NCBI RefSeq assembly: GCF_000714715.1
Contig: NZ_JMFO01000003.1
Span: 186,001 to 250,000 of the forward strand
Source: Candidatus Magnetobacterium casense
Lineage (GTDB): Bacteria > Nitrospirota > Thermodesulfovibrionia > Thermodesulfovibrionales > Magnetobacteriaceae
Direction: 5' to 3'
DNA length: 64,000 nucleotides
Below are positions 1-64,000 of the stretch, one piece after another. Made by a program: the position numbers and the translations under genes. How positions within the stretch are numbered: the stretch's first letter is position 1; every line of letters starts with the position of its first letter. The notes under the pieces were generated by a model. The model had not been told where the DNA came from. It saw only the letters and a list, made by a program, of their open reading frames with translations, and did no database searches.

Positions 1-57
1 CCCGCAAGGGGAGGGGTGAGGCACCCCCGCCACAAAGAAGTCCCCTTGACCCCATTA
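1..57 (+). repeat. GC-rich dispersed palindromic repeat, copy 1 (cut by window edge)
   Basis: This matches the second half of the copy at 62611-62702: a CCCGCAAGGGG hairpin, a GGGG..GGCACCCC hairpin and the ending AAGTCCCCTTGACCCC. The orientation is plus, so by analogy with other copies a plus-strand gene probably ends just left of the window. It is likely a terminator-like 3' element. Confidence 0.75.
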
Positions 58-83
58 TGGCTTGTCCACGGCACATGTTTATT

Positions 84-446
84 TTATCGCGGATTGTCAC
101 TGCTTTTCTTGAAGAATAGACTTGCTATAACCTTTGTCAGCAAAAAGTTCAAAGGTATAAGTAATAAAATGATCAACATGGCTATAAAAATTAACACTAA
201 AGTGGCAGTGGCATAATCAGGGAATGTATGTTTAAAAGGCTCTGGTGTATATCTACCGGAATAAATGATGATCAAGGTTATTATTATTACAATTATAATG
301 CTTATAATATTAAGAGTTATAAAGATTATTTTTTTTGAACGTGCCCTCTCTTTATCCGGATCATTATCCTTAAAGATTTTAAATACCCACGAGAAGATAT
401 CTACAAACATCTCAAATAGAAAACCGATTCCCTCAACTATAGTCAT
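84..446 (-). CDS. small membrane protein, unknown function
   Basis: The product is 120 residues. It has an amphipathic N-terminus, a charged stretch around residues 28-38, and two long hydrophobic segments (about residues 40-62 and 80-105) that look like transmembrane helices. The start codon overlaps the stop of the upstream gene at 443-1033 by 4 bases, so the two are probably translationally coupled. I do not recognise a family. The gene is AT-rich and its codons favour Ile and Leu, as expected of a small membrane protein. Reading as a real gene rests on the coupling and on the clean hydrophobic pattern. Confidence 0.55.
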   Translation of the reverse strand: MTIVEGIGFLFEMFVDIFSWVFKIFKDNDPDKERARSKKIIFITLNIISIIIVIIITLIIIYSGRYTPEPFKHTFPDYATATLVLIFIAMLIILLLIPLNFLLTKVIASLFFKKSSDNPR

Positions 447-1033
447 TGCCCTAGCTCCTGCTCATTTCCCGCTATAATTGCGATTTTCTGTGGTGTAAGG
501 TCGTAGAGTTGGTAGACAAGCTGGTCTATAAGGATATAGTCATAGGTCTTAAACCACTGTCTGGCCTCAAGGGAGAGTGTATTGAGCCTCATCTTTTTAC
601 CTTCTTTACCTGATACGACAACTTTAAGGACGTTGGTTCCGGAGTTTCCAAAGAACCAGATGATATATCTGTCAAGGACCTGACCTTTAACAAACTCTCT
701 TGTTATTCGTTCGATATTGGTCTTTGGAAGTCTTTCATCCCTGAGCTGCACGAAAAAGAAAAGGAGCTGTGAGGTCTCTCCTCTGCTAAGACAGACAGGA
801 CGAATCTCATTCCGATCAGCAAACTTTGGGTGTTCGGCTACAAGACGCAATATCTCAACGCCAAACAGATTGCGTTGATCCTGATGTGGAAACACGCTGT
901 CCCAGTATCCGGTGGCAACAGACAACTCCGTGTACTTGTTTGACGTAAGCAGATCAGTCAAACAGGTCTTTAGTTGAAATTGAAATGTTGAGTTGTCAAG
1001 TATCTTGGCAAGTATTTGGGGATTGGCTGTCAT
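443..1033 (-). CDS. unknown protein, possible remnant of a restriction/helicase-type enzyme
   Basis: The product is 196 residues with no signal peptide or membrane segment. The N-terminal part contains ELSVATGYW (about residues 37-45), which resembles the start of PLD-like domains in helicase-nucleases. The C-terminal end (YQLYDLTPQKIAIIAG, about residues 174-189) resembles the last residues of Eco57I-type DNA methylases, where a 'LYGLT..EI.IVE' pattern is common. This suggests, but does not prove, a shrunken or rearranged piece of a restriction-modification protein. The following small membrane gene starts inside its stop codon. No methylase motif (NPPY) is present, so methylation activity is not expected. 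Confidence 0.5.
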   Translation of the reverse strand: MTANPQILAKILDNSTFQFQLKTCLTDLLTSNKYTELSVATGYWDSVFPHQDQRNLFGVEILRLVAEHPKFADRNEIRPVCLSRGETSQLLFFFVQLRDERLPKTNIERITREFVKGQVLDRYIIWFFGNSGTNVLKVVVSGKEGKKMRLNTLSLEARQWFKTYDYILIDQLVYQLYDLTPQKIAIIAGNEQELGQ

Positions 1034-1221
1034 ACTATAATGTTGTCCTCTGTCAGTTCTGATAAAATCTTACACCTCACTTTATCATAAAACTCAGGAT
1101 GTTGTCAATGGTCAAATTCAGAGAACCAAACGCCGTGTTTACACAATTAAAAAAAATCGTGATATTATATAATCTCGAGTTTTCGAAAAACATGCAACCA
1201 ATGTGCATCAATATTGCCTGC

Positions 1222-1362
1222 CTATTTTTTTGCGATCTCAAGCAACTCCTTCTGTTTTTCACGCTTTCTTTCGACATTCTTTTTTTCAACCTCCAACCAT
1301 TTTTTCACAAAATCATCATCGTCTTTTATTTTATCCATCAGAGAATTCAAGTTTTCATACTG
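1222..1362 (-). pseudogene. C-terminal gene remnant, charged helical tail
   Basis: On the minus strand a 47-codon open frame runs from the edge of the repeat at 1364 to a TAG at 1222-1224. It encodes a highly charged helical stretch (for example DKIKDDDDFVKKWLEVEKK) that looks like a genuine protein C-terminus. There is no usable start with a ribosome site, because the upstream part is replaced by the GC-rich repeat. I read this as the 3' end of a gene truncated by repeat insertion or deletion; the parent family is not recognised. The rest of 1034-1221 shows nothing I can name. Confidence 0.35.
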
Positions 1363-1363
1363 A

Positions 1364-1441
1364 AGGGGCCAGGAGCGCATTGAGCCGGGGGTCGCTGACC
1401 CCTCCTGGAGCGAAAAAGAAGCGGAGCCGCCCCTTTCTTAT
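1364..1441 (-). repeat. GC-rich dispersed repeat, copy 2
   Basis: In minus orientation it begins just past the stop of the ATP-grasp gene with AGAAAGGGGCGGCTCCGC and continues with CGCTCCAGGAGGGG and a GGGGTCAGCGACCCCC hairpin. It lacks the AAGTCCCCTTGACCCC end and instead shares the CTCCTGG/CCAGGAG module seen at 58741-58770, so it is a variant of the family. A role as transcription terminator is inferred. Confidence 0.65.
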
Positions 1442-1445
1442 TTTT

Positions 1446-2396
1446 TTACACGCCGCCAATAAACATTTCCTGTGTGTACCGGAGCATGTAGTAGTTGTCT
1501 GTGAACTCGCCGATGACAGGCGCTACTGGCAGCCCCTTGAGCAACCTTACCAGAAACAGCGGGCTGTTGGCCCCGGCGGCAATGCCCAAGGCAGCCCCGC
1601 CACCAAATCGCGGATTGACCTCGATGAACTTGACGCACCCGCCATCCAAAAAACACTGCAACGTGTTATGTCCTCTGAGATTGAGCTTAACGGCAAGCCT
1701 CTCTGCCTCGTCCATCAGTTGAAGGTTCCTGCACGTCTTGCCGACAAAGGACTCCCCCCCAAGGACGACTATCCGCTGACGAGGCACTACCGATATGACC
1801 CACCCGTTGAAGTCCGCAAACAGATCAATCGTGTACTCCTGCGCACGTACAAACTCCTGGACAAGCAGCTCAGGCGTCTCTTCAAGCACCCGCCTGTGCT
1901 CCTTGCGTGAGTTGATCAAAAAAATGCCACGACTGCCCTTGCCAGTACGTGGCTTGACAAGCAGCGGATACGTAATCTCCCTCTCTGCCGCCTCTGCTGT
2001 GTACAACCTTGGTGCAGAAAAACCATGTTGCGTGCAAAACTTGTAAAACAACAACTTGTCCTGACACGTCCTGATAGTCAACGGCGATGATACCATGACC
2101 GTGACCCCGATGTCGGCAAACCGCTGTTGGTGTTGTGCAAAGATCGGTAACTCCTCATCCCTGGTTGGTATCAGCAGTACGATCTCATACTCCGTACAAA
2201 TCTCAAGCATCCGCGGGATAAATCCGGGATCGGCATCGGCAGGGACGAGGCAATGTCCATCGGCCATGTACAACGCCGCGGCCAACTCACTGGTATCAGC
2301 GGCAATGACCCTGCCACCACCCTCCAATGCCAAGGCGGCCTTAAAGGCATTGATCAGACTCACCTTGCGGGAGGCGCTTGTTATCAGGACGTTCAT
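1446..2396 (-). CDS. ATP-grasp protein (carbamoyl-phosphate synthase large-chain-like)
   Basis: The product is 316 residues. An N-terminal pre-ATP-grasp Rossmann-like part (NVLITSASRKVSL at residues 2-14) is followed by an ATP-grasp fold with PLLVKPRTGKGSRGI (about 146-160) and a metal/ATP region FIEVNPRFGGGAALG (about 260-274). Family members ligate a carboxylate to an amine or thiol using ATP; the substrate cannot be read here. It is the last gene of a three-gene operon whose genes overlap by 4 bases each, behind an SDR enzyme and a PseG-like hydrolase. That context suggests tailoring of a nonulosonic-acid or other surface sugar. A GC-rich repeat follows its stop. Confidence 0.8.
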   Translation of the reverse strand: MNVLITSASRKVSLINAFKAALALEGGGRVIAADTSELAAALYMADGHCLVPADADPGFIPRMLEICTEYEIVLLIPTRDEELPIFAQHQQRFADIGVTVMVSSPLTIRTCQDKLLFYKFCTQHGFSAPRLYTAEAAEREITYPLLVKPRTGKGSRGIFLINSRKEHRRVLEETPELLVQEFVRAQEYTIDLFADFNGWVISVVPRQRIVVLGGESFVGKTCRNLQLMDEAERLAVKLNLRGHNTLQCFLDGGCVKFIEVNPRFGGGAALGIAAGANSPLFLVRLLKGLPVAPVIGEFTDNYYMLRYTQEMFIGGV

Positions 2397-3346
2397 TTTG
2401 CCCTCTTTGCCCTTTCGTACTCTGCGACCATCCTTATGCCCTCACTGACGGATATCGACGGCAACCATCCGGTTGACTCCTTGAGCCTCTCAAGATTGGC
2501 GCCACTACGCTCGATCCGTTCAGTTATACCCTTGTCGATGTAACGCAGGCCCATTTGTACGCCCAGGATATCCAACACCTGCGCAATCGTAGTTGACACA
2601 CCGGAGGCGAGGTTGACAACGCCATGTGCATCCCCGCTGCAGGCCAACCGGTAAAGCCCCTCGGCTACGTCTGCGGCATATATGAAGTCGAAGGCGTTTT
2701 CCTTGTTGTACACCTCCACGACCTGACCCTCAAGGGCCATCCCAATCCAGCGCGATATCACGTCCTTTGAGCCACGCCCAAACACCCTGTAAATCCGTGC
2801 GTTGACGCAGCGCAGGGCAGGATTGACAACCTCGTTGACAAACTGCAACTCCCGCTCCGTGTAATACTTGGATGCCCCCGTGACGTTTCTGGGATCGACC
2901 ATGTCAGACTCCGTGAGATACCTGGTCGCTGAACCTGAACCCTCCTGCATATATAGCTCTTTTGCGTATATAAGATAACTCGAGGCAAAGACAAACACCG
3001 CCACCGTCGGCAATTGTCCGGCAAGCTCAACCATCCTGTGACTGAGCAGCGTGTTGTCCTGCCAGTTCCTGTACCAGAATCCCGGTGATTCACTCGACCT
3101 CTCAAAACCCGCCGCCAGGTGAAATACCACCTGTGGGGCAAAGTCCCTGATCGGCTCCAGTGAAGTCTCTGACAGGTCGGCCTCAATGTGTCTAACCCCG
3201 CGTTTAATTACATCCGGCGCAACGCGATCCAACGGCTCCCTGTCAATGGAAAGGACCTCCACGTTATCCTCCGCCAGCAGGGACAACAGTTGTCGCCCGA
3301 TAACCCCTGACCCGCCGGTAACCAATATCCGTTTGTTTTTTATCAT
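2393..3346 (-). CDS. NAD-dependent epimerase/dehydratase family (extended SDR)
   Basis: The product is 317 residues. The NAD-binding motif TGGSGVIG lies at residues 10-17 (G11, G14, G17) and an active-site-type Ser is in FASSYLIY (about 120-127). The usual catalytic YxxxK reads TGASK at residues 156-160, so the Tyr is replaced by Thr while the Lys is kept. Extended SDRs act on nucleotide-activated sugars (epimerase, dehydratase, reductase). The loss of Tyr makes ordinary oxidoreductase chemistry doubtful; another Tyr (161 or 162) might substitute. It overlaps the PseG-like gene upstream and the ATP-grasp gene downstream, so all three probably serve one surface-sugar pathway. Confidence 0.85.
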   Translation of the reverse strand: MIKNKRILVTGGSGVIGRQLLSLLAEDNVEVLSIDREPLDRVAPDVIKRGVRHIEADLSETSLEPIRDFAPQVVFHLAAGFERSSESPGFWYRNWQDNTLLSHRMVELAGQLPTVAVFVFASSYLIYAKELYMQEGSGSATRYLTESDMVDPRNVTGASKYYTERELQFVNEVVNPALRCVNARIYRVFGRGSKDVISRWIGMALEGQVVEVYNKENAFDFIYAADVAEGLYRLACSGDAHGVVNLASGVSTTIAQVLDILGVQMGLRYIDKGITERIERSGANLERLKESTGWLPSISVSEGIRMVAEYERAKRAK

Positions 3347-4338
3347 ATGCGATTCATCTCCATAAAGACCTCCTGGCAGCCATTGCCCGTGACGGTTTGC
3401 CGCCCCTTTATACTCATCTCCTTCCGTCGGGTGGCATCTGCCATAAGCGTCGTCAGCATTGTGCAGATAGCGTCGTCCCTGGCTGACTCAAACCAGCCGA
3501 TATCAATAAACAACCCGTGTCTATTTAATCCGCCAACCAGGTAATCCTCAATTTCGGCCACCCTACCCACGATACTGGGCACCCCCATAAATGCCAGCTC
3601 CCACACGGTTGTCCCACCCGAGGTAATTGCCACATCCGCCCACGACATAAGAGAGGGCATGTCCGTGACGTTTTGGAGAACCGTCAGCCTGCTTGACATC
3701 GTCACGGCCCTGATACGCTGGACGTTGGGGTTGCCCGCACCCACCACCACGATCACCTCAAGTGCGTGGACATCTCTGATGGCCAAAAGTATCTTCTCCG
3801 TGAAATTGGCCTTGTCTATACCACCAAGGGTTATGAGGAGGTTCTTACCCATACCGTCGATGGGCTTTGTCACAGGGTGCAATCTCAAGAATTCCCGCCT
3901 CAACATGACATACCTGGCACCCAGGAGCAATTTTGTCCCCACAGTGCAGTTATAATGCAGGTCGTGGGCGTGGAGGTTCTGGTTGATCACGATATCGGCA
4001 TTATACAGCGGCAACCTTGCCATGTCGTCAATTACGGCCACCCTGCATCCACAACTGCGCAAGAATTCGTGGTATGACTCATCAAAATGGACACCGTCAG
4101 CAACGATCCAGTCGGCCCCCTGGGAGGTCAGGAGGCTTCGCTGCGATGCCTCATCCAGTGGGACAAAGCCAAAACCCTCCGCCTTGAGCCTCTCAATAAG
4201 CCCCACGGGGTCACACCTGCCGACAAAGACAACCCTCAACCCGTTGTCCGCCAGGGTCTGCCCCAACGCCAGGCAACGCATCAGATGCCCCGTACCAATC
4301 CCGGCAAAGGCATCCGCCCGCATAATCACAGTATTCAT
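3343..4338 (-). CDS. pseG: PseG-like UDP-sugar hydrolase (nonulosonic acid pathway)
   Basis: The product is 331 residues with a GT-B-like fold. The N-terminus has GTGHLMR at residues 15-21, matching the GxGHxxR motif of PseG, in which the His is catalytic. The C-terminal half has ITSGGTTVWELAFMGVP, a nucleotide-sugar binding loop. PseG removes UDP from 2,4-diacetamido-2,4,6-trideoxy-beta-L-altrose before pseudaminic acid synthesis; close relatives act on similar UDP-sugars in related pathways, so the exact substrate is not fixed. It is the first gene of the operon with the SDR and ATP-grasp genes. No pseI or pseF lies in the window. Confidence 0.75.
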   Translation of the reverse strand: MNTVIMRADAFAGIGTGHLMRCLALGQTLADNGLRVVFVGRCDPVGLIERLKAEGFGFVPLDEASQRSLLTSQGADWIVADGVHFDESYHEFLRSCGCRVAVIDDMARLPLYNADIVINQNLHAHDLHYNCTVGTKLLLGARYVMLRREFLRLHPVTKPIDGMGKNLLITLGGIDKANFTEKILLAIRDVHALEVIVVVGAGNPNVQRIRAVTMSSRLTVLQNVTDMPSLMSWADVAITSGGTTVWELAFMGVPSIVGRVAEIEDYLVGGLNRHGLFIDIGWFESARDDAICTMLTTLMADATRRKEMSIKGRQTVTGNGCQEVFMEMNRI

Positions 4339-4534
4339 GCCACCTCTGTCTGTTGCCGGAATATTGTCAGGAGTCTACCAGACTGCCGTTTACTCAAAGA
4401 CAACCGATTCAATCCCGCCTATTTGGAGTATACCATATGTTTGGCCATTTTACAAGATATCAATTTTATACGTCAAAAATGACTATCTTCTTAATTTTAC
4501 AATGTCACATCCCAAATTTCTGCAATCAAAGATG

Positions 4535-4639
4535 TCTGAACCACTATTTAACGGATTAAGGGATTATCAGGATTTTGTTAAAAAAAGTCTTATCCCTATT
4601 TTCCTGTAAATCCTTTAATCTGTGTAATCCTAGTTCAGA
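4535..4639. repeat. AT-rich inverted-repeat element with TCTGAAC ends
   Basis: The left end TCTGAAC (4535-4541) is answered by GTTCAGA (4633-4639). Inside, GGATTAAGGGATTATCAGGATTT is loosely mirrored by AAATCCTTTAATC..GTAATCC. The layout resembles short 'GGATTA..AATCC' palindromic elements that I recall from many environmental genomes. No coding sequence is seen. The 4339-4534 stretch upstream holds nothing else I can name beyond the likely promoter region of pseG. Confidence 0.45.
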
Positions 4640-4707
4640 CAATCCCTATGTTTACCTATACTTTCGCACTTTTTTATAAACCAGCCTTTTATGCAGTTCT
4701 TGAAAAT

Positions 4708-4803
4708 GGATTCCCGTTTTCACGGGAATGACAGTAAATGGCGAGGCTGTTCTATGTCATTCCACGGCCTGCCCCTGGCTTGAACAGGGGTAAGCAGGAA
4801 TCC
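4708..4803. repeat. palindromic 'GGATTCCCG..CGGGAATGACA' element
   Basis: GGATTCCCGTTTTCACGGGAATGACA begins the element and it closes with TGTCATTCC..GGAATCC (ending at 4803), giving nested inverted repeats. The interior also carries CCCCTG..CAGGGG. The sequence is very like a REP/MITE-type element seen in many bacteria. It lies between pseG and rsmB, transcribed divergently. Confidence 0.6.
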
Positions 4804-4919
4804 AGAAAGTGCGAAACCATAGTAACAAAATATCTCTCAACCCCTTTCGCTGAGATTTGCCAGAGACAGAGCAGGGGCCCCCCACACTTCTATTACCATC
4901 TTCTGGTATAATCATAAGC

Positions 4920-6293
4920 ATGAAGGGTAAGGCGGACAACGTCAGGGTGATGGCCCTGAGGGCACTTGATGCAATTGCCACGGGCAAGGGACTGCCCAAG
5001 GACGTCCTGGAGCGGTCTGCTGATGACCTGGAGCAGCGTGATAGGGCATTTTTGATGGAGCTTGTCTATGGCGTGCTCCGCTACAGGGACACGCTGGATT
5101 GGATGCTGAGGGCGTTTCTGAAGAAACCATCCGGCCTTAAGCCTTTTACTATGAACAACCTCAGACTTGCCGTGTACCAGATAACCCACATGAGGGTGCC
5201 CGATTGGGCGGCGGTCAACGAATCGGTCGAAATCGAAAAGGCCTTCGGTACACATGCCGTTGTCGTAAATGGCGTCCTGAGGCAATTACTCAGAAGCAGC
5301 CACCAACTGATTATCCCATCGTTGGAGGAATCGCCCTTACAGCATATAGTTCTGTCCACGTCTTCCCCGCAGTGGCTTGCAGAGAGATGGCTGAGACGAT
5401 TTGGTCCGACCAGGACACTGGCCATTGCGCAGGCCAACAATGTAACATCAGCACCCACGCTGCGGGTCAACACCATCGTCGCCACACGGCAGGAGATAGC
5501 ACGAGAGCTTGACGCCCTGCACATAGGGTATGCCCTCTGCCGGTACAGCCCACACGGCATAAGGCTCACGGAACACCTCCCCATGGCCGCACTGGACCCA
5601 CTCAGGGGCAAGGTTTATATCCAGGATGAGGCATCACAGTTGGTGAGCTTCATGCTCGACCCACAGGAGGGCGACTACTGTCTCGACGCCTGTTCCGCAC
5701 CAGGAGGCAAGGCCACACACATGGCCGCACTGGGCAACGACAAACTCCACATCGTGGCCGTTGACGGCAGCAAAAACAGGGTCAACAGGATAATACAAAA
5801 CGCCCAAACCCTCGGGATTAAGAGCATCACCCCTGTGGTTGCAGATATCAGGGCACTACCCCCACAGCAGAGGGAGTTTGACAAAATACTGCTTGACGCC
5901 CCCTGCTCATCACTCGGTGTGATGAGGAAAAACCCCGATATTAAGTACAGACACTCGGAAGCCTCCCTCAGGCAGCTCTCACGACATCAGCTTACCCTGC
6001 TTGAGAGCGTATCGGGGCATTTGAAAAAAGGAGGCCTGTTGGCGTACTCTGTATGTTCAACCGAGTGCGATGAGGCAGAGGACGTTATTAAAGAATTCTT
6101 GACGAAAAAAGAGAATTTCTGTATAATAAACAATATGGATATCTTAAAGAGGAAATATGGGATAGACTTGAGCGACTTTGCTGACCAGAGGCAGGCATCG
6201 GCGGTGCAGGGGGCGGGGTCGGGCATTTACAGGGCGTTTCCCGATGTTCATCAAACGGATGGCTTCTTCTTTACCGTGATGACAAAACAATGA
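4920..6293 (+). CDS. rsmB: 16S rRNA (cytosine-967-C5)-methyltransferase RsmB
   Basis: The product is 457 residues from ATG 4920; an upstream in-frame start at 4857 adds 21 residues that do not fit the family. Residues 1-140 form a NusB-like RNA-binding domain and the rest a SAM methylase domain: motif I DACSAPGGKATHMA, motif IV LLDAPCSSLG with Cys329, and motif VI YSVCST with the expected catalytic Cys379. The enzyme methylates C967 of 16S rRNA. The PASTA gene starts within its stop codon (ATGA overlap). Confidence 0.92.
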   Translation: MKGKADNVRVMALRALDAIATGKGLPKDVLERSADDLEQRDRAFLMELVYGVLRYRDTLDWMLRAFLKKPSGLKPFTMNNLRLAVYQITHMRVPDWAAVNESVEIEKAFGTHAVVVNGVLRQLLRSSHQLIIPSLEESPLQHIVLSTSSPQWLAERWLRRFGPTRTLAIAQANNVTSAPTLRVNTIVATRQEIARELDALHIGYALCRYSPHGIRLTEHLPMAALDPLRGKVYIQDEASQLVSFMLDPQEGDYCLDACSAPGGKATHMAALGNDKLHIVAVDGSKNRVNRIIQNAQTLGIKSITPVVADIRALPPQQREFDKILLDAPCSSLGVMRKNPDIKYRHSEASLRQLSRHQLTLLESVSGHLKKGGLLAYSVCSTECDEAEDVIKEFLTKKENFCIINNMDILKRKYGIDLSDFADQRQASAVQGAGSGIYRAFPDVHQTDGFFFTVMTKQ

Positions 6294-6982
6294 AGGCAAT
6301 ATTAAGGATCGTACTGTTCTTTTTCATATTCACCGTAGTGACTGTAATTACCGGTTATATAACATTTGGCCTGCTAACTACGAGTAAGAGCATAACGGTT
6401 CCTGATTTGCGAGGCAGGAGTCTTTTGGATGCCAACGGGATATTAAGCGGGGTCAAGCTCTACCTCAAGGTGGAAGGAGAGACCTACGACAATGTCATTC
6501 CAAATGGTCAGATATCCAAACAGAACATCCCCGCAGGCAATAAGATAAAGGAAGGACGAACCATTTCCGTGGTCATGAGTAAGGGCAAACGCTCTCAGAT
6601 GGCAGGAGACCTTCGCGGTCAGCCCGTGGAAAAAACCCAGGACATGGTCGCCGTCAATAAACAGGATGTCGCAAAGGTGATCGAGGTACATTCCGATACG
6701 GTTGAAGAGGGCAAGGTGATAGCACAATGGCCATCCCCTGAAGACAAGGGAGGCGGAGAGCTTTCCGTGGTGATGAGCAAGGGGCCATATGTCTCACCGC
6801 TCTACTGTCCAGACTTCATGGGGCAGGACGTTGAGCAGGCACAGGAGCTTGCAAAATCCCTTGGGCTTGAGGTCAATGTCACTGGCACCGGAGTGAGGAT
6901 CAACGCACAGTTGCCCGCCCCCAATACGGTGATTAAAAAGGGCAGCACGGTTGAACTAAAAGCAACCTTCCCCGATGAGTAA
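6290..6982 (+). CDS. membrane-anchored PASTA-domain protein
   Basis: The product is 230 residues. A single N-terminal membrane helix (about residues 5-31) is followed by three PASTA-like repeats: about 37-98 (VPDLRGRSLLDA..ISVVMSKG), 105-162 and 165-228 (CPDFMGQDVEQAQELAKSLG). PASTA domains bind peptidoglycan stem peptides or muropeptides; here there is no kinase or transpeptidase domain, so it is a stand-alone periplasmic PASTA protein. It is translationally coupled to rsmB, an arrangement I have seen in several phyla. Binding specificity cannot be read from the sequence. Confidence 0.85.
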   Translation: MKAILRIVLFFFIFTVVTVITGYITFGLLTTSKSITVPDLRGRSLLDANGILSGVKLYLKVEGETYDNVIPNGQISKQNIPAGNKIKEGRTISVVMSKGKRSQMAGDLRGQPVEKTQDMVAVNKQDVAKVIEVHSDTVEEGKVIAQWPSPEDKGGGELSVVMSKGPYVSPLYCPDFMGQDVEQAQELAKSLGLEVNVTGTGVRINAQLPAPNTVIKKGSTVELKATFPDE

Positions 6983-7057
6983 ATTCTTCCTGTAGATATT
7001 GCCGTGATGAGATAGCTATATCTACAGGTAATCCTGAAACGTGGAGCAGCGCTATTG

Positions 7058-7219
7058 ATGAACTCAAAAATAGATTTTAATGAACCAACAAAGTTGCTAA
7101 CCGGTTATAGAACATGTTATTGTAGAGACGGCAATGATAAGGTAGGATTTGGGATTACAGATGACATGGCACAAATGGCTATACAAGATGGAGCCGAAGA
7201 AACCTTGCCTTCACTTTAG
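7058..7219 (+). CDS. possible small protein with CxC-RDG motif
   Basis: ATG at 7058 opens a 53-codon frame ending in TAG at 7219. It encodes a small acidic protein with TCYCRDG in the middle. A second short frame just upstream (6991-7080, no start) contains the similar CRYCRDE and ends at TAA 7078-7080. The pair may be remnants of one gene or of a duplicated zinc-binding segment. There is only a weak GGAG 13 bases upstream of the ATG. It lies between the PASTA gene and cbiA. Function unknown and expression uncertain. Confidence 0.25.
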   Translation: MNSKIDFNEPTKLLTGYRTCYCRDGNDKVGFGITDDMAQMAIQDGAEETLPSL

Positions 7220-7259
7220 GTTAACGCTATAAATGTTTATTTGCTGTTACTGAATTAAT

Positions 7260-8690
7260 ATGCTGTTTTACAGACCGAGGTTGGTGATAGCCGGGCTGCG
7301 GGGCGGAGGGGGTAAGACCACTCTTTCTATAGGACTCCTAATGCTGTTCAAGCAAGCCGGGTTAAACGTTGTCGCCTTTAAGAAAGGCCCCGACTATATC
7401 GATGCTGGATGGTTGGCTGCCGCATCCGGAAATCCCTGCTACAACCTCGATTCGTTTATAATCTCAGAGGACAGATTGCTGCAATCCTTTGTAGCACACT
7501 CCGAAGGCACCGACCTTGCGCTGATCGAGGGCAACAGGGGGTTGTTTGACGGCGTCGATGCCTATGGCACGTTTAGCACGGCGGCCCTGGCAAAGTCAAC
7601 GAACTCACCGGTTATCCTTGTGGTTGACTGCATCAAGACGACTACCACAGTCGGGGTCATAATCAAGGGTATCAGCGAGTTTGACGCCGACCTCTCCCTC
7701 AAGGGGGTCATCCTGAACTACGTCGCCAACGACAGACACAAAAACGTGATCCGCCAGGCCATCGAGCATCACTGCAACGTCCCGGTGCTGGGGACGATTG
7801 CCAAACGCTCCGATGCCGTTGTCCCAGAAAGACACATGGGGCTGGTGGCGCAACAGGAGCACGGGCAGGTCGATGCCGCCCTCGATGGCATCGCAACAAT
7901 GCTGAGGGCCGACATTGACATCGACGCCATAAGCGATATCGCCCACCAAGCCCCTGCCATCGACTGCGACATGCCGGATACGCAGACGAGCAGCATCCCC
8001 AGATATGACACGACCGTCAAAGTAGAGACAGCGGATCGCATCCGCATTGGCGTTATCAGAGACAGCGCATTTCAGTTCTACTACCCCGACAACCTGGAGG
8101 AGTTGGTCCGCTGCGGAGCTGACATCGTTGAGATCAGCGCAATTGAGCACTCCCGTCTGCCCGATATCGACGCCCTCTACATTGGGGGTGGCTTTCCCGA
8201 AACCAATGCCATCCTGCTGTCCAAAAACACCGCCTTCAGAGAACATCTCAAGTGGCTCATCGAGGACGGTCTGCCCGTGTATGCCGAGTGTGGCGGCCTC
8301 ATGTTCCTGGGCAGGAGTATCATCTACAACAATAAGACCTATCCGATGACCGGTATATTCCCTATGGATTTTGTGATGTCCCCCACACCTGCGGCACACG
8401 GTTACACGGTGGTAGAGGTGGTGGAGGAAAACCCTTATTTCCCCCCGGGCACTGTCCTCAAGGGACATGAATTCCACTACTCAAGCGTCACGGACGTTGG
8501 GCGCCTTGCAACGGCATTTAAGATGACACGTGGCAAGGGGATTGTCAGCGGCCCCGATGGCACAAGGTGTGACGGGGCCATATACAAAAACGTCCTCGCC
8601 TCCTATACACACCTCCATGCACTGGGCACAGAGCAGTGGGCAACAGGTGTCATCGGGGCAGCACGGAGAAGAAAAAAAGCACCCTCTTAA
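7260..8690 (+). CDS. cbiA: cobyrinate a,c-diamide synthase CbiA
   Basis: The product is 476 residues, typical for the family. The N-terminal dethiobiotin-synthetase-like domain carries GLRGGGGKTT (residues 12-21) and KKGPDYIDAGW. The C-terminal class I glutaminase-like domain has the nucleophile Cys344 in YAECGGLM and GHEFHYS. The enzyme uses ATP and glutamine to amidate cobyrinate (or sirohydrochlorin-type relatives such as CfbB; the anaerobic cobalamin role is more likely). No other cob/cbi gene and no cobalamin riboswitch are seen nearby. The last residues (RRRKKAPS) lie just before a repeat. Confidence 0.9.
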   Translation: MLFYRPRLVIAGLRGGGGKTTLSIGLLMLFKQAGLNVVAFKKGPDYIDAGWLAAASGNPCYNLDSFIISEDRLLQSFVAHSEGTDLALIEGNRGLFDGVDAYGTFSTAALAKSTNSPVILVVDCIKTTTTVGVIIKGISEFDADLSLKGVILNYVANDRHKNVIRQAIEHHCNVPVLGTIAKRSDAVVPERHMGLVAQQEHGQVDAALDGIATMLRADIDIDAISDIAHQAPAIDCDMPDTQTSSIPRYDTTVKVETADRIRIGVIRDSAFQFYYPDNLEELVRCGADIVEISAIEHSRLPDIDALYIGGGFPETNAILLSKNTAFREHLKWLIEDGLPVYAECGGLMFLGRSIIYNNKTYPMTGIFPMDFVMSPTPAAHGYTVVEVVEENPYFPPGTVLKGHEFHYSSVTDVGRLATAFKMTRGKGIVSGPDGTRCDGAIYKNVLASYTHLHALGTEQWATGVIGAARRRKKAPS

Positions 8691-8710
8691 AAAGGCATGG
8701 TAAAAATGGG

Positions 8711-8752
8711 AGCAAGGGGCTTCTTTGTGCCCGGGGCGGCTCACCCCCCCAA
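8711..8752 (-). repeat. GC-rich dispersed repeat, short copy 3
   Basis: In minus orientation it reads GGGGGGGTGAGCCGCCCC then GGGCACAAAGAAGCCCC, matching the second half of the family. It overlaps the last codons and stop of the M48/TerB gene and has the same orientation as that gene. Confidence 0.6.
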
Positions 8753-9919
8753 TGCCTGAGCCACCCTGCCCAGGCCATCAACCTCACTGGTGTTTAGCGC
8801 GCCATCGCAGATGGCAATCTGGCGGCAGATATCGAGTAACCGTGTGACATCGTTGCCCGATAGCGTCTTGATACCCCTGAGTTCTGCGATGACGCCGTCC
8901 CTGAAACGCCTGATGCCGGCCTTGCAGTTGGCGATAACCTCATCGATGTTGAGGTCAAATCCAGACTTGCCATTGAGTCTGCGTATAAATGACTCCTCTG
9001 CTGCATTGAGTTCGCCATCGCACACGGCAACATACAACAGGGACAACACCAAAAGCGACCCCCCCTCCCGACTCCTGAACACGCTGCCATACTCAAAGGG
9101 GTCACTGCCAATGAGCACCTTTGTGATCTGCGCATCTATATCGTCAAACCCTCTGAGCATGACCTTGTCCCTCTGCCCCCTGAGCGCTATGACGTCCAGT
9201 GCTACAAGCTCAAGGCTCTTGTACCGGATGGGGATCAACGGGTGCGTAGAGATGTCATCGGAGAGCCATTGAGCCTCGGATATGGCCTTGACTTCATTAT
9301 ACTGTGCCGACAGACAGCGAATAACCGCCTCATCGTCCTCCAGGCAAAGCCCCGACACCAGCTTGAAGAACGCACTTGCAGCCGACCTGAGGTTGCCGCA
9401 GCACAGAAGCCCAAGACGGTCGGCAGATATCTCACTGGCCTTGGACCAGCTTGATATCATGTGTATAAGCTCGTGAGGTATTTGCATTTCCCCGGAGAAG
9501 AAAAACCCTGCCGGTATCTTGTTGTGGCCAAAGATGACATGCCCCAGCTCATGACCAATGACAAAGGCTATCTCTCGTGTATCGAAGTCCTTGATGATCG
9601 ACGAGGACACCACAATGTTAAAGCAGTTTCCGGAGCAGTCTATAAAGGCGTTGTACTGGCTGTTTTGCTGGACGTAGAGGTTGCCCGTAAGTTCCACCCC
9701 AACATAGGTCAGACACTCCTGATAGAGCCTGTACAGGTCTGGCAACAGAGCCTCCGTGATCTTTGCCGAGGTGGACAACAGGTACCTCTTGCGCATGTAG
9801 TCTTCCCTGTCCTGGCCTATAGACCCCAGGATCGGGGATAGTGCGCTGCTGGAGTTGAGCTGATTAAACAACCACCGCTCATACTGGAAACGCAGGTTAT
9901 CCAGGTGACCCGTGTTCAA
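8741..9919 (-). CDS. M48-type metallopeptidase with C-terminal TerB-like domain
   Basis: The product is 392 residues and soluble. A zinc-peptidase site HELGH lies at residues 123-127 with a likely third ligand Glu in ASEISADRLG (about 161-170), the M48 pattern. The C-terminal 110 residues are all-helical, with two acidic LLYVAVCDGELN and QIAICDGALN motifs typical of TerB-like domains (metal-binding in tellurite-resistance systems). No membrane helices are evident, unlike HtpX. It closes a four-gene cluster with TerD and AIM24 proteins, so a role in ter-type stress or membrane-associated metal sensing is likely. The stop codon falls inside a GC-rich repeat. Confidence 0.8.
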   Translation of the reverse strand: MNTGHLDNLRFQYERWLFNQLNSSSALSPILGSIGQDREDYMRKRYLLSTSAKITEALLPDLYRLYQECLTYVGVELTGNLYVQQNSQYNAFIDCSGNCFNIVVSSSIIKDFDTREIAFVIGHELGHVIFGHNKIPAGFFFSGEMQIPHELIHMISSWSKASEISADRLGLLCCGNLRSAASAFFKLVSGLCLEDDEAVIRCLSAQYNEVKAISEAQWLSDDISTHPLIPIRYKSLELVALDVIALRGQRDKVMLRGFDDIDAQITKVLIGSDPFEYGSVFRSREGGSLLVLSLLYVAVCDGELNAAEESFIRRLNGKSGFDLNIDEVIANCKAGIRRFRDGVIAELRGIKTLSGNDVTRLLDICRQIAICDGALNTSEVDGLGRVAQALGG

Positions 9920-9931
9920 TGGATATCCCCC

Positions 9932-11122
9932 TCAGTCCTTCCTGCCCTCAACCCACCTCAGTCCCCAGTTATAGGCCTTGTCAAGGGCCTCGTGTCCGTT
10001 GACATACTGGACGACCTTGGTCACCTTAAGGGAGCCTCCGGATCGCTCAAACAAGGCTATGCCGCACATCTGCACGCCATCTTGTGTGTTGTCGAGGTTG
10101 ACGACGATGTCGGGTGAGCCGGGCTGCTTTATCGTCACCACGCCGTTGGCCTGTGTCCAGTTTGCAGCACCTTCGTAGATGTATGAGTAGATCAGGATGC
10201 GTTTGATGTCCTGGAGGTGATTGCCGTTAATGCGGAGGTTTTCGCCTTCGGACCATGCCCCGGTTCGATCATCGCCACAGTGGAAGATATAGGGGGGACT
10301 CTCAAATGAGCCAAAACTCTTGCCCAGGGGTTGGATGGCGCCTTTCTGACCGTTTGACAGCTCATACAGACATCCCAGGTCGAGGTCTATGCCGCCTCCG
10401 CTGCCGCCTCCACCCATCAGTTTGCTGAAGAAGCCGCCAGTCTGTTTTTGTTGTCCCTGATTCCAGTTGAGGTTCACCAACAGCTCTCCCACACCGCCAT
10501 CGGATTTGGTCTTGAGCTGGATGGAGTCACCCTTGGCCTTCAACACGATCTTTGAGGACAGCTTAAGCAGACTCGCCCCCGGTATCGTAGACTGGAAGGT
10601 CGGCATGTCGATGATGTGATTTTCGTTGACCAGCTTGGCCCCCATAAAGCCGGAGTTGTCTATCCTGGCAATGACGGCAACCGTGCCGGGTTGGGTTGAG
10701 TTCAGCGGTACGGCAACGGACTCACCCTTGTCATCGACTATCTGTACGTGCCCGTCGTAGTTGCTGAATGTGGAATGTTTGTTTTTCGATGCGTCCGTGA
10801 AATTGATCGTGCAGATGTAGACCTCTGCCATGTCATCGAGCCTGGTGATCCGCAACTCTTCTTCGTTGTCACCGCCCTTGGAGCCGACCCCGGCATCCGC
10901 ACTCAAGGCTATATAGGGAAAGGAGTTAAGCTCTCCCATTGAGCCGCCGGCGTAGTTGTCCGAAAACACGCCCCCAACACGGCCATCCTTGGTCTTGTAA
11001 AATGCCATCAGGTCAAGGTCTACGGCTGCAGACCACTTGAGTGTTACCTTCAACTGTTTCAGAGACAGGTATGCCTCCTCGCCCTTTTTCTTTAGCACTA
11101 TCTTTGACTTAATCTCTGCCAT
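9932..11122 (-). CDS. double TerD-domain stress protein
   Basis: The product is 396 residues with two TerD-like beta-sandwich domains (about 1-185 and 190-385). Each has a calcium-binding type acidic motif: AAVDLDLMAF in the first and GIDLDLGCLY in the second. The second domain carries a Gly-rich loop (about residues 228-243). TerD proteins bind calcium and belong to the ter chemical-stress system, often linked to tellurite resistance and phage inhibition. The first domain is closely similar to the single TerD protein at 11916-12479, suggesting duplication within the cluster. Confidence 0.88.
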   Translation of the reverse strand: MAEIKSKIVLKKKGEEAYLSLKQLKVTLKWSAAVDLDLMAFYKTKDGRVGGVFSDNYAGGSMGELNSFPYIALSADAGVGSKGGDNEEELRITRLDDMAEVYICTINFTDASKNKHSTFSNYDGHVQIVDDKGESVAVPLNSTQPGTVAVIARIDNSGFMGAKLVNENHIIDMPTFQSTIPGASLLKLSSKIVLKAKGDSIQLKTKSDGGVGELLVNLNWNQGQQKQTGGFFSKLMGGGGSGGGIDLDLGCLYELSNGQKGAIQPLGKSFGSFESPPYIFHCGDDRTGAWSEGENLRINGNHLQDIKRILIYSYIYEGAANWTQANGVVTIKQPGSPDIVVNLDNTQDGVQMCGIALFERSGGSLKVTKVVQYVNGHEALDKAYNWGLRWVEGRKD

Positions 11123-11147
11123 AGTTCAACGATTTCCTCCTGATTGT

Positions 11148-11894
11148 TTATGACCCCGTGCGTATAAACTGCCTGATCCACTGGCCGAACCCCTGGGGGT
11201 TTCTGGTCTGGATCAAGACCCTGCCAGGCCCCCTGAAACGGCACACCATCCCCTCACCCGAAGTAAAAGAAGATATCCATCCCGAAGATGCCTTCTCTAT
11301 CGTGTAGACAACACTTTCGGGCCATGCCACAAGGTGGCCGTTATCGACAATCATCTCCTCCCCCGCCGGTATATCCAGGGCGTGGATGGCTCCATATGAG
11401 CTGACAAATAGGGTGCCGGAACCGCCGACCTTTATTACAAAAAAACCCTCTCCGGAAAACAGCCCCTTTGCCAGATTCTGCATCTTGGTGGTAATCACCA
11501 CCTCATTAGAAGCGGCAAAAAAACCGTCCTTCTGTATAATGTAGTTAGTCCTGCCGTCCAACTGCAACTCCATGATATCCCCCGGGACCACGGGAGACAT
11601 CAGTACTTCGCCATGACCACGCCGTGCGGTGAGCGTCTGAAAGAAGAACTTCTCTCCGGAGAGCATCCTCCCCAGACCGCCCAACACGCCACCCTCCAAC
11701 TTGCCTTCCACGTCGATTGTACTGCTCATGGCCACCATCGCATCCGACTCTGCCTTTATTATTTCGCCAGCCTTGAGGCGGTATCGCAGCATCGTAAATG
11801 CCCCGCGATACAGGTACTCATAGGGCACGGTAGGTGACGGTGTTGGTGACGGCTGCGGTCTGATGTCCATTTTGTCTGCAAAGAAATCTACCAT
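11148..11894 (-). CDS. AIM24 / TIGR00266-type beta-helical protein
   Basis: The product is 248 residues. After a Pro-rich N-terminal linker (about residues 10-25) comes the AIM24 domain, recognised by LKAGEIIKAESDAMVAMS, the Gly-rich LEGGVLGGLGRMLSGEKFF and the final RGPGRVLIQTRNP. These proteins form a trimeric beta-structure; their biochemical role is unknown, but they commonly sit in ter-type clusters. Here it lies between two TerD genes on the same strand, 21-25 bases apart, consistent with one transcript. Confidence 0.85.
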   Translation of the reverse strand: MVDFFADKMDIRPQPSPTPSPTVPYEYLYRGAFTMLRYRLKAGEIIKAESDAMVAMSSTIDVEGKLEGGVLGGLGRMLSGEKFFFQTLTARRGHGEVLMSPVVPGDIMELQLDGRTNYIIQKDGFFAASNEVVITTKMQNLAKGLFSGEGFFVIKVGGSGTLFVSSYGAIHALDIPAGEEMIVDNGHLVAWPESVVYTIEKASSGWISSFTSGEGMVCRFRGPGRVLIQTRNPQGFGQWIRQFIRTGS

Positions 11895-11915
11895 AATGAT
11901 ATTTGTCCTGTCCGT

Positions 11916-12479
11916 CTACTTTATTAAAAGATTGCCGGCGGGTATGGTGCTGACAAATGTCTCCAGGCTCATGATGCGGTTTTCGTTGATCAATTTTGGC
12001 CCCATTGCGCCGGTGTTGTCGATCTTTGCAACAAGGGCTACCGTACCTTTTTCGGGCGAGTTTAGGTGCACCGAAAAGGACTCTCCCTTGTCATCCATGA
12101 TCACGATACCGCCATCATACTTGTTAAACGCCGATTCTATCTTTTTGCTGGCGTCGTCATAGTTCAGCACGATGATGTAGATTTCAGCGATTTCATCGAG
12201 TTTGGCAATGCGCAAGACCTCTTGTTTATCGCCGCTGCTTCCGCCGACGCCCTCATCTCCGGTGTGCTGGATGTAGGGAAACTCATTGAGAGTTCCCAGG
12301 GAACCGCCAAGCTGGTCAGTAAAGATACCGCCGGTGCGACCATCCTTAGTCTTGTAAAACGTCATAAGGTCAAGGTCTACATTGGCCGACCACTTTAATG
12401 TCACCATTAACTGTTTTACTGGTATATAGGCCTCGTCACCCTTGCTCTTGAGACTAATCTTTGCCTTAAGCTCTGCCAT
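11916..12479 (-). CDS. TerD-family stress protein
   Basis: The product is 187 residues, one TerD domain. Key features are LKWSANVDLDLMTFYKTKDG near residue 28-47, with the acidic pair for calcium, and VALVAKIDNTG in the last third. A clear AGGAGG site lies 6-8 bases before the ATG. It is the first gene of the TerD / AIM24 / double TerD / M48-TerB cluster. The likely promoter is at 12616-12646 and the leader contains a CTATGAG..CTCATAG inverted repeat (12514-12534) that could be an operator or hairpin. Confidence 0.88.
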   Translation of the reverse strand: MAELKAKISLKSKGDEAYIPVKQLMVTLKWSANVDLDLMTFYKTKDGRTGGIFTDQLGGSLGTLNEFPYIQHTGDEGVGGSSGDKQEVLRIAKLDEIAEIYIIVLNYDDASKKIESAFNKYDGGIVIMDDKGESFSVHLNSPEKGTVALVAKIDNTGAMGPKLINENRIMSLETFVSTIPAGNLLIK

Positions 12480-12615
12480 AACAATCCTCCTGATTCTTTT
12501 GTGATACTGAAATCTATGAGCACCATACTCATAGTTGTTGTTGAGCCGATATGCTGATTATTAGGTATTCATTACTCCACATCTGTTATATTAATTTAAC
12601 AATACCATATTCTAT

Positions 12616-12646
12616 ACCATACCACATCTGGCGGTACAATTGTCAA
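12616..12646 (-). promoter_or_regulatory. candidate promoter of the TerD cluster
   Basis: On the minus strand a consensus TTGACA (12641-12646) is followed after 19 bases by TATGGT (12616-12621) preceded by TGG, an extended -10 form. The leader to the TerD start is about 130 bases. The -35 is perfect but the spacing is long. Confidence 0.4.
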
Positions 12647-12755
12647 GTTTTACATACACACAACTTCAGATAGAAGGACAATGCGTCGGACAAACACAAC
12701 AGCACGCTACCATCTGCTACCGCTTGTTCCTCACACGGAGGAACGCTCAACACAT

Positions 12756-13202
12756 TCAGAGGCTGCTGGTTATTATGCTGCCGGTTGCCTCCGACGTCAG
12801 ATGAAACTCTATCCTGATGCGCTTATCTCTGAGGTGTTTTTCAATTAATCTCTTGGTGGTATTGCTTAAACGGCGCAGACAATCAAACCTCTTCTGCTTG
12901 TACATAAACTCAAAGACCTCATCCGTGGAGGCGGTCAACAACACCTCCTTACACTCAGGGATCACCGAGGCCAGAAACGCCAGGACTTCCTCAGCGGCAG
13001 GGTCATATTTCCACAACGCCAGAGCGATCATGCCACGACACTGCGCAGCCACCGATACCGTCGCCCCACCGTGGACCTCCAACCCCTGTAACACTCCTAT
13101 CAGATCGTCACCGGCTGGGACATAGACATCGTCATCGAAGTGAAAAAGCTCTCTGTGTATCTGCATGGAGACAGGGTGATCGTATATCACAATTGGTTTC
13201 AT
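12756..13202 (-). CDS. conserved-looking protein of unknown function
   Basis: The product is 148 residues, soluble, mixed alpha/beta. It has an acidic N-terminal section (HFDDDVYVPAGDD, about residues 21-33) and a basic C-terminal helix (about 100-130, rich in Arg and Lys). I do not recognise a family. It starts 5 bases after the stop of the RlmD-type gene, so it is the last gene of the galT-kinase-regulator-methylase operon. The upstream neighbours give no clear hint of function. Confidence 0.65.
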   Translation of the reverse strand: MKPIVIYDHPVSMQIHRELFHFDDDVYVPAGDDLIGVLQGLEVHGGATVSVAAQCRGMIALALWKYDPAAEEVLAFLASVIPECKEVLLTASTDEVFEFMYKQKRFDCLRRLSNTTKRLIEKHLRDKRIRIEFHLTSEATGSIITSSL

Positions 13203-13207
13203 AAAGA

Positions 13208-14440
13208 CTACCTCCTGTTTAATATCCCCAAGACTTCGCAGTGATACGTGTTGGGAAACATGTCAACAAGCCTGACTGACGCCAACGTGTACTCTTTACC
13301 CAGCTTGTGTATATCCCTGGCAAAGGTGGCCGGGTTACACGAAACGTAGGCAATCCTCTGGGGACTGAGGGCCAGGAGCCGTAAAACCCCTGCCGTAGTA
13401 AGACCAACTCTTGGAGGGTCAACGATTACGATGTCGTACCTGGCGGTCTTTTTATCGCTGCGGGTTGCTTCTGTTTCCTTGATTTTTTCCAGTGGACGTG
13501 AAATATATCTGATGTTCTTGAGGTTGTTGTCTTCGATGTTTCTCTTACCGTCTGCAATGGCGTAGGGGTTGTTCTCAAGGACGGTGGCACCACGACAGCG
13601 CAAGGATAAGGGGAGGGAGAAGTTCCCCGCCCCCCCGTAGGCATCCAGAATGCTCATGCCATCTATATTTCCAAGCGCCTCGGAGAGCTGTTGTATCAGG
13701 CGCAGGTTCAACTCCCAGTTTGACTGGAAAAACGTCTGCACACTGACCACGTAACTCAATTCTCCGAGCATAAACCTGCAACTGGTGACTCCAACAGAGG
13801 GGCCACTCTCTAAGACCGCACCATCAAAGCCAACGTCCAGGAAGAAATCCAGGCGCCCCTCATCGACATCCGCACCCTTGACGTAGGCTATCGTGTTTTC
13901 TCCGGAGAGGATGTGTATCTCCCTGATGCCCCTGACAAACCGCGCTCCACTGAGCTTTCTCAGCAGAGCGTTTATGCTTGCCTTGCATATAAAGCACTCT
14001 TGCACGGATACAACATCCCTGGAGTCTTCCTTGTAGAACCCTATTGTGCCATCATCGGCCAGCTTAAACTGTGCCTTGCTCCTGTAATGCCACTGTTGAC
14101 CTGCAAGGGTTGCTTCCAAGGCGATATCAGTTTTTCCGATCCGCTTAAGGCAGTCTGTGACGATCTCCTCTTTGATCGCAAGCTGACGCTCATAGGAGAT
14201 ATGTTGATAGTGACAGCCTCCGCATACCGAAAACACCGGACATATAGCCTCCACGCGGTCCTCGGAGCCGTGCAGTATCTCTATCGCATCGGCAATAGAG
14301 TAGTCCCGCTTTTGTTCCCTTAACTGCGCAACAACCCTCTCACCGGGTATGGTGCCCCTGACAAAGACGACACCATTGTGCCGGCTAAGACACAATCCCC
14401 CATACAACGGGGCTTCAGTCTCCAGCTCTACCTGTTCCAT
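13208..14440 (-). CDS. rlmD: 23S rRNA (uracil-5)-methyltransferase, RlmD/RumA type
   Basis: The product is 410 residues. An N-terminal TRAM-like RNA-binding domain (about 1-55) precedes an iron-sulfur motif with Cys67, Cys73 and Cys76 (CPVFSVCGGC) and a fourth Cys near residue 150. The SAM domain has LDAYGGAGNFSLPL and IVDPPRVGL, and the catalytic Cys368 lies in YVSCNPATFARD. The family forms m5U in 23S rRNA or tRNA; the exact position (1939 or 747) cannot be told. It follows the response regulator by 27 bases on the same transcript. Confidence 0.88.
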   Translation of the reverse strand: MEQVELETEAPLYGGLCLSRHNGVVFVRGTIPGERVVAQLREQKRDYSIADAIEILHGSEDRVEAICPVFSVCGGCHYQHISYERQLAIKEEIVTDCLKRIGKTDIALEATLAGQQWHYRSKAQFKLADDGTIGFYKEDSRDVVSVQECFICKASINALLRKLSGARFVRGIREIHILSGENTIAYVKGADVDEGRLDFFLDVGFDGAVLESGPSVGVTSCRFMLGELSYVVSVQTFFQSNWELNLRLIQQLSEALGNIDGMSILDAYGGAGNFSLPLSLRCRGATVLENNPYAIADGKRNIEDNNLKNIRYISRPLEKIKETEATRSDKKTARYDIVIVDPPRVGLTTAGVLRLLALSPQRIAYVSCNPATFARDIHKLGKEYTLASVRLVDMFPNTYHCEVLGILNRR

Positions 14441-14467
14441 TTCTTGGCGCTCCAGGACGCTCCTGGC

Positions 14468-14812
14468 TCAGGACAACAGCTTCTTGATCGTGTTCTTAAG
14501 TTCCGTCATGTCGGAGGACTTTACCACATAGGCATCCGAGGCCCACACCGAAAAGTCATCACGGTAGTCATAGGCCGTTGACATGATTATGGGCAGGTCC
14601 GGTTTCTTTTCCTTCATCCGACGCAGCACCTCTATGCCATCCATCCCGGGCATCAGTATATCCAGCGTTACTATACCTATGTCCTCCTTGTCAAATATCT
14701 CAAGGGCCTCCTTGCCGGAACTCGCTACATACACATCGTACTTCTCATCCTCCAGCTCCATCTTGTACAGGTCTCTAAGGTGAGGGTCATCATCGACTAT
14801 TAATACCTTCAT
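14468..14812 (-). CDS. single-domain response regulator
   Basis: The product is 114 residues, one receiver domain. The acidic triad is D7-D9, the phosphoacceptor is Asp51 in TLDILMPGMDG, and the conserved Thr/Ser and Lys appear in MSTAYDY and YVVKSSD. There is no output domain, so it probably acts by protein contact or as a phosphorelay shuttle. Its ATG immediately abuts the stop of the histidine kinase gene, making that kinase the obvious partner. Confidence 0.92.
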   Translation of the reverse strand: MKVLIVDDDPHLRDLYKMELEDEKYDVYVASSGKEALEIFDKEDIGIVTLDILMPGMDGIEVLRRMKEKKPDLPIIMSTAYDYRDDFSVWASDAYVVKSSDMTELKNTIKKLLS

Positions 14813-17335
14813 TTATCTTGCCTCCTTTAGTATGAATTTAATCTTGAATATAGTCCCAACTCCTAACGTGCTCTTTACATCTATCGTTGCTCTGTGTTCT
14901 TCTATGATCTTGGAGGTTATGGCCAATCCAAGGCCGGTTCCCGTGATCCTGGTGGTGTAGAAGGGGTCAAATATCTGGCTGAGTGCCGCCTCTTCCATGC
15001 CAACCCCCGTGTCTTCGATCTCAACAATGGCCGTGTCATCTTCCCTGCGACTGCGTATGCTTATTCTGCCGCTATACTGTATGGACTGCCACGCGTTGGT
15101 TACTATGTTGGTAAAGGCCTCCTTCAATCTGTTGGGATTACCGGTTATCTCAAGGGACTCGGCACTGTAATCTTCATCAAAGACGACCCTGTCCTTCACT
15201 GTTGTACTCATCTGCTGCCTGACGGAACGAAGCACGGAGTTTATGTCTATGGTTTCGTTGGACATCTTTGATTCCCTTACGAAACACAACGCCTGTCTTA
15301 GTATGGTCTCAAGGCGTGTGACTTCTTCCACGATTATGTTTGCATAGTCCTGCAGCGGGCCATCTAACCTCTTCTGAAGACGTCTGGCAAAGCCGCCAAT
15401 GGAGGACAGCGGATTTCTGATCTCATGGGCAACCCTGGCCGTCATCTCTGCCATTGCCGCTATCTGCTGCATCTTGGCCAACTGCTCTCTGAGCTTTTTG
15501 CCCTGGGTCACGTTGCCGGCTATGTGGACTGCACCGGTATATGATCCATAAGAGTCTATGATTGGCGAAATCGATACGCTAAAGGTGTCCTTGCTACCGG
15601 CATAAAAACCCTCTATCTCGGAGACCACCGAACTACGCCTCTGCAGCATCTCATCGTAGGGACACTGTGGTATAGTGGTGTCCTGATTGTGAAACAACTC
15701 ACAACACTTTCGCCCTATTACCTGCTCCTGCTGTAAACCAAGCAACTCACATACGGCCTTATTCACCTTGGTTATAACCATATCCAGGTCGGTTATAAAG
15801 ACGCTCTCCGATATTGACTCAAAGATGTTGTGCAGCTCACTCTCTGCCACACTCACCTGCTCAAAGAGCCGGGCACTCTCTATGGATATGGCCGCATGGT
15901 CTGCAAAGGTCGATATAAATCCAAGGTCATCACCTGTTATCTGCTGTTTGTTAAACAGATTATCGACCCACAGCACTCCGATCACCTTACCCAGGGCTAT
16001 TAGCGGAATAACGGCATAGGCTTCCGTGCCAAGCCGCTCTACGACAATTGGGTCGGCCATCGGGTCCGTCTGCGCCGAGGTTACATTAAAGGACTTCTTG
16101 TACACTACCGCGGCCGACAGGTAATTGCTCCCTTCATCTGCGATTGATATCTCCAGCTCCCTGCACTGTCTGTCCAGGAAGGTGTCGCGTCCAATTGTGC
16201 CCTTTTCGATCTCCTCCAGGAGTTCGACGATTGGTTTGTCTTTTAGTGTGGGGTCGTTCCAAATTTGGTGTGCCTCCTGCAGGGTGGCAGGGCCTATGCC
16301 CATTGTTCCTCTGAGGCGGCCATGCTGCTCGTCGTAGAGAAAGAGGATTGCCCGGTTAAAGCCAAGGCCGTCCTTGGCCGTTACCACCGTGAGGATCATC
16401 AGCAGGAGTTTCTCCAGAGCAAGTGTGCTGCGTATCACGGAGCTTATGAAAAACAGATGTGACAGCTTTCTCCTGCTCTTTAGCAACTCACGCTCGACTA
16501 TCTTGCGCCGGGAGACGTCCCGTGCTATGAGCGTTATGCCGGTGACGGTGTCGGAGGCATCCTTTATGGGTGAGATCGTTATGCTGATCTCCACAGGGCC
16601 TGAGTCCTTTCTCTTGCCGGATATCTCTATATCCCTCAGGATATCGCCCTGGCCGACTGCTGCAAAGTATTTAGCAAACGTCCTGCCGTTAGAATCGGAT
16701 AGGAACGGTAAGAAATGACCTGCTATTTCCTCCTCCGAAAAGCCGAATATACGCTCCGCACTCTTGTTCCACGACTGCACCGTGCCGTCAAGGTCGGTGG
16801 TAATAATAGCATCTGCGGAGTTTTCTATCAGGCTTTCGAGTCTGTCCTTGGTCTGACTGACGCTCTGGTAGAGGTCTATGATTTCGTGCTGATGAATGAC
16901 CGTGTCGGTTGTCTCACGGATGATGACTATGCACTCTTTTATCTCTTTGTCGTCTTCTATGGGGTAGGCAGACAGTTCTGCGAAACGCCTGTTGCTGCTG
17001 TAGGTATCCGACTGCGGCAGGCCACTTTTGAAGGTCTCTGCGGCCACGTCCTGGGGCTGTATGCCCTCGGCGTCGTTAAAGACATCGCAGCAGTTAAGGC
17101 CGACCACGTCCTCGGGACTTCTGTTTATCCAGAACGCTATCATCTTATTGGCCGATGTGATCGTCATGTCGGCTCCCACGGTGAGTATAGCCCCTTGTGC
17201 TATATCGTACAGGGCAGCCATACGTTTTTCGGCCATAGCGGATGTGTACGCCGTCTCAGACATCAGGGGTTGCCTTGCGTCGGAGACCTTATGGGTGCCG
17301 GTCTTGTCGGCCATGCTAAACATCAGAGTGTGCAA
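14813..17335 (-). CDS. soluble multi-PAS/GAF histidine kinase
   Basis: The product is 840 residues from a TTG at 17335 with AGAGG just upstream; ATG starts at 17323 or 17314 are alternatives. No membrane helices are seen. Order: PAS (about 40-150), PAS (165-285, AIITTDLDGTVQSWN), GAF (295-485), PAS (490-605) with CysCys and CPYDE in a possible ligand pocket, HisKA with His637 in RVAHEIRNPLSS, and HATPase with DTGVGM and GTGLGLAI. It should autophosphorylate and pass phosphate to the adjacent regulator. The signal is cytoplasmic and unknown. It lies downstream of galT by 33 bases. Confidence 0.9.
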   Translation of the reverse strand: MHTLMFSMADKTGTHKVSDARQPLMSETAYTSAMAEKRMAALYDIAQGAILTVGADMTITSANKMIAFWINRSPEDVVGLNCCDVFNDAEGIQPQDVAAETFKSGLPQSDTYSSNRRFAELSAYPIEDDKEIKECIVIIRETTDTVIHQHEIIDLYQSVSQTKDRLESLIENSADAIITTDLDGTVQSWNKSAERIFGFSEEEIAGHFLPFLSDSNGRTFAKYFAAVGQGDILRDIEISGKRKDSGPVEISITISPIKDASDTVTGITLIARDVSRRKIVERELLKSRRKLSHLFFISSVIRSTLALEKLLLMILTVVTAKDGLGFNRAILFLYDEQHGRLRGTMGIGPATLQEAHQIWNDPTLKDKPIVELLEEIEKGTIGRDTFLDRQCRELEISIADEGSNYLSAAVVYKKSFNVTSAQTDPMADPIVVERLGTEAYAVIPLIALGKVIGVLWVDNLFNKQQITGDDLGFISTFADHAAISIESARLFEQVSVAESELHNIFESISESVFITDLDMVITKVNKAVCELLGLQQEQVIGRKCCELFHNQDTTIPQCPYDEMLQRRSSVVSEIEGFYAGSKDTFSVSISPIIDSYGSYTGAVHIAGNVTQGKKLREQLAKMQQIAAMAEMTARVAHEIRNPLSSIGGFARRLQKRLDGPLQDYANIIVEEVTRLETILRQALCFVRESKMSNETIDINSVLRSVRQQMSTTVKDRVVFDEDYSAESLEITGNPNRLKEAFTNIVTNAWQSIQYSGRISIRSRREDDTAIVEIEDTGVGMEEAALSQIFDPFYTTRITGTGLGLAITSKIIEEHRATIDVKSTLGVGTIFKIKFILKEAR

Positions 17336-17368
17336 TGCCTCTTGTGGGTCATCAATACCTGTTCTGTG

Positions 17369-18364
17369 CTACAGCCCGTTTCTCATGTACTTGGTTGCAT
17401 CTTCGGGGGAAGTTGGGTTGATGTAGAAACCCGAACCCCATTCAAACCCTGCCGTTCTGGTCAGTTTTGGGAACATCTCTATGTGCCAGTGGTAGTAGAG
17501 GTTTTGCTCGTCCACAAACGGAGATGTATGGAGCACAAAGTTGTAGGGGGGCACGTCCAGTATCTTGTCAAACTGTCCCAGCACTGCCTGGATCACCTCG
17601 GAGAGCGCCGTGAAGCTGTTGTTGCGTGGGCCAAAGGATGATTCATGGTACTTGGGGAGTATCCACGTCTCAAACGGCACTCTGGGTGCATAGGCCGAAA
17701 TGGCCAGGTATGAGTCGTTCTTGTAGATGATCCGTTTATTGGCGACCAGTTCTTGTTCGATGAGGTCGCAATAGATACATTTCTCCATGAAGCCGAAGTA
17801 CTTGCGTGCCGATTCGACTTCTTCCTGGACGCGTTTGGGCACTATTGGCAGTGCTATCAACTGGCTGTGTGTATGTTCGAGAGTGGCGCCGGCGGACTCT
17901 CCTTCGTTTTTAAATACGAGGACGTATTTAAACCGGGGGTCTTTTTTCAGGTCATTCAGGCGTGAGTTAAATGCCCACAGCACGTCCTCGGCAGACTTCT
18001 TGTCCATGCTTGCCAGGGAGAGGCTGTGGTCAGGGCTTTCAACCACGATTTCGTGTGCGCCGATCCCGTTCATCTTACCGAAGATTCCCTCGCTTGACCT
18101 GTCGAGGCTGCCCTCGATCTGCAGTGCAGGGAACTTGTTGGGCACTACCCGCAGGCTCCAGTCTGAGGGACCGTTCTTGCCGGGTTGCTTGAACGATACG
18201 ATCTCAGGGGGGGTCTTGGACTCGTTCCCCGGACAAAAGGGACAGAACCCTCCCGTCTTCTTTCTCTTGTGCGATGGAGATATAAAGTCAGACGGTCTCT
18301 TGCCTCGCTCCGTTGATATAATGACCCATCTGCCTATGATGGGGTCTTTCCTTAGCTCTGACAT
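17369..18364 (-). CDS. galT: galactose-1-phosphate uridylyltransferase
   Basis: The product is 331 residues of the HIT superfamily. Features: RWVIISTERGKRPSDF near the N-terminus, zinc-type CPFC (about 41-44), GATLEHTHSQLIALP, a second cysteine pair CIYC, and the terminal HWHIEMFPKLTR active-site region. The enzyme exchanges UMP between UDP-glucose and galactose-1-phosphate; in bacteria with a glycogen operon like this one it may also act as a UDP/ADP-sugar phosphorylase-type transferase. An AGGAGG site lies 5 bases before the ATG. It leads the operon with the kinase and regulator. Confidence 0.88.
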   Translation of the reverse strand: MSELRKDPIIGRWVIISTERGKRPSDFISPSHKRKKTGGFCPFCPGNESKTPPEIVSFKQPGKNGPSDWSLRVVPNKFPALQIEGSLDRSSEGIFGKMNGIGAHEIVVESPDHSLSLASMDKKSAEDVLWAFNSRLNDLKKDPRFKYVLVFKNEGESAGATLEHTHSQLIALPIVPKRVQEEVESARKYFGFMEKCIYCDLIEQELVANKRIIYKNDSYLAISAYAPRVPFETWILPKYHESSFGPRNNSFTALSEVIQAVLGQFDKILDVPPYNFVLHTSPFVDEQNLYYHWHIEMFPKLTRTAGFEWGSGFYINPTSPEDATKYMRNGL

Positions 18365-18569
18365 CTCGCCTCCTAATATTTTATTATATTAAAACAATAC
18401 ATAGGGTTTATTGTATCATATAAGTGGCAGAGTTTTAAACAGGGCAATCGCATTTAAAATTTTTATTAGCTTGACATTGTCATAATAGTTCTACACTCTG
18501 AACTGCCGTCGCAAAAAAACACGTCTACAAAAATCCGTAGAATTTATGATACAATAAGGGTTGAAAGTT

Positions 18570-20892
18570 ATGTTTAACGACAGGGTCTTAGTCGTCGATG
18601 ACGACAGTCTTGCTATTGACACCATTGTCAGGTCTCTGGGGTCTGAGGGGTACGACATTGCCGTTGCCAGGTCTGTGCAAGAGGGCATGGAGCTGTATCG
18701 CGGACTTGCCCCAGAGGTCGTCATGACGGACATGTCGGTGCTCAGAGATAACGCCTTTTTGGAGCAACTGACTGCATCCAGCCTGGAGTCTTGCTCATTG
18801 ATTGCGCTCTGCCCTGATGTGGTCATGACCGAAGAACTCTCCTCAAGGGGAATCAGTGCATCCCTGAGGAGACCCCTCAACGTACACGAGGTCAGGGGCG
18901 TTGTCGGCAACACGATAGAACTCAAACGCTTGCAAAAGGAACTGCAAAAGGAAATCGACGGTCGCAGACGAACCGAACATGCCCTCTGTGAACTCAGACA
19001 ACACCACGACGTCTCACTGGACGCCATCAGGGATATGCAGACCATCTTTGACAACATCCCGCTGGGGGTTGCCTACCTCGACAAAGACTTCAGGTTCCTG
19101 AAGATCAACGCATTCCTGGAGAAGATGCTCAGGACAAAGAGCGCCGACCTCGAAGGCAAGACCTGCTATGACACGGTCGGGGAGTTCTCAAGGAGCACAA
19201 AAAAAAACGGACCGGAAAAAAATTTGCAGCTTCTGCAAAAAGGACGAATGTTTCACCAATAAGACGCAAACCGTCATAGAACGCCCAATGGGCGACATGA
19301 TACTCAGGGTTACAACGATCCCCGAGGTTGACGCCAACGGTAACATCTACCGGTTCCTGGAGATCATCGAGGACATCACCATGCCCAAGTACACCGAAGA
19401 CAAGATGGTCAGGACGTACCAGATACAGAGCGTGGTGGGGGCGATCCTCCAGATATCGCTGGAACCCGTTTCACTCAGGGAGCAGTTAGAACGCATACTT
19501 GAACTTATTTTTTCTATCCCCAGTCTGTCTCTGATGTCCAAGGGGGCAATATTCATAGCTACCCCCGGCACCGATGAACTGACCATGAAGGCATCACACG
19601 GGTTTAACACTGCCCAGGTAGAGACCTGTTCAACCGTCCCCTTTGGCACCTGTCTGTGTGGCCTGGCCGCACAGAGACGTGAGATCGTATATGCCCCCTC
19701 TATTGATGAACGACACACAATAGAGGTTGATGCCTTTATCCCTCATGGTCATTACTGTGTACCGATCATAAATAAGGGTCATATACTTGGAGTCATTAAC
19801 CTCTACATTGCCCCGGGACACGTCAGGGACAAGTCGGAGGAGGAGTTCCTGTCAATAGTGGCCAACACCATAGCCGGAGTCATTGTGCGTAAAATGGTCG
19901 AGGAGAGTCTGCGAGACCAGGAGGAGCTCCTGAGTTCCGTCGTGCAATCTACCAAGGACGCCATCGTGACAATTGACGGCAGCGGTAACGTCCTGTTCTG
20001 GAACCGCGGGGCAGAAAACACCTTTGGTTACAAGGAATCAGAGATGAAGGGGCAGTCCCTGTCCATTGTCATACCCGAACGCTTTCGGGAGTCCCACCAG
20101 CAGGGCATTAACAGAGTCATTACCAGCGGCAACTCAACCCGCATAGGGCAGACCTTTGAGCTGGTTGCACTGCGACGCGATGGCAGCGAGTTCCCCATAG
20201 AACTGTCCCTGACCAGGGGCAAGATGCACGGCGTGGACTTCTTCACGGGAACAATACGCGACATCACATACAGAAGACACACGGAAAAAGAACTGCAACG
20301 AAACATAGACAAACTACGCAAAACCATCGGCGGTATCATCCAGACCATATCCATGACCGTGGAGGTCAGGGACCCCTATACGGCAGGACACCAACGGCGT
20401 GTGGCCAACATCGCACGCGCCATTGCCGGCGAAATGAACCTCCCCGAGGAGACCATCGATGGCATACGCATGGCCGGGGTCATACACGACATCGGAAAAA
20501 TATACGTCCCCTCAGACATCCTCAGCAAACCCGGCAAGCTAAACGACCTGGAGTTTGGCCTAATCAAGCTGCACTCCCAGATCGGTTACGACATACTCAA
20601 GACGATAGACTTCCCCTGGCCCGTTGCAACCATGATCCTTCAGCACCACGAAAGAATGGATGGCTCGGGCTATCCTGCCGGTCTCAGGGGCGAAGAGATA
20701 CTCCTGGAGGCACGAATAATCTGTGTGGCCGACGTGGTTGAGGCAATCTCATGCCACAGGCCATACCGCGCTGCACTGGGCATAGATACAGCGATGGCGG
20801 AGATATCGCAACACAGAGGGAGCAGGTATGACGCCGATGTCGTTGATGCCTGCCTGCGGCTGTTTCGTGAACGCGGGTTCAGCTTTGAATAG
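18570..20892 (+). CDS. receiver-PAS-GAF-PAS-HD-GYP protein, split by a frameshift
   Basis: Two frames (to TAA 19262 and from about 19168) form one gene if one A is removed from the 9-A run at 19199-19207; the joined protein is about 773 residues. ATG 18570 has AAGGG 9 bases upstream. Order: receiver-like domain whose usual Lys is Arg (SLRRPL), coiled coil, PAS with CSFCKKDEC just after the shift, GAF, PAS, then HD-GYP with HDIGK and HHERMDGSGYP. It should hydrolyse c-di-GMP. The shift may be phase variation, slippage or sequencing error. The diguanylate cyclase follows on the same strand. Confidence 0.82.
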
Positions 20893-20928
20893 CGCCACCA
20901 CAAAATACCAACGCCTGGGAGGAAGACA

Positions 20929-22836
20929 TTGAAACCGATACGCTCTATAAAGACAAAGCTCATCATACGCATTACGATAGCCTTGATACTGCTTTCGATA
21001 ATGTTGCAGACCGTAGTGTTTATGAGCTTCAGGTCGCTCACACTTGAGAGCGCACAGGACAAGGCCAGGACTGTGGCAGAGTTGACAAAGGATGCCATCA
21101 CATCTTTTATGGTCCTGGGGGTCTATGACAAACGGGACGTATTTTTGGACAGACTCAAGTATGCATATGGATTAAAAGAGTTAAAGATACTGAGGGGGAC
21201 AAGTGTTATCAAACAGTTTGGAGAGTCAGTGGTAAAGGGACAGTCGTTGTCTGCGCTGGAGTCTGAGGCGCTGCAGAAAGGGGAGCAAAGAGACGATCTG
21301 AAGGATGATAGTTTATTTGCCACGGAAGTCGAGTATGCCCTTGTGATACCTTATAATGCAGTGTCGGACCAGAAGGCCAGGTGCATCAGTTGTCATCAGG
21401 CAAGAGAGGGTGAGCTACTCGGTGCCATATCGCTGGTGATGGACCTTTCAAAGCAGAAAGAGCGGGGGGTATCCTCCATGTACTATATGGTTACCATATC
21501 GCTGATCTTTTCGATGGGAACGTTGTATTTGATCTACGTCTTTTTTAAGCCGTACACGGAACTGTTTCAACGTCTCAGGAGTGGCTTTCGGCGGGCACAG
21601 TACGGCGACTTCAGTGAGACCATTGACGTCCCCCTGCTGGATGAGGCCGGCGATGTGGCAAGTGGATTCAACCACATGAGCGCCACCCTCTCACAGACGC
21701 TCTCCGCCATAAGCAACAGGGTATCGCTGCTGATAGGCTATGAGGCGTCAAAGAGCGGCAATGCCATAACTGATACGGCAAACACGGTTGACAGCCTTGT
21801 CAAGGTATACTACTTCAAGCGGACAATTGAAAAGGACACCAGTAAGTTTGACATATTTCTGAGGTTTCAACAGATACTCACAGAGATGGGCATTACAACA
21901 TTCTGTATCTACGAAATCGATAATGAGCAGGATGTAATGTCAATACTCTCTGCGGAGGGGCTTTCACAAGGGCTTCCCGGTACAGGAGACTCTCAGGACT
22001 GGGATTGTTATTGCAGCGAAGAGATATTGACCAACACCAATGAGTGCAGGGCAAAGAGGACTGGCGGCATTGTGGACTCGGGGGAGTTTACATCCATATG
22101 TCTGAGCTTTACGCCGCCGCTGATCATAGGTAACGTCAGGCCGTGTCACTACTGCATTCCGCTGTATGTGGGCGGGCGGGTTGGTTATGTCATCCAGTTG
22201 ATCTACCCTGTCGGGGACTCCGGGCGTCTGCACTCCGTGATTCCCTATGTCAAGAGCTACCTGCAGGAAGGGGAATCGGTCATCGAGGCAAAAACGTTCA
22301 TGGAGTTACTGCGGGAGCAATCGTTGGTTGACCAGTTGACAAAGCTCTACAACAGGAGATATATCCAGGAGACAGGCCCAAAGTTCAGCGCCCAGGCACT
22401 CAGGAGAAAAACAAACCTGGGCATTCTGATGCTTGACATAGACCATTTCAAGCAGGTCAACGACACCTTTGGGCACGACGTGGGCGATATCGTGCTAAGA
22501 ACCGTTGCCGGATTGATAAAAGATTCGGTGCGGGACTCCGACATCGTGGTGCGCTATGGCGGCGAGGAGATACTGGTCGTCCTGGTTGACGTCTCGGGCA
22601 CGGGGGCGCTGGATGTAGCTGAAAAAATACGAAAAACGATACAAAACACTGCAGTTGAACATCCCTCGGGCGTGCTGAAAAAGACCGTAAGCATTGGTAT
22701 AAGCGAATTCCCCACCCATGCGGAGAACTTCTGGCAGTGCGTCAAGTACGCCGACGTTGCCATGTACAGGGCAAAGGCCGATGGCCGCAACAGGGCATAT
22801 GTCTTCTCCAGGGATATGCCGGAGGACGCAAAGTGA
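20929..22836 (+). CDS. membrane diguanylate cyclase with periplasmic CxxCH motif
   Basis: The product is 635 residues from TTG 20929, preceded by GGGAGGAAG. TM1 (about 12-34), a periplasmic domain with CISCH at 152-156 (a c-type haem motif), TM2 (about 182-206), HAMP-like and coiled region, then a Cys-rich GAF-like region (WDCYCSEE, PCHYC; about 360-410) and a GGDEF domain with GGEEI at 544-548. An RxxD inhibitory site (RDSD) lies five residues before it. It should make c-di-GMP in response to a redox or gas signal. It sits right after the HD-GYP gene, giving opposed activities in one locus. Confidence 0.88.
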   Translation: MKPIRSIKTKLIIRITIALILLSIMLQTVVFMSFRSLTLESAQDKARTVAELTKDAITSFMVLGVYDKRDVFLDRLKYAYGLKELKILRGTSVIKQFGESVVKGQSLSALESEALQKGEQRDDLKDDSLFATEVEYALVIPYNAVSDQKARCISCHQAREGELLGAISLVMDLSKQKERGVSSMYYMVTISLIFSMGTLYLIYVFFKPYTELFQRLRSGFRRAQYGDFSETIDVPLLDEAGDVASGFNHMSATLSQTLSAISNRVSLLIGYEASKSGNAITDTANTVDSLVKVYYFKRTIEKDTSKFDIFLRFQQILTEMGITTFCIYEIDNEQDVMSILSAEGLSQGLPGTGDSQDWDCYCSEEILTNTNECRAKRTGGIVDSGEFTSICLSFTPPLIIGNVRPCHYCIPLYVGGRVGYVIQLIYPVGDSGRLHSVIPYVKSYLQEGESVIEAKTFMELLREQSLVDQLTKLYNRRYIQETGPKFSAQALRRKTNLGILMLDIDHFKQVNDTFGHDVGDIVLRTVAGLIKDSVRDSDIVVRYGGEEILVVLVDVSGTGALDVAEKIRKTIQNTAVEHPSGVLKKTVSIGISEFPTHAENFWQCVKYADVAMYRAKADGRNRAYVFSRDMPEDAK

Positions 22837-22842
22837 CTAGGG

Positions 22843-23274
22843 TTACAGCAATCCGGCGTGTTTCAGGGCCTCTTTCAGCTCCGGGTCCTTATCGGCTTTT
22901 TCTTTAATTGCCAGTTCCAGTTTCCCGGTTCGGGTCTCAAGTTCCTTGACGGTTGCTGCCAGAGGTGCCAGGATTGTTCGTCTGTCCCATAAGGCAAAAC
23001 CGACAATAAAGAGCATACCGCTTATGGTTACGCTGATCATTACGTATATCAGTCCCCTGAGATCGTCGATTCTCTGGCTGGTAGCCTTAAAGCCATCGTC
23101 CATCCTTTGGTTTGTGGCCTTCAGGCCGTCGTCGATCTTTTGATTTGTAGCCTTTAAGCCCTCTTCCAGCCGGACCAGCCGTTCCCTGTCCGCCTGCGTA
23201 AACGACGAATCAGCAGCGTCTACTACAATCGTCATTCCAATCATCAAGGTAAAAACTATCATTATAGTTCTCAT
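22843..23274 (-). CDS. membrane-anchored coiled-coil protein
   Basis: The product is 143 residues. A signal peptide or membrane helix (1-21) is followed by a coiled coil made of three 11-residue repeats (GLKATNQKIDD, GLKATNQRMDD, GFKATSQRIDD; about 35-67), a transmembrane helix (about 73-96) and a charged helical tail. The family occurs widely as a small protein of unknown function; the 11-mer repeats suggest a rod. It converges on the diguanylate cyclase gene with a 6-base gap. Confidence 0.75.
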   Translation of the reverse strand: MRTIMIVFTLMIGMTIVVDAADSSFTQADRERLVRLEEGLKATNQKIDDGLKATNQRMDDGFKATSQRIDDLRGLIYVMISVTISGMLFIVGFALWDRRTILAPLAATVKELETRTGKLELAIKEKADKDPELKEALKHAGLL

Positions 23275-23367
23275 GCTTAATTATACCATAAGCACAGGAT
23301 TGGTTTTGCGCTACACTATCACACTATAAAAAAATAAAGAAGATACCGTTATCTTTATTCTTAAATA

Positions 23368-23439
23368 AGCGGGCGACGGGATTCGAACCCGCGGCCTAAA
23401 GCTTGGGAAGCTTTCACTCTACCACTGAGTTACGCCCGC
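23368..23439 (-). tRNA. tRNA-Gly (anticodon CCC)
   Basis: On the minus strand a full cloverleaf can be drawn: acceptor GCGGGCG/CGCCCGC, D-arm with AGTGGTAGAGT, anticodon stem AAAGC/GCTTT with loop TTCCCAA (anticodon CCC), and T-arm GCGGGTTCGAATCCCGT. The discriminator is T (U73), as expected for glycine, and CCA is not encoded. Confidence 0.95.
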
Positions 23440-23502
23440 AATTTACTAACCGGATATATTATAATATATGTACAGAGAAAAAACAACAGGAGGTTGGTGA
23501 CC

Positions 23503-25011
23503 ATGATGCGAGAATTTTTTATTTTTTTGTTTCTATTACCCCTTGTGCTGCTGTGCAGTCTTAATGCCAATGGCGCTGTTATTGTCAGCGACTACGAGGC
23601 GCAGTTTAGGGTTGTCCCCAATGAATCAGGACGACTTGAGGATGTTGCCGTTACCCTGAAGATCACTTATGCCGCCACCAACCAGACACTCGGCAAGGGA
23701 TTCAAGTTCGTAGGCACGGACAAGGTCAGACAGGTGCGTGTCAGCGATGAACACGGCGATATCCACTTTAGTGTTGATAAACTCCGTGAGACGAAGATCA
23801 GCTTTAACTTTACCCCTATAATCCGAGGCAGGAAGTTGATTACCATAGATTTTCTGCTCGAAAGAGCACTGAAAAACGGATTGTTATCGAGTAAGTTTAA
23901 TGCCCCGTGGCTTGGCAACTGGAACATTCCCGTTGACATGGCCAGGTATTCCTTCGTGTTGCCGGATAAGTACAGCCACGGCAGCATTGAAGCCAATATA
24001 CCATACACGACAACGACCGCTCCATCCGGTGCGGAGATAATCGCATTTGAAGAGACCCCTCTGAAGACCCGGCACCTCAAAATAGAGATCAGTCCGGCAG
24101 TCAGCGGACATAAGTTATCGTTTTTGATTGCCTGGGTAGCCATTTCCCTGTTTGCCGTAATCGTCAGTGTAATTAAGCGATTGAGACTGCCTCAACCACC
24201 AATCATGGATGCCCAACAGCCCACACCGGCCGAAGTCGCATATCTGAAGAAAGGCTCCAAACATGCCGTCTGCGTAGCGATCTTTGACCTGATACAGAGA
24301 GGCTTTTTGCAGCAAGCGCCAGAGAGAGGACACATATGCCAGAATGCAAGCAAAAAAGATGACAAGGCCATTACCACCTCCTACGAGTATGGTGTCGTGT
24401 CTTTTTTTGGCCGACCTGCGACGTTGAGGGACTTGTTTGCTAATAGCGCTGCAATAAAGGCATTTAAGAAAGAACTCCTCGACGTACTGAGACGCAAGGG
24501 ATGTCTCATAAGCAGTTATGACAAGCAGTCTTTCTTTTCTACGGTGTTGTTTACCAGCATACTGGCTGTGATTGCCCTTATTGCAATGGGGGGCAACCTT
24601 GGGATTGACACGGGTGTTATTGTGTTGTCCCTTGCCGTGCCGGTGATATGCACAATCTGGGCGGTTGTTTTCTTGATGTCAACAGTTAAATCACACAGAG
24701 CCATGAAAGTCCTGTCCGACTTTGAGCAAGCCATAGACAGAGACAATCTGATATTGACAAGCAACCAGCAATACAATCCACTGTTGGGTTACGCCATTGC
24801 CATAATCGGAATATCAATCCTGGTGGGTACGATATATGACACGCTGTTGCCGAGCATCTCTTACGCCCGGGCGATGAACGCAGGGACGAGTACGGCGTGT
24901 AGTTCGTGCAGTTCCACTGTAGATGGTGGCAGCAGTAGTAGTAGTTGCAGCAGTTGCAGTAGTGGAGGCGATGGCGGGGGCTGTGGTGGTTGCGGTGGGG
25001 GCGGTGATTAG
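23503..25011 (+). CDS. DUF2207-like membrane protein with CxxC-rich C-terminal tail
   Basis: The product is 502 residues from ATG 23503, 9 bases after AGGAGG. A signal peptide (about 1-25) leads to an extracytoplasmic beta-rich domain, TM at about 205-225, a cytoplasmic region, and further TM segments around 345-400 and 425-447. The last 37 residues are Ser/Gly/Cys-rich with three CxxC pairs, CSSC, CSSC and CGGC, starting at Cys466. This shape resembles DUF2207/TIGR04222-type proteins with low-complexity tails. The radical SAM gene starts inside its last codons, so the tail is a plausible modification substrate. This is inference; no such chemistry is visible. Confidence 0.8.
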   Translation: MMREFFIFLFLLPLVLLCSLNANGAVIVSDYEAQFRVVPNESGRLEDVAVTLKITYAATNQTLGKGFKFVGTDKVRQVRVSDEHGDIHFSVDKLRETKISFNFTPIIRGRKLITIDFLLERALKNGLLSSKFNAPWLGNWNIPVDMARYSFVLPDKYSHGSIEANIPYTTTTAPSGAEIIAFEETPLKTRHLKIEISPAVSGHKLSFLIAWVAISLFAVIVSVIKRLRLPQPPIMDAQQPTPAEVAYLKKGSKHAVCVAIFDLIQRGFLQQAPERGHICQNASKKDDKAITTSYEYGVVSFFGRPATLRDLFANSAAIKAFKKELLDVLRRKGCLISSYDKQSFFSTVLFTSILAVIALIAMGGNLGIDTGVIVLSLAVPVICTIWAVVFLMSTVKSHRAMKVLSDFEQAIDRDNLILTSNQQYNPLLGYAIAIIGISILVGTIYDTLLPSISYARAMNAGTSTACSSCSSTVDGGSSSSSCSSCSSGGDGGGCGGCGGGGD

Positions 25012-26005
25012 GGTATCCGGCTTTGATCCGTATTTCTATCTCCAATGGCATATAAACAGCCAGTGCAACCTCAGTTGCGCCCACTGCTATGTGCAACAGC
25101 GCAGGGCCGAACCGGACGAAACCAATCTGTTTCTGATCCTTGCCAAGTATAAGGACTTTCTCAGACAGAAGGGCATAAAGGGGCGGATTCAGTTCTCCGG
25201 AGGAGAGCCGTTTCTGTCGAAGTCACTGATGCCGCTGTTGCTTCAGGCAAGGAAAGACGGCATCCCAACGCGAGTGCTCTCAAACGGGACACTGATAACC
25301 GCAGATGTCGCCTCCGCCCTGCAACGGACGGGGTGTCGCACCGTCCAGATATCCATCGATGGCGACGCCTCCGTGCACAATGAACTCAGAGGCAGCAACA
25401 ACGCCTTTGAGCGTGCAACTGAAGGTGCCATCCACCTGCGAAACAATAACGTCCCCGTCACCTTTATGATGACCGTCTCACGGCACAACCACCTGAGTCT
25501 CAAGTCCGTCTGGGACGTTTCACGGCAATATGCCGACAGGTTTTCCTTCTCGCGGCTTGTCCCCATTGGTGTAGGCAGCCGGATGAGTGACGACGTCCTG
25601 ACAGTGAAAGAGACCAGGCGTCTGTTTGAGACGTTTCATGAGCTGAAGCCGGACGACACAAATCCCGTATCCAAGCCCATGCGTGACCCCCTGTGGCATC
25701 CCTACTTCAAGCGTTGTAACCTGCATCTGCTAAACGGTTGTTCGATAGGCTACAACGGCGTCTGTATTGACAGCGACGGGACGGTCTATCCGTGCAGGCG
25801 TCTGCCCATACCACTTGGAAATGTCATGACAGACGACTTGGCCGATATCTACAACTCAGATGTCCTCAACCAGCTCAGAGACAGGGATATGCTAAAGGGC
25901 AAGTGCAGAAGGTGTCCCATGCGGTGGCAATGTGGTGGCTGCCGCGCCATTGCATATGCCCTGACGGGCGATTATCTTCAGCAAGACCCGCAGTGCTTTC
26001 GGTAA
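25004..26005 (+). CDS. radical SAM/SPASM-domain maturase-like enzyme
   Basis: The product is 333 residues from GTG 25004, overlapping the previous stop by 8 bases; the longer in-frame extension to 24923 merely re-reads the Cys/Gly tail and was not used. The radical SAM cluster CNLSCAHC has Cys21, Cys25 and Cys28. FSGGEPFL follows. The C-terminal SPASM-type region has CSIGYNGVCIDSDG, YPCRR and CRRCPMRWQCGGC, able to hold auxiliary iron-sulfur clusters. Such enzymes modify peptides or proteins, forming thioethers or other cross-links. The tight coupling points to the CxxC tail of the upstream membrane protein as its target. Confidence 0.88.
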   Translation: MIRVSGFDPYFYLQWHINSQCNLSCAHCYVQQRRAEPDETNLFLILAKYKDFLRQKGIKGRIQFSGGEPFLSKSLMPLLLQARKDGIPTRVLSNGTLITADVASALQRTGCRTVQISIDGDASVHNELRGSNNAFERATEGAIHLRNNNVPVTFMMTVSRHNHLSLKSVWDVSRQYADRFSFSRLVPIGVGSRMSDDVLTVKETRRLFETFHELKPDDTNPVSKPMRDPLWHPYFKRCNLHLLNGCSIGYNGVCIDSDGTVYPCRRLPIPLGNVMTDDLADIYNSDVLNQLRDRDMLKGKCRRCPMRWQCGGCRAIAYALTGDYLQQDPQCFR

Positions 26006-26023
26006 AAGAGTTCCCATAAGCAC

Positions 26024-26947
26024 ATGAATCACGGGATGGTAAAACCAAAGAGACAAAGCTCACCCCTTAACCCTGGCGATATCATTGGTATAGTTTCGCC
26101 TTCTGATCCGCTTTGTTATTGCGATGATCTACGCAGGGGGATCGAGTACCTGGAGCGTCTTGGGTTTCGCACGGAGGTGGGCAGATACATCGGCTCACCC
26201 GTACCTGGGGAAAGGGCGGAGGATATAAACGACTTTTTCGGCAGGGGCGATATCAGGGCGATATTTTCAACGCAGGGTGGCAACAGCGCCGAAGAGGTCT
26301 TGCCGCATTGTGACATGGACGTCATACGGGCAAATCCCAAGATTTTTATGGGACTCAGTGATGTGACGGTGTTTTTAAATGCCATACATCACAGGACGGG
26401 GCTTGTCACCTACCATGGCAACAACGTGCGTCTTGGCGTCAACGCAGAATTGGACGCCTATGACAGGCATGAGCTTATTGACAGGCTCTGCCTTGGCAAG
26501 GCGGGCGATGTGAGACCACGCAGGGGACGCACTGCCATACGCGCCGGGGTGGGTAGGGGGAGGTTGCTTGGGGGCAATCTGAGGTGTCTTTTGAAGTTGA
26601 CCGGTACGGAGTTTTGGCCGGACTTTACCGATTCGATCCTGTTTATCGAGTCCTATCGCATTACGCCGGAGAGCTGTCTGAGGTACTTTGAGGTACTCCG
26701 GCATATGGGGGTTTTTGAGGGTGTGAGGGGGGTGCTTGTGGGATTTAACTACAGTATGCAGGTAGCGCATCCTGAGATGCGGCAGATGGAGAGACTGTTG
26801 GCCGAGTTTACGGATGGTTATGACTTTCCGATCCTGAAGGTTGAGGACTTTGGCCACTTTTGCCCGAACACTGTCTTGCCCGTAGGCTCTGTGGTCGAGG
26901 TGGACGCTAATGCAGGACGTATTACCATAATCCCCGATAGCGTTTAA
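26024..26947 (+). CDS. S66-family LD-carboxypeptidase / MccF-like
   Basis: The product is 307 residues. The fold signature is PGDIIGIVSPSDP at the start, AIFSTQGGNSAEEVLPH (about 86-102), the nucleophile Ser in GLSDVT (about 116), a Glu in LFIESY and a His in FGHFCPNTVLPVG near the end, giving the S66 Ser-Glu-His set. The family cleaves the LD bond of murein tetrapeptides during recycling, or inactivates microcin C-type peptides. It follows the radical SAM gene by 18 bases, so an immunity or peptide-trimming role is possible but speculative. No signal peptide. Confidence 0.85.
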   Translation: MNHGMVKPKRQSSPLNPGDIIGIVSPSDPLCYCDDLRRGIEYLERLGFRTEVGRYIGSPVPGERAEDINDFFGRGDIRAIFSTQGGNSAEEVLPHCDMDVIRANPKIFMGLSDVTVFLNAIHHRTGLVTYHGNNVRLGVNAELDAYDRHELIDRLCLGKAGDVRPRRGRTAIRAGVGRGRLLGGNLRCLLKLTGTEFWPDFTDSILFIESYRITPESCLRYFEVLRHMGVFEGVRGVLVGFNYSMQVAHPEMRQMERLLAEFTDGYDFPILKVEDFGHFCPNTVLPVGSVVEVDANAGRITIIPDSV

Positions 26948-27126
26948 TGTTTTGCATATGAACCAGATAGTTCATGCTTCAATTTTTCAGGGTTTCCTTG
27001 CCCACGAAAGGGATCACGATTAATTTCCTTGATTAGATTGATAATCTTTAGAGTCATTTTCCTGTCTTTTTCTACCCACCAGCCTAAGTCTTCAAAGACA
27101 TGTGGGTCAAACTCCAAGCTTCTCAC
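26944..27126 (-). pseudogene. truncated YoeB/Txe-type toxin
   Basis: The 60 residues match the N-terminal two thirds of YoeB-type mRNA interferases (FEDLGWWVEKDRK, INRDPFRGQGNPEKLKHELSG). Normal YoeB continues for about 24 more residues (WSRRI..HR..Y and a final HY) that include the catalytic residues; here it stops at SYAKH. The stop overlaps the 3' end of the convergent S66 gene. It is therefore probably an inactive toxin remnant. Its start overlaps the antitoxin gene by 20 bases. Confidence 0.7.
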
Positions 27127-27316
27127 GAACTACCTCAAAGGCAATACCATCACTACGCCCTTTTGCCTCTAAAAGTCTTTTCCTCATTGTTTTGCTCTTA
27201 AGAAGATAGGTCGTCTCTTTCTCCGACTCAATTTCCAACCACAAGTCAATGGGAACTATAACCCCTGTCACTTTTCCGGTTTCGTCAGAGATATATTGTA
27301 TGCCTGTTTGATTCAT
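27107..27316 (-). CDS. Phd/YefM-like antitoxin
   Basis: The product is 69 residues. The N-terminal part (QYISDETGKVTGVIVPIDLW, about 7-26) is the type seen in short antitoxins of the Phd/YefM superfamily paired with YoeB/RelE toxins, followed by a charged helical toxin-binding tail. It should bind DNA at its own promoter and the toxin. The toxin next door is truncated, so the antitoxin may persist as an orphan regulator. Promoter candidate at 27367-27396. Confidence 0.65.
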   Translation of the reverse strand: MNQTGIQYISDETGKVTGVIVPIDLWLEIESEKETTYLLKSKTMRKRLLEAKGRSDGIAFEVVREKLGV

Positions 27317-27366
27317 ATAAGCTCCTTCAATGACCTATTGCCCAGTTAAAAAAACTTCATGCTTTT

Positions 27367-27396
27367 TTTATACCATATCAATATCGTCTATAGCAA
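27367..27396 (-). promoter_or_regulatory. candidate promoter of the antitoxin gene
   Basis: Minus strand: TTGCTA (27391-27396), 18-base spacer, TATAAA (27367-27372) preceded by TGG, an extended -10. It lies 50 bases before the antitoxin start. Confidence 0.4.
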
Positions 27397-27418
27397 GATA
27401 TGCAAACCTGTTGCTTCT

Positions 27419-27427
27419 TGGTATAAT
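27419..27427 (+). promoter_or_regulatory. candidate extended -10 promoter of the GNAT gene
   Basis: TGGTATAAT (27419-27427) is a perfect extended -10 element 38 bases before the GNAT start. No good -35 is visible, which is normal for extended -10 promoters. Confidence 0.45.
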
Positions 27428-27464
27428 ATATATATAGAAGAATTCTATGTTGGAGGGTTGGGTT

Positions 27465-28010
27465 ATGATAGACAAGTTTAACGAGTTAATCGCTTTAGCC
27501 AATTCAAAGACATTTCTGAACAAGAAAAACGAGCCGTTTTGTATACGTCCTTTTGATAAAACCATGCACGAGGCCTTAATTGAGACATACCTCGCCTACG
27601 AGCCAAAAAACTCCTTTAACGGACTTCCGCCCATTGCAGAGTCGGCCTGCATCCAGTGGGTCAATGACATGGTCCGTAGTGGATTGAATGTGCTCGCCTT
27701 TTCCGTGGATAACACCATATTGGGTCACGCCGCGCTGTTTACCGTAAGCACGAAGTTGAGTGAGTTTTTTGTTGCGGTTTCGTCCATGTACCAAAACATC
27801 GGCATCGGTACGCAACTGACCAGGTCGGTTATCGATGTCTCAAACGACCTCGGGTTTGATAAGATATGGCTGTCAGTGGCATCATCAAATCTGAGGGCAA
27901 TGCACGTGTACCTCAAGTGCGGCTTTGATTACATATCCAAGGGATGCTTTGATGACATGGAAATGATCCTGGACCTCGATTGCTACCGTAAAAAGACATC
28001 GCAGAGATAA
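27465..28010 (+). CDS. GNAT-family N-acetyltransferase
   Basis: The product is 181 residues from ATG 27465, chosen because GGAGG ends 8 bases upstream; the ATG at 27447 would place this site inside the gene. The acetyl-CoA site appears as FVAVSSMYQNIGIGTQLTRS (V-x-x-x-x-Q-x-x-G-I-G pattern) and the fold ends with NLRAMHVYLKCGF. It transfers an acetyl group from acetyl-CoA to an amine; the substrate is unknown. It stands alone between the toxin-antitoxin remnant and the USP operon. Confidence 0.85.
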   Translation: MIDKFNELIALANSKTFLNKKNEPFCIRPFDKTMHEALIETYLAYEPKNSFNGLPPIAESACIQWVNDMVRSGLNVLAFSVDNTILGHAALFTVSTKLSEFFVAVSSMYQNIGIGTQLTRSVIDVSNDLGFDKIWLSVASSNLRAMHVYLKCGFDYISKGCFDDMEMILDLDCYRKKTSQR

Positions 28011-28021
28011 GGTCTCATGTT

Positions 28022-28082
28022 TTGGGGTGGGGCACAATTTTCCCGCAGCGGGGGGCGAGCCGCCCCTTTCTTTCTTTCTCTT
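28022..28082 (-). repeat. GC-rich dispersed repeat, copy 4 (degenerate)
   Basis: In minus orientation it starts AGAAAGAAAGAAAGGGGCGGCTCGCCCC and goes on to GCGGGAAAATTGTGCCCCACCCC. It follows the 3' end of the USP gene on the same strand, as with the other copies. Confidence 0.55.
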
Positions 28083-28129
28083 TGCTATAATCTGGAGCTG
28101 CCACCCTTGCCGGCCACCCTTATTGTTAT

Positions 28130-28621
28130 TTATTCGACGACCCAGACTGCACAGTTTTTACACTTGTGTATGAGGTTGTTTGTGGTGCTGCCAAGTATGA
28201 ACTCTTCTTTTTTGGATATCCCGCGCCTGCCAACCACGATGATGCAGGCGCCACTGTTGAGCTGCTCCCTGATGATGCTCTCCGTGATGGTTGACTGCTT
28301 ACTCATTACTACACTGGTAGACAGGGCGTCATCGGCAAATCCGGCCTCTGCCAGCATGTTGCGGTAGCCCTGTAGCATCTTCTGCTTTTCTTCAACGAGG
28401 AACTTGACCCATTCCCTGGACTCTTCCTCAGAGACAAAGGCATCGTCTTCAAGCAGCACGGCAATGTGGCATATGTGTACGCTAAAGCCCGGCAACCCTC
28501 CAAGCAGTTCGCCCACAAAGCGTACTGCACGCCGTGAGTGCTCGTTGTCATCCACGGCTATGAGGAGCCGTCTGGCCTTGATCAATGTAAACATATCAAA
28601 TCTAACGTCTGTTTCATTCAT
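28130..28621 (-). CDS. universal stress protein (UspA family)
   Basis: The product is 163 residues, one Usp domain. The N-terminus has RRLLIAVDDNEHSRRAVRF and the end has the ATP-binding pattern VVGRRGISKKEEFILGSTT (G-x2-G-x9-G-S/T), so it is probably an ATP-binding Usp. It is the last gene of a CheY-CheC-kinase-Usp operon, 23 bases after the kinase-like gene. Role: stress or energy signalling, partner unknown. Confidence 0.88.
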   Translation of the reverse strand: MNETDVRFDMFTLIKARRLLIAVDDNEHSRRAVRFVGELLGGLPGFSVHICHIAVLLEDDAFVSEEESREWVKFLVEEKQKMLQGYRNMLAEAGFADDALSTSVVMSKQSTITESIIREQLNSGACIIVVGRRGISKKEEFILGSTTNNLIHKCKNCAVWVVE

Positions 28622-28644
28622 AGCACGCGGCTCCTTGGTCTCAC

Positions 28645-29628
28645 TTACGTGAGCTTATCTCTTGCCTCCAGGAGGTCCTCCAGGAACTCCGCAACGGTGT
28701 CATAGAAGACGTTGGCCCCGTTGGAGAAGTGCAGGAGCACCAGGTTTAATGCATCAGCAACGTAGGGATAGACCTTCCTGAGATTGACCAGGCGGTTTTG
28801 AAAGACGATGTTCATGTCATCCTCACTGAGACGTTGCAAGAGTTGCGGGTTATTTGTCTGAAGCGTTTGGACTGTGACATCGCCGCCGGCCACGACAAAG
28901 GTCAGGATGTTGCCAAGGCCAAAGAGATCATAGCCAAACCTGTTCTGCGCATTTAAAAAGGTGTAGTCAAAGTCAATCCAACGCCCCTTACCAGTGTTGC
29001 TATCCATGATAATGTGATCGCGTCTGATGTCGCCATGTTTTTCGTTGCAGCCATGCAAGAACCCGATGGCCTGTACCAAGGCAATGAACTCGTCGATGAC
29101 CTCCCGGAGATTGGTGTGATAATATTTTTCGTGTCCCTTGTTTAGTGACAGGACGTGGGCCGAAAAGTTTACCCCCCTGATGTAGTCTAGCACACGGATT
29201 ATGTTACCTGCTGAATCCTTGGCCGCAAAGCCTTGCATGAATCGCTCGTTACCGGCAACCTTGCCCAGGATACGCGCCTCCTTCTGCGGACTCCTCACAC
29301 AGTCAAAGACAATCCCGCCGATGTTGGCGTTGTATCTTTCGTGAAACACCATCTTGATTATCTTTTCGCTGCCATCGACAAGGTCTATGGCCTTTCTGAC
29401 CCAGAACTTTGGCTCATCGTCAATGCCAAAGCGCCCCTCCTTCTGGTTGTTTCGCATGAGGTATGGCCTGCCCCCCAGCAGGACGACATCGTCGTATTCG
29501 ATCCTAAAAAAGTCCGACGTATCCTCCATGAGCCTTATCCTCCGTGGCACTCGCTCATCACCCACGTAATGGGCTATCATGCGCCTGAGGTCATCCGTGT
29601 CGTAGGAGCAGGATTCGACGGATATCAT
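28645..29628 (-). CDS. protein-kinase-like / APH-fold protein
   Basis: The product is 327 residues. A kinase-type catalytic loop HGDIRRDHIIMD (about residue 200) and a metal motif WIDFDYTF (DFD in place of DFG) show an aminoglycoside-phosphotransferase/RIO-like fold. KEARILGKV and VLDYIRGVNF fit the N-lobe/hinge. The substrate may be a protein or small molecule. The gene overlaps the CheC stop by 4 bases and precedes a Usp gene, so it probably belongs to a signalling module with both. Confidence 0.75.
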   Translation of the reverse strand: MISVESCSYDTDDLRRMIAHYVGDERVPRRIRLMEDTSDFFRIEYDDVVLLGGRPYLMRNNQKEGRFGIDDEPKFWVRKAIDLVDGSEKIIKMVFHERYNANIGGIVFDCVRSPQKEARILGKVAGNERFMQGFAAKDSAGNIIRVLDYIRGVNFSAHVLSLNKGHEKYYHTNLREVIDEFIALVQAIGFLHGCNEKHGDIRRDHIIMDSNTGKGRWIDFDYTFLNAQNRFGYDLFGLGNILTFVVAGGDVTVQTLQTNNPQLLQRLSEDDMNIVFQNRLVNLRKVYPYVADALNLVLLHFSNGANVFYDTVAEFLEDLLEARDKLT

Positions 29629-30287
29629 GACCTTATAAATGTCGCCAAGATGCGTTGCAGTTCCTTTCGTAGGATTGCCATTGCCTCCCTGGAGAAAAGC
29701 AGTACCACATAACCTCTTAGACTAGAGTGTCTGCGCTCGTCTTCCTCGGTCTTAAAGTCCATCATCAGAAAAAAAGCCTGTTCTTCGTCGTTACTGTTGT
29801 CAGACTTGGTTGAACGGACTATTCTGTGGGAGTTCAGGGCAAGCAGTGCTTCACAGTCGGCCTTGAGGAACTCGGCTGCTTCGAATTCAAAGTCAATGGT
29901 CATCATCTGCGTAAAGCTCGACAGAAAAGCATTCAGTATGACGTTACCCACATCAAGCAAGGTCTCTTGCTCAAGCTCCGTCAGCGATTCAAGCGGGATG
30001 TTTTCACCCAACAACGTCCTGACCAGCTCAAGGCCCTTGCCCCCGGGGAAGATTAACAGCGCCGTCCCCTCCAGTTCACCCAGAAAATTCTGCCGTACTG
30101 CAACGAGCTTACCCTCGTCCTGATGGTTGACCAACGCTATGGCCTGCTGATGCGTCACTACGGCGAGCTGCGGCAGGGACAGGAATATCTCCTTTTTAAC
30201 CATCTGACTCAGCGAATCCGCCGCCATACCAAGCCCCATGTTAAAAAACTCCTTCAGTGCATCCTGTTCCATGTCGGTTAAATCCAT
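29625..30287 (-). CDS. cheC: CheC-type CheY-P phosphatase
   Basis: The product is 220 residues. The first phosphatase motif DALKEFFN fits the D/S-x3-E-x2-N pattern and is followed after exactly 22 residues by Pro (SLPQ), as in CheC. The second motif reads ETLLDVGN, with Asp for Glu, so one site may be weaker. CheC proteins dephosphorylate CheY-P. Its start is 2 bases after the CheY-like gene, so the target regulator is evident. No chemotaxis receptor or CheA lies nearby, so this may be a non-motility module. Confidence 0.85.
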   Translation of the reverse strand: MDLTDMEQDALKEFFNMGLGMAADSLSQMVKKEIFLSLPQLAVVTHQQAIALVNHQDEGKLVAVRQNFLGELEGTALLIFPGGKGLELVRTLLGENIPLESLTELEQETLLDVGNVILNAFLSSFTQMMTIDFEFEAAEFLKADCEALLALNSHRIVRSTKSDNSNDEEQAFFLMMDFKTEEDERRHSSLRGYVVLLFSREAMAILRKELQRILATFIRS

Positions 30288-30289
30288 GA

Positions 30290-30661
30290 CTACTGCCCCC
30301 CCTCAACACCGGCAAATACCCTGGCAAGGGCATCCCTGGATACCGGCTTGCGGATAAATCCAACCCCCATGGCGTCGGCCCGCTGCTGCATCTTCTCCTG
30401 GATGTTGGCCGTTACCAGGTGGATGCTCATTGTCGGGTACAGTGTCATCAATTGCGCAGAGAGCTCAATCCCGTTCATGCCGGGCATGTTAAAATCGATC
30501 AAGGCTATTGCTATTTCGCTATCCCTGACAATGGCCAGGGCTTCGTCACCATTGCCAGCCTCTGCAACCTTCCAGTGCGGATATGCTTGGACTATTATGT
30601 TTTTCATCATCATGCGTGCCAGACTGCTGTCATCCACGATTAGTACCGTCTTTTGTAACAT
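30290..30661 (-). CDS. CheY-like response regulator
   Basis: The product is 123 residues, a single receiver domain. D10-D11, phosphoacceptor Asp56 in LIDFNMPGMNG, Thr in LVTANI and Lys in FIRKPVS are all present. It is first in the operon with CheC, the kinase-like gene and Usp. No cognate histidine kinase adjoins; the kinase may be one of the orphan sensors in the window or elsewhere. Confidence 0.9.
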   Translation of the reverse strand: MLQKTVLIVDDSSLARMMMKNIIVQAYPHWKVAEAGNGDEALAIVRDSEIAIALIDFNMPGMNGIELSAQLMTLYPTMSIHLVTANIQEKMQQRADAMGVGFIRKPVSRDALARVFAGVEGGQ

Positions 30662-30787
30662 ATTATAATATTACCTCAATAAAATGATGAGCTTGCCATC
30701 TACACTTAACGCAACACCCCAACACCATCCCCAACCTACAACTGTACGAACCTCCTCCCTTGCGCATAATCATTCTTCCTACACTTT

Positions 30788-31036
30788 CTATGTCTCAGCA
30801 AACTCCTCAACAGGTACCTTTATTTCCTGCTCAACTACTTTACCATAAAAATATATGTCACGAAAATCCTTTTCGATTTTTTTTAATACCACGGCCTCAA
30901 AATATTGTTCCCCACAAAACGTACACTCCTGGCATGGCACACCGTTTACAATAAGAAATCGATCGTCGTGCTTGTATATATATTGTACTCGCTTTTCTAC
31001 AAAACTACTGTTTCCACAAAAGTTACAAATTTTCAT
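30788..31036 (-). CDS. YgiT-type zinc-finger protein (MqsA-like antitoxin)
   Basis: The product is 82 residues from ATG 31036; a start six codons upstream contains the GGGGGA ribosome site and was rejected. Two CxxC pairs (CNFC at about 4-7 and CTFC at about 37-40) give the YgiT/MqsA zinc finger with VPCQECTFCGEQYF. The C-terminal helix has no HTH domain. It overlaps the DUF4258 gene and is probably its antitoxin. Confidence 0.8.
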   Translation of the reverse strand: MKICNFCGNSSFVEKRVQYIYKHDDRFLIVNGVPCQECTFCGEQYFEAVVLKKIEKDFRDIYFYGKVVEQEIKVPVEEFAET

Positions 31037-31346
31037 CTTTATTCCCCCGTTCATAAGGAGTCCTAAACTTAGGCGGAAGAGGAATGTATACGGTTATAAT
31101 CGCTAACGCCTTTCCCCTTCGGCCACACACTATATGTATGGACTTACCCATCTCCGTAAAACCAACAACCAAACAGCTCTCGCCACGTCCTGTATCATCG
31201 TAATGTTCTAAAATTATACCTGTATTTAATGCCTCTTCAACTTCCCATACTGTGAGATTGTCAGTTTGACGTTCAATGTCAGCATGTCTTGAAAAATAAA
31301 AATCATTTTTCATAACACACTCTTTTATCCATGTAAGGTCAAGCAC
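31023..31346 (-). CDS. DUF4258-family protein, probable toxin
   Basis: The product is 107 residues. The N-terminal FYFSRHADIERQTDNLTVWEV-type segment with a conserved His (RHA) and the C-terminal IHIVCGRRGKALAIITVY fit DUF4258, a RelE-like fold usually paired with YgiT zinc-finger proteins. The C-terminal 14 residues run into the next gene's start (overlap 14 bases). A toxin-antitoxin role is inferred from pairing; no activity is proven for most members. Confidence 0.75.
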   Translation of the reverse strand: MLDLTWIKECVMKNDFYFSRHADIERQTDNLTVWEVEEALNTGIILEHYDDTGRGESCLVVGFTEMGKSIHIVCGRRGKALAIITVYIPLPPKFRTPYERGNKDENL

Positions 31347-31404
31347 TTTTTACGCTATCCTAATTATAGTTACCCCTTTCCAACTTAATCAACCAGCCCT
31401 TTAC

Positions 31405-31505
31405 GGGGTCAAGGGGACTTCTTCGTAGCCAGGGCGCCTCGCCCCTCCCCTTGCGAGGGGGTCTGAGGGGGAGCAGAGCTCCCCCTTCTTTCTTTCTTCT
31501 TCTTT
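31405..31505 (-). repeat. GC-rich dispersed repeat, copy 5 (full length)
   Basis: In minus orientation it directly follows the GH57 stop: AGAAAGAAAGAAGGGGGAGC, hairpin GGGGGAGCTCTGCTCCCCC, then CAGACCCCCTCGCAAGGGG, GGGGCGAGGCGCC and the end AAGTCCCCTTGACCCC. Three nested hairpins could terminate transcription. Confidence 0.8.
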
Positions 31506-31509
31506 TTCT

Positions 31510-33117
31510 TCAGTTTTTGCTTGAGTATATACGGAAGTCGAGGTCTTCGAATATGGAGTTTTTGTATTCGAGCCAGTTGAGGAATATCACGTCAACGTTT
31601 TTGTTATTAAAGCTCTCCAGCAGACGGTTGAAGTTGGAGATGTGTTCTTTTGTGCGCTTGACGGAATACTCGATGGCGGTTCCACGGGTTATCAGAAACG
31701 CCCAGTCACTACTCTGAGCAAGCAGAAGTTCCCTGGCCAACTGATTCAGCACCTTTGTGTTGAGCCGTTCGGTTTCGGGGTCTTCACCGGACATGTCGTA
31801 GTAGGTGTTGGCCAACTTTTGCATGGTGTCTGCCATGAAGTGCAGGTGTCTGTAAATCCAGTTGTTGTCGTCGTTGAGCCAGACCTCGTAGTAGCCGTTT
31901 TCACCCCACGAGGACGGACTGGGACATACGGTCTGATTCTTGGGATACTCCTTGAGGTACTCCGGAGCGGTTACGGGCTTGATGATGCCGTCCTTTTGCA
32001 GTTGCATCAGGACGTGATAGAGGAAGTCCGGCCCCTCAAACCACCAGTGACCATACAGCTCGGCATCATACGGGGAGACAATCAGCGGCGGTCTGTCAAT
32101 GGATGCCTTCAACATTTCGATCTGCTTGTATCTGCCAGCGCAGAAGTGCTCGGCATGAAACCTGGTCTTGTGAAACGCCGCCAGCGGGTCATAGGGGAGC
32201 TTGTCTTCGGTCTCACCGGTTATCTTGTAGTACTTGATTCCGGTAAAGACCCTGTTGCCATCGGGTGAGATGTATGGTTTGATGTAATCCATGTCCAGGT
32301 CAAAACCGATGTCACGATAGAAGTCACGATAATCGGGGTTGCCCGGATAACCGGCCTCGGCACTCCAGACCTGCCTGGATGTCTCAACGTCCCTGGCAAA
32401 GACCGCTACGCCATTTAACGTGTGGGCGGCTGAGTACACCGAGTACTTGGGTGAGGGCACGCCGTTGGCCAATCCGTGCGATTCTATGAAGAAATATTTC
32501 AGGCCGTATTTTCTGAGGATTTCATCGAGGTCCTCGTAGTACGCACACTCGGGCAACCATATGCCATCGGGCGCCTTTCCAAAGTGCTTGCTGTGACTCT
32601 GCACGGCCAGGTCTATTTGCGCCTCCACTGCACGAACGTTTGTCCGCAACAGGGGCAGGTATCCGTGGGTTGCACCACAGGTGATTACCTCCAGCCAGCC
32701 CTTTTGAGAAAAATACTTGTAGCCATTTAACACACTATAATTAAGCACGTCGGTAAAGAATGACTTCAGCTCAAGAAACCTCTTGTAGTAGAACGTGGCA
32801 ACAGGCAACAGTCCGCTGTTTGTCCTCAAGCGTCTCATCTCCTTCTGGGATAGCTCGATGAGTCTGTCGAGGTACTTAAGGAACAGGTCGGTGAGATACT
32901 CGTCGGCAAGCATTTCGGCCAGCGGCGGTGACACCGATACGGTCAGACGAAAGTCCTGATTTTCGGCCTCGAACTTCTTCATTCGCATAAGCAGCGGCAT
33001 GTACGTCTCAGAGACGGCCTCAAAGAGCCAGTGTTCCTCCAAAAAATAGTCAAACTCCGGGTGTTTTACAAATGGCAGATGTGAGTGTAAAACCGGCAAC
33101 CAATATCCCTGTACCAT
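31510..33117 (-). CDS. GH57-family 1,4-alpha-glucan branching enzyme (DUF1957)
   Basis: The product is 535 residues from ATG 33117 with AAAGGAG 8 bases upstream. N-terminal LPVLHSHLPFV, the nucleophile Glu190 in WLPECAYYED, and the acid Asp351 in YDAELYGHWWFEGP match GH57 branching enzymes. The C-terminal helical region completes the fold. It adds alpha-1,6 branches to glucan. It lies downstream of glgA and DUF4912 with gaps of 4 and 9 bases, forming a glycogen operon. A full GC-rich repeat follows the stop. Confidence 0.9.
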   Translation of the reverse strand: MVQGYWLPVLHSHLPFVKHPEFDYFLEEHWLFEAVSETYMPLLMRMKKFEAENQDFRLTVSVSPPLAEMLADEYLTDLFLKYLDRLIELSQKEMRRLRTNSGLLPVATFYYKRFLELKSFFTDVLNYSVLNGYKYFSQKGWLEVITCGATHGYLPLLRTNVRAVEAQIDLAVQSHSKHFGKAPDGIWLPECAYYEDLDEILRKYGLKYFFIESHGLANGVPSPKYSVYSAAHTLNGVAVFARDVETSRQVWSAEAGYPGNPDYRDFYRDIGFDLDMDYIKPYISPDGNRVFTGIKYYKITGETEDKLPYDPLAAFHKTRFHAEHFCAGRYKQIEMLKASIDRPPLIVSPYDAELYGHWWFEGPDFLYHVLMQLQKDGIIKPVTAPEYLKEYPKNQTVCPSPSSWGENGYYEVWLNDDNNWIYRHLHFMADTMQKLANTYYDMSGEDPETERLNTKVLNQLARELLLAQSSDWAFLITRGTAIEYSVKRTKEHISNFNRLLESFNNKNVDVIFLNWLEYKNSIFEDLDFRIYSSKN

Positions 33118-33121
33118 CGGA

Positions 33122-34051
33122 TTAGCTCCTTTCACTTGATGACATTTCGCTTGAACCGGGCATTCCGGCTGCGTCTTTTAATTTTTCAAAGTACTCCCTC
33201 ACAGAACCGGAACCGGATTCCTTGCCCTTGTCCTTTTGACCGAGAAACTTGATAAACTCCAAAAACAGGCTCAACAACCGGATGTCCTCTACCCTGGTCT
33301 CAAAGAACCGTTTTATCAGGTCAAGCATCGTCTTGTCATCGCCCGACAGGTGCTTGAGCTTCTCTATCAGTGCCAGGATCACCTCTATGCTCTCCGTGTC
33401 CTTGAAGCGTATCTCAAGGAGCTGGCCGACTATGCCCATTTCCTTTTCAAAAATATCGGTGGTCTGTTCAAGTTCGGGGGCGATTTCCTTGATGGGTGCA
33501 TCTGCGACCTTCTCTTCTTCGGTAATCAGGACGCCCTTGCTCCAGAACTCCTCTTTCAGCCCCAGCACCTTAAACGACGGCACGTTTAAATGATTAGACC
33601 TCAGCAGTTCGACGAAGTTGCCATCCCTCTCCACGCCAATGGCAGCCACCATGGGTCTGAAGGCCTCCGTGCAGGGGATGTAGACACTGCCCACGACTCC
33701 ATCGGCTGGGGTTACCCATATTTCTTTTTCTTTATCGTCCTTTTTCTGGCCTGCGTTTATTTCGTATATCTTTACTGTGAAATTCGATGACGCAGGGTCC
33801 TGTAACTTGTCTGACAGCAGAGTCTGCGTTAATTCCCAGTAAACAAAAATCTTGTTTTCGTTAACCGGCAGCGCTACTATGGTATCAATGTCGTACTTAG
33901 GGGGGATTTCGTATTCCTCATTGATGGGATATCGTGTCATGTCCGAAATCAGGTATGTGATGCCATGCACGTCATCGGTTTGTATCCTGTGTCCTAAGGT
34001 GTTTGTGTTCATGTCTGTGTCCATAGAGTCTCCTTTTGTTGTATTGTCCAT
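33122..34051 (-). CDS. DUF4912-domain protein
   Basis: The product is 309 residues. The DUF4912 core (about 45-170) contains NKIFVYWELT, a pattern shared by these proteins, and RPMVAAIGVERDGNFVEL. The C-terminal 150 residues are charged helices, likely coiled. DUF4912 proteins regularly accompany GH57 branching enzymes and glycogen synthases, and may bind glucan or regulate its metabolism; the function is not established. It lies between glgA and the GH57 gene on one transcript. Confidence 0.82.
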   Translation of the reverse strand: MDNTTKGDSMDTDMNTNTLGHRIQTDDVHGITYLISDMTRYPINEEYEIPPKYDIDTIVALPVNENKIFVYWELTQTLLSDKLQDPASSNFTVKIYEINAGQKKDDKEKEIWVTPADGVVGSVYIPCTEAFRPMVAAIGVERDGNFVELLRSNHLNVPSFKVLGLKEEFWSKGVLITEEEKVADAPIKEIAPELEQTTDIFEKEMGIVGQLLEIRFKDTESIEVILALIEKLKHLSGDDKTMLDLIKRFFETRVEDIRLLSLFLEFIKFLGQKDKGKESGSGSVREYFEKLKDAAGMPGSSEMSSSERS

Positions 34052-34060
34052 TTCGATGAT

Positions 34061-35521
34061 TTATTGTTTACCGGATATTTTACTGTATACGGTCAGGTAC
34101 TTCTCAGCAGGCAATGTCCACGAGTAATCGGTGGTCATATCGGTCAGCATGATTTCCCTGAAGGTATAAGGTTTTTCGTTCCATGTTGAGGCGGCGCGTT
34201 TGAGGGTCTGCTCAATGGCATCGTAAGTGAAGTCTGTGAATACGAAACCGTTTCGTTGAGTACGCAGGGTATTGGGGTCCTCGATGTCAAAGACGGTATC
34301 GCTGAGGCCGCCGGTTTTTCTGACGATGGGTACGGTGCCGTATCGCATGGCGAGCATCTGTGTCAGGCCGCACGGCTCAAACAGGCTCGGCATCAGCAGG
34401 AAATCAGACCCGGCATAGATCAGATGTGCGAGGTCTTCGTCATGGCTGAGATTTATGTGGCAATCGGGGTTGTTCCTGAGGTAGTGTTTTAGGTGATAGA
34501 AGTACTCGGCTATTTCCTTATCCGGGGATGAGCCAAGGAGGACAAACTGCATACCGGTGCTGAGGGCATTGAGTATGGCGTGTCTGATCAGATGTACGCC
34601 CTTTTGCATATCGAGGCGTCCCACGACCGAAACGATTGGTTTGAAGGCATTGCGCATGGAGAGCTTGGCTCTGAGGCGTTCCTTGTTTTTGAACTTGTCC
34701 TCTATGGTTTCTATGGCATAGTTGAAGGGGATGTTGGTGTCAGTTGCGGGATTCCAGGTGTCGTAGTCAACGCCGTTGATGATGCCTTCGTACTTGGCTG
34801 CATGTTGGGAGAGGATAGCCTCGAGGCCCTCGCCGAGCTTTGAGGTGCGGGTTTCCAGGGCATACTGCGGAGAAACGGTGGTGACCGCATCGGCGTGGAT
34901 TATACCGCCCTTCATGAGATTTATGTAGCCCTGTTTGGAGTCGTCCATGATGGAGCCCTTGCCGGATAAGGATGCGGGGTCCAGACCGGCCTTTTTCAGG
35001 GCATTGTCGGTGATCTTGCCCTGGTGTTTTATGTTATGGATCGTGTAACAGGTCTTTGTTGCTCTCTGGTGACTGGTTTTGAGCAGTATCGGGATCAGTG
35101 CGGTTTGCCAGTCGTGGCAGTGGATGACGTCGGGGTGTTTGCCGGCCTCCTTGAGGAACTCCAGGGCAGCCAGGCAGAAGAAGGTGAAACGTTCCTCATC
35201 ATCCCCGGCACCATAGAAGCTGCCTCTGTCGAAGTATTTTTCCTCCGAATGCGATTTGATAAAGTAACAGACGTTATCATGCACCCTGCCCATGTGGGCG
35301 GTGCAAAACACACGTTTGCCTCCATATTGAACCGAAAGCGCCATCGGATTGTTCTGCAGGTCCTCAACCAGCGAGTGGTTCATGCAATCGTAATATGGAA
35401 GGATTACTTCGATCTTATGGCCCTTTCTGGCCAACTCACGGCTTAATCCGTCCACTACGTCTGCAAGTCCGCCCACCTTGGAAACCGGCGCACACTCCGA
35501 GGCAATCATAGCTATATACAC
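34061..35521 (-). CDS. glgA: glycogen/starch synthase (GT5)
   Basis: The product is 486 residues, normal for GlgA. The N-terminal KVGGLADV (15-22) holds the ADP-glucose Lys15. The C-terminal domain has VGRLDMQKG, LLMPSLFEPCGLTQMLAMRYG with the retaining-transferase Glu, and KTGGLSDTV. It elongates alpha-1,4-glucan from ADP- or UDP-glucose. First gene of the glycogen operon; the 35522-35715 gap upstream holds the probable promoter but no clear motif. Confidence 0.93.
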   Translation of the reverse strand: MYIAMIASECAPVSKVGGLADVVDGLSRELARKGHKIEVILPYYDCMNHSLVEDLQNNPMALSVQYGGKRVFCTAHMGRVHDNVCYFIKSHSEEKYFDRGSFYGAGDDEERFTFFCLAALEFLKEAGKHPDVIHCHDWQTALIPILLKTSHQRATKTCYTIHNIKHQGKITDNALKKAGLDPASLSGKGSIMDDSKQGYINLMKGGIIHADAVTTVSPQYALETRTSKLGEGLEAILSQHAAKYEGIINGVDYDTWNPATDTNIPFNYAIETIEDKFKNKERLRAKLSMRNAFKPIVSVVGRLDMQKGVHLIRHAILNALSTGMQFVLLGSSPDKEIAEYFYHLKHYLRNNPDCHINLSHDEDLAHLIYAGSDFLLMPSLFEPCGLTQMLAMRYGTVPIVRKTGGLSDTVFDIEDPNTLRTQRNGFVFTDFTYDAIEQTLKRAASTWNEKPYTFREIMLTDMTTDYSWTLPAEKYLTVYSKISGKQ

Positions 35522-35715
35522 AACATACCTCCTTGGAAATTTTTTTTATGCTCTCAATAGGCCATTCTATTGTTACTTTCTCTTTTCATCGTAATATAAC
35601 ACGTTATCTCTCAAAAACACACCATTATCATATACGGTACGGTATCGCCGGAGATTTTGTCAATCGCTCACAAAGACAATCCGCTGCAACCACAGTGCGG
35701 TGTATTTGTGCGTAT

Positions 35716-37830
35716 TTATAACTCAATACGAAACTCTGCTCCATGGTCAACGTTTCGGACGTCGAGCTTACCGCCCATGTTACGTTCAATAATGGTCTTG
35801 GACATGTACAGACCTATGCCGGTGCCCTTACCCTGCTCCTTGGTTGTGAAATACGGCTCAAAAATCCTGTCAATTATACCTTCTTCTATACCCCCGCCGT
35901 TGTCTGTTATGACCACGACGATCTTGCCGGCTTCTTTGGATATATTTATCGTGATCCTGCCTTTTTCGGCAACCTGAGCCGGCTTCCTTCTGTTGTCTAT
36001 GATGGCATCTTTGGAGTTATTGATGATGTTCAGCACGGCCTGCTTGAACTCGTTGGGGAAGCCGTTGACAAACAGTGCGTTGTCATCAGCGGAAGTGACC
36101 TTGACACCTATGGAATTGTTAAAGAGCTGGGCGCTGACTATAGATATCATGGAGTTAATTGCGCTGAGACAGTTAAAGGTTTCTTTTTCCTTGGCCGGTC
36201 GGAAGAAGTTGCGGAAGTCGTCTATGGTCTTTGACATGAACTGAATCTGTTTCATTGTATCTGTGACGGCCCTCTGGATGTATTCCCTGTCGATTTCGCC
36301 GTACTCAAATGCGTCCTCGAGGTCCTGTACTATCAGTCCGACGGCATTAAGGGGTTGACGCCACTGGTGGGCAATGGCGCCTATCATCTCACCCATTGCG
36401 GCCATCTTGGACTGCTGTATCAGCATCTGTTCCTTCTGCTGTCTCTGGACGATCTCTTCGGCGACACGTTGTTCAAGTTTCCGGTTGAGGTCTTGAAGCT
36501 CTGCATGTTTGAGCTTTATTTCGATCTCCACGCATTTGCGCTTTATGCCGGTTGCGATATTGTCTGCGGAGGCCACCATTGCCCTGAATGCAAACTCACT
36601 GAGTCTGTTGCGGCAAAAAGCGGCCATAACACCCATCAGTTGGTCCTCCACAACCAGCGGATATCCGCCAAAGGAGACAAACTGATTACGTCTTGCCCAC
36701 TCGTCGTCGTGAAAGAACGGCTCTGCCAGTGCATTGTTTGTCATCACCGGTCTGCGATTTGAGCCTATACCACCGACCTCATACATTCCCAGGGGGACTC
36801 TGTCGTAAGCGTCATCTATATCCGTGCATGGCCCCGAGGCGGATTGCATGACAAGCATGTTCGTCTCAGAGTCATAGAGCCATATGCAGCAGAGGGAGGC
36901 CCCTATCTTGTTGACCACTGCATCCGTACAACTCCTGAGCATCTGTTGGAGGTCTTCCTTACAACTGAGCGCATTGCCTATTTCGGCGGAGAAGGCTGCC
37001 AGTCGTGCCTGCTCCTCCAGCGCCTTTGACACCTGCTTGTGTTCGGTGATGTCAACGATAGACATGATACACTTGTCGCTGCCGGTGATGTTTTTGAAGT
37101 TGACGTAGACGTTTTTTCGCGTGCCGTACTTGTTGACAATAATGGTCTCATATTGTTTTAATGAGGCGTTTTTATACAGTGCCCTGTTGTCATAATTTAG
37201 CTTTATTCTGGGGACTTCATCGGGGGCAAGTATGTCCATCCAGATTTTTCGATTTTCGGTATCTTTGCGGTTGTAGCCGGTGATTGTTTCGAACTCGTCG
37301 TTAATCATCGTGATAGTGCCGTCGCCGTCGATGACGATAGTGGCCCCGCCGGATATCTCGAATATGCTGCGGTAGAGGCTTTCACTTTCCACCAGACACT
37401 CTTCGGCGCGTTTCTGGTCTGTAACGTTGGCAAAAATCCCCATGAATCCGGTAATATTACCGGAGTGATCCCGCACGGGTGCCATAGAGACATTTATGTC
37501 TATCAACATGCCGTCCTTGCGGAAGCGCCTTAGCTCAACCCCGGTAACGGCCTCTCCACGTGACAGTGCATCAAATATCTGCGGACACACGGTTGTAGGG
37601 TTTCCCGCAGAAGGCTCATCGAGGACAAAAGGCAGCTCAGAGCCAACGACATCCTCTGCACTCCAGCCAAAAATCCCCTCCGCTGCAGCGTTGTACATCA
37701 ACACCTTCCCCGCCTTGTCCATATATATAATTCCAAGGGGGGAGGCCTCGACAATGGTTCGCAACTTCCCATTGTCATTAGTTGAATAAAAGGACTCCCT
37801 GTCAGGGTTATCCGTCTTCATGTCTCCCAC
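35716..37830 (-). CDS. PAS-PAS-GAF histidine kinase (HQWRQPLN class)
   Basis: The product is 704 residues from GTG 37830 (ATG 37821 is the alternative; GGGAG lies between). No membrane helices. Order: PAS (about 25-145, GIIYMDKAGKVLMYN), PAS (150-270, GGATIVIDGDGTITMIN), GAF (275-435, several Cys), coiled coil, HisKA with His488 in AHQWRQPLN, and HATPase with TDNGGGI and GTGIGLYMSK. The HQWRQPLN class belongs to a large family of orphan sensor kinases. No regulator is adjacent, so its partner is elsewhere. Confidence 0.9.
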   Translation of the reverse strand: MGDMKTDNPDRESFYSTNDNGKLRTIVEASPLGIIYMDKAGKVLMYNAAAEGIFGWSAEDVVGSELPFVLDEPSAGNPTTVCPQIFDALSRGEAVTGVELRRFRKDGMLIDINVSMAPVRDHSGNITGFMGIFANVTDQKRAEECLVESESLYRSIFEISGGATIVIDGDGTITMINDEFETITGYNRKDTENRKIWMDILAPDEVPRIKLNYDNRALYKNASLKQYETIIVNKYGTRKNVYVNFKNITGSDKCIMSIVDITEHKQVSKALEEQARLAAFSAEIGNALSCKEDLQQMLRSCTDAVVNKIGASLCCIWLYDSETNMLVMQSASGPCTDIDDAYDRVPLGMYEVGGIGSNRRPVMTNNALAEPFFHDDEWARRNQFVSFGGYPLVVEDQLMGVMAAFCRNRLSEFAFRAMVASADNIATGIKRKCVEIEIKLKHAELQDLNRKLEQRVAEEIVQRQQKEQMLIQQSKMAAMGEMIGAIAHQWRQPLNAVGLIVQDLEDAFEYGEIDREYIQRAVTDTMKQIQFMSKTIDDFRNFFRPAKEKETFNCLSAINSMISIVSAQLFNNSIGVKVTSADDNALFVNGFPNEFKQAVLNIINNSKDAIIDNRRKPAQVAEKGRITINISKEAGKIVVVITDNGGGIEEGIIDRIFEPYFTTKEQGKGTGIGLYMSKTIIERNMGGKLDVRNVDHGAEFRIEL

Positions 37831-37930
37831 TGAGTGAAACGAAACAACATCATAACTAACCTAAACCAATACTATCATATTAAATCGTAGTATATCATGC
37901 TAATAATAAAAAATGCAATGAGTTTATGAA

Positions 37931-38809
37931 TCATGGCACGAGCATTATGGGGTCAAGGGGACTTCTTCGTGCCTGGGGTGGCTCACCCCTCCCCTTGCGG
38001 GAGGGGTCTGAGGGGAGGGCGGAGCCGCTCCCCTTCTTTTCTTTCCTCTGCCTGCGTGCTTCATACAGAGAGACGGCGACGGAGGTGGCCACGTTGAGAC
38101 TTTCTGCGGCGCCGACCATGGGGATGTTGACGGTGAGAGTAGCCCTGTCAAGGAGCCAGGGGTCGATCCCTGCGGCCTCCTCCCCTGCGACCAGGGCAAG
38201 CGGACACGCCAGATCGGCATCGTCGATGGCCATCCCGATATGCGGCGTGGTCACGGCCAGCGTGATGCCCCGTTGCCGCACCCAATCCACAAGCTCCACG
38301 GCAGAGGCATACACAACGGGCAGATTGAAGATGCTCCCGGCAGAGGCCCTGACCACCTTGGGTGAAAACGGGTTGCACGTCTGCGGCAACACCACCACGG
38401 CATCGGCACCAAAGGCATCCGCCGTGCGTATGATCGCTCCAACGTTGCCGGGGTCCTTCACCCTGTCGCACACCACGGCAAGGGCAGCACCCTTGAGCAA
38501 CAGCCCCCGCAGCGGCACCACGTCCTTCTGCGCAATGGCCACCACACCCTGGGGCGCCTGCGTGTCGCTTAACCTGGCAATGACCTCCCATGAAACCTCA
38601 ATGGCTTCGATGGCCGCACTGCGTATTGGTTCGACGTCCAAAACATTGTCCGCCGTATAAAATAGCCGCCTGATAACAGCCCCCGAACTCAAGGCCATTG
38701 AGACGACCTTCAGACCCTCAACGAAAAATGCGTCGTTCTTGTAGAAGGCGTGGCGTTTCTTTATCAAGGTGGCCTCTTTTATTTTGGGGTTAGACACTGA
38801 CGTTATCAT
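37931..38809 (-). CDS. SpoU/TrmH-family RNA 2'-O-methyltransferase
   Basis: The product is 292 residues. An N-terminal L30e-like substrate domain (1-95) precedes the SPOUT knot domain with VKDPGNVGAIIRTADAFG (about 131-148), LALVAGEEAAGID (about 204-216) and NIPMVGAAESLNVATSVAV (about 230-248). It methylates ribose in rRNA or tRNA (RlmB/TsnR-like). The last about 40 residues are Arg/Lys/Pro-rich and are encoded by the GC-rich repeat at 37949-38046, so they are a recent addition or read-through tail, not part of the family. Confidence 0.85.
   Translation of the reverse strand: MITSVSNPKIKEATLIKKRHAFYKNDAFFVEGLKVVSMALSSGAVIRRLFYTADNVLDVEPIRSAAIEAIEVSWEVIARLSDTQAPQGVVAIAQKDVVPLRGLLLKGAALAVVCDRVKDPGNVGAIIRTADAFGADAVVVLPQTCNPFSPKVVRASAGSIFNLPVVYASAVELVDWVRQRGITLAVTTPHIGMAIDDADLACPLALVAGEEAAGIDPWLLDRATLTVNIPMVGAAESLNVATSVAVSLYEARRQRKEKKGSGSALPSDPSRKGRGEPPQARRSPLDPIMLVP
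37949..38046 (-). repeat. GC-rich dispersed repeat, copy 6, inside a gene's 3' end
   Basis: Full-length copy in minus orientation (AGGGGAGCGGCTCCGCCCTCCCC .. GACCCCTCCCGCAAGGGG .. AAGTCCCCTTGACCCC). It is read through in frame by the SpoU methylase gene, whose stop lies just beyond it at 37931. Confidence 0.8.
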
Positions 38810-38971
38810 TGTCGAAACGCTCTATATTCCAACTCTCATGCTTTTAAAAATAACATGCCCGTTGATTGAAATGCAATCGTAAATTTATTTTTACGCAACT
38901 TTTTGTGAATTTGTATCCTCTTAATTTGACAATGTCACGTTATAGTAAAATCGGGGGGGGGTAGAGTCCAC

Positions 38972-39001
38972 TTGACAAAGATTTGGTAATTCTGATAGAA
39001 T
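38972..39001 (+). promoter_or_regulatory. promoter of the DUF262 operon
   Basis: TTGACA (38972-38977), an 18-base spacer and TAGAAT (38996-39001). Transcription should start near 39008, giving a leader of only about 10 bases before the ATG at 39018, with no visible ribosome site. Confidence 0.6.
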
Positions 39002-39017
39002 TTTAATTTTAATATTA

Positions 39018-40130
39018 ATGAATAGTTTGTTAAACGAGAGCAACACTGGTATAGAAGAGGAAGAGCTGATTGGTAGTGAGTTCGCTGCTCAATCATACGA
39101 TCCGCGTTTGATTAGGATAGATAAAGATTCATTCCCTGTGTTTCAAATAATGAGAAAGGTTGAAAAGCATGAAATAAATCTCCAGCCTGATTTTCAGCGA
39201 AATTTTGTGTGGGATGAGATTAGACAAAGCCGTCTTATAGAGTCTATGTTGATGAGAATACCATTACCAAGTTTTTATGTAGATGCAACAAATGATGGTC
39301 AATGGCTGGTTGTGGATGGTCTTCAACGACTTAGTACGTTAAATGATTTCATAAATGAAGACAATTTGACTTTAACCGGTCTCGAGTTTCTTGAAAGTGA
39401 GATAGGTAAAAAGAGATTCAGTCAAATCCCCAGACATTTGCAACGACGGTTGGAAGAGACATCTCTTTTCTTTTATATTATCAGGCCAGAGACACCCACT
39501 GAGGCAAAATTTACTATCTTCAGGAGGCTCAATACTGGCGGCTTGGTCTTAAGCTCTCAAGAAATACGCCATTGTCTGTTTCAGGGTAAATCAACAAGAC
39601 TACTTAGAGACCTGGCGTCTTCAAATGAATTTAAGACAGCCACCGATAACTCAATACCTGATGAGCGAATGGCTGATATGGAGTGCATACTCCGTTTTTT
39701 TGCATTCTACCTGACAGATTATAAGTCATATAAAAAACCTGATCTTGATACCTTTCTCGGAGATACAATGAAAAACATCAACGCTAAAAATAATCAAGAG
39801 ATTATATCTCTAAAAGAATCTTTTATTGGTTCCATGTTAAAGGCCATCGAAACATTTGGTAAGTATGCGTTTAGAAAAATTTACAAAAAAAATGGCAGGA
39901 AAAATCCCATAAACAAAGCACTCTTTGAAACATGGTCTGTCTCTCTTAGTGCGATAGACATTGAGCTGATTAAGAAGCATAAAGAAAAGATAGTGAGCAA
40001 ATTCATAGACGTTATAAATAATGATCAAAGATTTAATACTTCAATCACACAGGGTACCAGTGATGTTAGCAAGGTTCATTACCGTTTCAGCACCGTTGAA
40101 AATTTAATAAAGGAGTCGATACGTCAATGA
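39018..40130 (+). CDS. DUF262-domain protein (GmrSD/ParB-like nuclease fold)
   Basis: The product is 370 residues. The DUF262 core has INLQPDFQRNFVWDE (about 53-67), the VDGLQRLSTL motif (canonical DGQQR, here DGLQR; about 99-108) and FRRLNTGGLVLSSQEIR (about 169-185). The fold is ParB-like and is used as NTPase/nuclease sensor in type IV systems such as GmrSD and in several anti-phage systems. No DUF1524 HNH domain is attached, so nuclease action may lie elsewhere. Low GC versus neighbours suggests transfer. It overlaps the ATPase gene by 4 bases. Confidence 0.85.
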   Translation: MNSLLNESNTGIEEEELIGSEFAAQSYDPRLIRIDKDSFPVFQIMRKVEKHEINLQPDFQRNFVWDEIRQSRLIESMLMRIPLPSFYVDATNDGQWLVVDGLQRLSTLNDFINEDNLTLTGLEFLESEIGKKRFSQIPRHLQRRLEETSLFFYIIRPETPTEAKFTIFRRLNTGGLVLSSQEIRHCLFQGKSTRLLRDLASSNEFKTATDNSIPDERMADMECILRFFAFYLTDYKSYKKPDLDTFLGDTMKNINAKNNQEIISLKESFIGSMLKAIETFGKYAFRKIYKKNGRKNPINKALFETWSVSLSAIDIELIKKHKEKIVSKFIDVINNDQRFNTSITQGTSDVSKVHYRFSTVENLIKESIRQ

Positions 40131-41305
40131 TAGCTTATGTGAGATTAGAAAGGTTTAAGTGTTTTTTAGATGAGACAATACCACTTGCCCCGCTGACAAT
40201 ACTCGCCGGTGCCAACAATACTGGTAAGTCGTCGGTGATTCAAGCTCTGTTGTTGTTGAAGCAAACGGCTGAAACAAGCGGGTATGGAATCGGAAATACT
40301 ATGTACGCAGTTGGAACGCAAGGCTCCGGGCAATACTCTCATAGACACGGATGCCGGATTATATCTCTCAATGGCCCTTATGTACACATAGGAAATGCAC
40401 GTGATGTTATCTGTCAGTGGTCAGATAAAGATGATATAACTATTTCGTTTTCCGTTACTGAATGTCCTGATAAGATTTTAAAATTGGTGTTACTGTACGA
40501 TAAAAATAATTACGAAGACCATCACATAGACATAGAGTATGACGAAAGCCTTGCTCTATTACACAAGACATTGCGAGATATACGTCTTACACATATAAGT
40601 GCAATGAGGACAGGACCACTGTTGTTCTACCCAATAAGCGATGAATCAATATCTAATATGTCTGTAGGTAATATGGGGCAATTTACCGTCCATTGCCTTC
40701 ACCAATTTGGACAAAATCCAATTGCTACAAGAGAGCTGGCTTATATTGAATCAGATGCCAATGGCAATGCAACGGATCCAAAATCATACACCCTCTTATA
40801 TCAAGCTGAACAGTGGATGAATTATTTGATTCCTGGAATCCGATTTGAGTATAAGAAAATAACCGAGTCAGATGTTTTAACTATGGGTATTAGTAGTTAC
40901 AACAAGGATACGGAATATTTCAGGCCAACAAACGTTGGCTTTGGTATAACATATTGCCTGCCTATTGTCGCGGCAGCCCTGATGAGTAAAAAAGGCGACG
41001 TCATCATCTGTGAAAACCCTGAATCTCACCTACACCCTAAGGCTCAGTCTCACCTGGCTGTATTTTTGGTTCGTGTGGCCTCTGCCGGTATACAAGTTAT
41101 AACTGAGACACACAGCGATCACATACTCAACGGGATAAGAGTGGCAGTTAAACGAGGGATAATAGACAGCTCTGACGTGGCTATTAATTATTTCAACAGG
41201 GACTACAAACTCTCACACCCTTTGATGGACAAAGACGGGAGGATCGATAGTTGGCCTGAAGGCTTTTTCGATCAAATGGATACAGACTTGGGAGAGCTGC
41301 TGTAA
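40127..41305 (+). CDS. AAA ATPase, DUF3696 family (OLD/Smc-like)
   Basis: The product is 392 residues. Walker A GANNTGKSS lies near residues 28-36; the Q-rich QALLLLKQ helix follows. The C-terminal part has Walker B-type VIICENPESHLHPKAQSHLAVFL (here given only as position about 289-310), THSDHILNGIRVAV (D-loop/His switch) and the DUF3696 end with IDSWPEGFFDQ. Such ATPases act as sensors in defence systems. It overlaps the DUF262 gene by 4 and the third gene by 1 base. Confidence 0.88.
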   Translation: MIAYVRLERFKCFLDETIPLAPLTILAGANNTGKSSVIQALLLLKQTAETSGYGIGNTMYAVGTQGSGQYSHRHGCRIISLNGPYVHIGNARDVICQWSDKDDITISFSVTECPDKILKLVLLYDKNNYEDHHIDIEYDESLALLHKTLRDIRLTHISAMRTGPLLFYPISDESISNMSVGNMGQFTVHCLHQFGQNPIATRELAYIESDANGNATDPKSYTLLYQAEQWMNYLIPGIRFEYKKITESDVLTMGISSYNKDTEYFRPTNVGFGITYCLPIVAAALMSKKGDVIICENPESHLHPKAQSHLAVFLVRVASAGIQVITETHSDHILNGIRVAVKRGIIDSSDVAINYFNRDYKLSHPLMDKDGRIDSWPEGFFDQMDTDLGELL

Positions 41306-42225
41306 TGTATGGATTTGTAAATGAGTTCTCATTTGCAGGACAAGCCAAAAACCTCAATCAATGCACGGAATTAATAGGAGAACTAATTAAGACTATCGAT
41401 GTACTTCGCCCTGTCTTAACTGGTAATCAGGTTCATGTTTCCCGTAATCTGTGGCAATATGAGATTTCTTCAGGATACGCAGTGAAAAGATTTATCTATG
41501 ACAACTCCATCGATCAAGCAATAAGAAGCAGATTTCTGAGGTATGTTACCAAGGGTCCATATTTTGAGACACTTATAGAATATACCGTCCACCAATGCAC
41601 CATAACCTCCAACAACCAAGACGCTACAGGTAGCAGTATTGCTGCCGCAGCTCAACTCTCAGGTATTCTGACGAGCCTAAAAAACGCACCACCTTTTGGT
41701 CTCGATCACATAGAAGTTCTATATTGCGATGAAACCGGTAAAGAACAACCTTTGAAAATAGACAATATTTTTGACCATTCTATTGCTAAGTGTTTTTGTA
41801 ATAATGCCATTAAGACTGACATTACTTCGTGGGACGATTTCTGGAATCAACGTAAGCTATTATTTCCTGAATTGATTTTCTGTGAAGCCGTTAAAGTTCA
41901 GCTCAGAGACGGCAATTTCAAGGTACTCTCTCATCTCATCTTCCGTCATCTTAAATATATGAATGATTACATTAGCAATGTCCGTACAGGCAAGGTTCAA
42001 GCCCCTGATTTTCAAAATATGGGTATTAAGGCTACCCCTGAAATTGACATAACATTAAAACATTATGGCCGCCAAAGAACGTTTGAGTGCCCTGACGGAG
42101 TAGAAAGAACCTTCAGTTGGCACAGCAAACTATATGGCCAAAACATACGCATACACTTCCATCCACCTGACGCTGATACAAATGACTTTATTATTGGATA
42201 CATCGGAGAACACCTTCCTGTCTAA
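41305..42225 (+). CDS. third protein of the DUF262/DUF3696 operon, unknown fold
   Basis: The product is 306 residues, soluble. I do not recognise a named domain. The C-terminal 70 residues (KLYGQNIRIHFHPPDADTND... then IIGYIGEHLP) resemble a beta-rich ending often seen in proteins next to DUF3696 ATPases. A His/Arg-rich surface (RHLKYMNDYISNVR) could bind nucleic acid. It is the effector candidate of the operon: the start codon overlaps the ATPase stop (TAATG). The three-gene order recalls the Menshen defence system from memory; this was not checked. Confidence 0.7.
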   Translation: MYGFVNEFSFAGQAKNLNQCTELIGELIKTIDVLRPVLTGNQVHVSRNLWQYEISSGYAVKRFIYDNSIDQAIRSRFLRYVTKGPYFETLIEYTVHQCTITSNNQDATGSSIAAAAQLSGILTSLKNAPPFGLDHIEVLYCDETGKEQPLKIDNIFDHSIAKCFCNNAIKTDITSWDDFWNQRKLLFPELIFCEAVKVQLRDGNFKVLSHLIFRHLKYMNDYISNVRTGKVQAPDFQNMGIKATPEIDITLKHYGRQRTFECPDGVERTFSWHSKLYGQNIRIHFHPPDADTNDFIIGYIGEHLPV

Positions 42226-42553
42226 GGATTTTTCACGTTGATCTTACTTCAGATGCTCCACGATGTTCTTCAGCCACTGAGCTTGACCAGGAATCCAGGA
42301 TGCGTAAAAGTAGAGTTACCATGGAATATAAAGAGGATACCTTTTTACGATAATTAACAGACACTTGCCATGCTTTTGTTGTCAGACTCCATTATTTTAG
42401 AATAAGGCATCCGAATTAATAACACAAAAAAGACTATTGACACGGTTTTTTTTTGATATACTACGTTGTGTATTTTTGGTTTAGAAGTAGATTTAGATGC
42501 TTCTGCTTTGATTGTTATAAACATAAATTCAGGGTATATTAAGTTCGCAGGAT
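42226..42553. other. intergenic stretch without gene
   Basis: Between the DUF262 operon and the DnaJ-TPR gene I see no coding frame. TTGACA (42437-42442) and TATACT (42457-42462) are present but only 14 bases apart, which is too close for a normal promoter. Nothing else stands out. Confidence 0.5.
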
Positions 42554-43587
42554 ATGGACGGTATAGAGAAATATTACGAAGTGCTTGGAATAACGGCTGG
42601 TGCTTCTGAAAATGAGATAAAGGATGCCTACAGGGATTCAATAAAGGTTTGGCATCCTGACAGGTTTGCTGTAGAAAATGAACGATTAAAGAAGAAATCA
42701 GAAGATAAGACTAAAGAGATAAATGACGCCTATCGGAAAATTTTAGAGCATCGCAAAAACTGTTTTAAACCAAGACAAGAACAAAAGACACCTGGACATT
42801 CCAATAAGGAATCATGTATCTATGACGTGGCTATTGCCGACTACACCAGGGCCATTGAGATAAATCCGCGAAATGCCGTGGCCTACGTTAGTCGTGGTAA
42901 CACATGGTTTAAAACGGATGTTCTGGGTTTTGACTGTAAAAAATCGTGTAACCCCTTGACACTAAACGATTATTCAAAATTGATAGTGTCTACATTTTAA
43001 AATTCTTTGCTATATTAATAAGTTATCATGAAATGTATTATACCATGCCTCACTAATAAAATCAAGTTTTAGTGTCTACGTGTTTACACATTTTCTTTTA
43101 TAAAACCTTATATTTAAAGGAAGTAAGCCTTTTTTTGCGCAGAACATCCGTTAAAAAGGGAGATTACGATAAGGCTATTGCTGACTACACCAGAGGTATT
43201 GAGATAAACCCACTGGATACTGTGGCGTACGTTAACCGTGGGATTGCCTGGGCAATAAAAGGAACCTGTGTCTGGCTCTTTAGCAAAGAGTACTACGATA
43301 GGGCTATCGCTGATCATACCAGGGCTATAGGAATAAATCCAAAGTATGCAGAGGCGTACTATGATCGTGGCGCTGCCTATGATAAAAAAGGAGATTGCGA
43401 CAGGGCTATTGCTGACTACACCAGGGCTATAGAGGTAAATCCAAAATATGCAGAGGCGTACTATTATCGTGGTGCTGTCTACAACAAGAGAGGAGACTAT
43501 GAGATGGGTATCCCTGATTGGAACATGGCTGTAAAACTTGGCTTTGAACTTGCGCGGAAATGCTTCCGACCTGTTGACTACAAGTAG
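42554..43587 (+). pseudogene. DnaJ-TPR protein gene interrupted by a MITE
   Basis: The first frame (42554-43000) encodes a J-domain (about 1-65, with WHPDRF) and the start of a TPR region; the second (from about 43157) continues the TPRs (four units with AIADYTRAIEINP-type helices). Removing the 236-bp insert at 42915-43150 and one copy of its TTAAAA target joins them in frame as ..NTWFKKGDYDKAIADY.., giving 263 residues. J-domain-TPR proteins act as co-chaperones for DnaK. The gene is probably inactivated, though the J-domain fragment could still be made. Confidence 0.8.
42915..43150. mobile_element. 236-bp MITE with 11-bp inverted repeats and TTAAAA target duplication
   Basis: Perfect terminal inverted repeats CGGATGTTCTG (42915-42925) and CAGAACATCCG (43140-43150) bound a non-coding AT-rich element. 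Both sides carry TTAAAA (42909-42914 and 43151-43156), a 6-bp target duplication. Internally, GACACTA..TAGTGTC forms a second hairpin and TAGTGTCTAC occurs twice. No transposase is encoded; the mobilising enzyme must be elsewhere. Confidence 0.8.
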
Positions 43588-43651
43588 GGCAACTCCCCTT
43601 CTTTCGTATGTTCAACTCCATCCACGCTGACACTGTTGCCTTGGCAGAAAC

Positions 43652-46600
43652 TCAGGTCTTTTTCAGTTTTTGTTTGACCATTTTTTTCAGTTCGGCATCG
43701 ACACTCCCTGCGGATAGATGACCATGGCCGGCACACCCCAGCATAAACAAGAGGTCTTCAAGGTCATTGGCATTCCACACGGGCTGTCCTCTCCTGGTGA
43801 GCTTATCAATATACGGGGTGTGATTGGTCAGGAATATATCGAGGTAGGCGTTTGCAGCCACGTCCCAATCCTTAACTTGCCTGGTATTAAGCTCCCAGTC
43901 GAGTACCCAGAGCTTGATGCTGCCATCTTCGCTGGCCGATGCCGCCATCCGGCCATCCCTGCTCATGAACACGGACTGAATGGCGTGCAGGTGTCCCTGG
44001 AAGACTCGCACACACACACCGGATTTAGTATTCCACAGGCGGATCGTGTTATCAAGGCTGCCTGAGAGAATGTAGGCGCCATCAAGGGTCATATGCACAC
44101 AGGTAACCGGTGCAATGTGTCCCTCAAGCGTCTTTACGCACTGGCCCGTGGATATATCCCATACCTTGACGGTCTTGTCCTCGCTGCCCGATACCGCCAC
44201 CTTGCCATCGTGACCGAGATAGACCGACAGTACGTTGCCATAGTGGCCCTGAAACGTATTGAGGCTCTTCATAAACCCTGCTATCTCCCAGCGGTTTATC
44301 CTGTTATCAGCGCCGCCGGATATGGCAAACCTGCCATCCAGACCAAGACTCACGGAGTTTACGGCGCCATTGTGGCCCTCAAATCTCTTTAACTCCCTAC
44401 CCGTGTTGATATCCCAGACCCTCAGGGTGCCATCGCTGCCACATGACAGCGCCAGCCGACCGTCCCTGCTCATGCAAATCCCCCTGATCGGCCCTACGTG
44501 TCCTCTAAATGCGCGCTTTTCACGCTCCCTCGACGTCTCCCATAACCTGATCGTGGAGTCGGCACTGCCGGAGAGAGCAAGCTCGCCATCTGCGCTCAAC
44601 ACCGTACAGAGCACGGACCCCGTATGAGACTTAAAGGTACGTATACAGTACCCCTGCTCTATATCCCATAGTTTCACCGTACCATCGGAGCTGGCCGACA
44701 ACAGGTACTTGCCCCTGTCATCGATAGAGACGGCGTTGACCGCACCCTCATGCTCCTTAAGCGTTGCCCCCTCCCATGCCCCATTGAGTTCGGTACGGGG
44801 GAAGCGGGCATAGAGACCTCTCCATATATTCATGGCCTCGGCGGCACGACTGTATCCCTTCTGCTGTCGTGCTTTTTGGATGTGCAGAGCGGTTTTTGCA
44901 AAGTCACCGAGCATCTGTGCCCTCTGGGCATCAGCCAACTCCTTGCCGTAGAGCATCATCGCCGAAAATGCCGTTTCGCTCTTGAGCACCTGTGACAACA
45001 TCATCGGCGCCTGGTAGGGTTGTCTGTCAGTTTCGATCTGCCATATGTGGATAGTGCCGTCGTTGCTGCCCGATATGGCCATCTTGCCATCCATGCTCAT
45101 ATAGACCGATGATATCCCTTCGTTGTCGGATTCAAAGGTTCTCATGCACCTGCCGGTTGAGACGTCCCACTGTTTGACGGTTTTATCCATGCTCCCGGAC
45201 AGGGCAGTCCTCCCCCCCCAGCTCAGGATAACCGAAGTCACCACGTCAACGTGCTCGGATAAGGTGCTGATGGCGTGCTTTGATGATACGTCCCACAGGA
45301 TTATGGTCTTGTCGGAGCTGCCCGATATCATGGTTTCGCCATCCTGACTGATCGATATGGAGTTGACCGTGGCGGTGTGTCCCTTGAATATGTGTATGCA
45401 GCGCAGGGTATCGACTTCCCAGAGCCTGATGAGGCTATCCTTGCCGGCAGAGAAAACGTTCTTAGGGGTAATGCCTGTCAGGACGGAACAGACGCCGCCC
45501 TTGTGATTGCCAAAGGAGCGAAAGTAATGTCCCGAAGCCAGGTCCCACATCATGGTGGTTCCGTCTTCGCTTCCGGAGAGTGGATGTTTGGCGTCCTTGT
45601 CTATGTGTACGCTCATCACCGGGCCGTTGTGTCCTTTGAGCGTGTGCAGGCAGGAACCGGTGGAGGCGTCCCAGACGCGGACGGTCTTGTCAACCCCCCC
45701 GGAGATGACATAGCGTGCATCGGGTGTGAGATAGGCCGCGGTCACGGCCCCCAAGTGGCCAAAGAATACCTGCAAGCACTCCCCCGTTTTCGTATTCCAG
45801 AGCTTGAGGAGTGAGTCACCACTGGCAGAGAGTCCGATACTGCCGTCATTGTTCAGACACACGGCGGTTACGGCATCGTCGTGTTCGCTGATGGTACTTA
45901 GCAACCGTCTTGAGTTGCCGAGACGCTCCTCGGCCTCGGTATAGGCAGCCCTGACATCGTCCCTTTGGAGATACACACCACCAAGGTCTGATAACACACG
46001 GATGGCAGCACTGCAGTCATCACGCTCCAGATGCACCTGGGCAAGCAGATAGTTCCCCCTCCAGTCATCCACGTGTGACCTCTGTACCTCTTCCATTTCC
46101 TTGATGAGATTGTTGTCGGAGACCTTTGCGTTGCGCCACATGGACAGGCCAAGGTTGTACGTGGACTCCGGGTGATGTGGTTCGAGCTTGACGGCTTCAA
46201 TCCAGAGTCGTTCTGCCTCGTCGTCCCTGCCAAGGTCAAGCAGTGACACGGCCCTGTTGTTGAGGCTGTCTGCCGTGGCCTTGCTGATGACGGGTGTTGG
46301 ACGCATATACTCCATCCCGGTGACTTCCCTGTATATGCCGATCAAAGTCTGTGCTATTTCGGCCATGCTGTCGGGACGCTTAAAGATGTCTTCCTCAAAG
46401 CACCTTCCCAGGAGCCTTGCAATCTGTGAGGGCATAGGGGGCAGTTCTTCTTTGTGTGTGCCGTCGTCAAGGTACATCTTCAGGACTTCCCCTGCGATTG
46501 TCCCGGAGGGCCACGTCACTTCCCCGGTAAACATCACAAGAATGGATACGGCCCACGACCATATATCGGTCTTGATAGTGAGGCGGTCACGGTTGGCCTG

Positions 46601-47479
46601 TTCCGGAGAACAGTAAGCGGGAGTCATGCCGCCAGTGCTCTTTACGGAGCTTAGGGTAAAGCTGGCGTCAATGCCTTCCTCGAAGTTTGACATGGCCTTG
46701 GCAAGGCCAAAATCCGTCACCTTTGCAACACCTTCTGTTGTCATCATCAGATTAGCCGGTTTGACGTCCTGATGTATCAGTCCCTTGTCGTGGGCATACT
46801 GCAGGCCCCAGGCAAACTGTATCGCAATGTCTATCATCTTATCCAGTTCCGTGAGTCTGCCCGTTGCAATCCAGTCGTTGAGACTACCACCCTCTATGTA
46901 CTCTGCAAAGACCCTCGGGATGGCATCAATTTCACGCACGTAGTAGCAACTGACAATGTTTGGGTGCAGGCCGAGATTCACCCAAGTCTCTGCCTCTTGC
47001 TCAAAGCTGATGGCGCCTGGTGCCTTTTTTGGTTCGACGGATTTTTCAAGCGCTGCAGCGAGCGATTTTCCCCGCGTGCTGGCGGATGATTTTTCAGGCA
47101 TGGTAGCGGCTGACCGTTCAGGAGTGTTTGCCTTTTTAGGCTTGGAGAGCTTTGGGCTTTTCACGGCCAGGTCAACATTCCAGCCACGGTGATGCACCTT
47201 GTACACCGTCCCCATGCCACCCTCTCCCAGGATGCCGGTCACCTCATAGAGGTCCATTATGACATCACCCGTTATCCATTGCCCGGGCATACGTTGTTCC
47301 CCTACCATGTTACTCCAGGCCGCTGCCCCCCTGGCTCCGGAAACGTTACCGATACCTGTTGGGGTTATTACAAAGCTATTGCCACACTTCTTACAGCGCG
47401 CCTTCTTGCCCGCATTTTTTGATGACACATTGTATCTGGTACCACAATGATTGCATTCTGTCAGCAGAGTTGGTTCCAT
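43652..47479 (-). CDS. Ser/Thr protein kinase with zinc ribbon, TPR and 14 WD40 repeats
   Basis: The product is 1275 residues. A zinc ribbon (Cys9, 12, 29, 32) starts it, then a PknB-type kinase (about 75-390): GEGGMGTVY loop, AVKSP Lys, HQDVKPANL catalytic loop (His-Gln-Asp instead of HRD) and DFGLAK. TPR-like helices cover about 400-530. Fourteen WD40 units follow in two blocks of seven (about 540-830 and 910-1210), separated by a helical insert, so two seven-bladed propellers. No membrane helix. It probably scaffolds a signalling complex. It is divergent from the Uma2 gene. Confidence 0.88.
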   Translation of the reverse strand: MEPTLLTECNHCGTRYNVSSKNAGKKARCKKCGNSFVITPTGIGNVSGARGAAAWSNMVGEQRMPGQWITGDVIMDLYEVTGILGEGGMGTVYKVHHRGWNVDLAVKSPKLSKPKKANTPERSAATMPEKSSASTRGKSLAAALEKSVEPKKAPGAISFEQEAETWVNLGLHPNIVSCYYVREIDAIPRVFAEYIEGGSLNDWIATGRLTELDKMIDIAIQFAWGLQYAHDKGLIHQDVKPANLMMTTEGVAKVTDFGLAKAMSNFEEGIDASFTLSSVKSTGGMTPAYCSPEQANRDRLTIKTDIWSWAVSILVMFTGEVTWPSGTIAGEVLKMYLDDGTHKEELPPMPSQIARLLGRCFEEDIFKRPDSMAEIAQTLIGIYREVTGMEYMRPTPVISKATADSLNNRAVSLLDLGRDDEAERLWIEAVKLEPHHPESTYNLGLSMWRNAKVSDNNLIKEMEEVQRSHVDDWRGNYLLAQVHLERDDCSAAIRVLSDLGGVYLQRDDVRAAYTEAEERLGNSRRLLSTISEHDDAVTAVCLNNDGSIGLSASGDSLLKLWNTKTGECLQVFFGHLGAVTAAYLTPDARYVISGGVDKTVRVWDASTGSCLHTLKGHNGPVMSVHIDKDAKHPLSGSEDGTTMMWDLASGHYFRSFGNHKGGVCSVLTGITPKNVFSAGKDSLIRLWEVDTLRCIHIFKGHTATVNSISISQDGETMISGSSDKTIILWDVSSKHAISTLSEHVDVVTSVILSWGGRTALSGSMDKTVKQWDVSTGRCMRTFESDNEGISSVYMSMDGKMAISGSNDGTIHIWQIETDRQPYQAPMMLSQVLKSETAFSAMMLYGKELADAQRAQMLGDFAKTALHIQKARQQKGYSRAAEAMNIWRGLYARFPRTELNGAWEGATLKEHEGAVNAVSIDDRGKYLLSASSDGTVKLWDIEQGYCIRTFKSHTGSVLCTVLSADGELALSGSADSTIRLWETSREREKRAFRGHVGPIRGICMSRDGRLALSCGSDGTLRVWDINTGRELKRFEGHNGAVNSVSLGLDGRFAISGGADNRINRWEIAGFMKSLNTFQGHYGNVLSVYLGHDGKVAVSGSEDKTVKVWDISTGQCVKTLEGHIAPVTCVHMTLDGAYILSGSLDNTIRLWNTKSGVCVRVFQGHLHAIQSVFMSRDGRMAASASEDGSIKLWVLDWELNTRQVKDWDVAANAYLDIFLTNHTPYIDKLTRRGQPVWNANDLEDLLFMLGCAGHGHLSAGSVDAELKKMVKQKLKKT

Positions 47480-47559
47480 GTAATCCTACGCTTTTTTTTT
47501 AACATTTCTTACACACATTTGTCTACACTTTTTTTGTCTGCAGCATGTGAGTAAAATGT

Positions 47560-47565
47560 TATACT
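47560..47565 (+). promoter_or_regulatory. -10 element of the Uma2 gene, apparently leaderless
   Basis: TATACT (47560-47565) lies only 6 bases before the ATG at 47572. The start point would be at or beside the ATG. A TTGTCT (47534-47539) is 20 bases upstream of it. Confidence 0.4.
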
Positions 47566-47571
47566 ACAGGT

Positions 47572-48105
47572 ATGAATACGCAGACATTAGAAAGAGACTT
47601 TGATTTAACTGAAATCATCAATGGGGTGGAAGTCATGGGGCCTAGTCCGTTTAGAAAGCACCAGAACATTAGCAAAAACATATATGACATAATAAATCCG
47701 TATGTTAAGAAAAACAAGCTGGGGGTGGTGTATTACTCACCGCTTGATGTGATACTGGAAGAAAGACGGCAAAAACTACAGCCTGATATTCTATTTATCA
47801 GGAAAGAGAATATGGCAATAGCCCAAGATTTTATAAGAGGCGTGCCGGACATGGTTTGTGAGATTATCTCTAAAGGCTCTCATGCTAAAGACACACTTAC
47901 CAAGAAAAGAATTTACGAAAAATTTAGAGTCCCTGAATATTGGATAGTCCTACCTGAGCTTGAAACTGTTGAGATACTGATCATCGAAGGGGCCGCTTAC
48001 GAGCTTTTTTCAGCAGCCGAGGGAGAGGGGGTATTCAAGTCCAAGGTCATTGAAGGGCTGGAGACAGACGTTAGGGACGTGTTTGTGGACTTTTCTTTCG
48101 AGTAG
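47572..48105 (+). CDS. Uma2-family (DUF820) endonuclease-like protein
   Basis: The product is 177 residues. The PDDEXK-type core includes LQPDILFIRKEN (about 82-93), VCEIISKGSHAKD with the catalytic Glu (about 107-119) and the Lys in TLTKKRIYEKFRVPEYWIVLP-like segment (about 120-140). The family is abundant in cyanobacteria and other phyla, often in many copies; biological role unknown. No clear ribosome site is present and the promoter -10 lies just before the ATG. Confidence 0.85.
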   Translation: MNTQTLERDFDLTEIINGVEVMGPSPFRKHQNISKNIYDIINPYVKKNKLGVVYYSPLDVILEERRQKLQPDILFIRKENMAIAQDFIRGVPDMVCEIISKGSHAKDTLTKKRIYEKFRVPEYWIVLPELETVEILIIEGAAYELFSAAEGEGVFKSKVIEGLETDVRDVFVDFSFE

Positions 48106-48156
48106 ATAGATTAAGGGGAAGGAGTGTCACCCCCCTCCCCACTTTTAGCTTTATCG

Positions 48157-50665
48157 CTATTGAATCACCCAGTCACCGTTAAGTCCTTGTGTCATAAAGC
48201 CGCTTGACTTGATCGAGGCGCCATCCATAAACCAGACAAACATGGCACCGGTATCTTTGTATTGCCATAACATATCGGCCTTACCGTCGCCGTTGAAATC
48301 CCCCACGGCAGATATCTCCCAGTCCACAGACATCCCCTTGAGTACGAAGTCACCCGATGCTATCTTGCTGCCATCCATGAACCAGATAAAGATATCCCCG
48401 CTGTCGATGTTTTGCAGCAGGATATCGACCTTGCCGTCGCCGTCAAAGTCGGCCACTGCCCTGATCTTCCACTGCTCCGGGAGGCTATGAATGACGTACC
48501 CACCACCCGTGATTGAGGCACCATCCATCAGCCAGAGATAGATATCCCCCGTAGGTATGTATCTGAAGAGGAGATCGGCCTTGCCGTCACCGTTAAAGTC
48601 GCCCGCGCCTGCAACCATCCAAGTTGATCCCATGCTATTGACCACATACTTACCCGACGCAATATTGCCGCCATCCATAAACCAGATAACAAGCGCCCCA
48701 TTGCCCGAGTGTTGCAGCAAGATATCGGCCTTGCCATCGCCGTTAAAATCAGCTACCGAATTAATCTTCCACGCCGGATCGACATGCGTTGCCGCATAAT
48801 GGCCGGTGTGATTTAATCCGTTTATAAGCCAGATGGCAAAATCGGTTGTTGCGGAATTCTCAAAGACGATGTCGCTCTTGCCATCCCCGTCAAAGTCGTA
48901 TGTTACGGTGCCTGTGCCAATCTTATCCAACTGCACCGTGACAGCCTTGTCGGTGGTCATCTCAACCACGCAATCGTTGCTGCCGGTGATGAACTTGCAA
49001 TCCGTCCAGCTTTTTATCGTCGAACCGGCCGACGCAACTGCATTAATGGTGACCAACTTACCTGAGTCAAACGATACCGTGCCGGTCTTGCCATTCCATG
49101 AGAGGGTGCCTGGGGAGGAGGTCACCGTGCCATCGCCCGTTCCCTGTTTTGTCACCGTGAGGGTCATCTTGTCTGGAGCAGGGGTGGGCGTGGGGGTCGC
49201 TGTTGGCGTCAGAGCCAAAGTAAACGTTGCTATCACCCCTCTGGCCGCTGACATTGTCACCATGCAGGTTGAACTCGCCCTGGTGCAACTACCTCCCCAA
49301 CCGGTAAAGGTTGAACCTGCGTCAGATTTTGCCGTTAGAGTAACTGATGAATCTGAGATATAGTTAGCCGTGCAGGTGTTTCCACAATTGATCTTGCCGT
49401 CTGAACTCGTCACTGACCCGCTGCCTGTGCCAGACTTCGAAACCGATAGACCAAACAATACCTGTCCTGCCCGTACCGGCCAAACATATAAGTAACTATA
49501 TTTGGGGTAGACTGCCACATTACCCGATTTTGGTATATCAACAACCCATGCGCTATCATAGGCATCGCCACTTTCTGCCGTAGATGACCAATAATATTCA
49601 CCTACCGGAGCGACTAAAAAAGGATTATCTGAGGGAAGTGATGGCTTCTCCGTTGCCCGATCAATCAGGCTAATCAGCTCTTTTCTATTTGGCAGTCGCC
49701 AGTCGCTATAACCAAGATATTGGGCTGTATTAATGCACTTTATATAATCAAGTGCCCCTTGCCAGGTCTTGGTTCCACCCATGCAACGTTCTGCACCTCC
49801 AGCTATTGATGGCGTAGTAGCGTTTTTGCTCCAAACCAGACCTGTAAGATTGTCTGTAACCGTTTGATTGCCGTTATCATTAAACCTGGGGTTAGGCCAA
49901 GCCACACCCTTCTGTAGCGCACCATCATCACCGGCAGCGTAGGAGACAATTTGACCGGTGGCCCAGATAGCCGCATTATTATATGCCCCGGACTGTCCGG
50001 AACGTACCGGCCACACGCTATCAATACTGGAGGTCTTAGCTTCGAGCTTTATTGTTCCACTGAACATGATAACAACCCACGCGTAGTCCTTATTAACTGA
50101 ACATGATAACAACCCACGCGTAGTCCTTATTAATGGAATAAGATGTAGATGACCAATAGTTGTACATGTTTACACCTGTGAAGCCTTGTGTTTTTAACCA
50201 TGCCGATGAATCAGTTACTCCCAGGTTTGAGAGGCTTTCAAGTTCGTTAATGTTTGGCAGTCGCCAGTCGCTGTAGCCGGCGTATTTGGCAACGTTGAGG
50301 CAAGTTATGTAATCAAGTGCCTCTTGCCAGGTCTTGTATTTTTTAGCTGTACAAAGACCCAACCCCGCTGTGCCGGCATCTGTTGTCCAGACCAGTCCCG
50401 TAAGGTTGTCTGTAATCGTCATGTCACCATATGTGAATCGAGGATTGGGCCAGGCCACACCTGTCCGGATTGCTCCGTCATCGCCGTCGGCATCGCTCGT
50501 TGCCTGACCAGTTTGAGGCAGATTGACTGTACTGGCATAGACGGCGCCGTTAATACACATAGCTCCAATCACTACGAACAACGCCAGCATAAGCAACGTC
50601 CTTATACCTGGCGTATTGCAGTTTTGGATATCCCTTATCGTTGGGTTGTTGCTTTGTCCAAACAT
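48157..50665 (-). pseudogene. secreted DUF1566 / FG-GAP (VCBS) repeat protein, broken by 37-bp duplication
   Basis: Two frames (50665-50093 and 50112-48157) form one gene if one 37-bp unit at 50061-50134 is removed, giving 823 residues. ATG 50665 has GGAGG 8 bases upstream and a signal peptide follows (about 20-45). Two DUF1566 (Lcl-type) domains with WRLPN and YYWSS/NYWSS motifs come next, then beta-sandwich repeats with Thr/Pro linker, and five FG-GAP/VCBS units (DFNGDGKADI type, Ca-binding). It is likely an extracellular or surface adhesive protein. The duplication truncates it after the first DUF1566 part. Confidence 0.8.
50061..50134. repeat. 37-bp tandem direct duplication
   Basis: TGAACATGATAACAACCCAC and the following 17 bases (50061-50097) are repeated head-to-tail at 50098-50133, up to the mismatch at the end. 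As 37 is not a multiple of 3 the gene is shifted out of frame. Confidence 0.85.
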
Positions 50666-50905
50666 CAAAATATCCTCCAAAAACATTCTTGTTTCATGCA
50701 GCACCAGTGAAACTGGCATCTGCATAGTTAAAAATATTATAGCTCCGGATAAATGGAAAAATATATCGCCAGGACGACAAATCAAAGAATATTTTTGCTG
50801 TAAAAAAATCCCGTTTAGTTTCCGAAAATCCGGGTTAAACCTGGTAGCGGAAAAGATGGGTTGAAAGACAGACTTAAAGATCGAATCGCTGTTGTCTCTT
50901 GTCCG

Positions 50906-51766
50906 TTACAAGGACTTCTCCATCAGCACAAAGACAAACACCGTCATGCTTATATAACCATTTGCGTTAAAGAACGCTACATTGATCCTGGTCAAGTCAT
51001 CCTTGCTGATGATCGAGTGTTCATACCAGAAGAACAGCGCCACGCCAACCATGCCAGCATAGTATACAATGCCCAGGTCAAAGACGCCCCCCGTGAGCAC
51101 CAACAGCATCCACGACAGGACGTGAAACCCCCTGGCAATACTCAGGGCAGCACGCACACCAAATCGTTGAGGTATGGAGTACAGGCCGTGCGACCTGTCA
51201 AAGTCCCTGTCCTGCAGGCCATAGATGGTATCAAAGCCCGCAAGCCAGAAGATAACGGCAGCAACAAGGGGCAGTATCTGATATGAGAAGTTGCCTCTTA
51301 TGGCAATCCATGCCCCCAGAGGCGCCAACGCAATGGCCACCCCAAGGACAAGATGACACACCCACGTAAACCGCTTTGTGTAGGAGTAGAAAAATATAAT
51401 CCCTATGGCCAACGGTGCCAGCTTAAAACACAGGGGGTTTAACATGTATGCCGCAATAAAAAACACCGCCGTCGATACAACAACAAACAACCTGGCATCC
51501 GTGACGCTGATGGTACCGGCGGGTAGTTCCCGGGAGCTTGTGCGCGGATTGAGGGCATCTATCTTTCTATCGACGATCCTGTTGAGTCCCATGGCAGCGG
51601 AGCGAGCACCGACCATGGCAACGGCTATCCACAGCCCCTGCCTCAAGGACGGTAATCCATTGGCCGCCAGTATGGCCGCAGTAAAGGCAAACGGCAGTGC
51701 AAAGATACTGTGTGAGAACTTTATCATCCTCAGATAGGTGCTTACTTTATTGAACGCCGTTGCCAT
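50906..51766 (-). CDS. UbiA-family aromatic prenyltransferase (UbiA/MqnP type)
   Basis: The product is 286 residues with about eight to nine membrane helices. The two Asp-rich motifs are NRIVDRKID (62-70) and DTIYGLQDRDFD (about 180-191), which bind polyprenyl diphosphate through Mg. RTSSRELPAG fits 4-hydroxybenzoate or MqnP-type prenyltransferases. It likely acts in quinone synthesis; in this kind of organism menaquinone by the futalosine route (MqnP) is plausible but undecided. It starts 5 bases after the triple-GAF gene. Confidence 0.85.
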   Translation of the reverse strand: MATAFNKVSTYLRMIKFSHSIFALPFAFTAAILAANGLPSLRQGLWIAVAMVGARSAAMGLNRIVDRKIDALNPRTSSRELPAGTISVTDARLFVVVSTAVFFIAAYMLNPLCFKLAPLAIGIIFFYSYTKRFTWVCHLVLGVAIALAPLGAWIAIRGNFSYQILPLVAAVIFWLAGFDTIYGLQDRDFDRSHGLYSIPQRFGVRAALSIARGFHVLSWMLLVLTGGVFDLGIVYYAGMVGVALFFWYEHSIISKDDLTRINVAFFNANGYISMTVFVFVLMEKSL

Positions 51767-51771
51767 TGTGA

Positions 51772-53505
51772 TTATCTCAGGTCAGCCGCCTTGCTGTGAA
51801 ATCGGGTCTTTTCAATTGCAACAGCCGCTTCCTCTGCAAGGGCCATGGCAAAGTCTATCTCATCCTGCGTAAAAGCCCTGTGTTGCTCCGTCAGCAACCT
51901 AAGCACGCCTATGATTTCGTCATAGAGCGTCAGGGGTACAACGAGAATGCTCTTGATCCCTTCCTTTGCGGCCTCTTTGTTATAGATGATGCGCGGGTCG
52001 TTTGTGGCGTCATAGATGGCGACGGGTTTACCGCTGAGGGCCAACTGTACGCTCTCCTCAAAGGCCACGCTGCCCCTGTCGAGGTAGTCCCTGCTAAGGC
52101 CGGAGGAGGCCATCAGTTCCAACTGCCTGCTATCGGGATTGATGAGTCTGATGGTGGCCGCCTTGGTGTGCATTATCTCAGGGAGCTTGCGCACGATCAG
52201 TTGCACGACCTCGTGGAAGTCCGTTGTCTTGCTCAGGAGCTTTGTCGTCTCCTGCAGGGTCTTGAGGTATGTCAGCTCTACGTATCGCTGTTCATACATG
52301 CGGGCGTTTTCTATAGCTATGCCGCACTGGGCAGCCAGAGAGGCAGAGAAATCTATTTCCTGTTGGGTGAAGTTCCTGTACCACCCCGAAAAGAGCTTCA
52401 GAACGCCTATTAACTTTTGCCGGACTATTATAGGCACGGTGAGGATGCTCTTTATGCCCTCATCGATCATGTCTTTCCTGTTCAGCACCCTGGGGTCTGT
52501 TGTGGCGTCGTAGATGGTCTCAGGGATGTAGCTCAGGCCGTCAAGCAGGTGCATGTCCTTTTCCTTGAGAAAGGGCAGAGACGAGGTCTGTTGGTATATG
52601 TGGCTGAGGGCCTCCGAAATATTTATGCCCTCCGTTACGGGGTCCTTTGCAAGGAACTCCTCGCTGAGGCCAAAGGAGGCGGCCATCTTTATCTTTTTTG
52701 ATTTATCGTCAACGAGCTTGATTGTGGCGGCCTTTACCTGCATAGCCTCGGGGATTTTCCGTACTATCATACCCAGGACCTCACCGAGGTTGAGCGAGGA
52801 GCTGACCGTCTTGGATATCTCCTGGAAGAGGCTCAGGTATCGCTTCTCCTGAGAAACGATGGTCTCAAATGCCTTTGCATTCATTATTGCGATGGCGGCC
52901 TGTTCGGCGATGGCGGAGACGAACTTGAGGTCTTCCTCGGTGTAGTCGCGTGGCTCGGATATGTACATCCTCAAAACACCGATGATTTCGTCCTTGAACT
53001 TCAGCGGAATCGATACGATACTCCGTATGCCTTCCTGCACTGCCACCTTGTGGTACTTGGAGTGGGCATCGAGGGTTATGTCGTACACCGACACGGACTT
53101 GCCCGACAGCGCATCCTCCACGCTCTTGTCTATACCGACCGACCCCTTGTTGACGTACTCGTCGCTGAGGCCAAAGTGGGCAGCAATGTCCAGCGTCCTC
53201 GACTTCTTGTTTATCAATCGTAGCAGGCAAGCCTTGACGTTCATTACCTTTACCACGTTTGTCACTATGAGGTTCAACACCTCCTCCAGAGAGAGGCTGG
53301 AGCTGATCACCTTGCATATATTTTGGTAACTCTCAAGGTACACGCGCTTCTGAAATATCTTTTCGGAGCAATCGGGGCACATCCCATGCGTAGAATCACC
53401 AAGGCCGGCAGAGGCAAGGAACTCCTCTACGGTCTGCCATTTGACGTCGTTGGCCTTTATCTTCTTACACCAGCCACACACCATGTTGAGTTTAGTATTA
53501 TCCAT
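51772..53505 (-). CDS. triple-GAF protein with N-terminal zinc-ribbon-like segment
   Basis: The product is 577 residues. CGWCKK (about 10-15) and CPDC (about 43-46) with HGM between form a small Cys-Cys module of the kind otherwise found at the C-terminus of PAS sensors. Three GAF domains follow (about 60-215, 225-400, 415-570), each ending with FVSAIAEQAAIAI-type helices and sharing strong mutual similarity. No output domain is present. It may bind small ligands and regulate a partner. It precedes ubiA on the same strand. Confidence 0.82.
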   Translation of the reverse strand: MDNTKLNMVCGWCKKIKANDVKWQTVEEFLASAGLGDSTHGMCPDCSEKIFQKRVYLESYQNICKVISSSLSLEEVLNLIVTNVVKVMNVKACLLRLINKKSRTLDIAAHFGLSDEYVNKGSVGIDKSVEDALSGKSVSVYDITLDAHSKYHKVAVQEGIRSIVSIPLKFKDEIIGVLRMYISEPRDYTEEDLKFVSAIAEQAAIAIMNAKAFETIVSQEKRYLSLFQEISKTVSSSLNLGEVLGMIVRKIPEAMQVKAATIKLVDDKSKKIKMAASFGLSEEFLAKDPVTEGINISEALSHIYQQTSSLPFLKEKDMHLLDGLSYIPETIYDATTDPRVLNRKDMIDEGIKSILTVPIIVRQKLIGVLKLFSGWYRNFTQQEIDFSASLAAQCGIAIENARMYEQRYVELTYLKTLQETTKLLSKTTDFHEVVQLIVRKLPEIMHTKAATIRLINPDSRQLELMASSGLSRDYLDRGSVAFEESVQLALSGKPVAIYDATNDPRIIYNKEAAKEGIKSILVVPLTLYDEIIGVLRLLTEQHRAFTQDEIDFAMALAEEAAVAIEKTRFHSKAADLR

Positions 53506-53667
53506 AATTACACCTAAGTTGGAATCTCAAAGTTTGTCCGTACCTGCCGGCTGACAAAGCCGGCGCATGCACCGGTTCAGGGTTTTTACCCTCTGTCTTT
53601 ATACCGTGACACTCAGGATATATTGTACAGGAAAACGACATGTTTTTTGTAAATAAATTTTATCATT

Positions 53668-54072
53668 TCAGGTTATACTTTCTCTGATTTTCTTTATAAT
53701 GTTTGTGGTAGACATGCCACTGACGTATGTAACGCTATACACCTCCGGTACGAGGTCTGCGCCTATTATGTCCTGGATTTTCCAGTCGCCGCCCTTGACG
53801 AGCACGTGTGGCCTTAGTGCCCTGATGGTCTCGTATGGGTTGTCCTCGTCAAAGATTGTAACGTAGTCAACCATACTGAGGGCACCCAGTACCTCTGCCC
53901 TCTCCGCCTGTGACACGATTGGTCTGCCGGGCTTTAGTCTGCCTACGGAGGCATCAGAGTTGATCGCAACAACAAGCACGTCACCAAAGGCCCTGGCCTG
54001 ATACAGATACCTGATATGTCCTGCATGGAGGATATCAAAGCAACCGTTTGTAAAGACGATCTTCTCTAACAT
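53668..54072 (-). CDS. rfaE2: D-glycero-beta-D-manno-heptose 1-phosphate adenylyltransferase-type protein
   Basis: The product is 134 residues from ATG 54072; the longer frame to 54180 adds a non-matching N-terminus. The nucleotidyltransferase motif TNGCFDILHAGHIRYL (HxGH) and SGMSTTNIIKKI fit RfaE2/HldE C-terminal domain. It activates heptose-1-phosphate with ATP for LPS inner core. Along with kdsA at 61.8 kb it indicates an LPS-type outer membrane. It stands alone, divergent from the large membrane-TPR gene. Confidence 0.88.
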   Translation of the reverse strand: MLEKIVFTNGCFDILHAGHIRYLYQARAFGDVLVVAINSDASVGRLKPGRPIVSQAERAEVLGALSMVDYVTIFDEDNPYETIRALRPHVLVKGGDWKIQDIIGADLVPEVYSVTYVSGMSTTNIIKKIRESIT

Positions 54073-54201
54073 CGCCCTTCTTTTCTCCAGCTCGTGGCAG
54101 AGAATTCCAACAGGGTAAAACTTGTTATCCACAGCAACATTAGTATACACTAATTGACACTGGATTTTAAAGGTGCCCAATTGCCTCTCTGCACGGCTTT
54201 C

Positions 54202-54231
54202 TTGACATTACCCCCTGTGCTAAGTTATGCT
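54202..54231 (+). promoter_or_regulatory. promoter of the membrane-TPR gene
   Basis: TTGACA (54202-54207), 18-base spacer and TATGCT (54226-54231). The GTG start at 54240 lies at the expected transcription start, so the message appears leaderless. Confidence 0.5.
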
Positions 54232-54239
54232 GTAGTACA

Positions 54240-56369
54240 GTGAACGTTGGCAGAGGCACAGACATCAGGTTGTTTGCAAAGAATTACCACTTTTTTCTCT
54301 ATGCAGCCTTTCTCCTTGTCACTATCTTGTGGTTTTTTATGACTATGCCGATCATCGCCGGCGACACCGATACGTGGTTTCACCTCTCTGTTGGAAAGTA
54401 CATCGCACAACACCATGAGATACCCAAGCACTCCTACTTCTCCTTCATAACCCCACCAAAGGACGGGATCGACTACTACTGGTTGTTCCAGTTGACCCTG
54501 TACGGGGCATATGCCCTGGCGGCAGACAACGGACTGATCGCACTGAGGGCTGCCCTTTACATGGCCACCGTGTTGATGCTCTTTGGATTCATATTCAGGG
54601 GACGCCTGCGCAACAACGACTCATTGGCATATCTGACGGCGGTCTTTGTACTCTGCACCATGGTGTTACTCGTAAGAGACATGGTGCTCAGACCACACAT
54701 GTTTAACTACCTCTACATTATCACCTTCCTGTACATAATTGAATACAGGCCCAAGATGCTTGTGTTCCTGCCGTTGCTTGCACTGCTGTGGTGTAACATG
54801 CACGGTATCGAGTACCCGGTACTGATACTGATCACGCTCTCATACGTGATTGAACGCTACGCAGACCGCCTCCGTACCAAGACTGCCTTTACTACACAGG
54901 ACCGCATATATGTCGTTGCGCTGATTGCATCCATCGGTGCGGTTTACCTCACGCCGGACCCCGTAAGACTCATCGGCCTGCCATTTCAGCCGATACAGTA
55001 CGCAGCCACGTATATCGGCGAACTCAGAACCCTGACCCTGGCCGATATACTCTCCTTCAACATATCCCCGCACATCATTAACCACCTGACCGTAAACAAC
55101 CTGGCCATTGCCACAGTCCTGCTCTCCGTGCTGGCGGGCATTGCACGGATGGATATCCGCATAAGTCACATGTTGCTCTTTGGCGGGGCCGTCGTACTGT
55201 TGACCAAGGGCAGCAGGTTCATTACCGAATTTGTCCTGCTGTCTCTGCCTGTCGTAGTCAATCACGTACCGTTGTCTGCAGGGGGATTGTCAAAGGCCCT
55301 GAGACGTCCCGTGTATATCATGCTCATTGCCATGATGATGGCCATACCGTTTGTGTTTCTTAAGACCTTCAAGGGACTCTTAACCGGTTACCCATACAAC
55401 CCCGTCTACAATCCACGCGGCATAACCAGATTTCTCAACTCCATAGAGGCCGGCGGCAACGTCATGAGTGAGGCAACCGTTGGCGGCTACCTGATCTGGC
55501 AACTGTACCCAAAGTACAGGATATATATGGACCTTGATATGACCTCATACTTCTCTGACGAGGACTTCTATTGGGCGGATAACGTGTTTTTTAACGCCGA
55601 GGTACTCAGGAAGTTCATTGCTGCATACAAGCCATCGTTCTTTATTGTCCCGCTGCACAACAAGGCTTTTGCACAACTGCTGATGGCCTATCCCTCCTAC
55701 AAGGCCGTTTTCTTTGACGACGTTGCAGTCCTGTACGTCAACTCAGCCGAGCATCCCGCCATCGCTCAACAGTACGAGCTAAGGGCCGTTGACCCCTTCA
55801 GCCTGTTGACCGAAAGGACTCTTTCGTTGAACAAGGCGCCATCGGAGGCGTTTGTCAGCGAAATTCAGAGGGTCTACCGTGTAGAGCCTTCCCTGGTATC
55901 CATAAACACGGCTCTTGCCTCAACGTACATTGCCCGCAGGGAGCATGAAAAGGCCTTGCCACATGCAGAGGTGGTCATAGGGGTCTTGCCAACCCTGTCA
56001 ATTGGCCACAGGCTAAAGGGGGAGGCACTGACAGGCTTGCAGAGGTACAAGGAGGCTATCGCGGCATTTGAGATGGCCGTCAAGGTGGCCGAGATGGCAG
56101 AAAAACCATCCGTTTACCAAAAGATATCCACCTGTTACTCCCGCATGTCCAACTACAAGGAGGCCTACAATGCCCTCAAGCTGGGGGTAAATGCCTTCAG
56201 CGTTGAGACCTCATATGTTGACCTCTACAATCTGGCTCTGTTGGCGCTTATAAATCATAAGAATTCAGAGGCACTGATGTTTTTCAAGTTTGCCTACATA
56301 AAAGTACCCCCGCAGGATGCCCTCTGGCAAGAAAAAATAAAAACACAGCTTGCAAAGTTCACAGACTGA
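54240..56369 (+). CDS. polytopic membrane protein with C-terminal TPRs (GT-C-like)
   Basis: The product is 709 residues from GTG 54240. About ten to eleven membrane helices cover residues 15-385; the first loop holds GDTDTWFHLSVGK, an acidic motif in the position of the catalytic Asp of GT-C glycosyltransferases. A periplasmic domain (390-520) with NVMSEATVGGYLIWQ and FIVPLHN follows, then TPR-like helices (540-705). These proteins are thought to be lipid-linked sugar transferases or oligosaccharyl-type enzymes; the exact role is unknown. It converges on no gene and stands alone. Confidence 0.75.
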   Translation: MNVGRGTDIRLFAKNYHFFLYAAFLLVTILWFFMTMPIIAGDTDTWFHLSVGKYIAQHHEIPKHSYFSFITPPKDGIDYYWLFQLTLYGAYALAADNGLIALRAALYMATVLMLFGFIFRGRLRNNDSLAYLTAVFVLCTMVLLVRDMVLRPHMFNYLYIITFLYIIEYRPKMLVFLPLLALLWCNMHGIEYPVLILITLSYVIERYADRLRTKTAFTTQDRIYVVALIASIGAVYLTPDPVRLIGLPFQPIQYAATYIGELRTLTLADILSFNISPHIINHLTVNNLAIATVLLSVLAGIARMDIRISHMLLFGGAVVLLTKGSRFITEFVLLSLPVVVNHVPLSAGGLSKALRRPVYIMLIAMMMAIPFVFLKTFKGLLTGYPYNPVYNPRGITRFLNSIEAGGNVMSEATVGGYLIWQLYPKYRIYMDLDMTSYFSDEDFYWADNVFFNAEVLRKFIAAYKPSFFIVPLHNKAFAQLLMAYPSYKAVFFDDVAVLYVNSAEHPAIAQQYELRAVDPFSLLTERTLSLNKAPSEAFVSEIQRVYRVEPSLVSINTALASTYIARREHEKALPHAEVVIGVLPTLSIGHRLKGEALTGLQRYKEAIAAFEMAVKVAEMAEKPSVYQKISTCYSRMSNYKEAYNALKLGVNAFSVETSYVDLYNLALLALINHKNSEALMFFKFAYIKVPPQDALWQEKIKTQLAKFTD

Positions 56370-56590
56370 GAAAAAAAACGGGAAATAAGGTTGTGCTTGC
56401 TTATCCCCCTGGTGTGTCTTACAATGCACACTGAGTTGCAATGTTAACTCAATGTGTAGATAAAGCTCTTGATTGTTGCAGATATTTATTTACACTATAG
56501 CTGGTATACATATTGCTATATGCCTATATCCCGTAACTTAAGTCACACACCTGCGACATGCCAATTTGGTGCATGACAGATGTAAAATCA

Positions 56591-56602
56591 TAAGGAGGTG
56601 AT
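56591..56602 (+). promoter_or_regulatory. extended anti-16S (Shine-Dalgarno) sequence in a 5' leader
   Basis: TAAGGAGGTGAT is complementary to the whole 3' end of 16S rRNA (ATCACCTCCTTA). It lies 114 bases before the true start at 56716, which has its own AAGGAGGT. An ATG follows by 2 bases with a 15-codon frame, probably too close to be used. The gap 56370-56590 shows no other named feature. Confidence 0.35.
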
Positions 56603-56715
56603 GCTGCAGAGACTTACTCCACGCCGCAGATGTTTCTTTAAAGTATAGTAGTACCGTTATGGAAGCCTTAAAAACAAAAACACTTAAAGCAAGTTTCACT
56701 AAGGAGGTAATTGTT

Positions 56716-58605
56716 ATGAAAAACATGGCCGTGCTGTTGAGCATGTTTGTGTTGTTGGTTTTGGGGACAGAGACCCATGCTGAAACCGTGAAATCGACTC
56801 CACCTTCACCCATAGATGCCAAATCTATTATCGAGACCCGTTGCACCACCTGCCACAACATAAACAGGATCGTGTACGCCCCCAAGGCCACTCTCAACGA
56901 CTGGCTCCACATAGTCTCCAAGATGGAGTCGCAGGGAAAAGGACTCCTCACGCCGCAGGAGATGATCGCCGTCGTAGACTGGCTCTACGCCAACCACGAA
57001 ACCCTCAGACCGGTTGACACTGGCAAGTCTGAACTAATAAAGAAGCTCCCGGAAGACACCCAACAACTGCTGGTGAAAAACCACTGCCTCACCTGCCACA
57101 CCGACGACAGGATCACTAAACAGGCAGCAAAATGGACGGAAAAGGAATGGGGACACGTCATCCAGCGAATGATGACTAAGGCCCCTGTGTTGCTTAAAGA
57201 TGTAAATGTTACGGAAATGTCCACGCATCTTTACAACAGACTTGCGGTAGTTCCAAAGACCGGAGCCAAAAAGATTACATCCGAGTTGTACTACAACGTT
57301 GACGGCTATGTAGACATGCGTGCCGAGAACAAATCCAAATACTACTTCAACAACAGAATAAACAAAGACCAGGGTCAGCGTGGCCTGGATGCCTTTGGCG
57401 AGGGTGATGCCCAGGTACATGGCGAAATTTTCAACCCTGACAAGTGGAAGGCCCGCCTGTCATTAGCCTTCTACGGCATGGCAGATTCAGGTAACAACTC
57501 CATGCGTGACGGCATGTACAGACGTATATCCAGAGATGTCAAGGGACTCATGACGATAGAGGAGCTTTGGGCTGAGGTCAACGCTACCGATTCGCTCGTA
57601 GTGCGTGCCGGTGTGCAGGAGTATACATCCGACCTTATCGGCTCAATATACAAGGATACTGACCTGGGCGTGCGTGTCTATGGAAAGCTCTCCAACGGTA
57701 TCGATTGGAGTGTGTACGCCGCGCAGAGGATCGAAAACGACCTGCTGTCGGGTTACAACAGTCCTTCCGATATGCGCGACCAGCAGATAGTCATCGCCCA
57801 CATGCAGTTCACCCTCGCCTCACAGACCGTCAAGCCCTCCCTGAGCTTTAACCACGATCGTGAGGGAGATCACAAGTTTGGCCGCGAGGGCAAGTACGAA
57901 AAGGTGGATGTCATTTATCCCGGTGTAACCACGTATGGAGACGTGGGGCCGTTTAAGCTCCTCACGGGTCTCTACGGCGTCTTCGGTATGCAGAGAGACG
58001 TCGTACTGTTGGGCAAGATACCGCTCAAGGATCAGAAGGTGTCGGCCTTTACGGGTTATTTAGACCTTGCCCTCCCTGTAGGGGTATTTACGCCGCACGT
58101 GGGATTCTTCTACGCCTCAGGCGATAACGATCCCTCCGACGACAAGGCGCACGGTTTTGACTCGATTTCGGACCGCGTGGACGTCTGGGGTGCCCACGGC
58201 ATAATCATCAACGACCGGATAAGTCTCCCCGGCGGCATAACCGTCATAAGGGCCCACAGTCCATACACCTCTCTGCGCGACATTGATGCAAGCTCAAACT
58301 TCGTAAACCCCGGCGTATCCGCCGCTAACCTGGGGCTTGTCATAACCCCCATAAAACCGCTCGCCATCGATACCAACCTTACCTACTTCTGGTGGAACAA
58401 GACGGCTGTACTTGAGGCCCTCGTTGGCCCGGTTGGCAAAAACGTTGGTCTTGAGTGGAACGCCGACGTTAACTATGACATAAGCAAGAGTTTCACGGTT
58501 TATCTGGCCGGTGCGGTGTTCTGGGCAGACAAGGACATGGCCAAGATATACGGTGACCATCGCATGGCAAGCGACGTATTGGCCGGTGTAAAGTACCGTT
58601 TCTGA
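56716..58605 (+). CDS. dihaem c-type cytochrome fused to an outer-membrane beta-barrel
   Basis: The product is 629 residues from ATG 56716 (AAGGAGGT 8 bases before; a 19-residue upstream extension is rejected). A signal peptide (1-22) leads to two haem-c motifs, CTTCH (43-47) and CLTCH (124-128), with Met70 and a Met pair near 150 as possible axial ligands. From about 185 to the end the sequence is amphipathic beta-strand and finishes VKYRF, the terminal aromatic of outer-membrane barrels. The layout is like the Cyc2 iron oxidase, but with two haems. It may carry electrons across the outer membrane. A porin gene follows. Confidence 0.82.
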   Translation: MKNMAVLLSMFVLLVLGTETHAETVKSTPPSPIDAKSIIETRCTTCHNINRIVYAPKATLNDWLHIVSKMESQGKGLLTPQEMIAVVDWLYANHETLRPVDTGKSELIKKLPEDTQQLLVKNHCLTCHTDDRITKQAAKWTEKEWGHVIQRMMTKAPVLLKDVNVTEMSTHLYNRLAVVPKTGAKKITSELYYNVDGYVDMRAENKSKYYFNNRINKDQGQRGLDAFGEGDAQVHGEIFNPDKWKARLSLAFYGMADSGNNSMRDGMYRRISRDVKGLMTIEELWAEVNATDSLVVRAGVQEYTSDLIGSIYKDTDLGVRVYGKLSNGIDWSVYAAQRIENDLLSGYNSPSDMRDQQIVIAHMQFTLASQTVKPSLSFNHDREGDHKFGREGKYEKVDVIYPGVTTYGDVGPFKLLTGLYGVFGMQRDVVLLGKIPLKDQKVSAFTGYLDLALPVGVFTPHVGFFYASGDNDPSDDKAHGFDSISDRVDVWGAHGIIINDRISLPGGITVIRAHSPYTSLRDIDASSNFVNPGVSAANLGLVITPIKPLAIDTNLTYFWWNKTAVLEALVGPVGKNVGLEWNADVNYDISKSFTVYLAGAVFWADKDMAKIYGDHRMASDVLAGVKYRF

Positions 58606-58654
58606 ACTAACGGACATTGACCTGCTCTGCCCTTAACGTGCGTGGTATTTTTAT

Positions 58655-58799
58655 GGGGTCAAAGGGGTCAGCGAGGGGCGAGCCGCCCCCGGCTAAGTTC
58701 CCCCGGCATAAAAGGGGGCTGGCCCCCTTGCAGGGGGGCTGAGGGGGGCCAGGAGCATCCTGGAGCGACAAGAAGCGGAGCCGCCCCCTTCTTTCTTTG
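58655..58799 (-). repeat. GC-rich dispersed repeat, copy 7 (long variant)
   Basis: In minus orientation: AAAGAAAGAAGGGGGCGGCTCC, CTCCAGGATGCTCCTGG, repeated GGGGGCCAGCCCCC-type hairpins and the end GACCCCTTTGACCCC. Unlike other copies it points against the upstream gene (plus strand). Confidence 0.7.
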
Positions 58800-58890
58800 T
58801 ATTGCAATAGATTGAGTGTGTCGCACGCGCACAGTGTGTTGTAAAACTACAACAACGTTTGCCGAAAAATACAGAGAAACCCCTTGCCTT

Positions 58891-58918
58891 TTGTGGCTAT
58901 CAGCGCATGGTATATAAT
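58891..58918 (+). promoter_or_regulatory. promoter of the porin gene
   Basis: TTGTGG (58891-58896), 16-base spacer and perfect TATAAT (58913-58918). It predicts a leader of about 275 bases. Confidence 0.45.
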
Positions 58919-58995
58919 TTGCTTAAAAGCAGTTGACTAGGATTTAAACAGCATTAGGACATACATAACATTATACTGAATAAATCAGGGATAAG

Positions 58996-59198
58996 AAGGA
59001 GGTGATACAGCTAACAGCGACGTAAATGTGGTGTTAGCCCCAGGGTAACGACAACGGGTTGGGTTATGAGGGTCAGGTAGTAACAGACCCATAACAGAAC
59101 TATCGATAAGTGAAGAAAGACGATCACAAAGTTTGGTAAATTGTAAAAAAACGCTGCCTTTGGCAGAAAAGATTCTGAGAGATATATGGAGGATTAAG
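58996..59198 (+). promoter_or_regulatory. structured 5' leader of the porin with anti-16S element
   Basis: AAGGAGGTGATACAGC (58996-59011) pairs with 15 of 16 bases of the 16S 3' end. Three hairpins follow: GCTAACA/TGTTAGC, GTTAT..GGGTC/GACCCATAAC (59063-59095, 10 pairs with a 2-base bulge) and CTGCC/GGCAG (59154-59166). The real ribosome site GGAGG is at 59188-59192. The structure suggests post-transcriptional control, unproven. Confidence 0.4.
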
Positions 59199-60650
59199 TT
59201 GAAGAAGTTAACACTATTAATGATGCTGCTGATGATTGTTTTTGGCGTGGCATCGGTTATGGCCCAAGAGGCTTCAACTACAACAGCAGTTGTGGCAGGC
59301 GGAGAAACGAAAATAACGCTCGCAGGTGAGCTGAGGTTCAGGGGAGAGTTTTCAAGTAACCTGACAGATCAGCTTGATGACGAAGCCAAGAGGTTGGTAA
59401 CAACACCGGCCCCTCCGGGATTCAAAGAGGGTAGTGATGACCACAATGCCTACTATGATGGCCGTGTAAGACTCAGCGTAGACGCCAAGATAGGTACAGC
59501 AGTACAAGGCTTTTTAGAGCTTGAATCCGGCACAGACAAGACAGATACATGGATATGGGGTAATTCTGCAGCCAGCGATTCTGGCGCTAGAGGTATCTAT
59601 CCAAATGGTAATACGAAGAAGGGTGACATCCACATCCGTCAGGCATGGATTCTTTATACAAAGGGCATGTATGGCTTAAAGGTTGGTCATCAGTTATGGT
59701 TTCTTGGAAATAAGCTATTCTTTGACCACACAAGGTACGGTGATGACGGCATCAGGATTATCATCGACCCAACCAAATACATCCACATCGAAGTAAAGGC
59801 TCTGAAGTTCAGCGAGCAAGCCACCAACCGCCCGGATGATGGTGACGCCTATGTCGTAGAGGTAAAGTATAAGGGAGAAGGAGGCGTAAACGCCAGCGCT
59901 GATGTAGCATACGTAAACGACCAGGGCTTTGCAGCGTTAGTGCCTACTTATCAGTATGCCCATGTGTGGAACTTCGGTCTGCGTGGCGACTACACAAACG
60001 GCCCGGTAACAGTCAGAGGCGACATTGAAGCTCAGGCAGGAAAGCTCGAAAATCCTGATAACAGCAGAATCGAAGACGCCACCGTAAAAGGTTGGGCAGG
60101 TCTGTTAGGCGTAGACTACAAGATCGCCGGTAACATCCCCCTGAAGCTGACCCTGGAAGGTGCATACGGTAGCGGTAAGTCCGCAGATGACAAGAACAGT
60201 GACTTCAAGACCTTTATCACTTCGCTTGGAAACGACCAACACTATACCTATGTGTATGAGTATAAGTTAAAGTCAGCCGCAGGCGCTATCAGCACAGGTC
60301 TTGCCAATACCTTATACATCAAAGGCGCAGCAAAGGCCGAGTTTACAAAGTCCCTCGACGCCGAACTCGCACTGTACTGGCTCCAGGCAGCAAAGAAAGT
60401 GGCCCTCAACGCAGTATCAGGACCGGGTCTGCCAGTCATCAATCCTTCAAAAGACCTCGGTTGGGAAGTAGATACCAAGATCACATACAAGATAGCAAAG
60501 AATCTCCAGTACTTCGTAGAGGGTGGCTATATGTTTACAGGTAAGGCATACGACAATGTTGTCCAGACACGTGTAGTACCCGTAGCTGAGTTCGCAACCG
60601 AGCGCGACGACGCTTATGCCATCAGAAACGGAATCCAGTTCAACTTCTAA
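59199..60650 (+). CDS. outer-membrane porin-like beta-barrel protein
   Basis: The product is 483 residues from TTG 59199 (GGAGG 6 bases before; the frame to 59133 adds 22 residues that do not look like a signal). The signal peptide (about 1-23) ends in VMAQE. The mature part is beta-strand throughout, with RFRGEF early and a C-terminal GIQFNF aromatic end. It resembles alginate-export/short-chain porins. It probably allows small solutes through the outer membrane. It follows the cytochrome-barrel gene; both have anti-16S sequences in their leaders. A strong terminator follows. Confidence 0.85.
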   Translation: MKKLTLLMMLLMIVFGVASVMAQEASTTTAVVAGGETKITLAGELRFRGEFSSNLTDQLDDEAKRLVTTPAPPGFKEGSDDHNAYYDGRVRLSVDAKIGTAVQGFLELESGTDKTDTWIWGNSAASDSGARGIYPNGNTKKGDIHIRQAWILYTKGMYGLKVGHQLWFLGNKLFFDHTRYGDDGIRIIIDPTKYIHIEVKALKFSEQATNRPDDGDAYVVEVKYKGEGGVNASADVAYVNDQGFAALVPTYQYAHVWNFGLRGDYTNGPVTVRGDIEAQAGKLENPDNSRIEDATVKGWAGLLGVDYKIAGNIPLKLTLEGAYGSGKSADDKNSDFKTFITSLGNDQHYTYVYEYKLKSAAGAISTGLANTLYIKGAAKAEFTKSLDAELALYWLQAAKKVALNAVSGPGLPVINPSKDLGWEVDTKITYKIAKNLQYFVEGGYMFTGKAYDNVVQTRVVPVAEFATERDDAYAIRNGIQFNF

Positions 60651-60685
60651 GATAAACAACAAAACGTTTATCTAAACATATGATG

Positions 60686-60716
60686 GGGGCTGCCTATGCA
60701 GCCCCTTAACTTTTTT
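60686..60716 (+). terminator. Rho-independent terminator of the porin gene
   Basis: Stem GGGGCTGC / GCAGCCCC with a CTAT loop (60686-60705) followed by TTAACTTTTTT. Confidence 0.85.
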
Positions 60717-60744
60717 CTATACCTTCACCCATTTATTTACCCCC

Positions 60745-60774
60745 TTGCATAGCAAAACCTAAAGCAGCTATAAT
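60745..60774 (+). promoter_or_regulatory. promoter of DUF5618 copy 1
   Basis: TTGCAT (60745-60750), 18 bases, TATAAT (60769-60774). The same layout precedes copy 2. Confidence 0.6.
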
Positions 60775-60793
60775 AATATCAGGAGATAGCTTT

Positions 60794-61201
60794 ATGCCAA
60801 AGAAACATATAAGAAAAGAAGGCGAGGCCATCAGATATCTTGAAAATGCCAGGGAGATACTAAGAAACACCCAGATTGAAGGCAATCACTACATTGACAA
60901 GAAACCGGTAAGAGAGGCCTGTGGTACTGCCTACCTTGCCGTATTAGAGGCCATCAACGATGCATTGATAAAAAAGGGATTGGCCACAAAACAATTACCT
61001 AAAAAGGTGGAAACGTATAGAATTGCCTTACAAGAACACCTGTCAGTCAAAAATGGTAAGCTGCTGAAAGAATTCAATAGTCTGTATGATTTACTTCACA
61101 TAGCAGGCTACTATCAAGGCTTGCTCTATGATGCGCAGGTAGTCAAAGAGGCAATGAAGGCCACGGAGAGGTTTATAAAGAAGGTCTTAAACGGTGCCTG
61201 A
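60794..61201 (+). CDS. DUF5618-family protein, copy 1
   Basis: The product is 135 residues, all-helical, with YLENAREILRNTQIEGNHYI near the start and LHIAGYYQGLLYDAQVVKEA near the end, matching DUF5618 (HEPN-like helical proteins of unknown function). The Lys/Glu-rich sequence is about 85 percent like copies 2 and 3. AGGAGA precedes the ATG. It is followed by a fragment copied from the start of kdsA, so it is one end of a segmental duplication. Confidence 0.82.
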   Translation: MPKKHIRKEGEAIRYLENAREILRNTQIEGNHYIDKKPVREACGTAYLAVLEAINDALIKKGLATKQLPKKVETYRIALQEHLSVKNGKLLKEFNSLYDLLHIAGYYQGLLYDAQVVKEAMKATERFIKKVLNGA

Positions 61202-61223
61202 AAATTTTTTTCCGGGAGCGCCT

Positions 61224-61266
61224 ATGTATGGAACGTTTTTTTGACAGGAAGTCCCTGTTTGTCATC
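61224..61266 (+). pseudogene. duplicated fragment of the kdsA 5' end
   Basis: From ATG 61224 the bases repeat the first about 40 bases of kdsA (GACAGGAAGTCCCTGTTTGT and on to GTCATC), preceded by the same CCGGGAGCGCCT leader; it then breaks off into AT-rich sequence. A one-base shift near the ATG already disrupts the frame. Confidence 0.8.
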
Positions 61267-61296
61267 TTTTTTTAACACCCAGGGGTAAACTGTTAT

Positions 61297-61326
61297 TTGC
61301 ATAACAAAGGCTGAAATAGCTATAAT
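61297..61326 (+). promoter_or_regulatory. promoter of DUF5618 copy 2 and kdsA
   Basis: TTGCAT (61297-61302), 18 bases, TATAAT (61321-61326). Confidence 0.6.
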
Positions 61327-61346
61327 AATGATATGAGGTTGCTTTT

Positions 61347-61766
61347 ATGCAAAAGAGGCAAGTTAAAACACAGATAATAAACGAAGGTGAGGCCCTCCGG
61401 TATCTCGAAAATGCCAGGGAGATACTGAGAAACACCCCGATTGAGGGCAGTAACTACGTGGACAAAAAGCCGATACGTGAGGCATTTGGAACTGCCTACC
61501 TTGCCGTATTAGAGGCTATAAACTACGCATTGATAAAAAAGGGATTAACCCCAAAGCAACTACCCAAAAAGGTGGAGACGTATAGAATCGCATTGCAAGA
61601 GCACCTGTCAGTCAAAAACGGTAAGTTATTGCGAGAGTTCAATAGTCTCTATGACGCATTGCATATAGCAGGCTACTATCAAGGCTTGCTATATGAGGCA
61701 CAGTTAGTTAAGGATGCAATGAAGGCTGCAGAGAGGTTTATAAAGAAGGTTTCAAACGGTGCCTGA
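61347..61766 (+). CDS. DUF5618-family protein, copy 2
   Basis: The product is 139 residues, with a slightly longer N-terminus than copy 1. The central AFGTAYLAVLEAINYALIKKGL helix and the QEHLSVKNGKLLREFNSLYD region are nearly identical to the other copies. It ends 21 bases before kdsA, so the two are probably cotranscribed. Function unknown; association with the Kdo pathway gene may be only positional. Confidence 0.82.
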   Translation: MQKRQVKTQIINEGEALRYLENAREILRNTPIEGSNYVDKKPIREAFGTAYLAVLEAINYALIKKGLTPKQLPKKVETYRIALQEHLSVKNGKLLREFNSLYDALHIAGYYQGLLYEAQLVKDAMKAAERFIKKVSNGA

Positions 61767-61787
61767 AATTTTTTTCCCGGAGCGCCT

Positions 61788-62606
61788 ATGATGGAACGCT
61801 TTTTTGACAGGAAGTCCCTGTTTGTCATCGCAGGTCCATGTGTAATTGAAAGCAGAGAGGTAGTTCTGGAAACTGCTCGGGTACTCAGGGATATATCCAT
61901 GAGGCTGAATCTCCCGATTATCTTCAAAAGCTCATACGACAAGGCCAATCGGACATCCATAAACGGCTACAGGGGCATTGGGGTTGAAAAGGGCTTGGCT
62001 CTGTTATCTGAGGTGCGCTCAACCTTTGGGCTGCCCGTGATAACCGACGTGCATTCTCCCCAGGAGGCGTTGTTAGCCGCTGAGGCCGTTGACGTGTTGC
62101 AACTGCCAGCCTTCCTGTGCAGACAGACAGACCTGATCCTGGCCGCCGCCAACACCGGCAAGGTCGTCAACATAAAAAAGGGGCAATTCCTGGCCCCCTG
62201 GGACGTAAAAAATATCATCGATAAATTCACCTCCACAGGCAACACAGGCCTCTTTATAACGGAGCGGGGAACGACGTTTGGTTACAACAACCTGGTCGTG
62301 GACTTCAGGGCAATCCCGATCATGCGAGCCTTTGGTTATCCGGTACTCGTGGATGTTACCCACAGCGTCCAGTTACCTGGCGGACTTGGCACCGCATCCG
62401 GCGGACAACGACAGTTCGCACCCGTGATGGCAAGGGCTGCTGCTGCCGTCGGCGTAGATGGCCTGTTCATGGAGGTACATCCACAGCCCGACAATGCCCT
62501 CTGCGATGGCCCAAACATGCTCGAACTACACAAGCTCGAACACATGCTCAGTATCGTCAGCGCAATCCACAAGATCGCTCAAGCCAACGGGATAATCGAC
62601 ATTTAA
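61788..62606 (+). CDS. kdsA: 3-deoxy-D-manno-octulosonate 8-phosphate synthase
   Basis: The product is 272 residues. IAGPCVIES places Cys18 at the metal site, marking the metal-dependent class as in Aquifex. FKSSYDKANRTS, the QTDLI loop and HSVQLPGG, with a Asp-Asn-rich MEVHPQPDNALCDGPNM end, complete the TIM barrel. It joins phosphoenolpyruvate and arabinose-5-phosphate to form Kdo-8-P for LPS. With rfaE2 it indicates LPS in this organism. DUF5618 genes flank it on both sides and a full GC-rich repeat follows its stop. Confidence 0.94.
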   Translation: MMERFFDRKSLFVIAGPCVIESREVVLETARVLRDISMRLNLPIIFKSSYDKANRTSINGYRGIGVEKGLALLSEVRSTFGLPVITDVHSPQEALLAAEAVDVLQLPAFLCRQTDLILAAANTGKVVNIKKGQFLAPWDVKNIIDKFTSTGNTGLFITERGTTFGYNNLVVDFRAIPIMRAFGYPVLVDVTHSVQLPGGLGTASGGQRQFAPVMARAAAAVGVDGLFMEVHPQPDNALCDGPNMLELHKLEHMLSIVSAIHKIAQANGIIDI

Positions 62607-62610
62607 CGTA

Positions 62611-62702
62611 AGAGAAAAGAAAGGGGCGGCTCCGCCCCCCTTCAGACCCCCCGCAAGGGGAGGGGCGAGGCGCCCCGGCCGGAAAGAAGTCCCCTTGACC
62701 CC
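62611..62702 (+). repeat. GC-rich dispersed repeat, copy 8 (reference copy)
   Basis: Directly after the kdsA stop, plus orientation: AGAAAAGAAA, hairpin GGGGCGGCTCCGCCCC, CAGACCCCCCGCAAGGGG, GGGGCGAGGCGCCCC and AAGTCCCCTTGACCCC. It shows the family structure most clearly. Confidence 0.85.
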
Positions 62703-62721
62703 GTAAAAATGCCACATTTTT

Positions 62722-62753
62722 TTGTATTTAATCCAATCGAAATGTGCTATGAT
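62722..62753 (+). promoter_or_regulatory. promoter of DUF5618 copy 3
   Basis: TTGTAT (62722-62727), 20 bases, TATGAT (62748-62753), more diverged than those of copies 1 and 2. Confidence 0.4.
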
Positions 62754-62770
62754 AATGTCAGGAGGTTGCT

Positions 62771-63178
62771 TTGAACAAGAGACATAACAGAAAAGAAGGC
62801 GAGGCCCTCAGGTATCTTGAAAATGCCAGAGAGACACTGCGAAATACTCAAATCGAAAACAATATATATCTGGACAAAAAACCGGTCAGAGAGGCGTGTG
62901 CAACCGCTTACCTTGCCGTATTAGAGGCCATCAATGACGCATTAATAAAAAAAGGTTTAACATCAAAACAACTGCCCAGAAAGGTGGAGACCTATAGGAT
63001 AGCCTTACAGGAACACCTGTCGATCAAAAACGGTAAGCTCCTGAGAGAGTTCAATAACCTGTATGATCTGCTCCACATAGCAGGCTACTACCAAGGTTTG
63101 CTCTATGATGTGCAGGTAGTCAAAGATACGTTAAAGGCTGCAGAGAGGTTTATAAAGAAGGTTTCAAACGGTGCCTGA
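62771..63178 (+). CDS. DUF5618-family protein, copy 3
   Basis: The product is 135 residues from TTG 62771, with GGAGG 5-6 bases upstream. It is the same length as copy 1 and slightly more diverged (ENNIYLDKKPVREACATAYL). It follows the repeat after kdsA and converges on pncC with a 14-base gap. The three copies share KKVSNGA-type ends. Confidence 0.8.
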   Translation: MNKRHNRKEGEALRYLENARETLRNTQIENNIYLDKKPVREACATAYLAVLEAINDALIKKGLTSKQLPRKVETYRIALQEHLSIKNGKLLREFNNLYDLLHIAGYYQGLLYDVQVVKDTLKAAERFIKKVSNGA

Positions 63179-63192
63179 CAGCTCACCGTTTG

Positions 63193-63690
63193 TCAACACT
63201 CCATCAACGTCTGAAGTATAAGCCCTAATGCCACCGCAGTGCTCTGTACCCTTACCTGCTGACGGTTGCCCTTGAACCTGAACTCACGCACCCTCTCAAC
63301 CCCCTTGCAACCTCTTATGGCGATGTAGACAAGCCCCACAGGTTTCTCGGCCGTCCCCCCCGATGGTCCGGCAATGCCGCTGATCGATACCGCCACATCG
63401 GCATGGGTCCGCTCGTGCAGACCGACGACCATCTCCAGAACGGCTTCCGGACTGACTGCCCCGTGTGTCGCAAGCGTCTGGTGCGAAACACCCAAAAGCA
63501 GCTCCTTGAGTTCATTGCTGTAAGACACCACACCGCCCAAAAATACAGCAGAACTACCCGCTACGGATGTGATCGAGGCGGCCACCATCCCACCTGTGCA
63601 CGACTCCGCTACGGCAATCGTCTTGCCTTTTTCAGACGCCGCCTGCACTACCATATCAGCCAATGTACTGTCGTCTTTTGGCATACACAT
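63193..63690 (-). CDS. pncC: nicotinamide-nucleotide amidohydrolase PncC (CinA C-terminal type)
   Basis: The product is 165 residues. AVAESCTGGMVAASITSVAGSS (about 26-47, quoted only by its AESCTGG core) and SISGIAGPSGGTAEKPVGLVY-type loop are diagnostic. It deamidates NMN to NaMN in NAD salvage. The ATG at 63690 overlaps the stop of the upstream small gene (TAATG), so ATG 63690 rather than 63684 is favoured. Confidence 0.9.
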   Translation of the reverse strand: MCMPKDDSTLADMVVQAASEKGKTIAVAESCTGGMVAASITSVAGSSAVFLGGVVSYSNELKELLLGVSHQTLATHGAVSPEAVLEMVVGLHERTHADVAVSISGIAGPSGGTAEKPVGLVYIAIRGCKGVERVREFRFKGNRQQVRVQSTAVALGLILQTLMEC

Positions 63691-63851
63691 TACTCCTTTG
63701 CGATAGTTTTATAGCCGGGGCAGCCCTCAAACCCCGTACATCCCTTCTCCCGCAACCGACAGTCCCGATTTATGCAGGGCATCGGCTTACCACGCCTGGT
63801 TGATTGTCTGGCCTCTGCCAGCCGTTGCGGTCTTGTCGTCTTGTGCTTCAT
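63690..63851 (-). CDS. small Cys-rich protein coupled to pncC
   Basis: The product is 53 residues: a basic N-terminus, then CINRDCRLREKGC and FEGCPGYK, with four cysteines that could hold zinc or an iron-sulfur cluster. I recall similar tiny proteins in other anaerobes but no name. It ends in TAATG shared with the pncC start, so the two are cotranslated. A good promoter precedes it at 63869-63897. Confidence 0.6.
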   Translation of the reverse strand: MKHKTTRPQRLAEARQSTRRGKPMPCINRDCRLREKGCTGFEGCPGYKTIAKE

Positions 63852-63868
63852 AACTTGTTGCTTGCTTT

Positions 63869-63897
63869 AGTATAGCACATTTACCAGAGAGTTTTAA
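63869..63897 (-). promoter_or_regulatory. promoter of the small Cys protein-pncC operon
   Basis: Minus strand: TTAAAA (63892-63897), 17 bases, TATACT (63869-63874) preceded by TGC, an extended -10 element, 17 bases before the ATG. The remaining sequence to 64000 shows no gene. Confidence 0.55.
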
Positions 63898-64000
63898 TCG
63901 TGTGCGATACAAAGAACGAAAGGGACGACTCCGCATCGCTCCCGGATATACCACACATAACTTCATAGGCTATGAATCATCGTTCATGGGTTAATACTTC

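Follow-up and report, generated by a model that had tools for sequence, protein, structure and literature searches.

A radical SAM/SPASM enzyme as candidate maturase of the cysteine-rich tail of a TIGR04222 membrane protein in Candidatus Magnetobacterium casense

In a stretch of 64,000 nucleotides from Candidatus Magnetobacterium casense (contig NZ_JMFO01000003.1, positions 186,001–250,000; hereafter the window), the gene for a membrane protein with a cysteine-rich C-terminus is overlapped by a gene for a radical SAM/SPASM enzyme. Is the tail of the membrane protein the substrate of the enzyme, as a first-pass annotation had proposed, and if so, what would the modification be?

The tail protein and the overlapping radical SAM gene

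As read directly from the sequence and the list of open reading frames, the membrane-protein gene (502 aa, forward strand) starts at ATG 23503, with GGAGG at 23490, 8 nt 5' of the start, and ends with a stop codon at 25009–25011. The protein opens with a hydrophobic, signal-peptide-like N-terminus (residues 1–25, 23503–23577; hydropathy segment at residues 4–22), and its membrane-embedded part (24118–24837) comprises hydrophobic segments 206–224, 344–362, 372–390 and 427–445. The last of these segments is followed by a Ser/Gly/Cys tail of 48 residues (24865–25008) containing six Cys, which is the proposed modification site. The tail holds three C-x-x-C pairs, CSSC (24898–24909), CSSC (24946–24957) and CGGC (24982–24993), and terminates in GGGGD; the radical SAM gene begins at GTG 25004, inside the last codons, giving an overlap of 8 nt. 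Both the motifs and the overlap are as originally annotated. Just 5' of this Gly-rich tail gene, on the opposite strand, lies a tRNA-Gly (ccc; 23368–23439, −), and a small protein encoded at 22843–23274 (−) contains short repeats within it (KATNQRIDDG-like) and gives a weak match of the XhlA type.

The membrane protein had been described as DUF2207-like. This name was dropped, the Pfam match (E 0.06) being under the cut-off, and as judged by profile scores TIGR04222 is the better name (NCBIfam, 57 bits against a cut-off of 43, residues 212–443 of the TTG-start ORF). An AlphaFold2 model (pLDDT 81) displays a beta-rich N-domain (residues 26–197), helices and an unstructured tail; the Foldseek matches were limited to weak beta-sandwich similarity with M1 aminopeptidases and oligosaccharyltransferase subunits. 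From hydropathy, a cytoplasmic domain is predicted between segments 206–224 and 344–362, and the C-terminal tail is predicted to be located outside the cytoplasm. The spacing of the tail Cys is regular, with 75 C-x-x-C pairs in 26 tails as compared with 15.6 ± 3.5 in shuffled tails (0/2000), and the C-x-x-C end of the tail is kept in relatives.

For the enzyme (333 aa, 25004–26005, forward strand), the proposed tail maturase, the GTG start is backed by alignment, in which relatives open with M-[LI]-[RK]-[IV]-[SW]-G-F. Pfam Radical_SAM (3e-18) and SPASM (1.4e-12) both match, the CNLSCAHC motif (CxxxCxxC) and the Cys-rich SPASM end noted earlier are present, the latter with CRRCPMRWQCGGC...DPQC, and the Cys ligands are invariant across 17 clade members. 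By its sequence, the enzyme can be classed as radical SAM/SPASM in the broad sense. It lacks an extra N-terminal domain that could serve for precursor recognition (RRE).

We then compared the enzyme with curated families. All NCBIfam scores fall under the respective cut-offs: 167.8 bits for heme b synthase AhbD (TIGR04545, cut-off 500), 165.5 for SbtM (TIGR04082, equivalog cut-off 350) and 158.5 for the ACGX radical SAM family (TIGR04340, cut-off 400), and GeoRSP and NirJ2 likewise score under their curated cut-offs. The SPASM Cys spacing, common to nearly all, was useless for telling SbtM-like from AhbD-like enzymes. Since the enzyme falls under the SbtM cut-off and its AhbD score is equally good, homology does not fix its chemistry. 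Among solved structures, SkfB and the thioether-forming 5wgg enzyme are closest in sequence, SkfB likewise being a thioether former, and the neighbors by fold are SuiB, SkfB, anSME and PqqE; these nearest structures belong to maturases of peptides or proteins.

Pairing of tails and enzymes across genomes

We analyzed the association in both directions. In the forward survey, the TIGR04222 profile was run over 296 Nitrospirota genomes and the neighborhoods of the matches were examined. The family was found in 17 of the 296 genomes, and the co-occurrence that the first-pass annotation had asked about holds throughout: a radical SAM gene lies beside the Cys-tailed protein in 16/16 cases, with one intervening gene in loci L022 and L023, and with the enzyme running past the contig edge in L021. 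The sole Cys-free Nitrospirota member (L034) has a GGSW-type tail and no radical SAM neighbor.

In the reverse survey, the best 80 enzyme relatives were taken from genome contigs. Within the clade of the window's enzyme (43–80% identity), a Cys-tail protein lies directly upstream in 16/16 loci, compared with 0/64 for the next 64 of these relatives, where the forward and reverse counts share genomes (e.g., L030/L036 and L026/L037) and are not additive. With a clade-derived profile, members (≥440 bits) stand apart from other relatives (≤309 bits) in the tree sample. The clade spans Nitrospirota, Lentisphaerota, Planctomycetota, Elusimicrobiota and Riflebacteria, and close relatives are labelled Nitrospirae and Candidatus Magnetominusculus. 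No members beyond those already known were found in 150 Elusimicrobiota and 294 Planctomycetota genomes, in which L193–L195 and L197 gave background-level scores with no tail adjoining, and a search of a plasmid collection gave zero matches. Judged by gene order, the pairing of tail protein and radical SAM gene is beyond chance.

The genes flanking the pair vary between loci while the adjacency of tail and enzyme is conserved, and no third gene is conserved beside the pair among the ORFs ≥90 aa compared. The S66 peptidase encoded at 26024–26947 (Pfam 3e-29) had been suggested as a further member; this did not hold up, as S66 gave no matches in neighborhoods L019–L114 and is missing even beside the relative with 80% identity. 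Because the flanking genes vary and S66 adjoins none of the relatives, we limit the unit to two genes, and consider it reasonably probable that the window pair is a translationally coupled substrate–maturase unit.

Several individual loci deserve mention. In L032 (8469–9810) the enzyme and tail genes overlap, and the SPASM end and the N-terminal part of TIGR04222 are lost, probably through a deletion or an assembly fault. Radical SAM frames in L031 (8544) and L033 (10531) follow soon after the tail-protein stop without ATG, GTG or TTG where expected, which suggests the use of rare start codons. A second radical SAM gene near the pair, with SPASM N-terminal to the radical SAM domain, occurs in the Magnetominusculus group (L031:13003–14169, −; L033:7857–8972, +; L042:475–1620, +; L043:1281–2426, +; L044:3396–4466, +); its best NCBIfam match is the tungsten-cofactor oxidoreductase maturase, far under the cut-off. 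A TrkA-N/ion-channel gene (K+ channel type) is located directly 5' of the tail protein in L025 (181–1686), L026 (7663–9273), L029 (7019–8584; assigned by similarity to L026 only) and L039 (153–1796), and is not found upstream of the tail protein in the window.

Tails, scaffolds and exchanged enzymes

The scaffold carrying the tail proved variable. The upstream proteins in L046, L048, L049 and L050 have no TIGR04222 match and retain an N-domain alignable to that of the window protein, a single hydrophobic segment and a CSSC/CGGC-repeat tail; L019–L024 have the TIGR04222 core and the tail, and no N-domain. Across the loci compared, the constant element is the tail plus the enzyme, and the link, as read from these sequences, tracks the tail. 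In L046 (3230–5113), L048 (3387–5129) and L049 (158–2065), a separate DUF2207 C-terminal-domain protein without a Cys tail lies 5' of the short tail protein, an arrangement that looks like a division of scaffold and tail between two genes.

The enzymes vary as well. In a maximum-likelihood tree of 52 enzymes, those linked to tails occupy three places: (i) the window clade (18 rows, support 99/98), (ii) L022/L023, and (iii) L019/L020/L024, which are nested inside SbtM. Given the well-supported branches, the tail-linked label must have changed at least twice, and by this tree the radical SAM lineages paired with such tails number two at the least and probably three. The L019 enzyme is itself an SbtM (538 bits to TIGR04082, cut-off 350), and the three tail-linked Nitrospirota enzymes of this kind score 528–538 bits. 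Of 23 SbtM genes in the 296 Nitrospirota genomes, the three tail-linked ones, and no others, are missing the first ~195 profile positions, the remaining 20 being of full or nearly full length; a search of the SbtM N-terminus for a recognition domain gave no Pfam match.

According to the review PMC11002830, which describes the work of Lewis et al. 2021, SbtM converts Cys to thiooxazole with loss of 4 H. The SbtM/SbtA thio(seleno)oxazole RiPP system resembles the present one in having a radical SAM/SPASM enzyme and Cys or Sec in Ser/Gly motifs. SbtA-type short precursors lie upstream of full-length SbtM, their Sec residues set within S[SG]U[SGT] motifs, with a mostly-Cys version (GCGSSCG) in L184. 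Sec-containing precursors with signal-like N-termini occur 5' of full-length SbtM in L198, L170, L179, L202, L203 and L205, the hosts being Nitrospirota and Desulfobacterota-type genomes. The tails look like tandem arrays of the SbtA-type Ser/Gly unit with Cys, a likeness that is partly one of Ser/Gly composition, and the motif unit of the window's tail matches the SbtA-type motif. We offer this sequence likeness as a lead. SbtA is a short Sec peptide, whereas the proposed substrate here is the Cys-only tail of a polytopic, 502-aa membrane protein, and the window enzyme differs from SbtM in forming a separate clade under the cut-off.

A membrane protein as substrate, which the first-pass annotation considered unusual, is not wholly unprecedented: in 2025, MNIO enzymes were proposed to act on TIGR04222 tails, for the most part in Actinomycetota (PMC12452194, Microb Genom). 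Those systems share with the present one the protein family, a Ser/Gly/Cys C-terminal tail predicted to be extracytoplasmic and an adjoining Cys-modifying enzyme; they differ in the enzyme, an MNIO (PF05114), and in occurring mostly in Actinomycetota. We saw none of their PME-type 2 partner proteins next to the radical SAM pair, and radical SAM partners of TIGR04222 are not mentioned in that report.

We detected MNIO genes by profile beside Cys-tailed TIGR04222 proteins in L145, L147, L148 and L149 (Planctomycetota) and in L154 and L156 (Actinomycetota), those in L145, L147 and L154 overlapping. An adjacent maturase accompanies 22 of the 27 Cys-tailed TIGR04222 proteins whose tails are complete (radical SAM in 16, MNIO in 6), compared with 1/11 of the Cys-free homologues (Fisher p = 6e-5, relatedness ignored), which supports the earlier view that the enzyme acts on the tail. 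Cys tails with no radical SAM neighbor, which had been named as a sign against that view if numerous, do occur outside Nitrospirota (11/27), with an MNIO in that place in 6 of the 11. The other five (L144, L146, L161, L162 and L163) have no adjacent maturase; an MNIO does occur unlinked in genomes G835 and G398 (the latter weak), as does an L022-lineage enzyme in G317. Conversely, PF05114 is absent from 21/21 tested genomes with a radical SAM-linked tail (16 Nitrospirota and five other organisms). The window genome (G000) has no PF05114 match genome-wide and has the radical SAM gene in that place, and no locus was found with both enzymes beside the tail. A nucleotidyltransferase-like gene is common to the radical SAM loci L022/L023 and the MNIO locus L149, and is also found in L151; its presence in both contexts indicates a retained core around which the enzyme varies.

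The swap is most simply explained if both kinds of enzyme produce the same or a similar Cys-derived group on the tail. The recruitment of unrelated enzymes to such tails suggests an unrecognized way to build a metal-binding tail on a membrane protein. The TIGR04222–MNIO association has already been proposed, whereas the radical SAM branch and the MNIO/radical SAM swap appear to be new; a search of open-licence literature, with subscription journals outside its range, found TIGR04222 in two papers and returned none containing both DUF2207 and radical SAM.

Proposed modification and its implications

The best explanation of the whole, which we think somewhat probable, is a coupled pair that yields a Cys-modified, thiooxazole-bearing tail exported as a metal ligand. 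The TIGR04222 protein would be made with its Ser/Gly-rich C-x-x-C tail last, and the enzyme from the next gene would modify the tail Cys while the tail is still cytoplasmic; the modification must precede export if the tail end lies outside, as predicted, and the enzyme is cytoplasmic. The modified tail would then follow the last transmembrane helix across the membrane and, outside the cytoplasm, may act as an anchored soft-metal ligand, probably for copper(I). That the tail is the substrate of the enzyme we consider very likely from the conserved gene pairing. The likeliest product would be 5-thiooxazole, formed as by SbtM or MNIO at all or part of the Cys, each of which would lose 4 H; this is quite likely at the SbtM-type loci, and for the window's enzyme itself it is a nearly balanced call that we make with reserve.

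The group made by MNIOs is 5-thiooxazole, and peptides bearing it bind copper (PMC13097082). The captophorins/bufferins described there have several modified Cys on an exported chain and bind metal, as is proposed here; they differ in being free exported peptides with a Sec signal, made by an MNIO with a DUF2063-type partner. TolC-, CusB/CzcB- and CusA/CzcA-type heavy metal efflux genes are located just 3' of the pair in L029 (11041–16702). We infer the metal role, and copper binding by the tail, from this analogy in the literature together with the single locus L029.

The main rival is that the tail is modified by thioether cross-links of the sactipeptide/ranthipeptide type, from Cys to Ser/Gly carbons with loss of 2 H per link, which would fold or protect the tail. 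It holds this place because the window enzyme forms a separate clade under the SbtM cut-off and has thioether formers among its nearest solved folds: maturases of this type (SkfB, CteB and SuiB) are the closest solved sequences and folds, and the regular C-x-x-C spacing would suit short rings. However, the one tail-linked lineage with a characterized family is the thiooxazole-forming SbtM, the tail lacks bulky acceptor residues, and the enzyme is replaced in other phyla by MNIOs, which are not known to make simple thioethers. Known systems of this type further differ in their small leader-bearing precursors, RRE and thioether or C–C products, whereas the conserved partner here is the membrane protein, the only one among the ORFs ≥90 aa compared, rather than a small leader–core precursor. 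We regard thioethers as unlikely, and the loss of 2 H proposed in the first-pass annotation has become the less likely value, as SbtM, the nearest characterized tail-associated family, takes 4 H per Cys.

A reading in which the pairing is no more than an operon, the enzyme having another substrate such as a tetrapyrrole or an unseen small peptide, is improbable. It draws on the AhbD and NirJ2 scores, which are as high as that of SbtM, and on the AhbD/NirJ2-like and ACGX-like enzymes that form the next-best groups of relatives, but it would leave unexplained that the pair stays while flanking genes change, that the link tracks the Cys tail rather than the scaffold, that unrelated radical SAM lineages and MNIOs show the same link, and that the presence of tail Cys tracks that of a maturase. 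Equally doubtful is an unmodified tail serving as a plain thiol metal or Fe-S site, with radical SAM or MNIO supplying, e.g., a cofactor: regular C-x-x-C pairs are able to bind metals unaided and some Cys-tailed proteins (L144, L161–L163) lack a linked maturase, yet two unrelated superfamilies whose known members oxidize peptide Cys are both found at this spot.

Returning to the thiooxazole proposal, it is possible, though we advance it only tentatively, that Cys tails are a shared substrate for swapped superfamilies, MNIO in some phyla and, on more than one independent occasion, radical SAM in others (SbtM plus one or two further lineages), all making thiooxazole on a copper-binding, membrane-anchored tail. 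MNIO enzymes use oxygen and radical SAM enzymes do not; of the two branches, the one with radical SAM would be the oxygen-independent counterpart. If true, RiPP-type Cys chemistry would no longer be confined to small secreted peptides and would reach, via radical SAM, the tail of a structured membrane protein, MNIO chemistry would have an oxygen-free equivalent, and the loci would constitute a natural experiment in which one substrate is matched with unrelated enzymes. The predicted mass change, −4 H or −2 H per event, tells the thiooxazole from the thioether hypothesis. SbtM would gain a second context, and the role of the widespread, uncharacterized TIGR04222 proteins becomes testable.

Follow-up and report, generated by a model that had tools for sequence, protein, structure and literature searches.

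The frame at 56716-58605 on the forward strand of the window (the whole 64,000-nucleotide stretch of Candidatus Magnetobacterium casense DNA analysed here) raised the question of whether a c-type cytochrome and an outer-membrane barrel are joined on one chain, and whether such a protein would carry electrons across the outer membrane. The gene was a single open frame of 629 aa. Its start was placed at the ATG at 56716 in preference to the in-frame upstream ATG at 56659 because a perfect Shine-Dalgarno sequence, AAGGAGGT (56701-56708, forward strand), was read directly 8 nt 5' of the former. The translation comprised, by inspection, a Sec signal peptide (about residues 1-22; 56716-56781) with a probable cut after THA, followed by a dihaem cytochrome c domain (residues 23-180; 56782-57255) and a C-terminal barrel (residues 186-629; 57271-58602), all on the forward strand. 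Haem sites 1 (CTTCH, residues 43-47; 56842-56856, forward) and 2 (CLTCH, residues 124-128; 57085-57099, forward) contained all 4 Cys of the protein, and two CxxCH motifs were obtained in 0 of 20,000 composition-preserving shuffles.

The haem domain was matched by Pfam Dehyd-heme_bind (PF09098; residues 35-158, E 2.7e-7, 30.8 bits against a cut-off of 25.2) and, in two stretches, by NCBIfam SorB (E 3.4e-12), the latter below its cut-off (46.3 against 93). These matches are best explained by a tandem pair of SorB-like modules. The haem-module sequence resembles that of SorB and of the dihaem domain of the quinohaemoprotein amine dehydrogenase alpha subunit (PF09098), which are parts of soluble periplasmic enzymes with no barrel attached, whereas the haem modules of the fusion are joined to one. 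A PDB sequence search with the haem domain returned a marginal SorB match only, and AlphaFold2 modelled the domain alone with a pLDDT of 48. Both His65/147 and Met70/152 were conserved in all aligned relatives. The Met ligand of SorU is found 36 residues past its haem His (PMC4760952), a spacing matched in the fusion by Met83 only. An argument on redox potential from His or Met ligation was dropped, since either the conserved His or the conserved Met would fit as the ligand.

The C-terminal part was strand-rich, 444 residues long, and ended in VKYRF. A strand scan gave 20-24 candidate segments, and the family-averaged hydrophobicity gave 20 amphipathic segments against 13.6 ± 2.2 in shuffles, a modest excess that was not significant with the single sequence. 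Outer-membrane barrels usually terminate in Phe, and the C-terminal residue was F or Y in all eight aligned members of the barrel family. A profile of that family (A7), built with relatives from three other Nitrospirota genomes (G185, G370 and G334) and three sphingomonad plasmids, was compared by hhalign with nine Nitrospirota porins, all nine of which matched Pfam Alginate_exp (PF13372; best 1.1e-17). The two aligned with a probability of 98.5% (E 2.4e-15) over 337 columns that reached the C-terminus. In Pfam scans the fusion barrel alone matched no named family above cut-off and did not reach PF13372, and its kinship with the Alginate_exp / AlgE superfamily, which the profile comparison supports, is therefore distant. 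Matches to Phage_tail_U (E 0.15 and 0.09) were rejected as chance. PDB sequence searches found no solved structure matching the barrel. AlphaFold2, run on the full fusion protein with one homologue, gave a pLDDT of 29, and the barrel was called from homology instead. The preliminary description had reported a signal peptide, two CxxCH motifs and a strand-rich C-terminal part ending VKYRF, all of which were seen in this frame; its proposal that a cytochrome and an outer-membrane barrel are fused was supported by the homology to Alginate_exp-type porins.

A full-length fused orthologue, 56% identical (haem domain 53%, barrel 57%), was found in Ca. Magnetomicrobium cryptolimnococcus (L002); a second assembly that also contained it (G174) looks like the same genome. 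The orthologue had 709 aa, retained the two haem sites together with the entire barrel, and carried a third haem site, an extra CKLCH, near its N-terminus. The joining of a cytochrome domain and an outer-membrane barrel on one chain is very probably a real architecture. The fusion occurred in 2 genomes only, in searches of 176 genomes of the order and of a phylum-wide sample of 395, other phyla being covered by one scan for close relatives in genome contigs and plasmids.

The nearest relatives of the fusion barrel carried no haem (24-33% identity) and came from the other Nitrospirota named above and from sphingomonad plasmids. The two fusions formed the sister of these barrels of multihaem clusters (cluster group 89/96) in a tree of 17 rows. 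On the sphingomonad plasmids (Sphingobium/Sphingopyxis; L014-L016) a four-CxxCH cytochrome came first, then a haem-binding HbpS-like protein, the barrel and finally a ten-CxxCH cytochrome, and G185 (L017:127-8815) had the same order with a ten-CxxCH cytochrome in first place. In G370 (L038:5071-13909) and G334 (L039:5449-15198), a flavin/ferredoxin-like oxidoreductase, an inner-membrane protein, a ten-CxxCH FHA-type protein, an HbpS-like protein (its frame not resolved in G370), the barrel and a ten-CxxCH cytochrome followed one another. Pfam matches underlie the assignments of the oxidoreductase (G334), the FHA domain (G370) and the HbpS-like domain (G185). LVIVD repeats were present in both of the large cytochromes scanned, one from G185 and the other from a sphingomonad. 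Such clusters resemble porin-cytochrome conduits. They partly recall PCC4 (He et al. 2017, PMC5566968), a likeness of gene content only, and no description of a multihaem cytochrome/HbpS-like/barrel/LVIVD cytochrome cluster was found in the literature searched. They share their barrel family with the fusion but carry their haems on separate proteins.

An electron-transfer role for the fusion is plausible because the haem-free relatives of its barrel sit in these porin-cytochrome gene clusters. The preferred reading, given a probability of about 0.6, is that the protein is a single-chain outer-membrane cytochrome-porin in which a haem cap at the periplasmic mouth exchanges electrons through the pore; that electrons cross the outer membrane by way of the fusion at all was judged probable. 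Sec export and c-type haem attachment would yield the dihaem domain, and the barrel, of perhaps 16-20 strands, would insert in the outer membrane. The dihaem domain is most likely at the periplasmic mouth because the N-terminus of a barrel normally points into the periplasm, an argument also made for Cyc2 (PMC8406198), and the linker between domain and barrel has about 13 residues. By simple geometry, a 150-aa sphere is about 35 Å wide and the interior of an 18-strand barrel roughly 23 Å, so that a full plug inside the barrel is sterically doubtful and a cap more likely. A soluble redox substrate (e.g. Fe(II) in solution or a small electron shuttle) could then come in through the pore and exchange electrons with the closer haem, and the second haem would pass them inward to a periplasmic cytochrome and on to haem-copper oxidases or nitrogen-oxide reductases. 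The host genome encodes haem-copper oxidases and NrfHA, which are possible electron sinks for the fusion. Two haems would, by themselves, bridge little of the membrane. This was counted against the conduit reading, as were the low pLDDT values, the lack of a solved structure matching the barrel, the absence of a shared gene neighbourhood and the occurrence of the fusion in two genomes only.

The alternative that survived best, itself unlikely, is that no electrons cross: the barrel would serve as a porin for uptake or export, and the dihaem domain fused to it would act in the periplasm as an electron carrier or redox sensor tethered at the outer membrane. The haem domain is closest to those of SorB and amine dehydrogenase, which serve periplasmic oxidoreductases, and the Alginate_exp superfamily includes ordinary porins, one of which (59133-60650, forward strand, by profile matches) adjoins the fusion. 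Against a plain porin, the closest relatives of the fusion barrel lie in multihaem cytochrome clusters, not in sugar or alginate loci. The adjoining porin had earlier been put forward in connection with the conduit. It is present, but as evidence for a conduit it did not hold: it is an ordinary porin, a gap of 527 bp separates it from the fusion gene, and no Alginate_exp-like porin was adjacent to the fused orthologue at the L002 locus. The neighbouring genes of the two fusions differed, no conserved neighbourhood at the two loci pointed to a partner or substrate, and the fusion gene seems, on this comparison, to stand alone.

An outward conduit, in which the fusion would hand electrons to Fe(III), humics or another acceptor outside the cell by way of an unlinked surface cytochrome, is improbable. 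It is favoured by the large multihaem cytochromes, maybe surface-exposed, that adjoin the haem-free barrel relatives. Against it, no gene for a surface cytochrome was found beside the fusion at its locus, and the LVIVD decahaem cytochrome had no match in the host genome. Neither a Cyc2-like protein nor, in Pfam scans, MtrB_PioB (PF11854) was matched there, and these three absences are provisional because the genome is 92% complete.

The cytochrome-porin fusion has been described as unique to Cyc2 (PMC8406198). Cyc2 / Cyt572 (PMC8406198, PMC10654088) and the present protein share a layout of signal peptide, N-terminal c-type haem domain and outer-membrane barrel on one chain. Cyc2, however, has one haem, an AXPXFAR motif and a 16-strand phosphoporin-like barrel, whereas the fusion has two SorB-like haem modules (three in the orthologue) and a barrel of the Alginate_exp superfamily. 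The Cyc2-defining motif, AXPXFAR[Q/K][T/Y] ahead of CXXCH (PMC8406198), was absent from the window fusion and from its orthologue but present in Cyc2-like proteins from the same family of genomes. The barrel-family profile did not match that of a Cyc2-like set of three proteins from this family and two from a second Nitrospirota family (hhalign probability 0.2%, E 0.32). That the fusion is a divergent but true member of the Cyc2 family is thus extremely unlikely, since a shared domain order (c-type haem domain first, barrel after) and the occurrence of Cyc2-like genes in 8 of the 19 genomes of the window's family are set against two haems in place of one, the missing motif, unmatched barrel profiles and a barrel that matches another porin superfamily; unless intermediates turn up, the motif and profile results refute Cyc2 identity. 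The expectation of a single-chain porin-cytochrome unlike Cyc2 was supported, the motif being absent and the barrels unrelated at profile level. Judged from sequence, the protein is most likely a convergent analogue of Cyc2.

MtrAB, MtoAB, PioAB and other porin-cytochrome complexes likewise combine a barrel and c-type haems in a proposed electron path across the outer membrane, but do so on separate chains, with a 26-strand barrel of PF11854 that encloses about ten haems, whereas the fusion has two haems on the same chain and no match to PF11854. MtrB_PioB barrels occurred in 9 of the 19 genomes of the window's family, and the two fusion genomes had neither these nor Cyc2-like genes. This complementary distribution was not used as evidence (chance about 0.21).

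SorB-like haem modules were also found in other settings. A trihaem relative of the dihaem domain was encoded by a separate gene directly 3' of a true Cyc2-like gene in two genomes (G016, L018:609-2721; G025, L019:9078-11157), an arrangement that suggests this cytochrome is a Cyc2 partner and that was counted in favour of the preferred reading. In two further genomes (G154, L045; G257, L046) such modules, with three and two CxxCH, respectively, formed another fusion, in which they lay behind a predicted multi-helix membrane domain.

That the fusion represents a further class of single-chain cytochrome-porins, evolved independently of the first, was given about even odds. Such a class would unite two or three SorB-like modules with a barrel from a hitherto undescribed porin-cytochrome system of several genes, and so condense a multi-gene complex into one protein for electron transport across the outer membrane. 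Convergence on the Cyc2 design from a different barrel superfamily and a different haem family would, if true, mean that this design had more than one origin, and would provide a small two-haem system in which to test the minimum number of haems for electron passage across the outer membrane. The fusion would escape the Cyc2 and MtrB markers by which iron or mineral metabolism is called from genomes. Its barrel family, which has no name, is also a marker of porin-cytochrome clusters in sphingomonads and Nitrospirota.

Elsewhere in the window, three close DUF5618 (HEPN-like) copies (60794-61201, 61347-61766 and 62771-63178) were arranged around a KDO-8-phosphate synthase-like gene. On the reverse strand, two adjoining frames with similar repeats at 48157-50785 had an overlap of about 20 bases; they may together represent a single gene with a frameshift.
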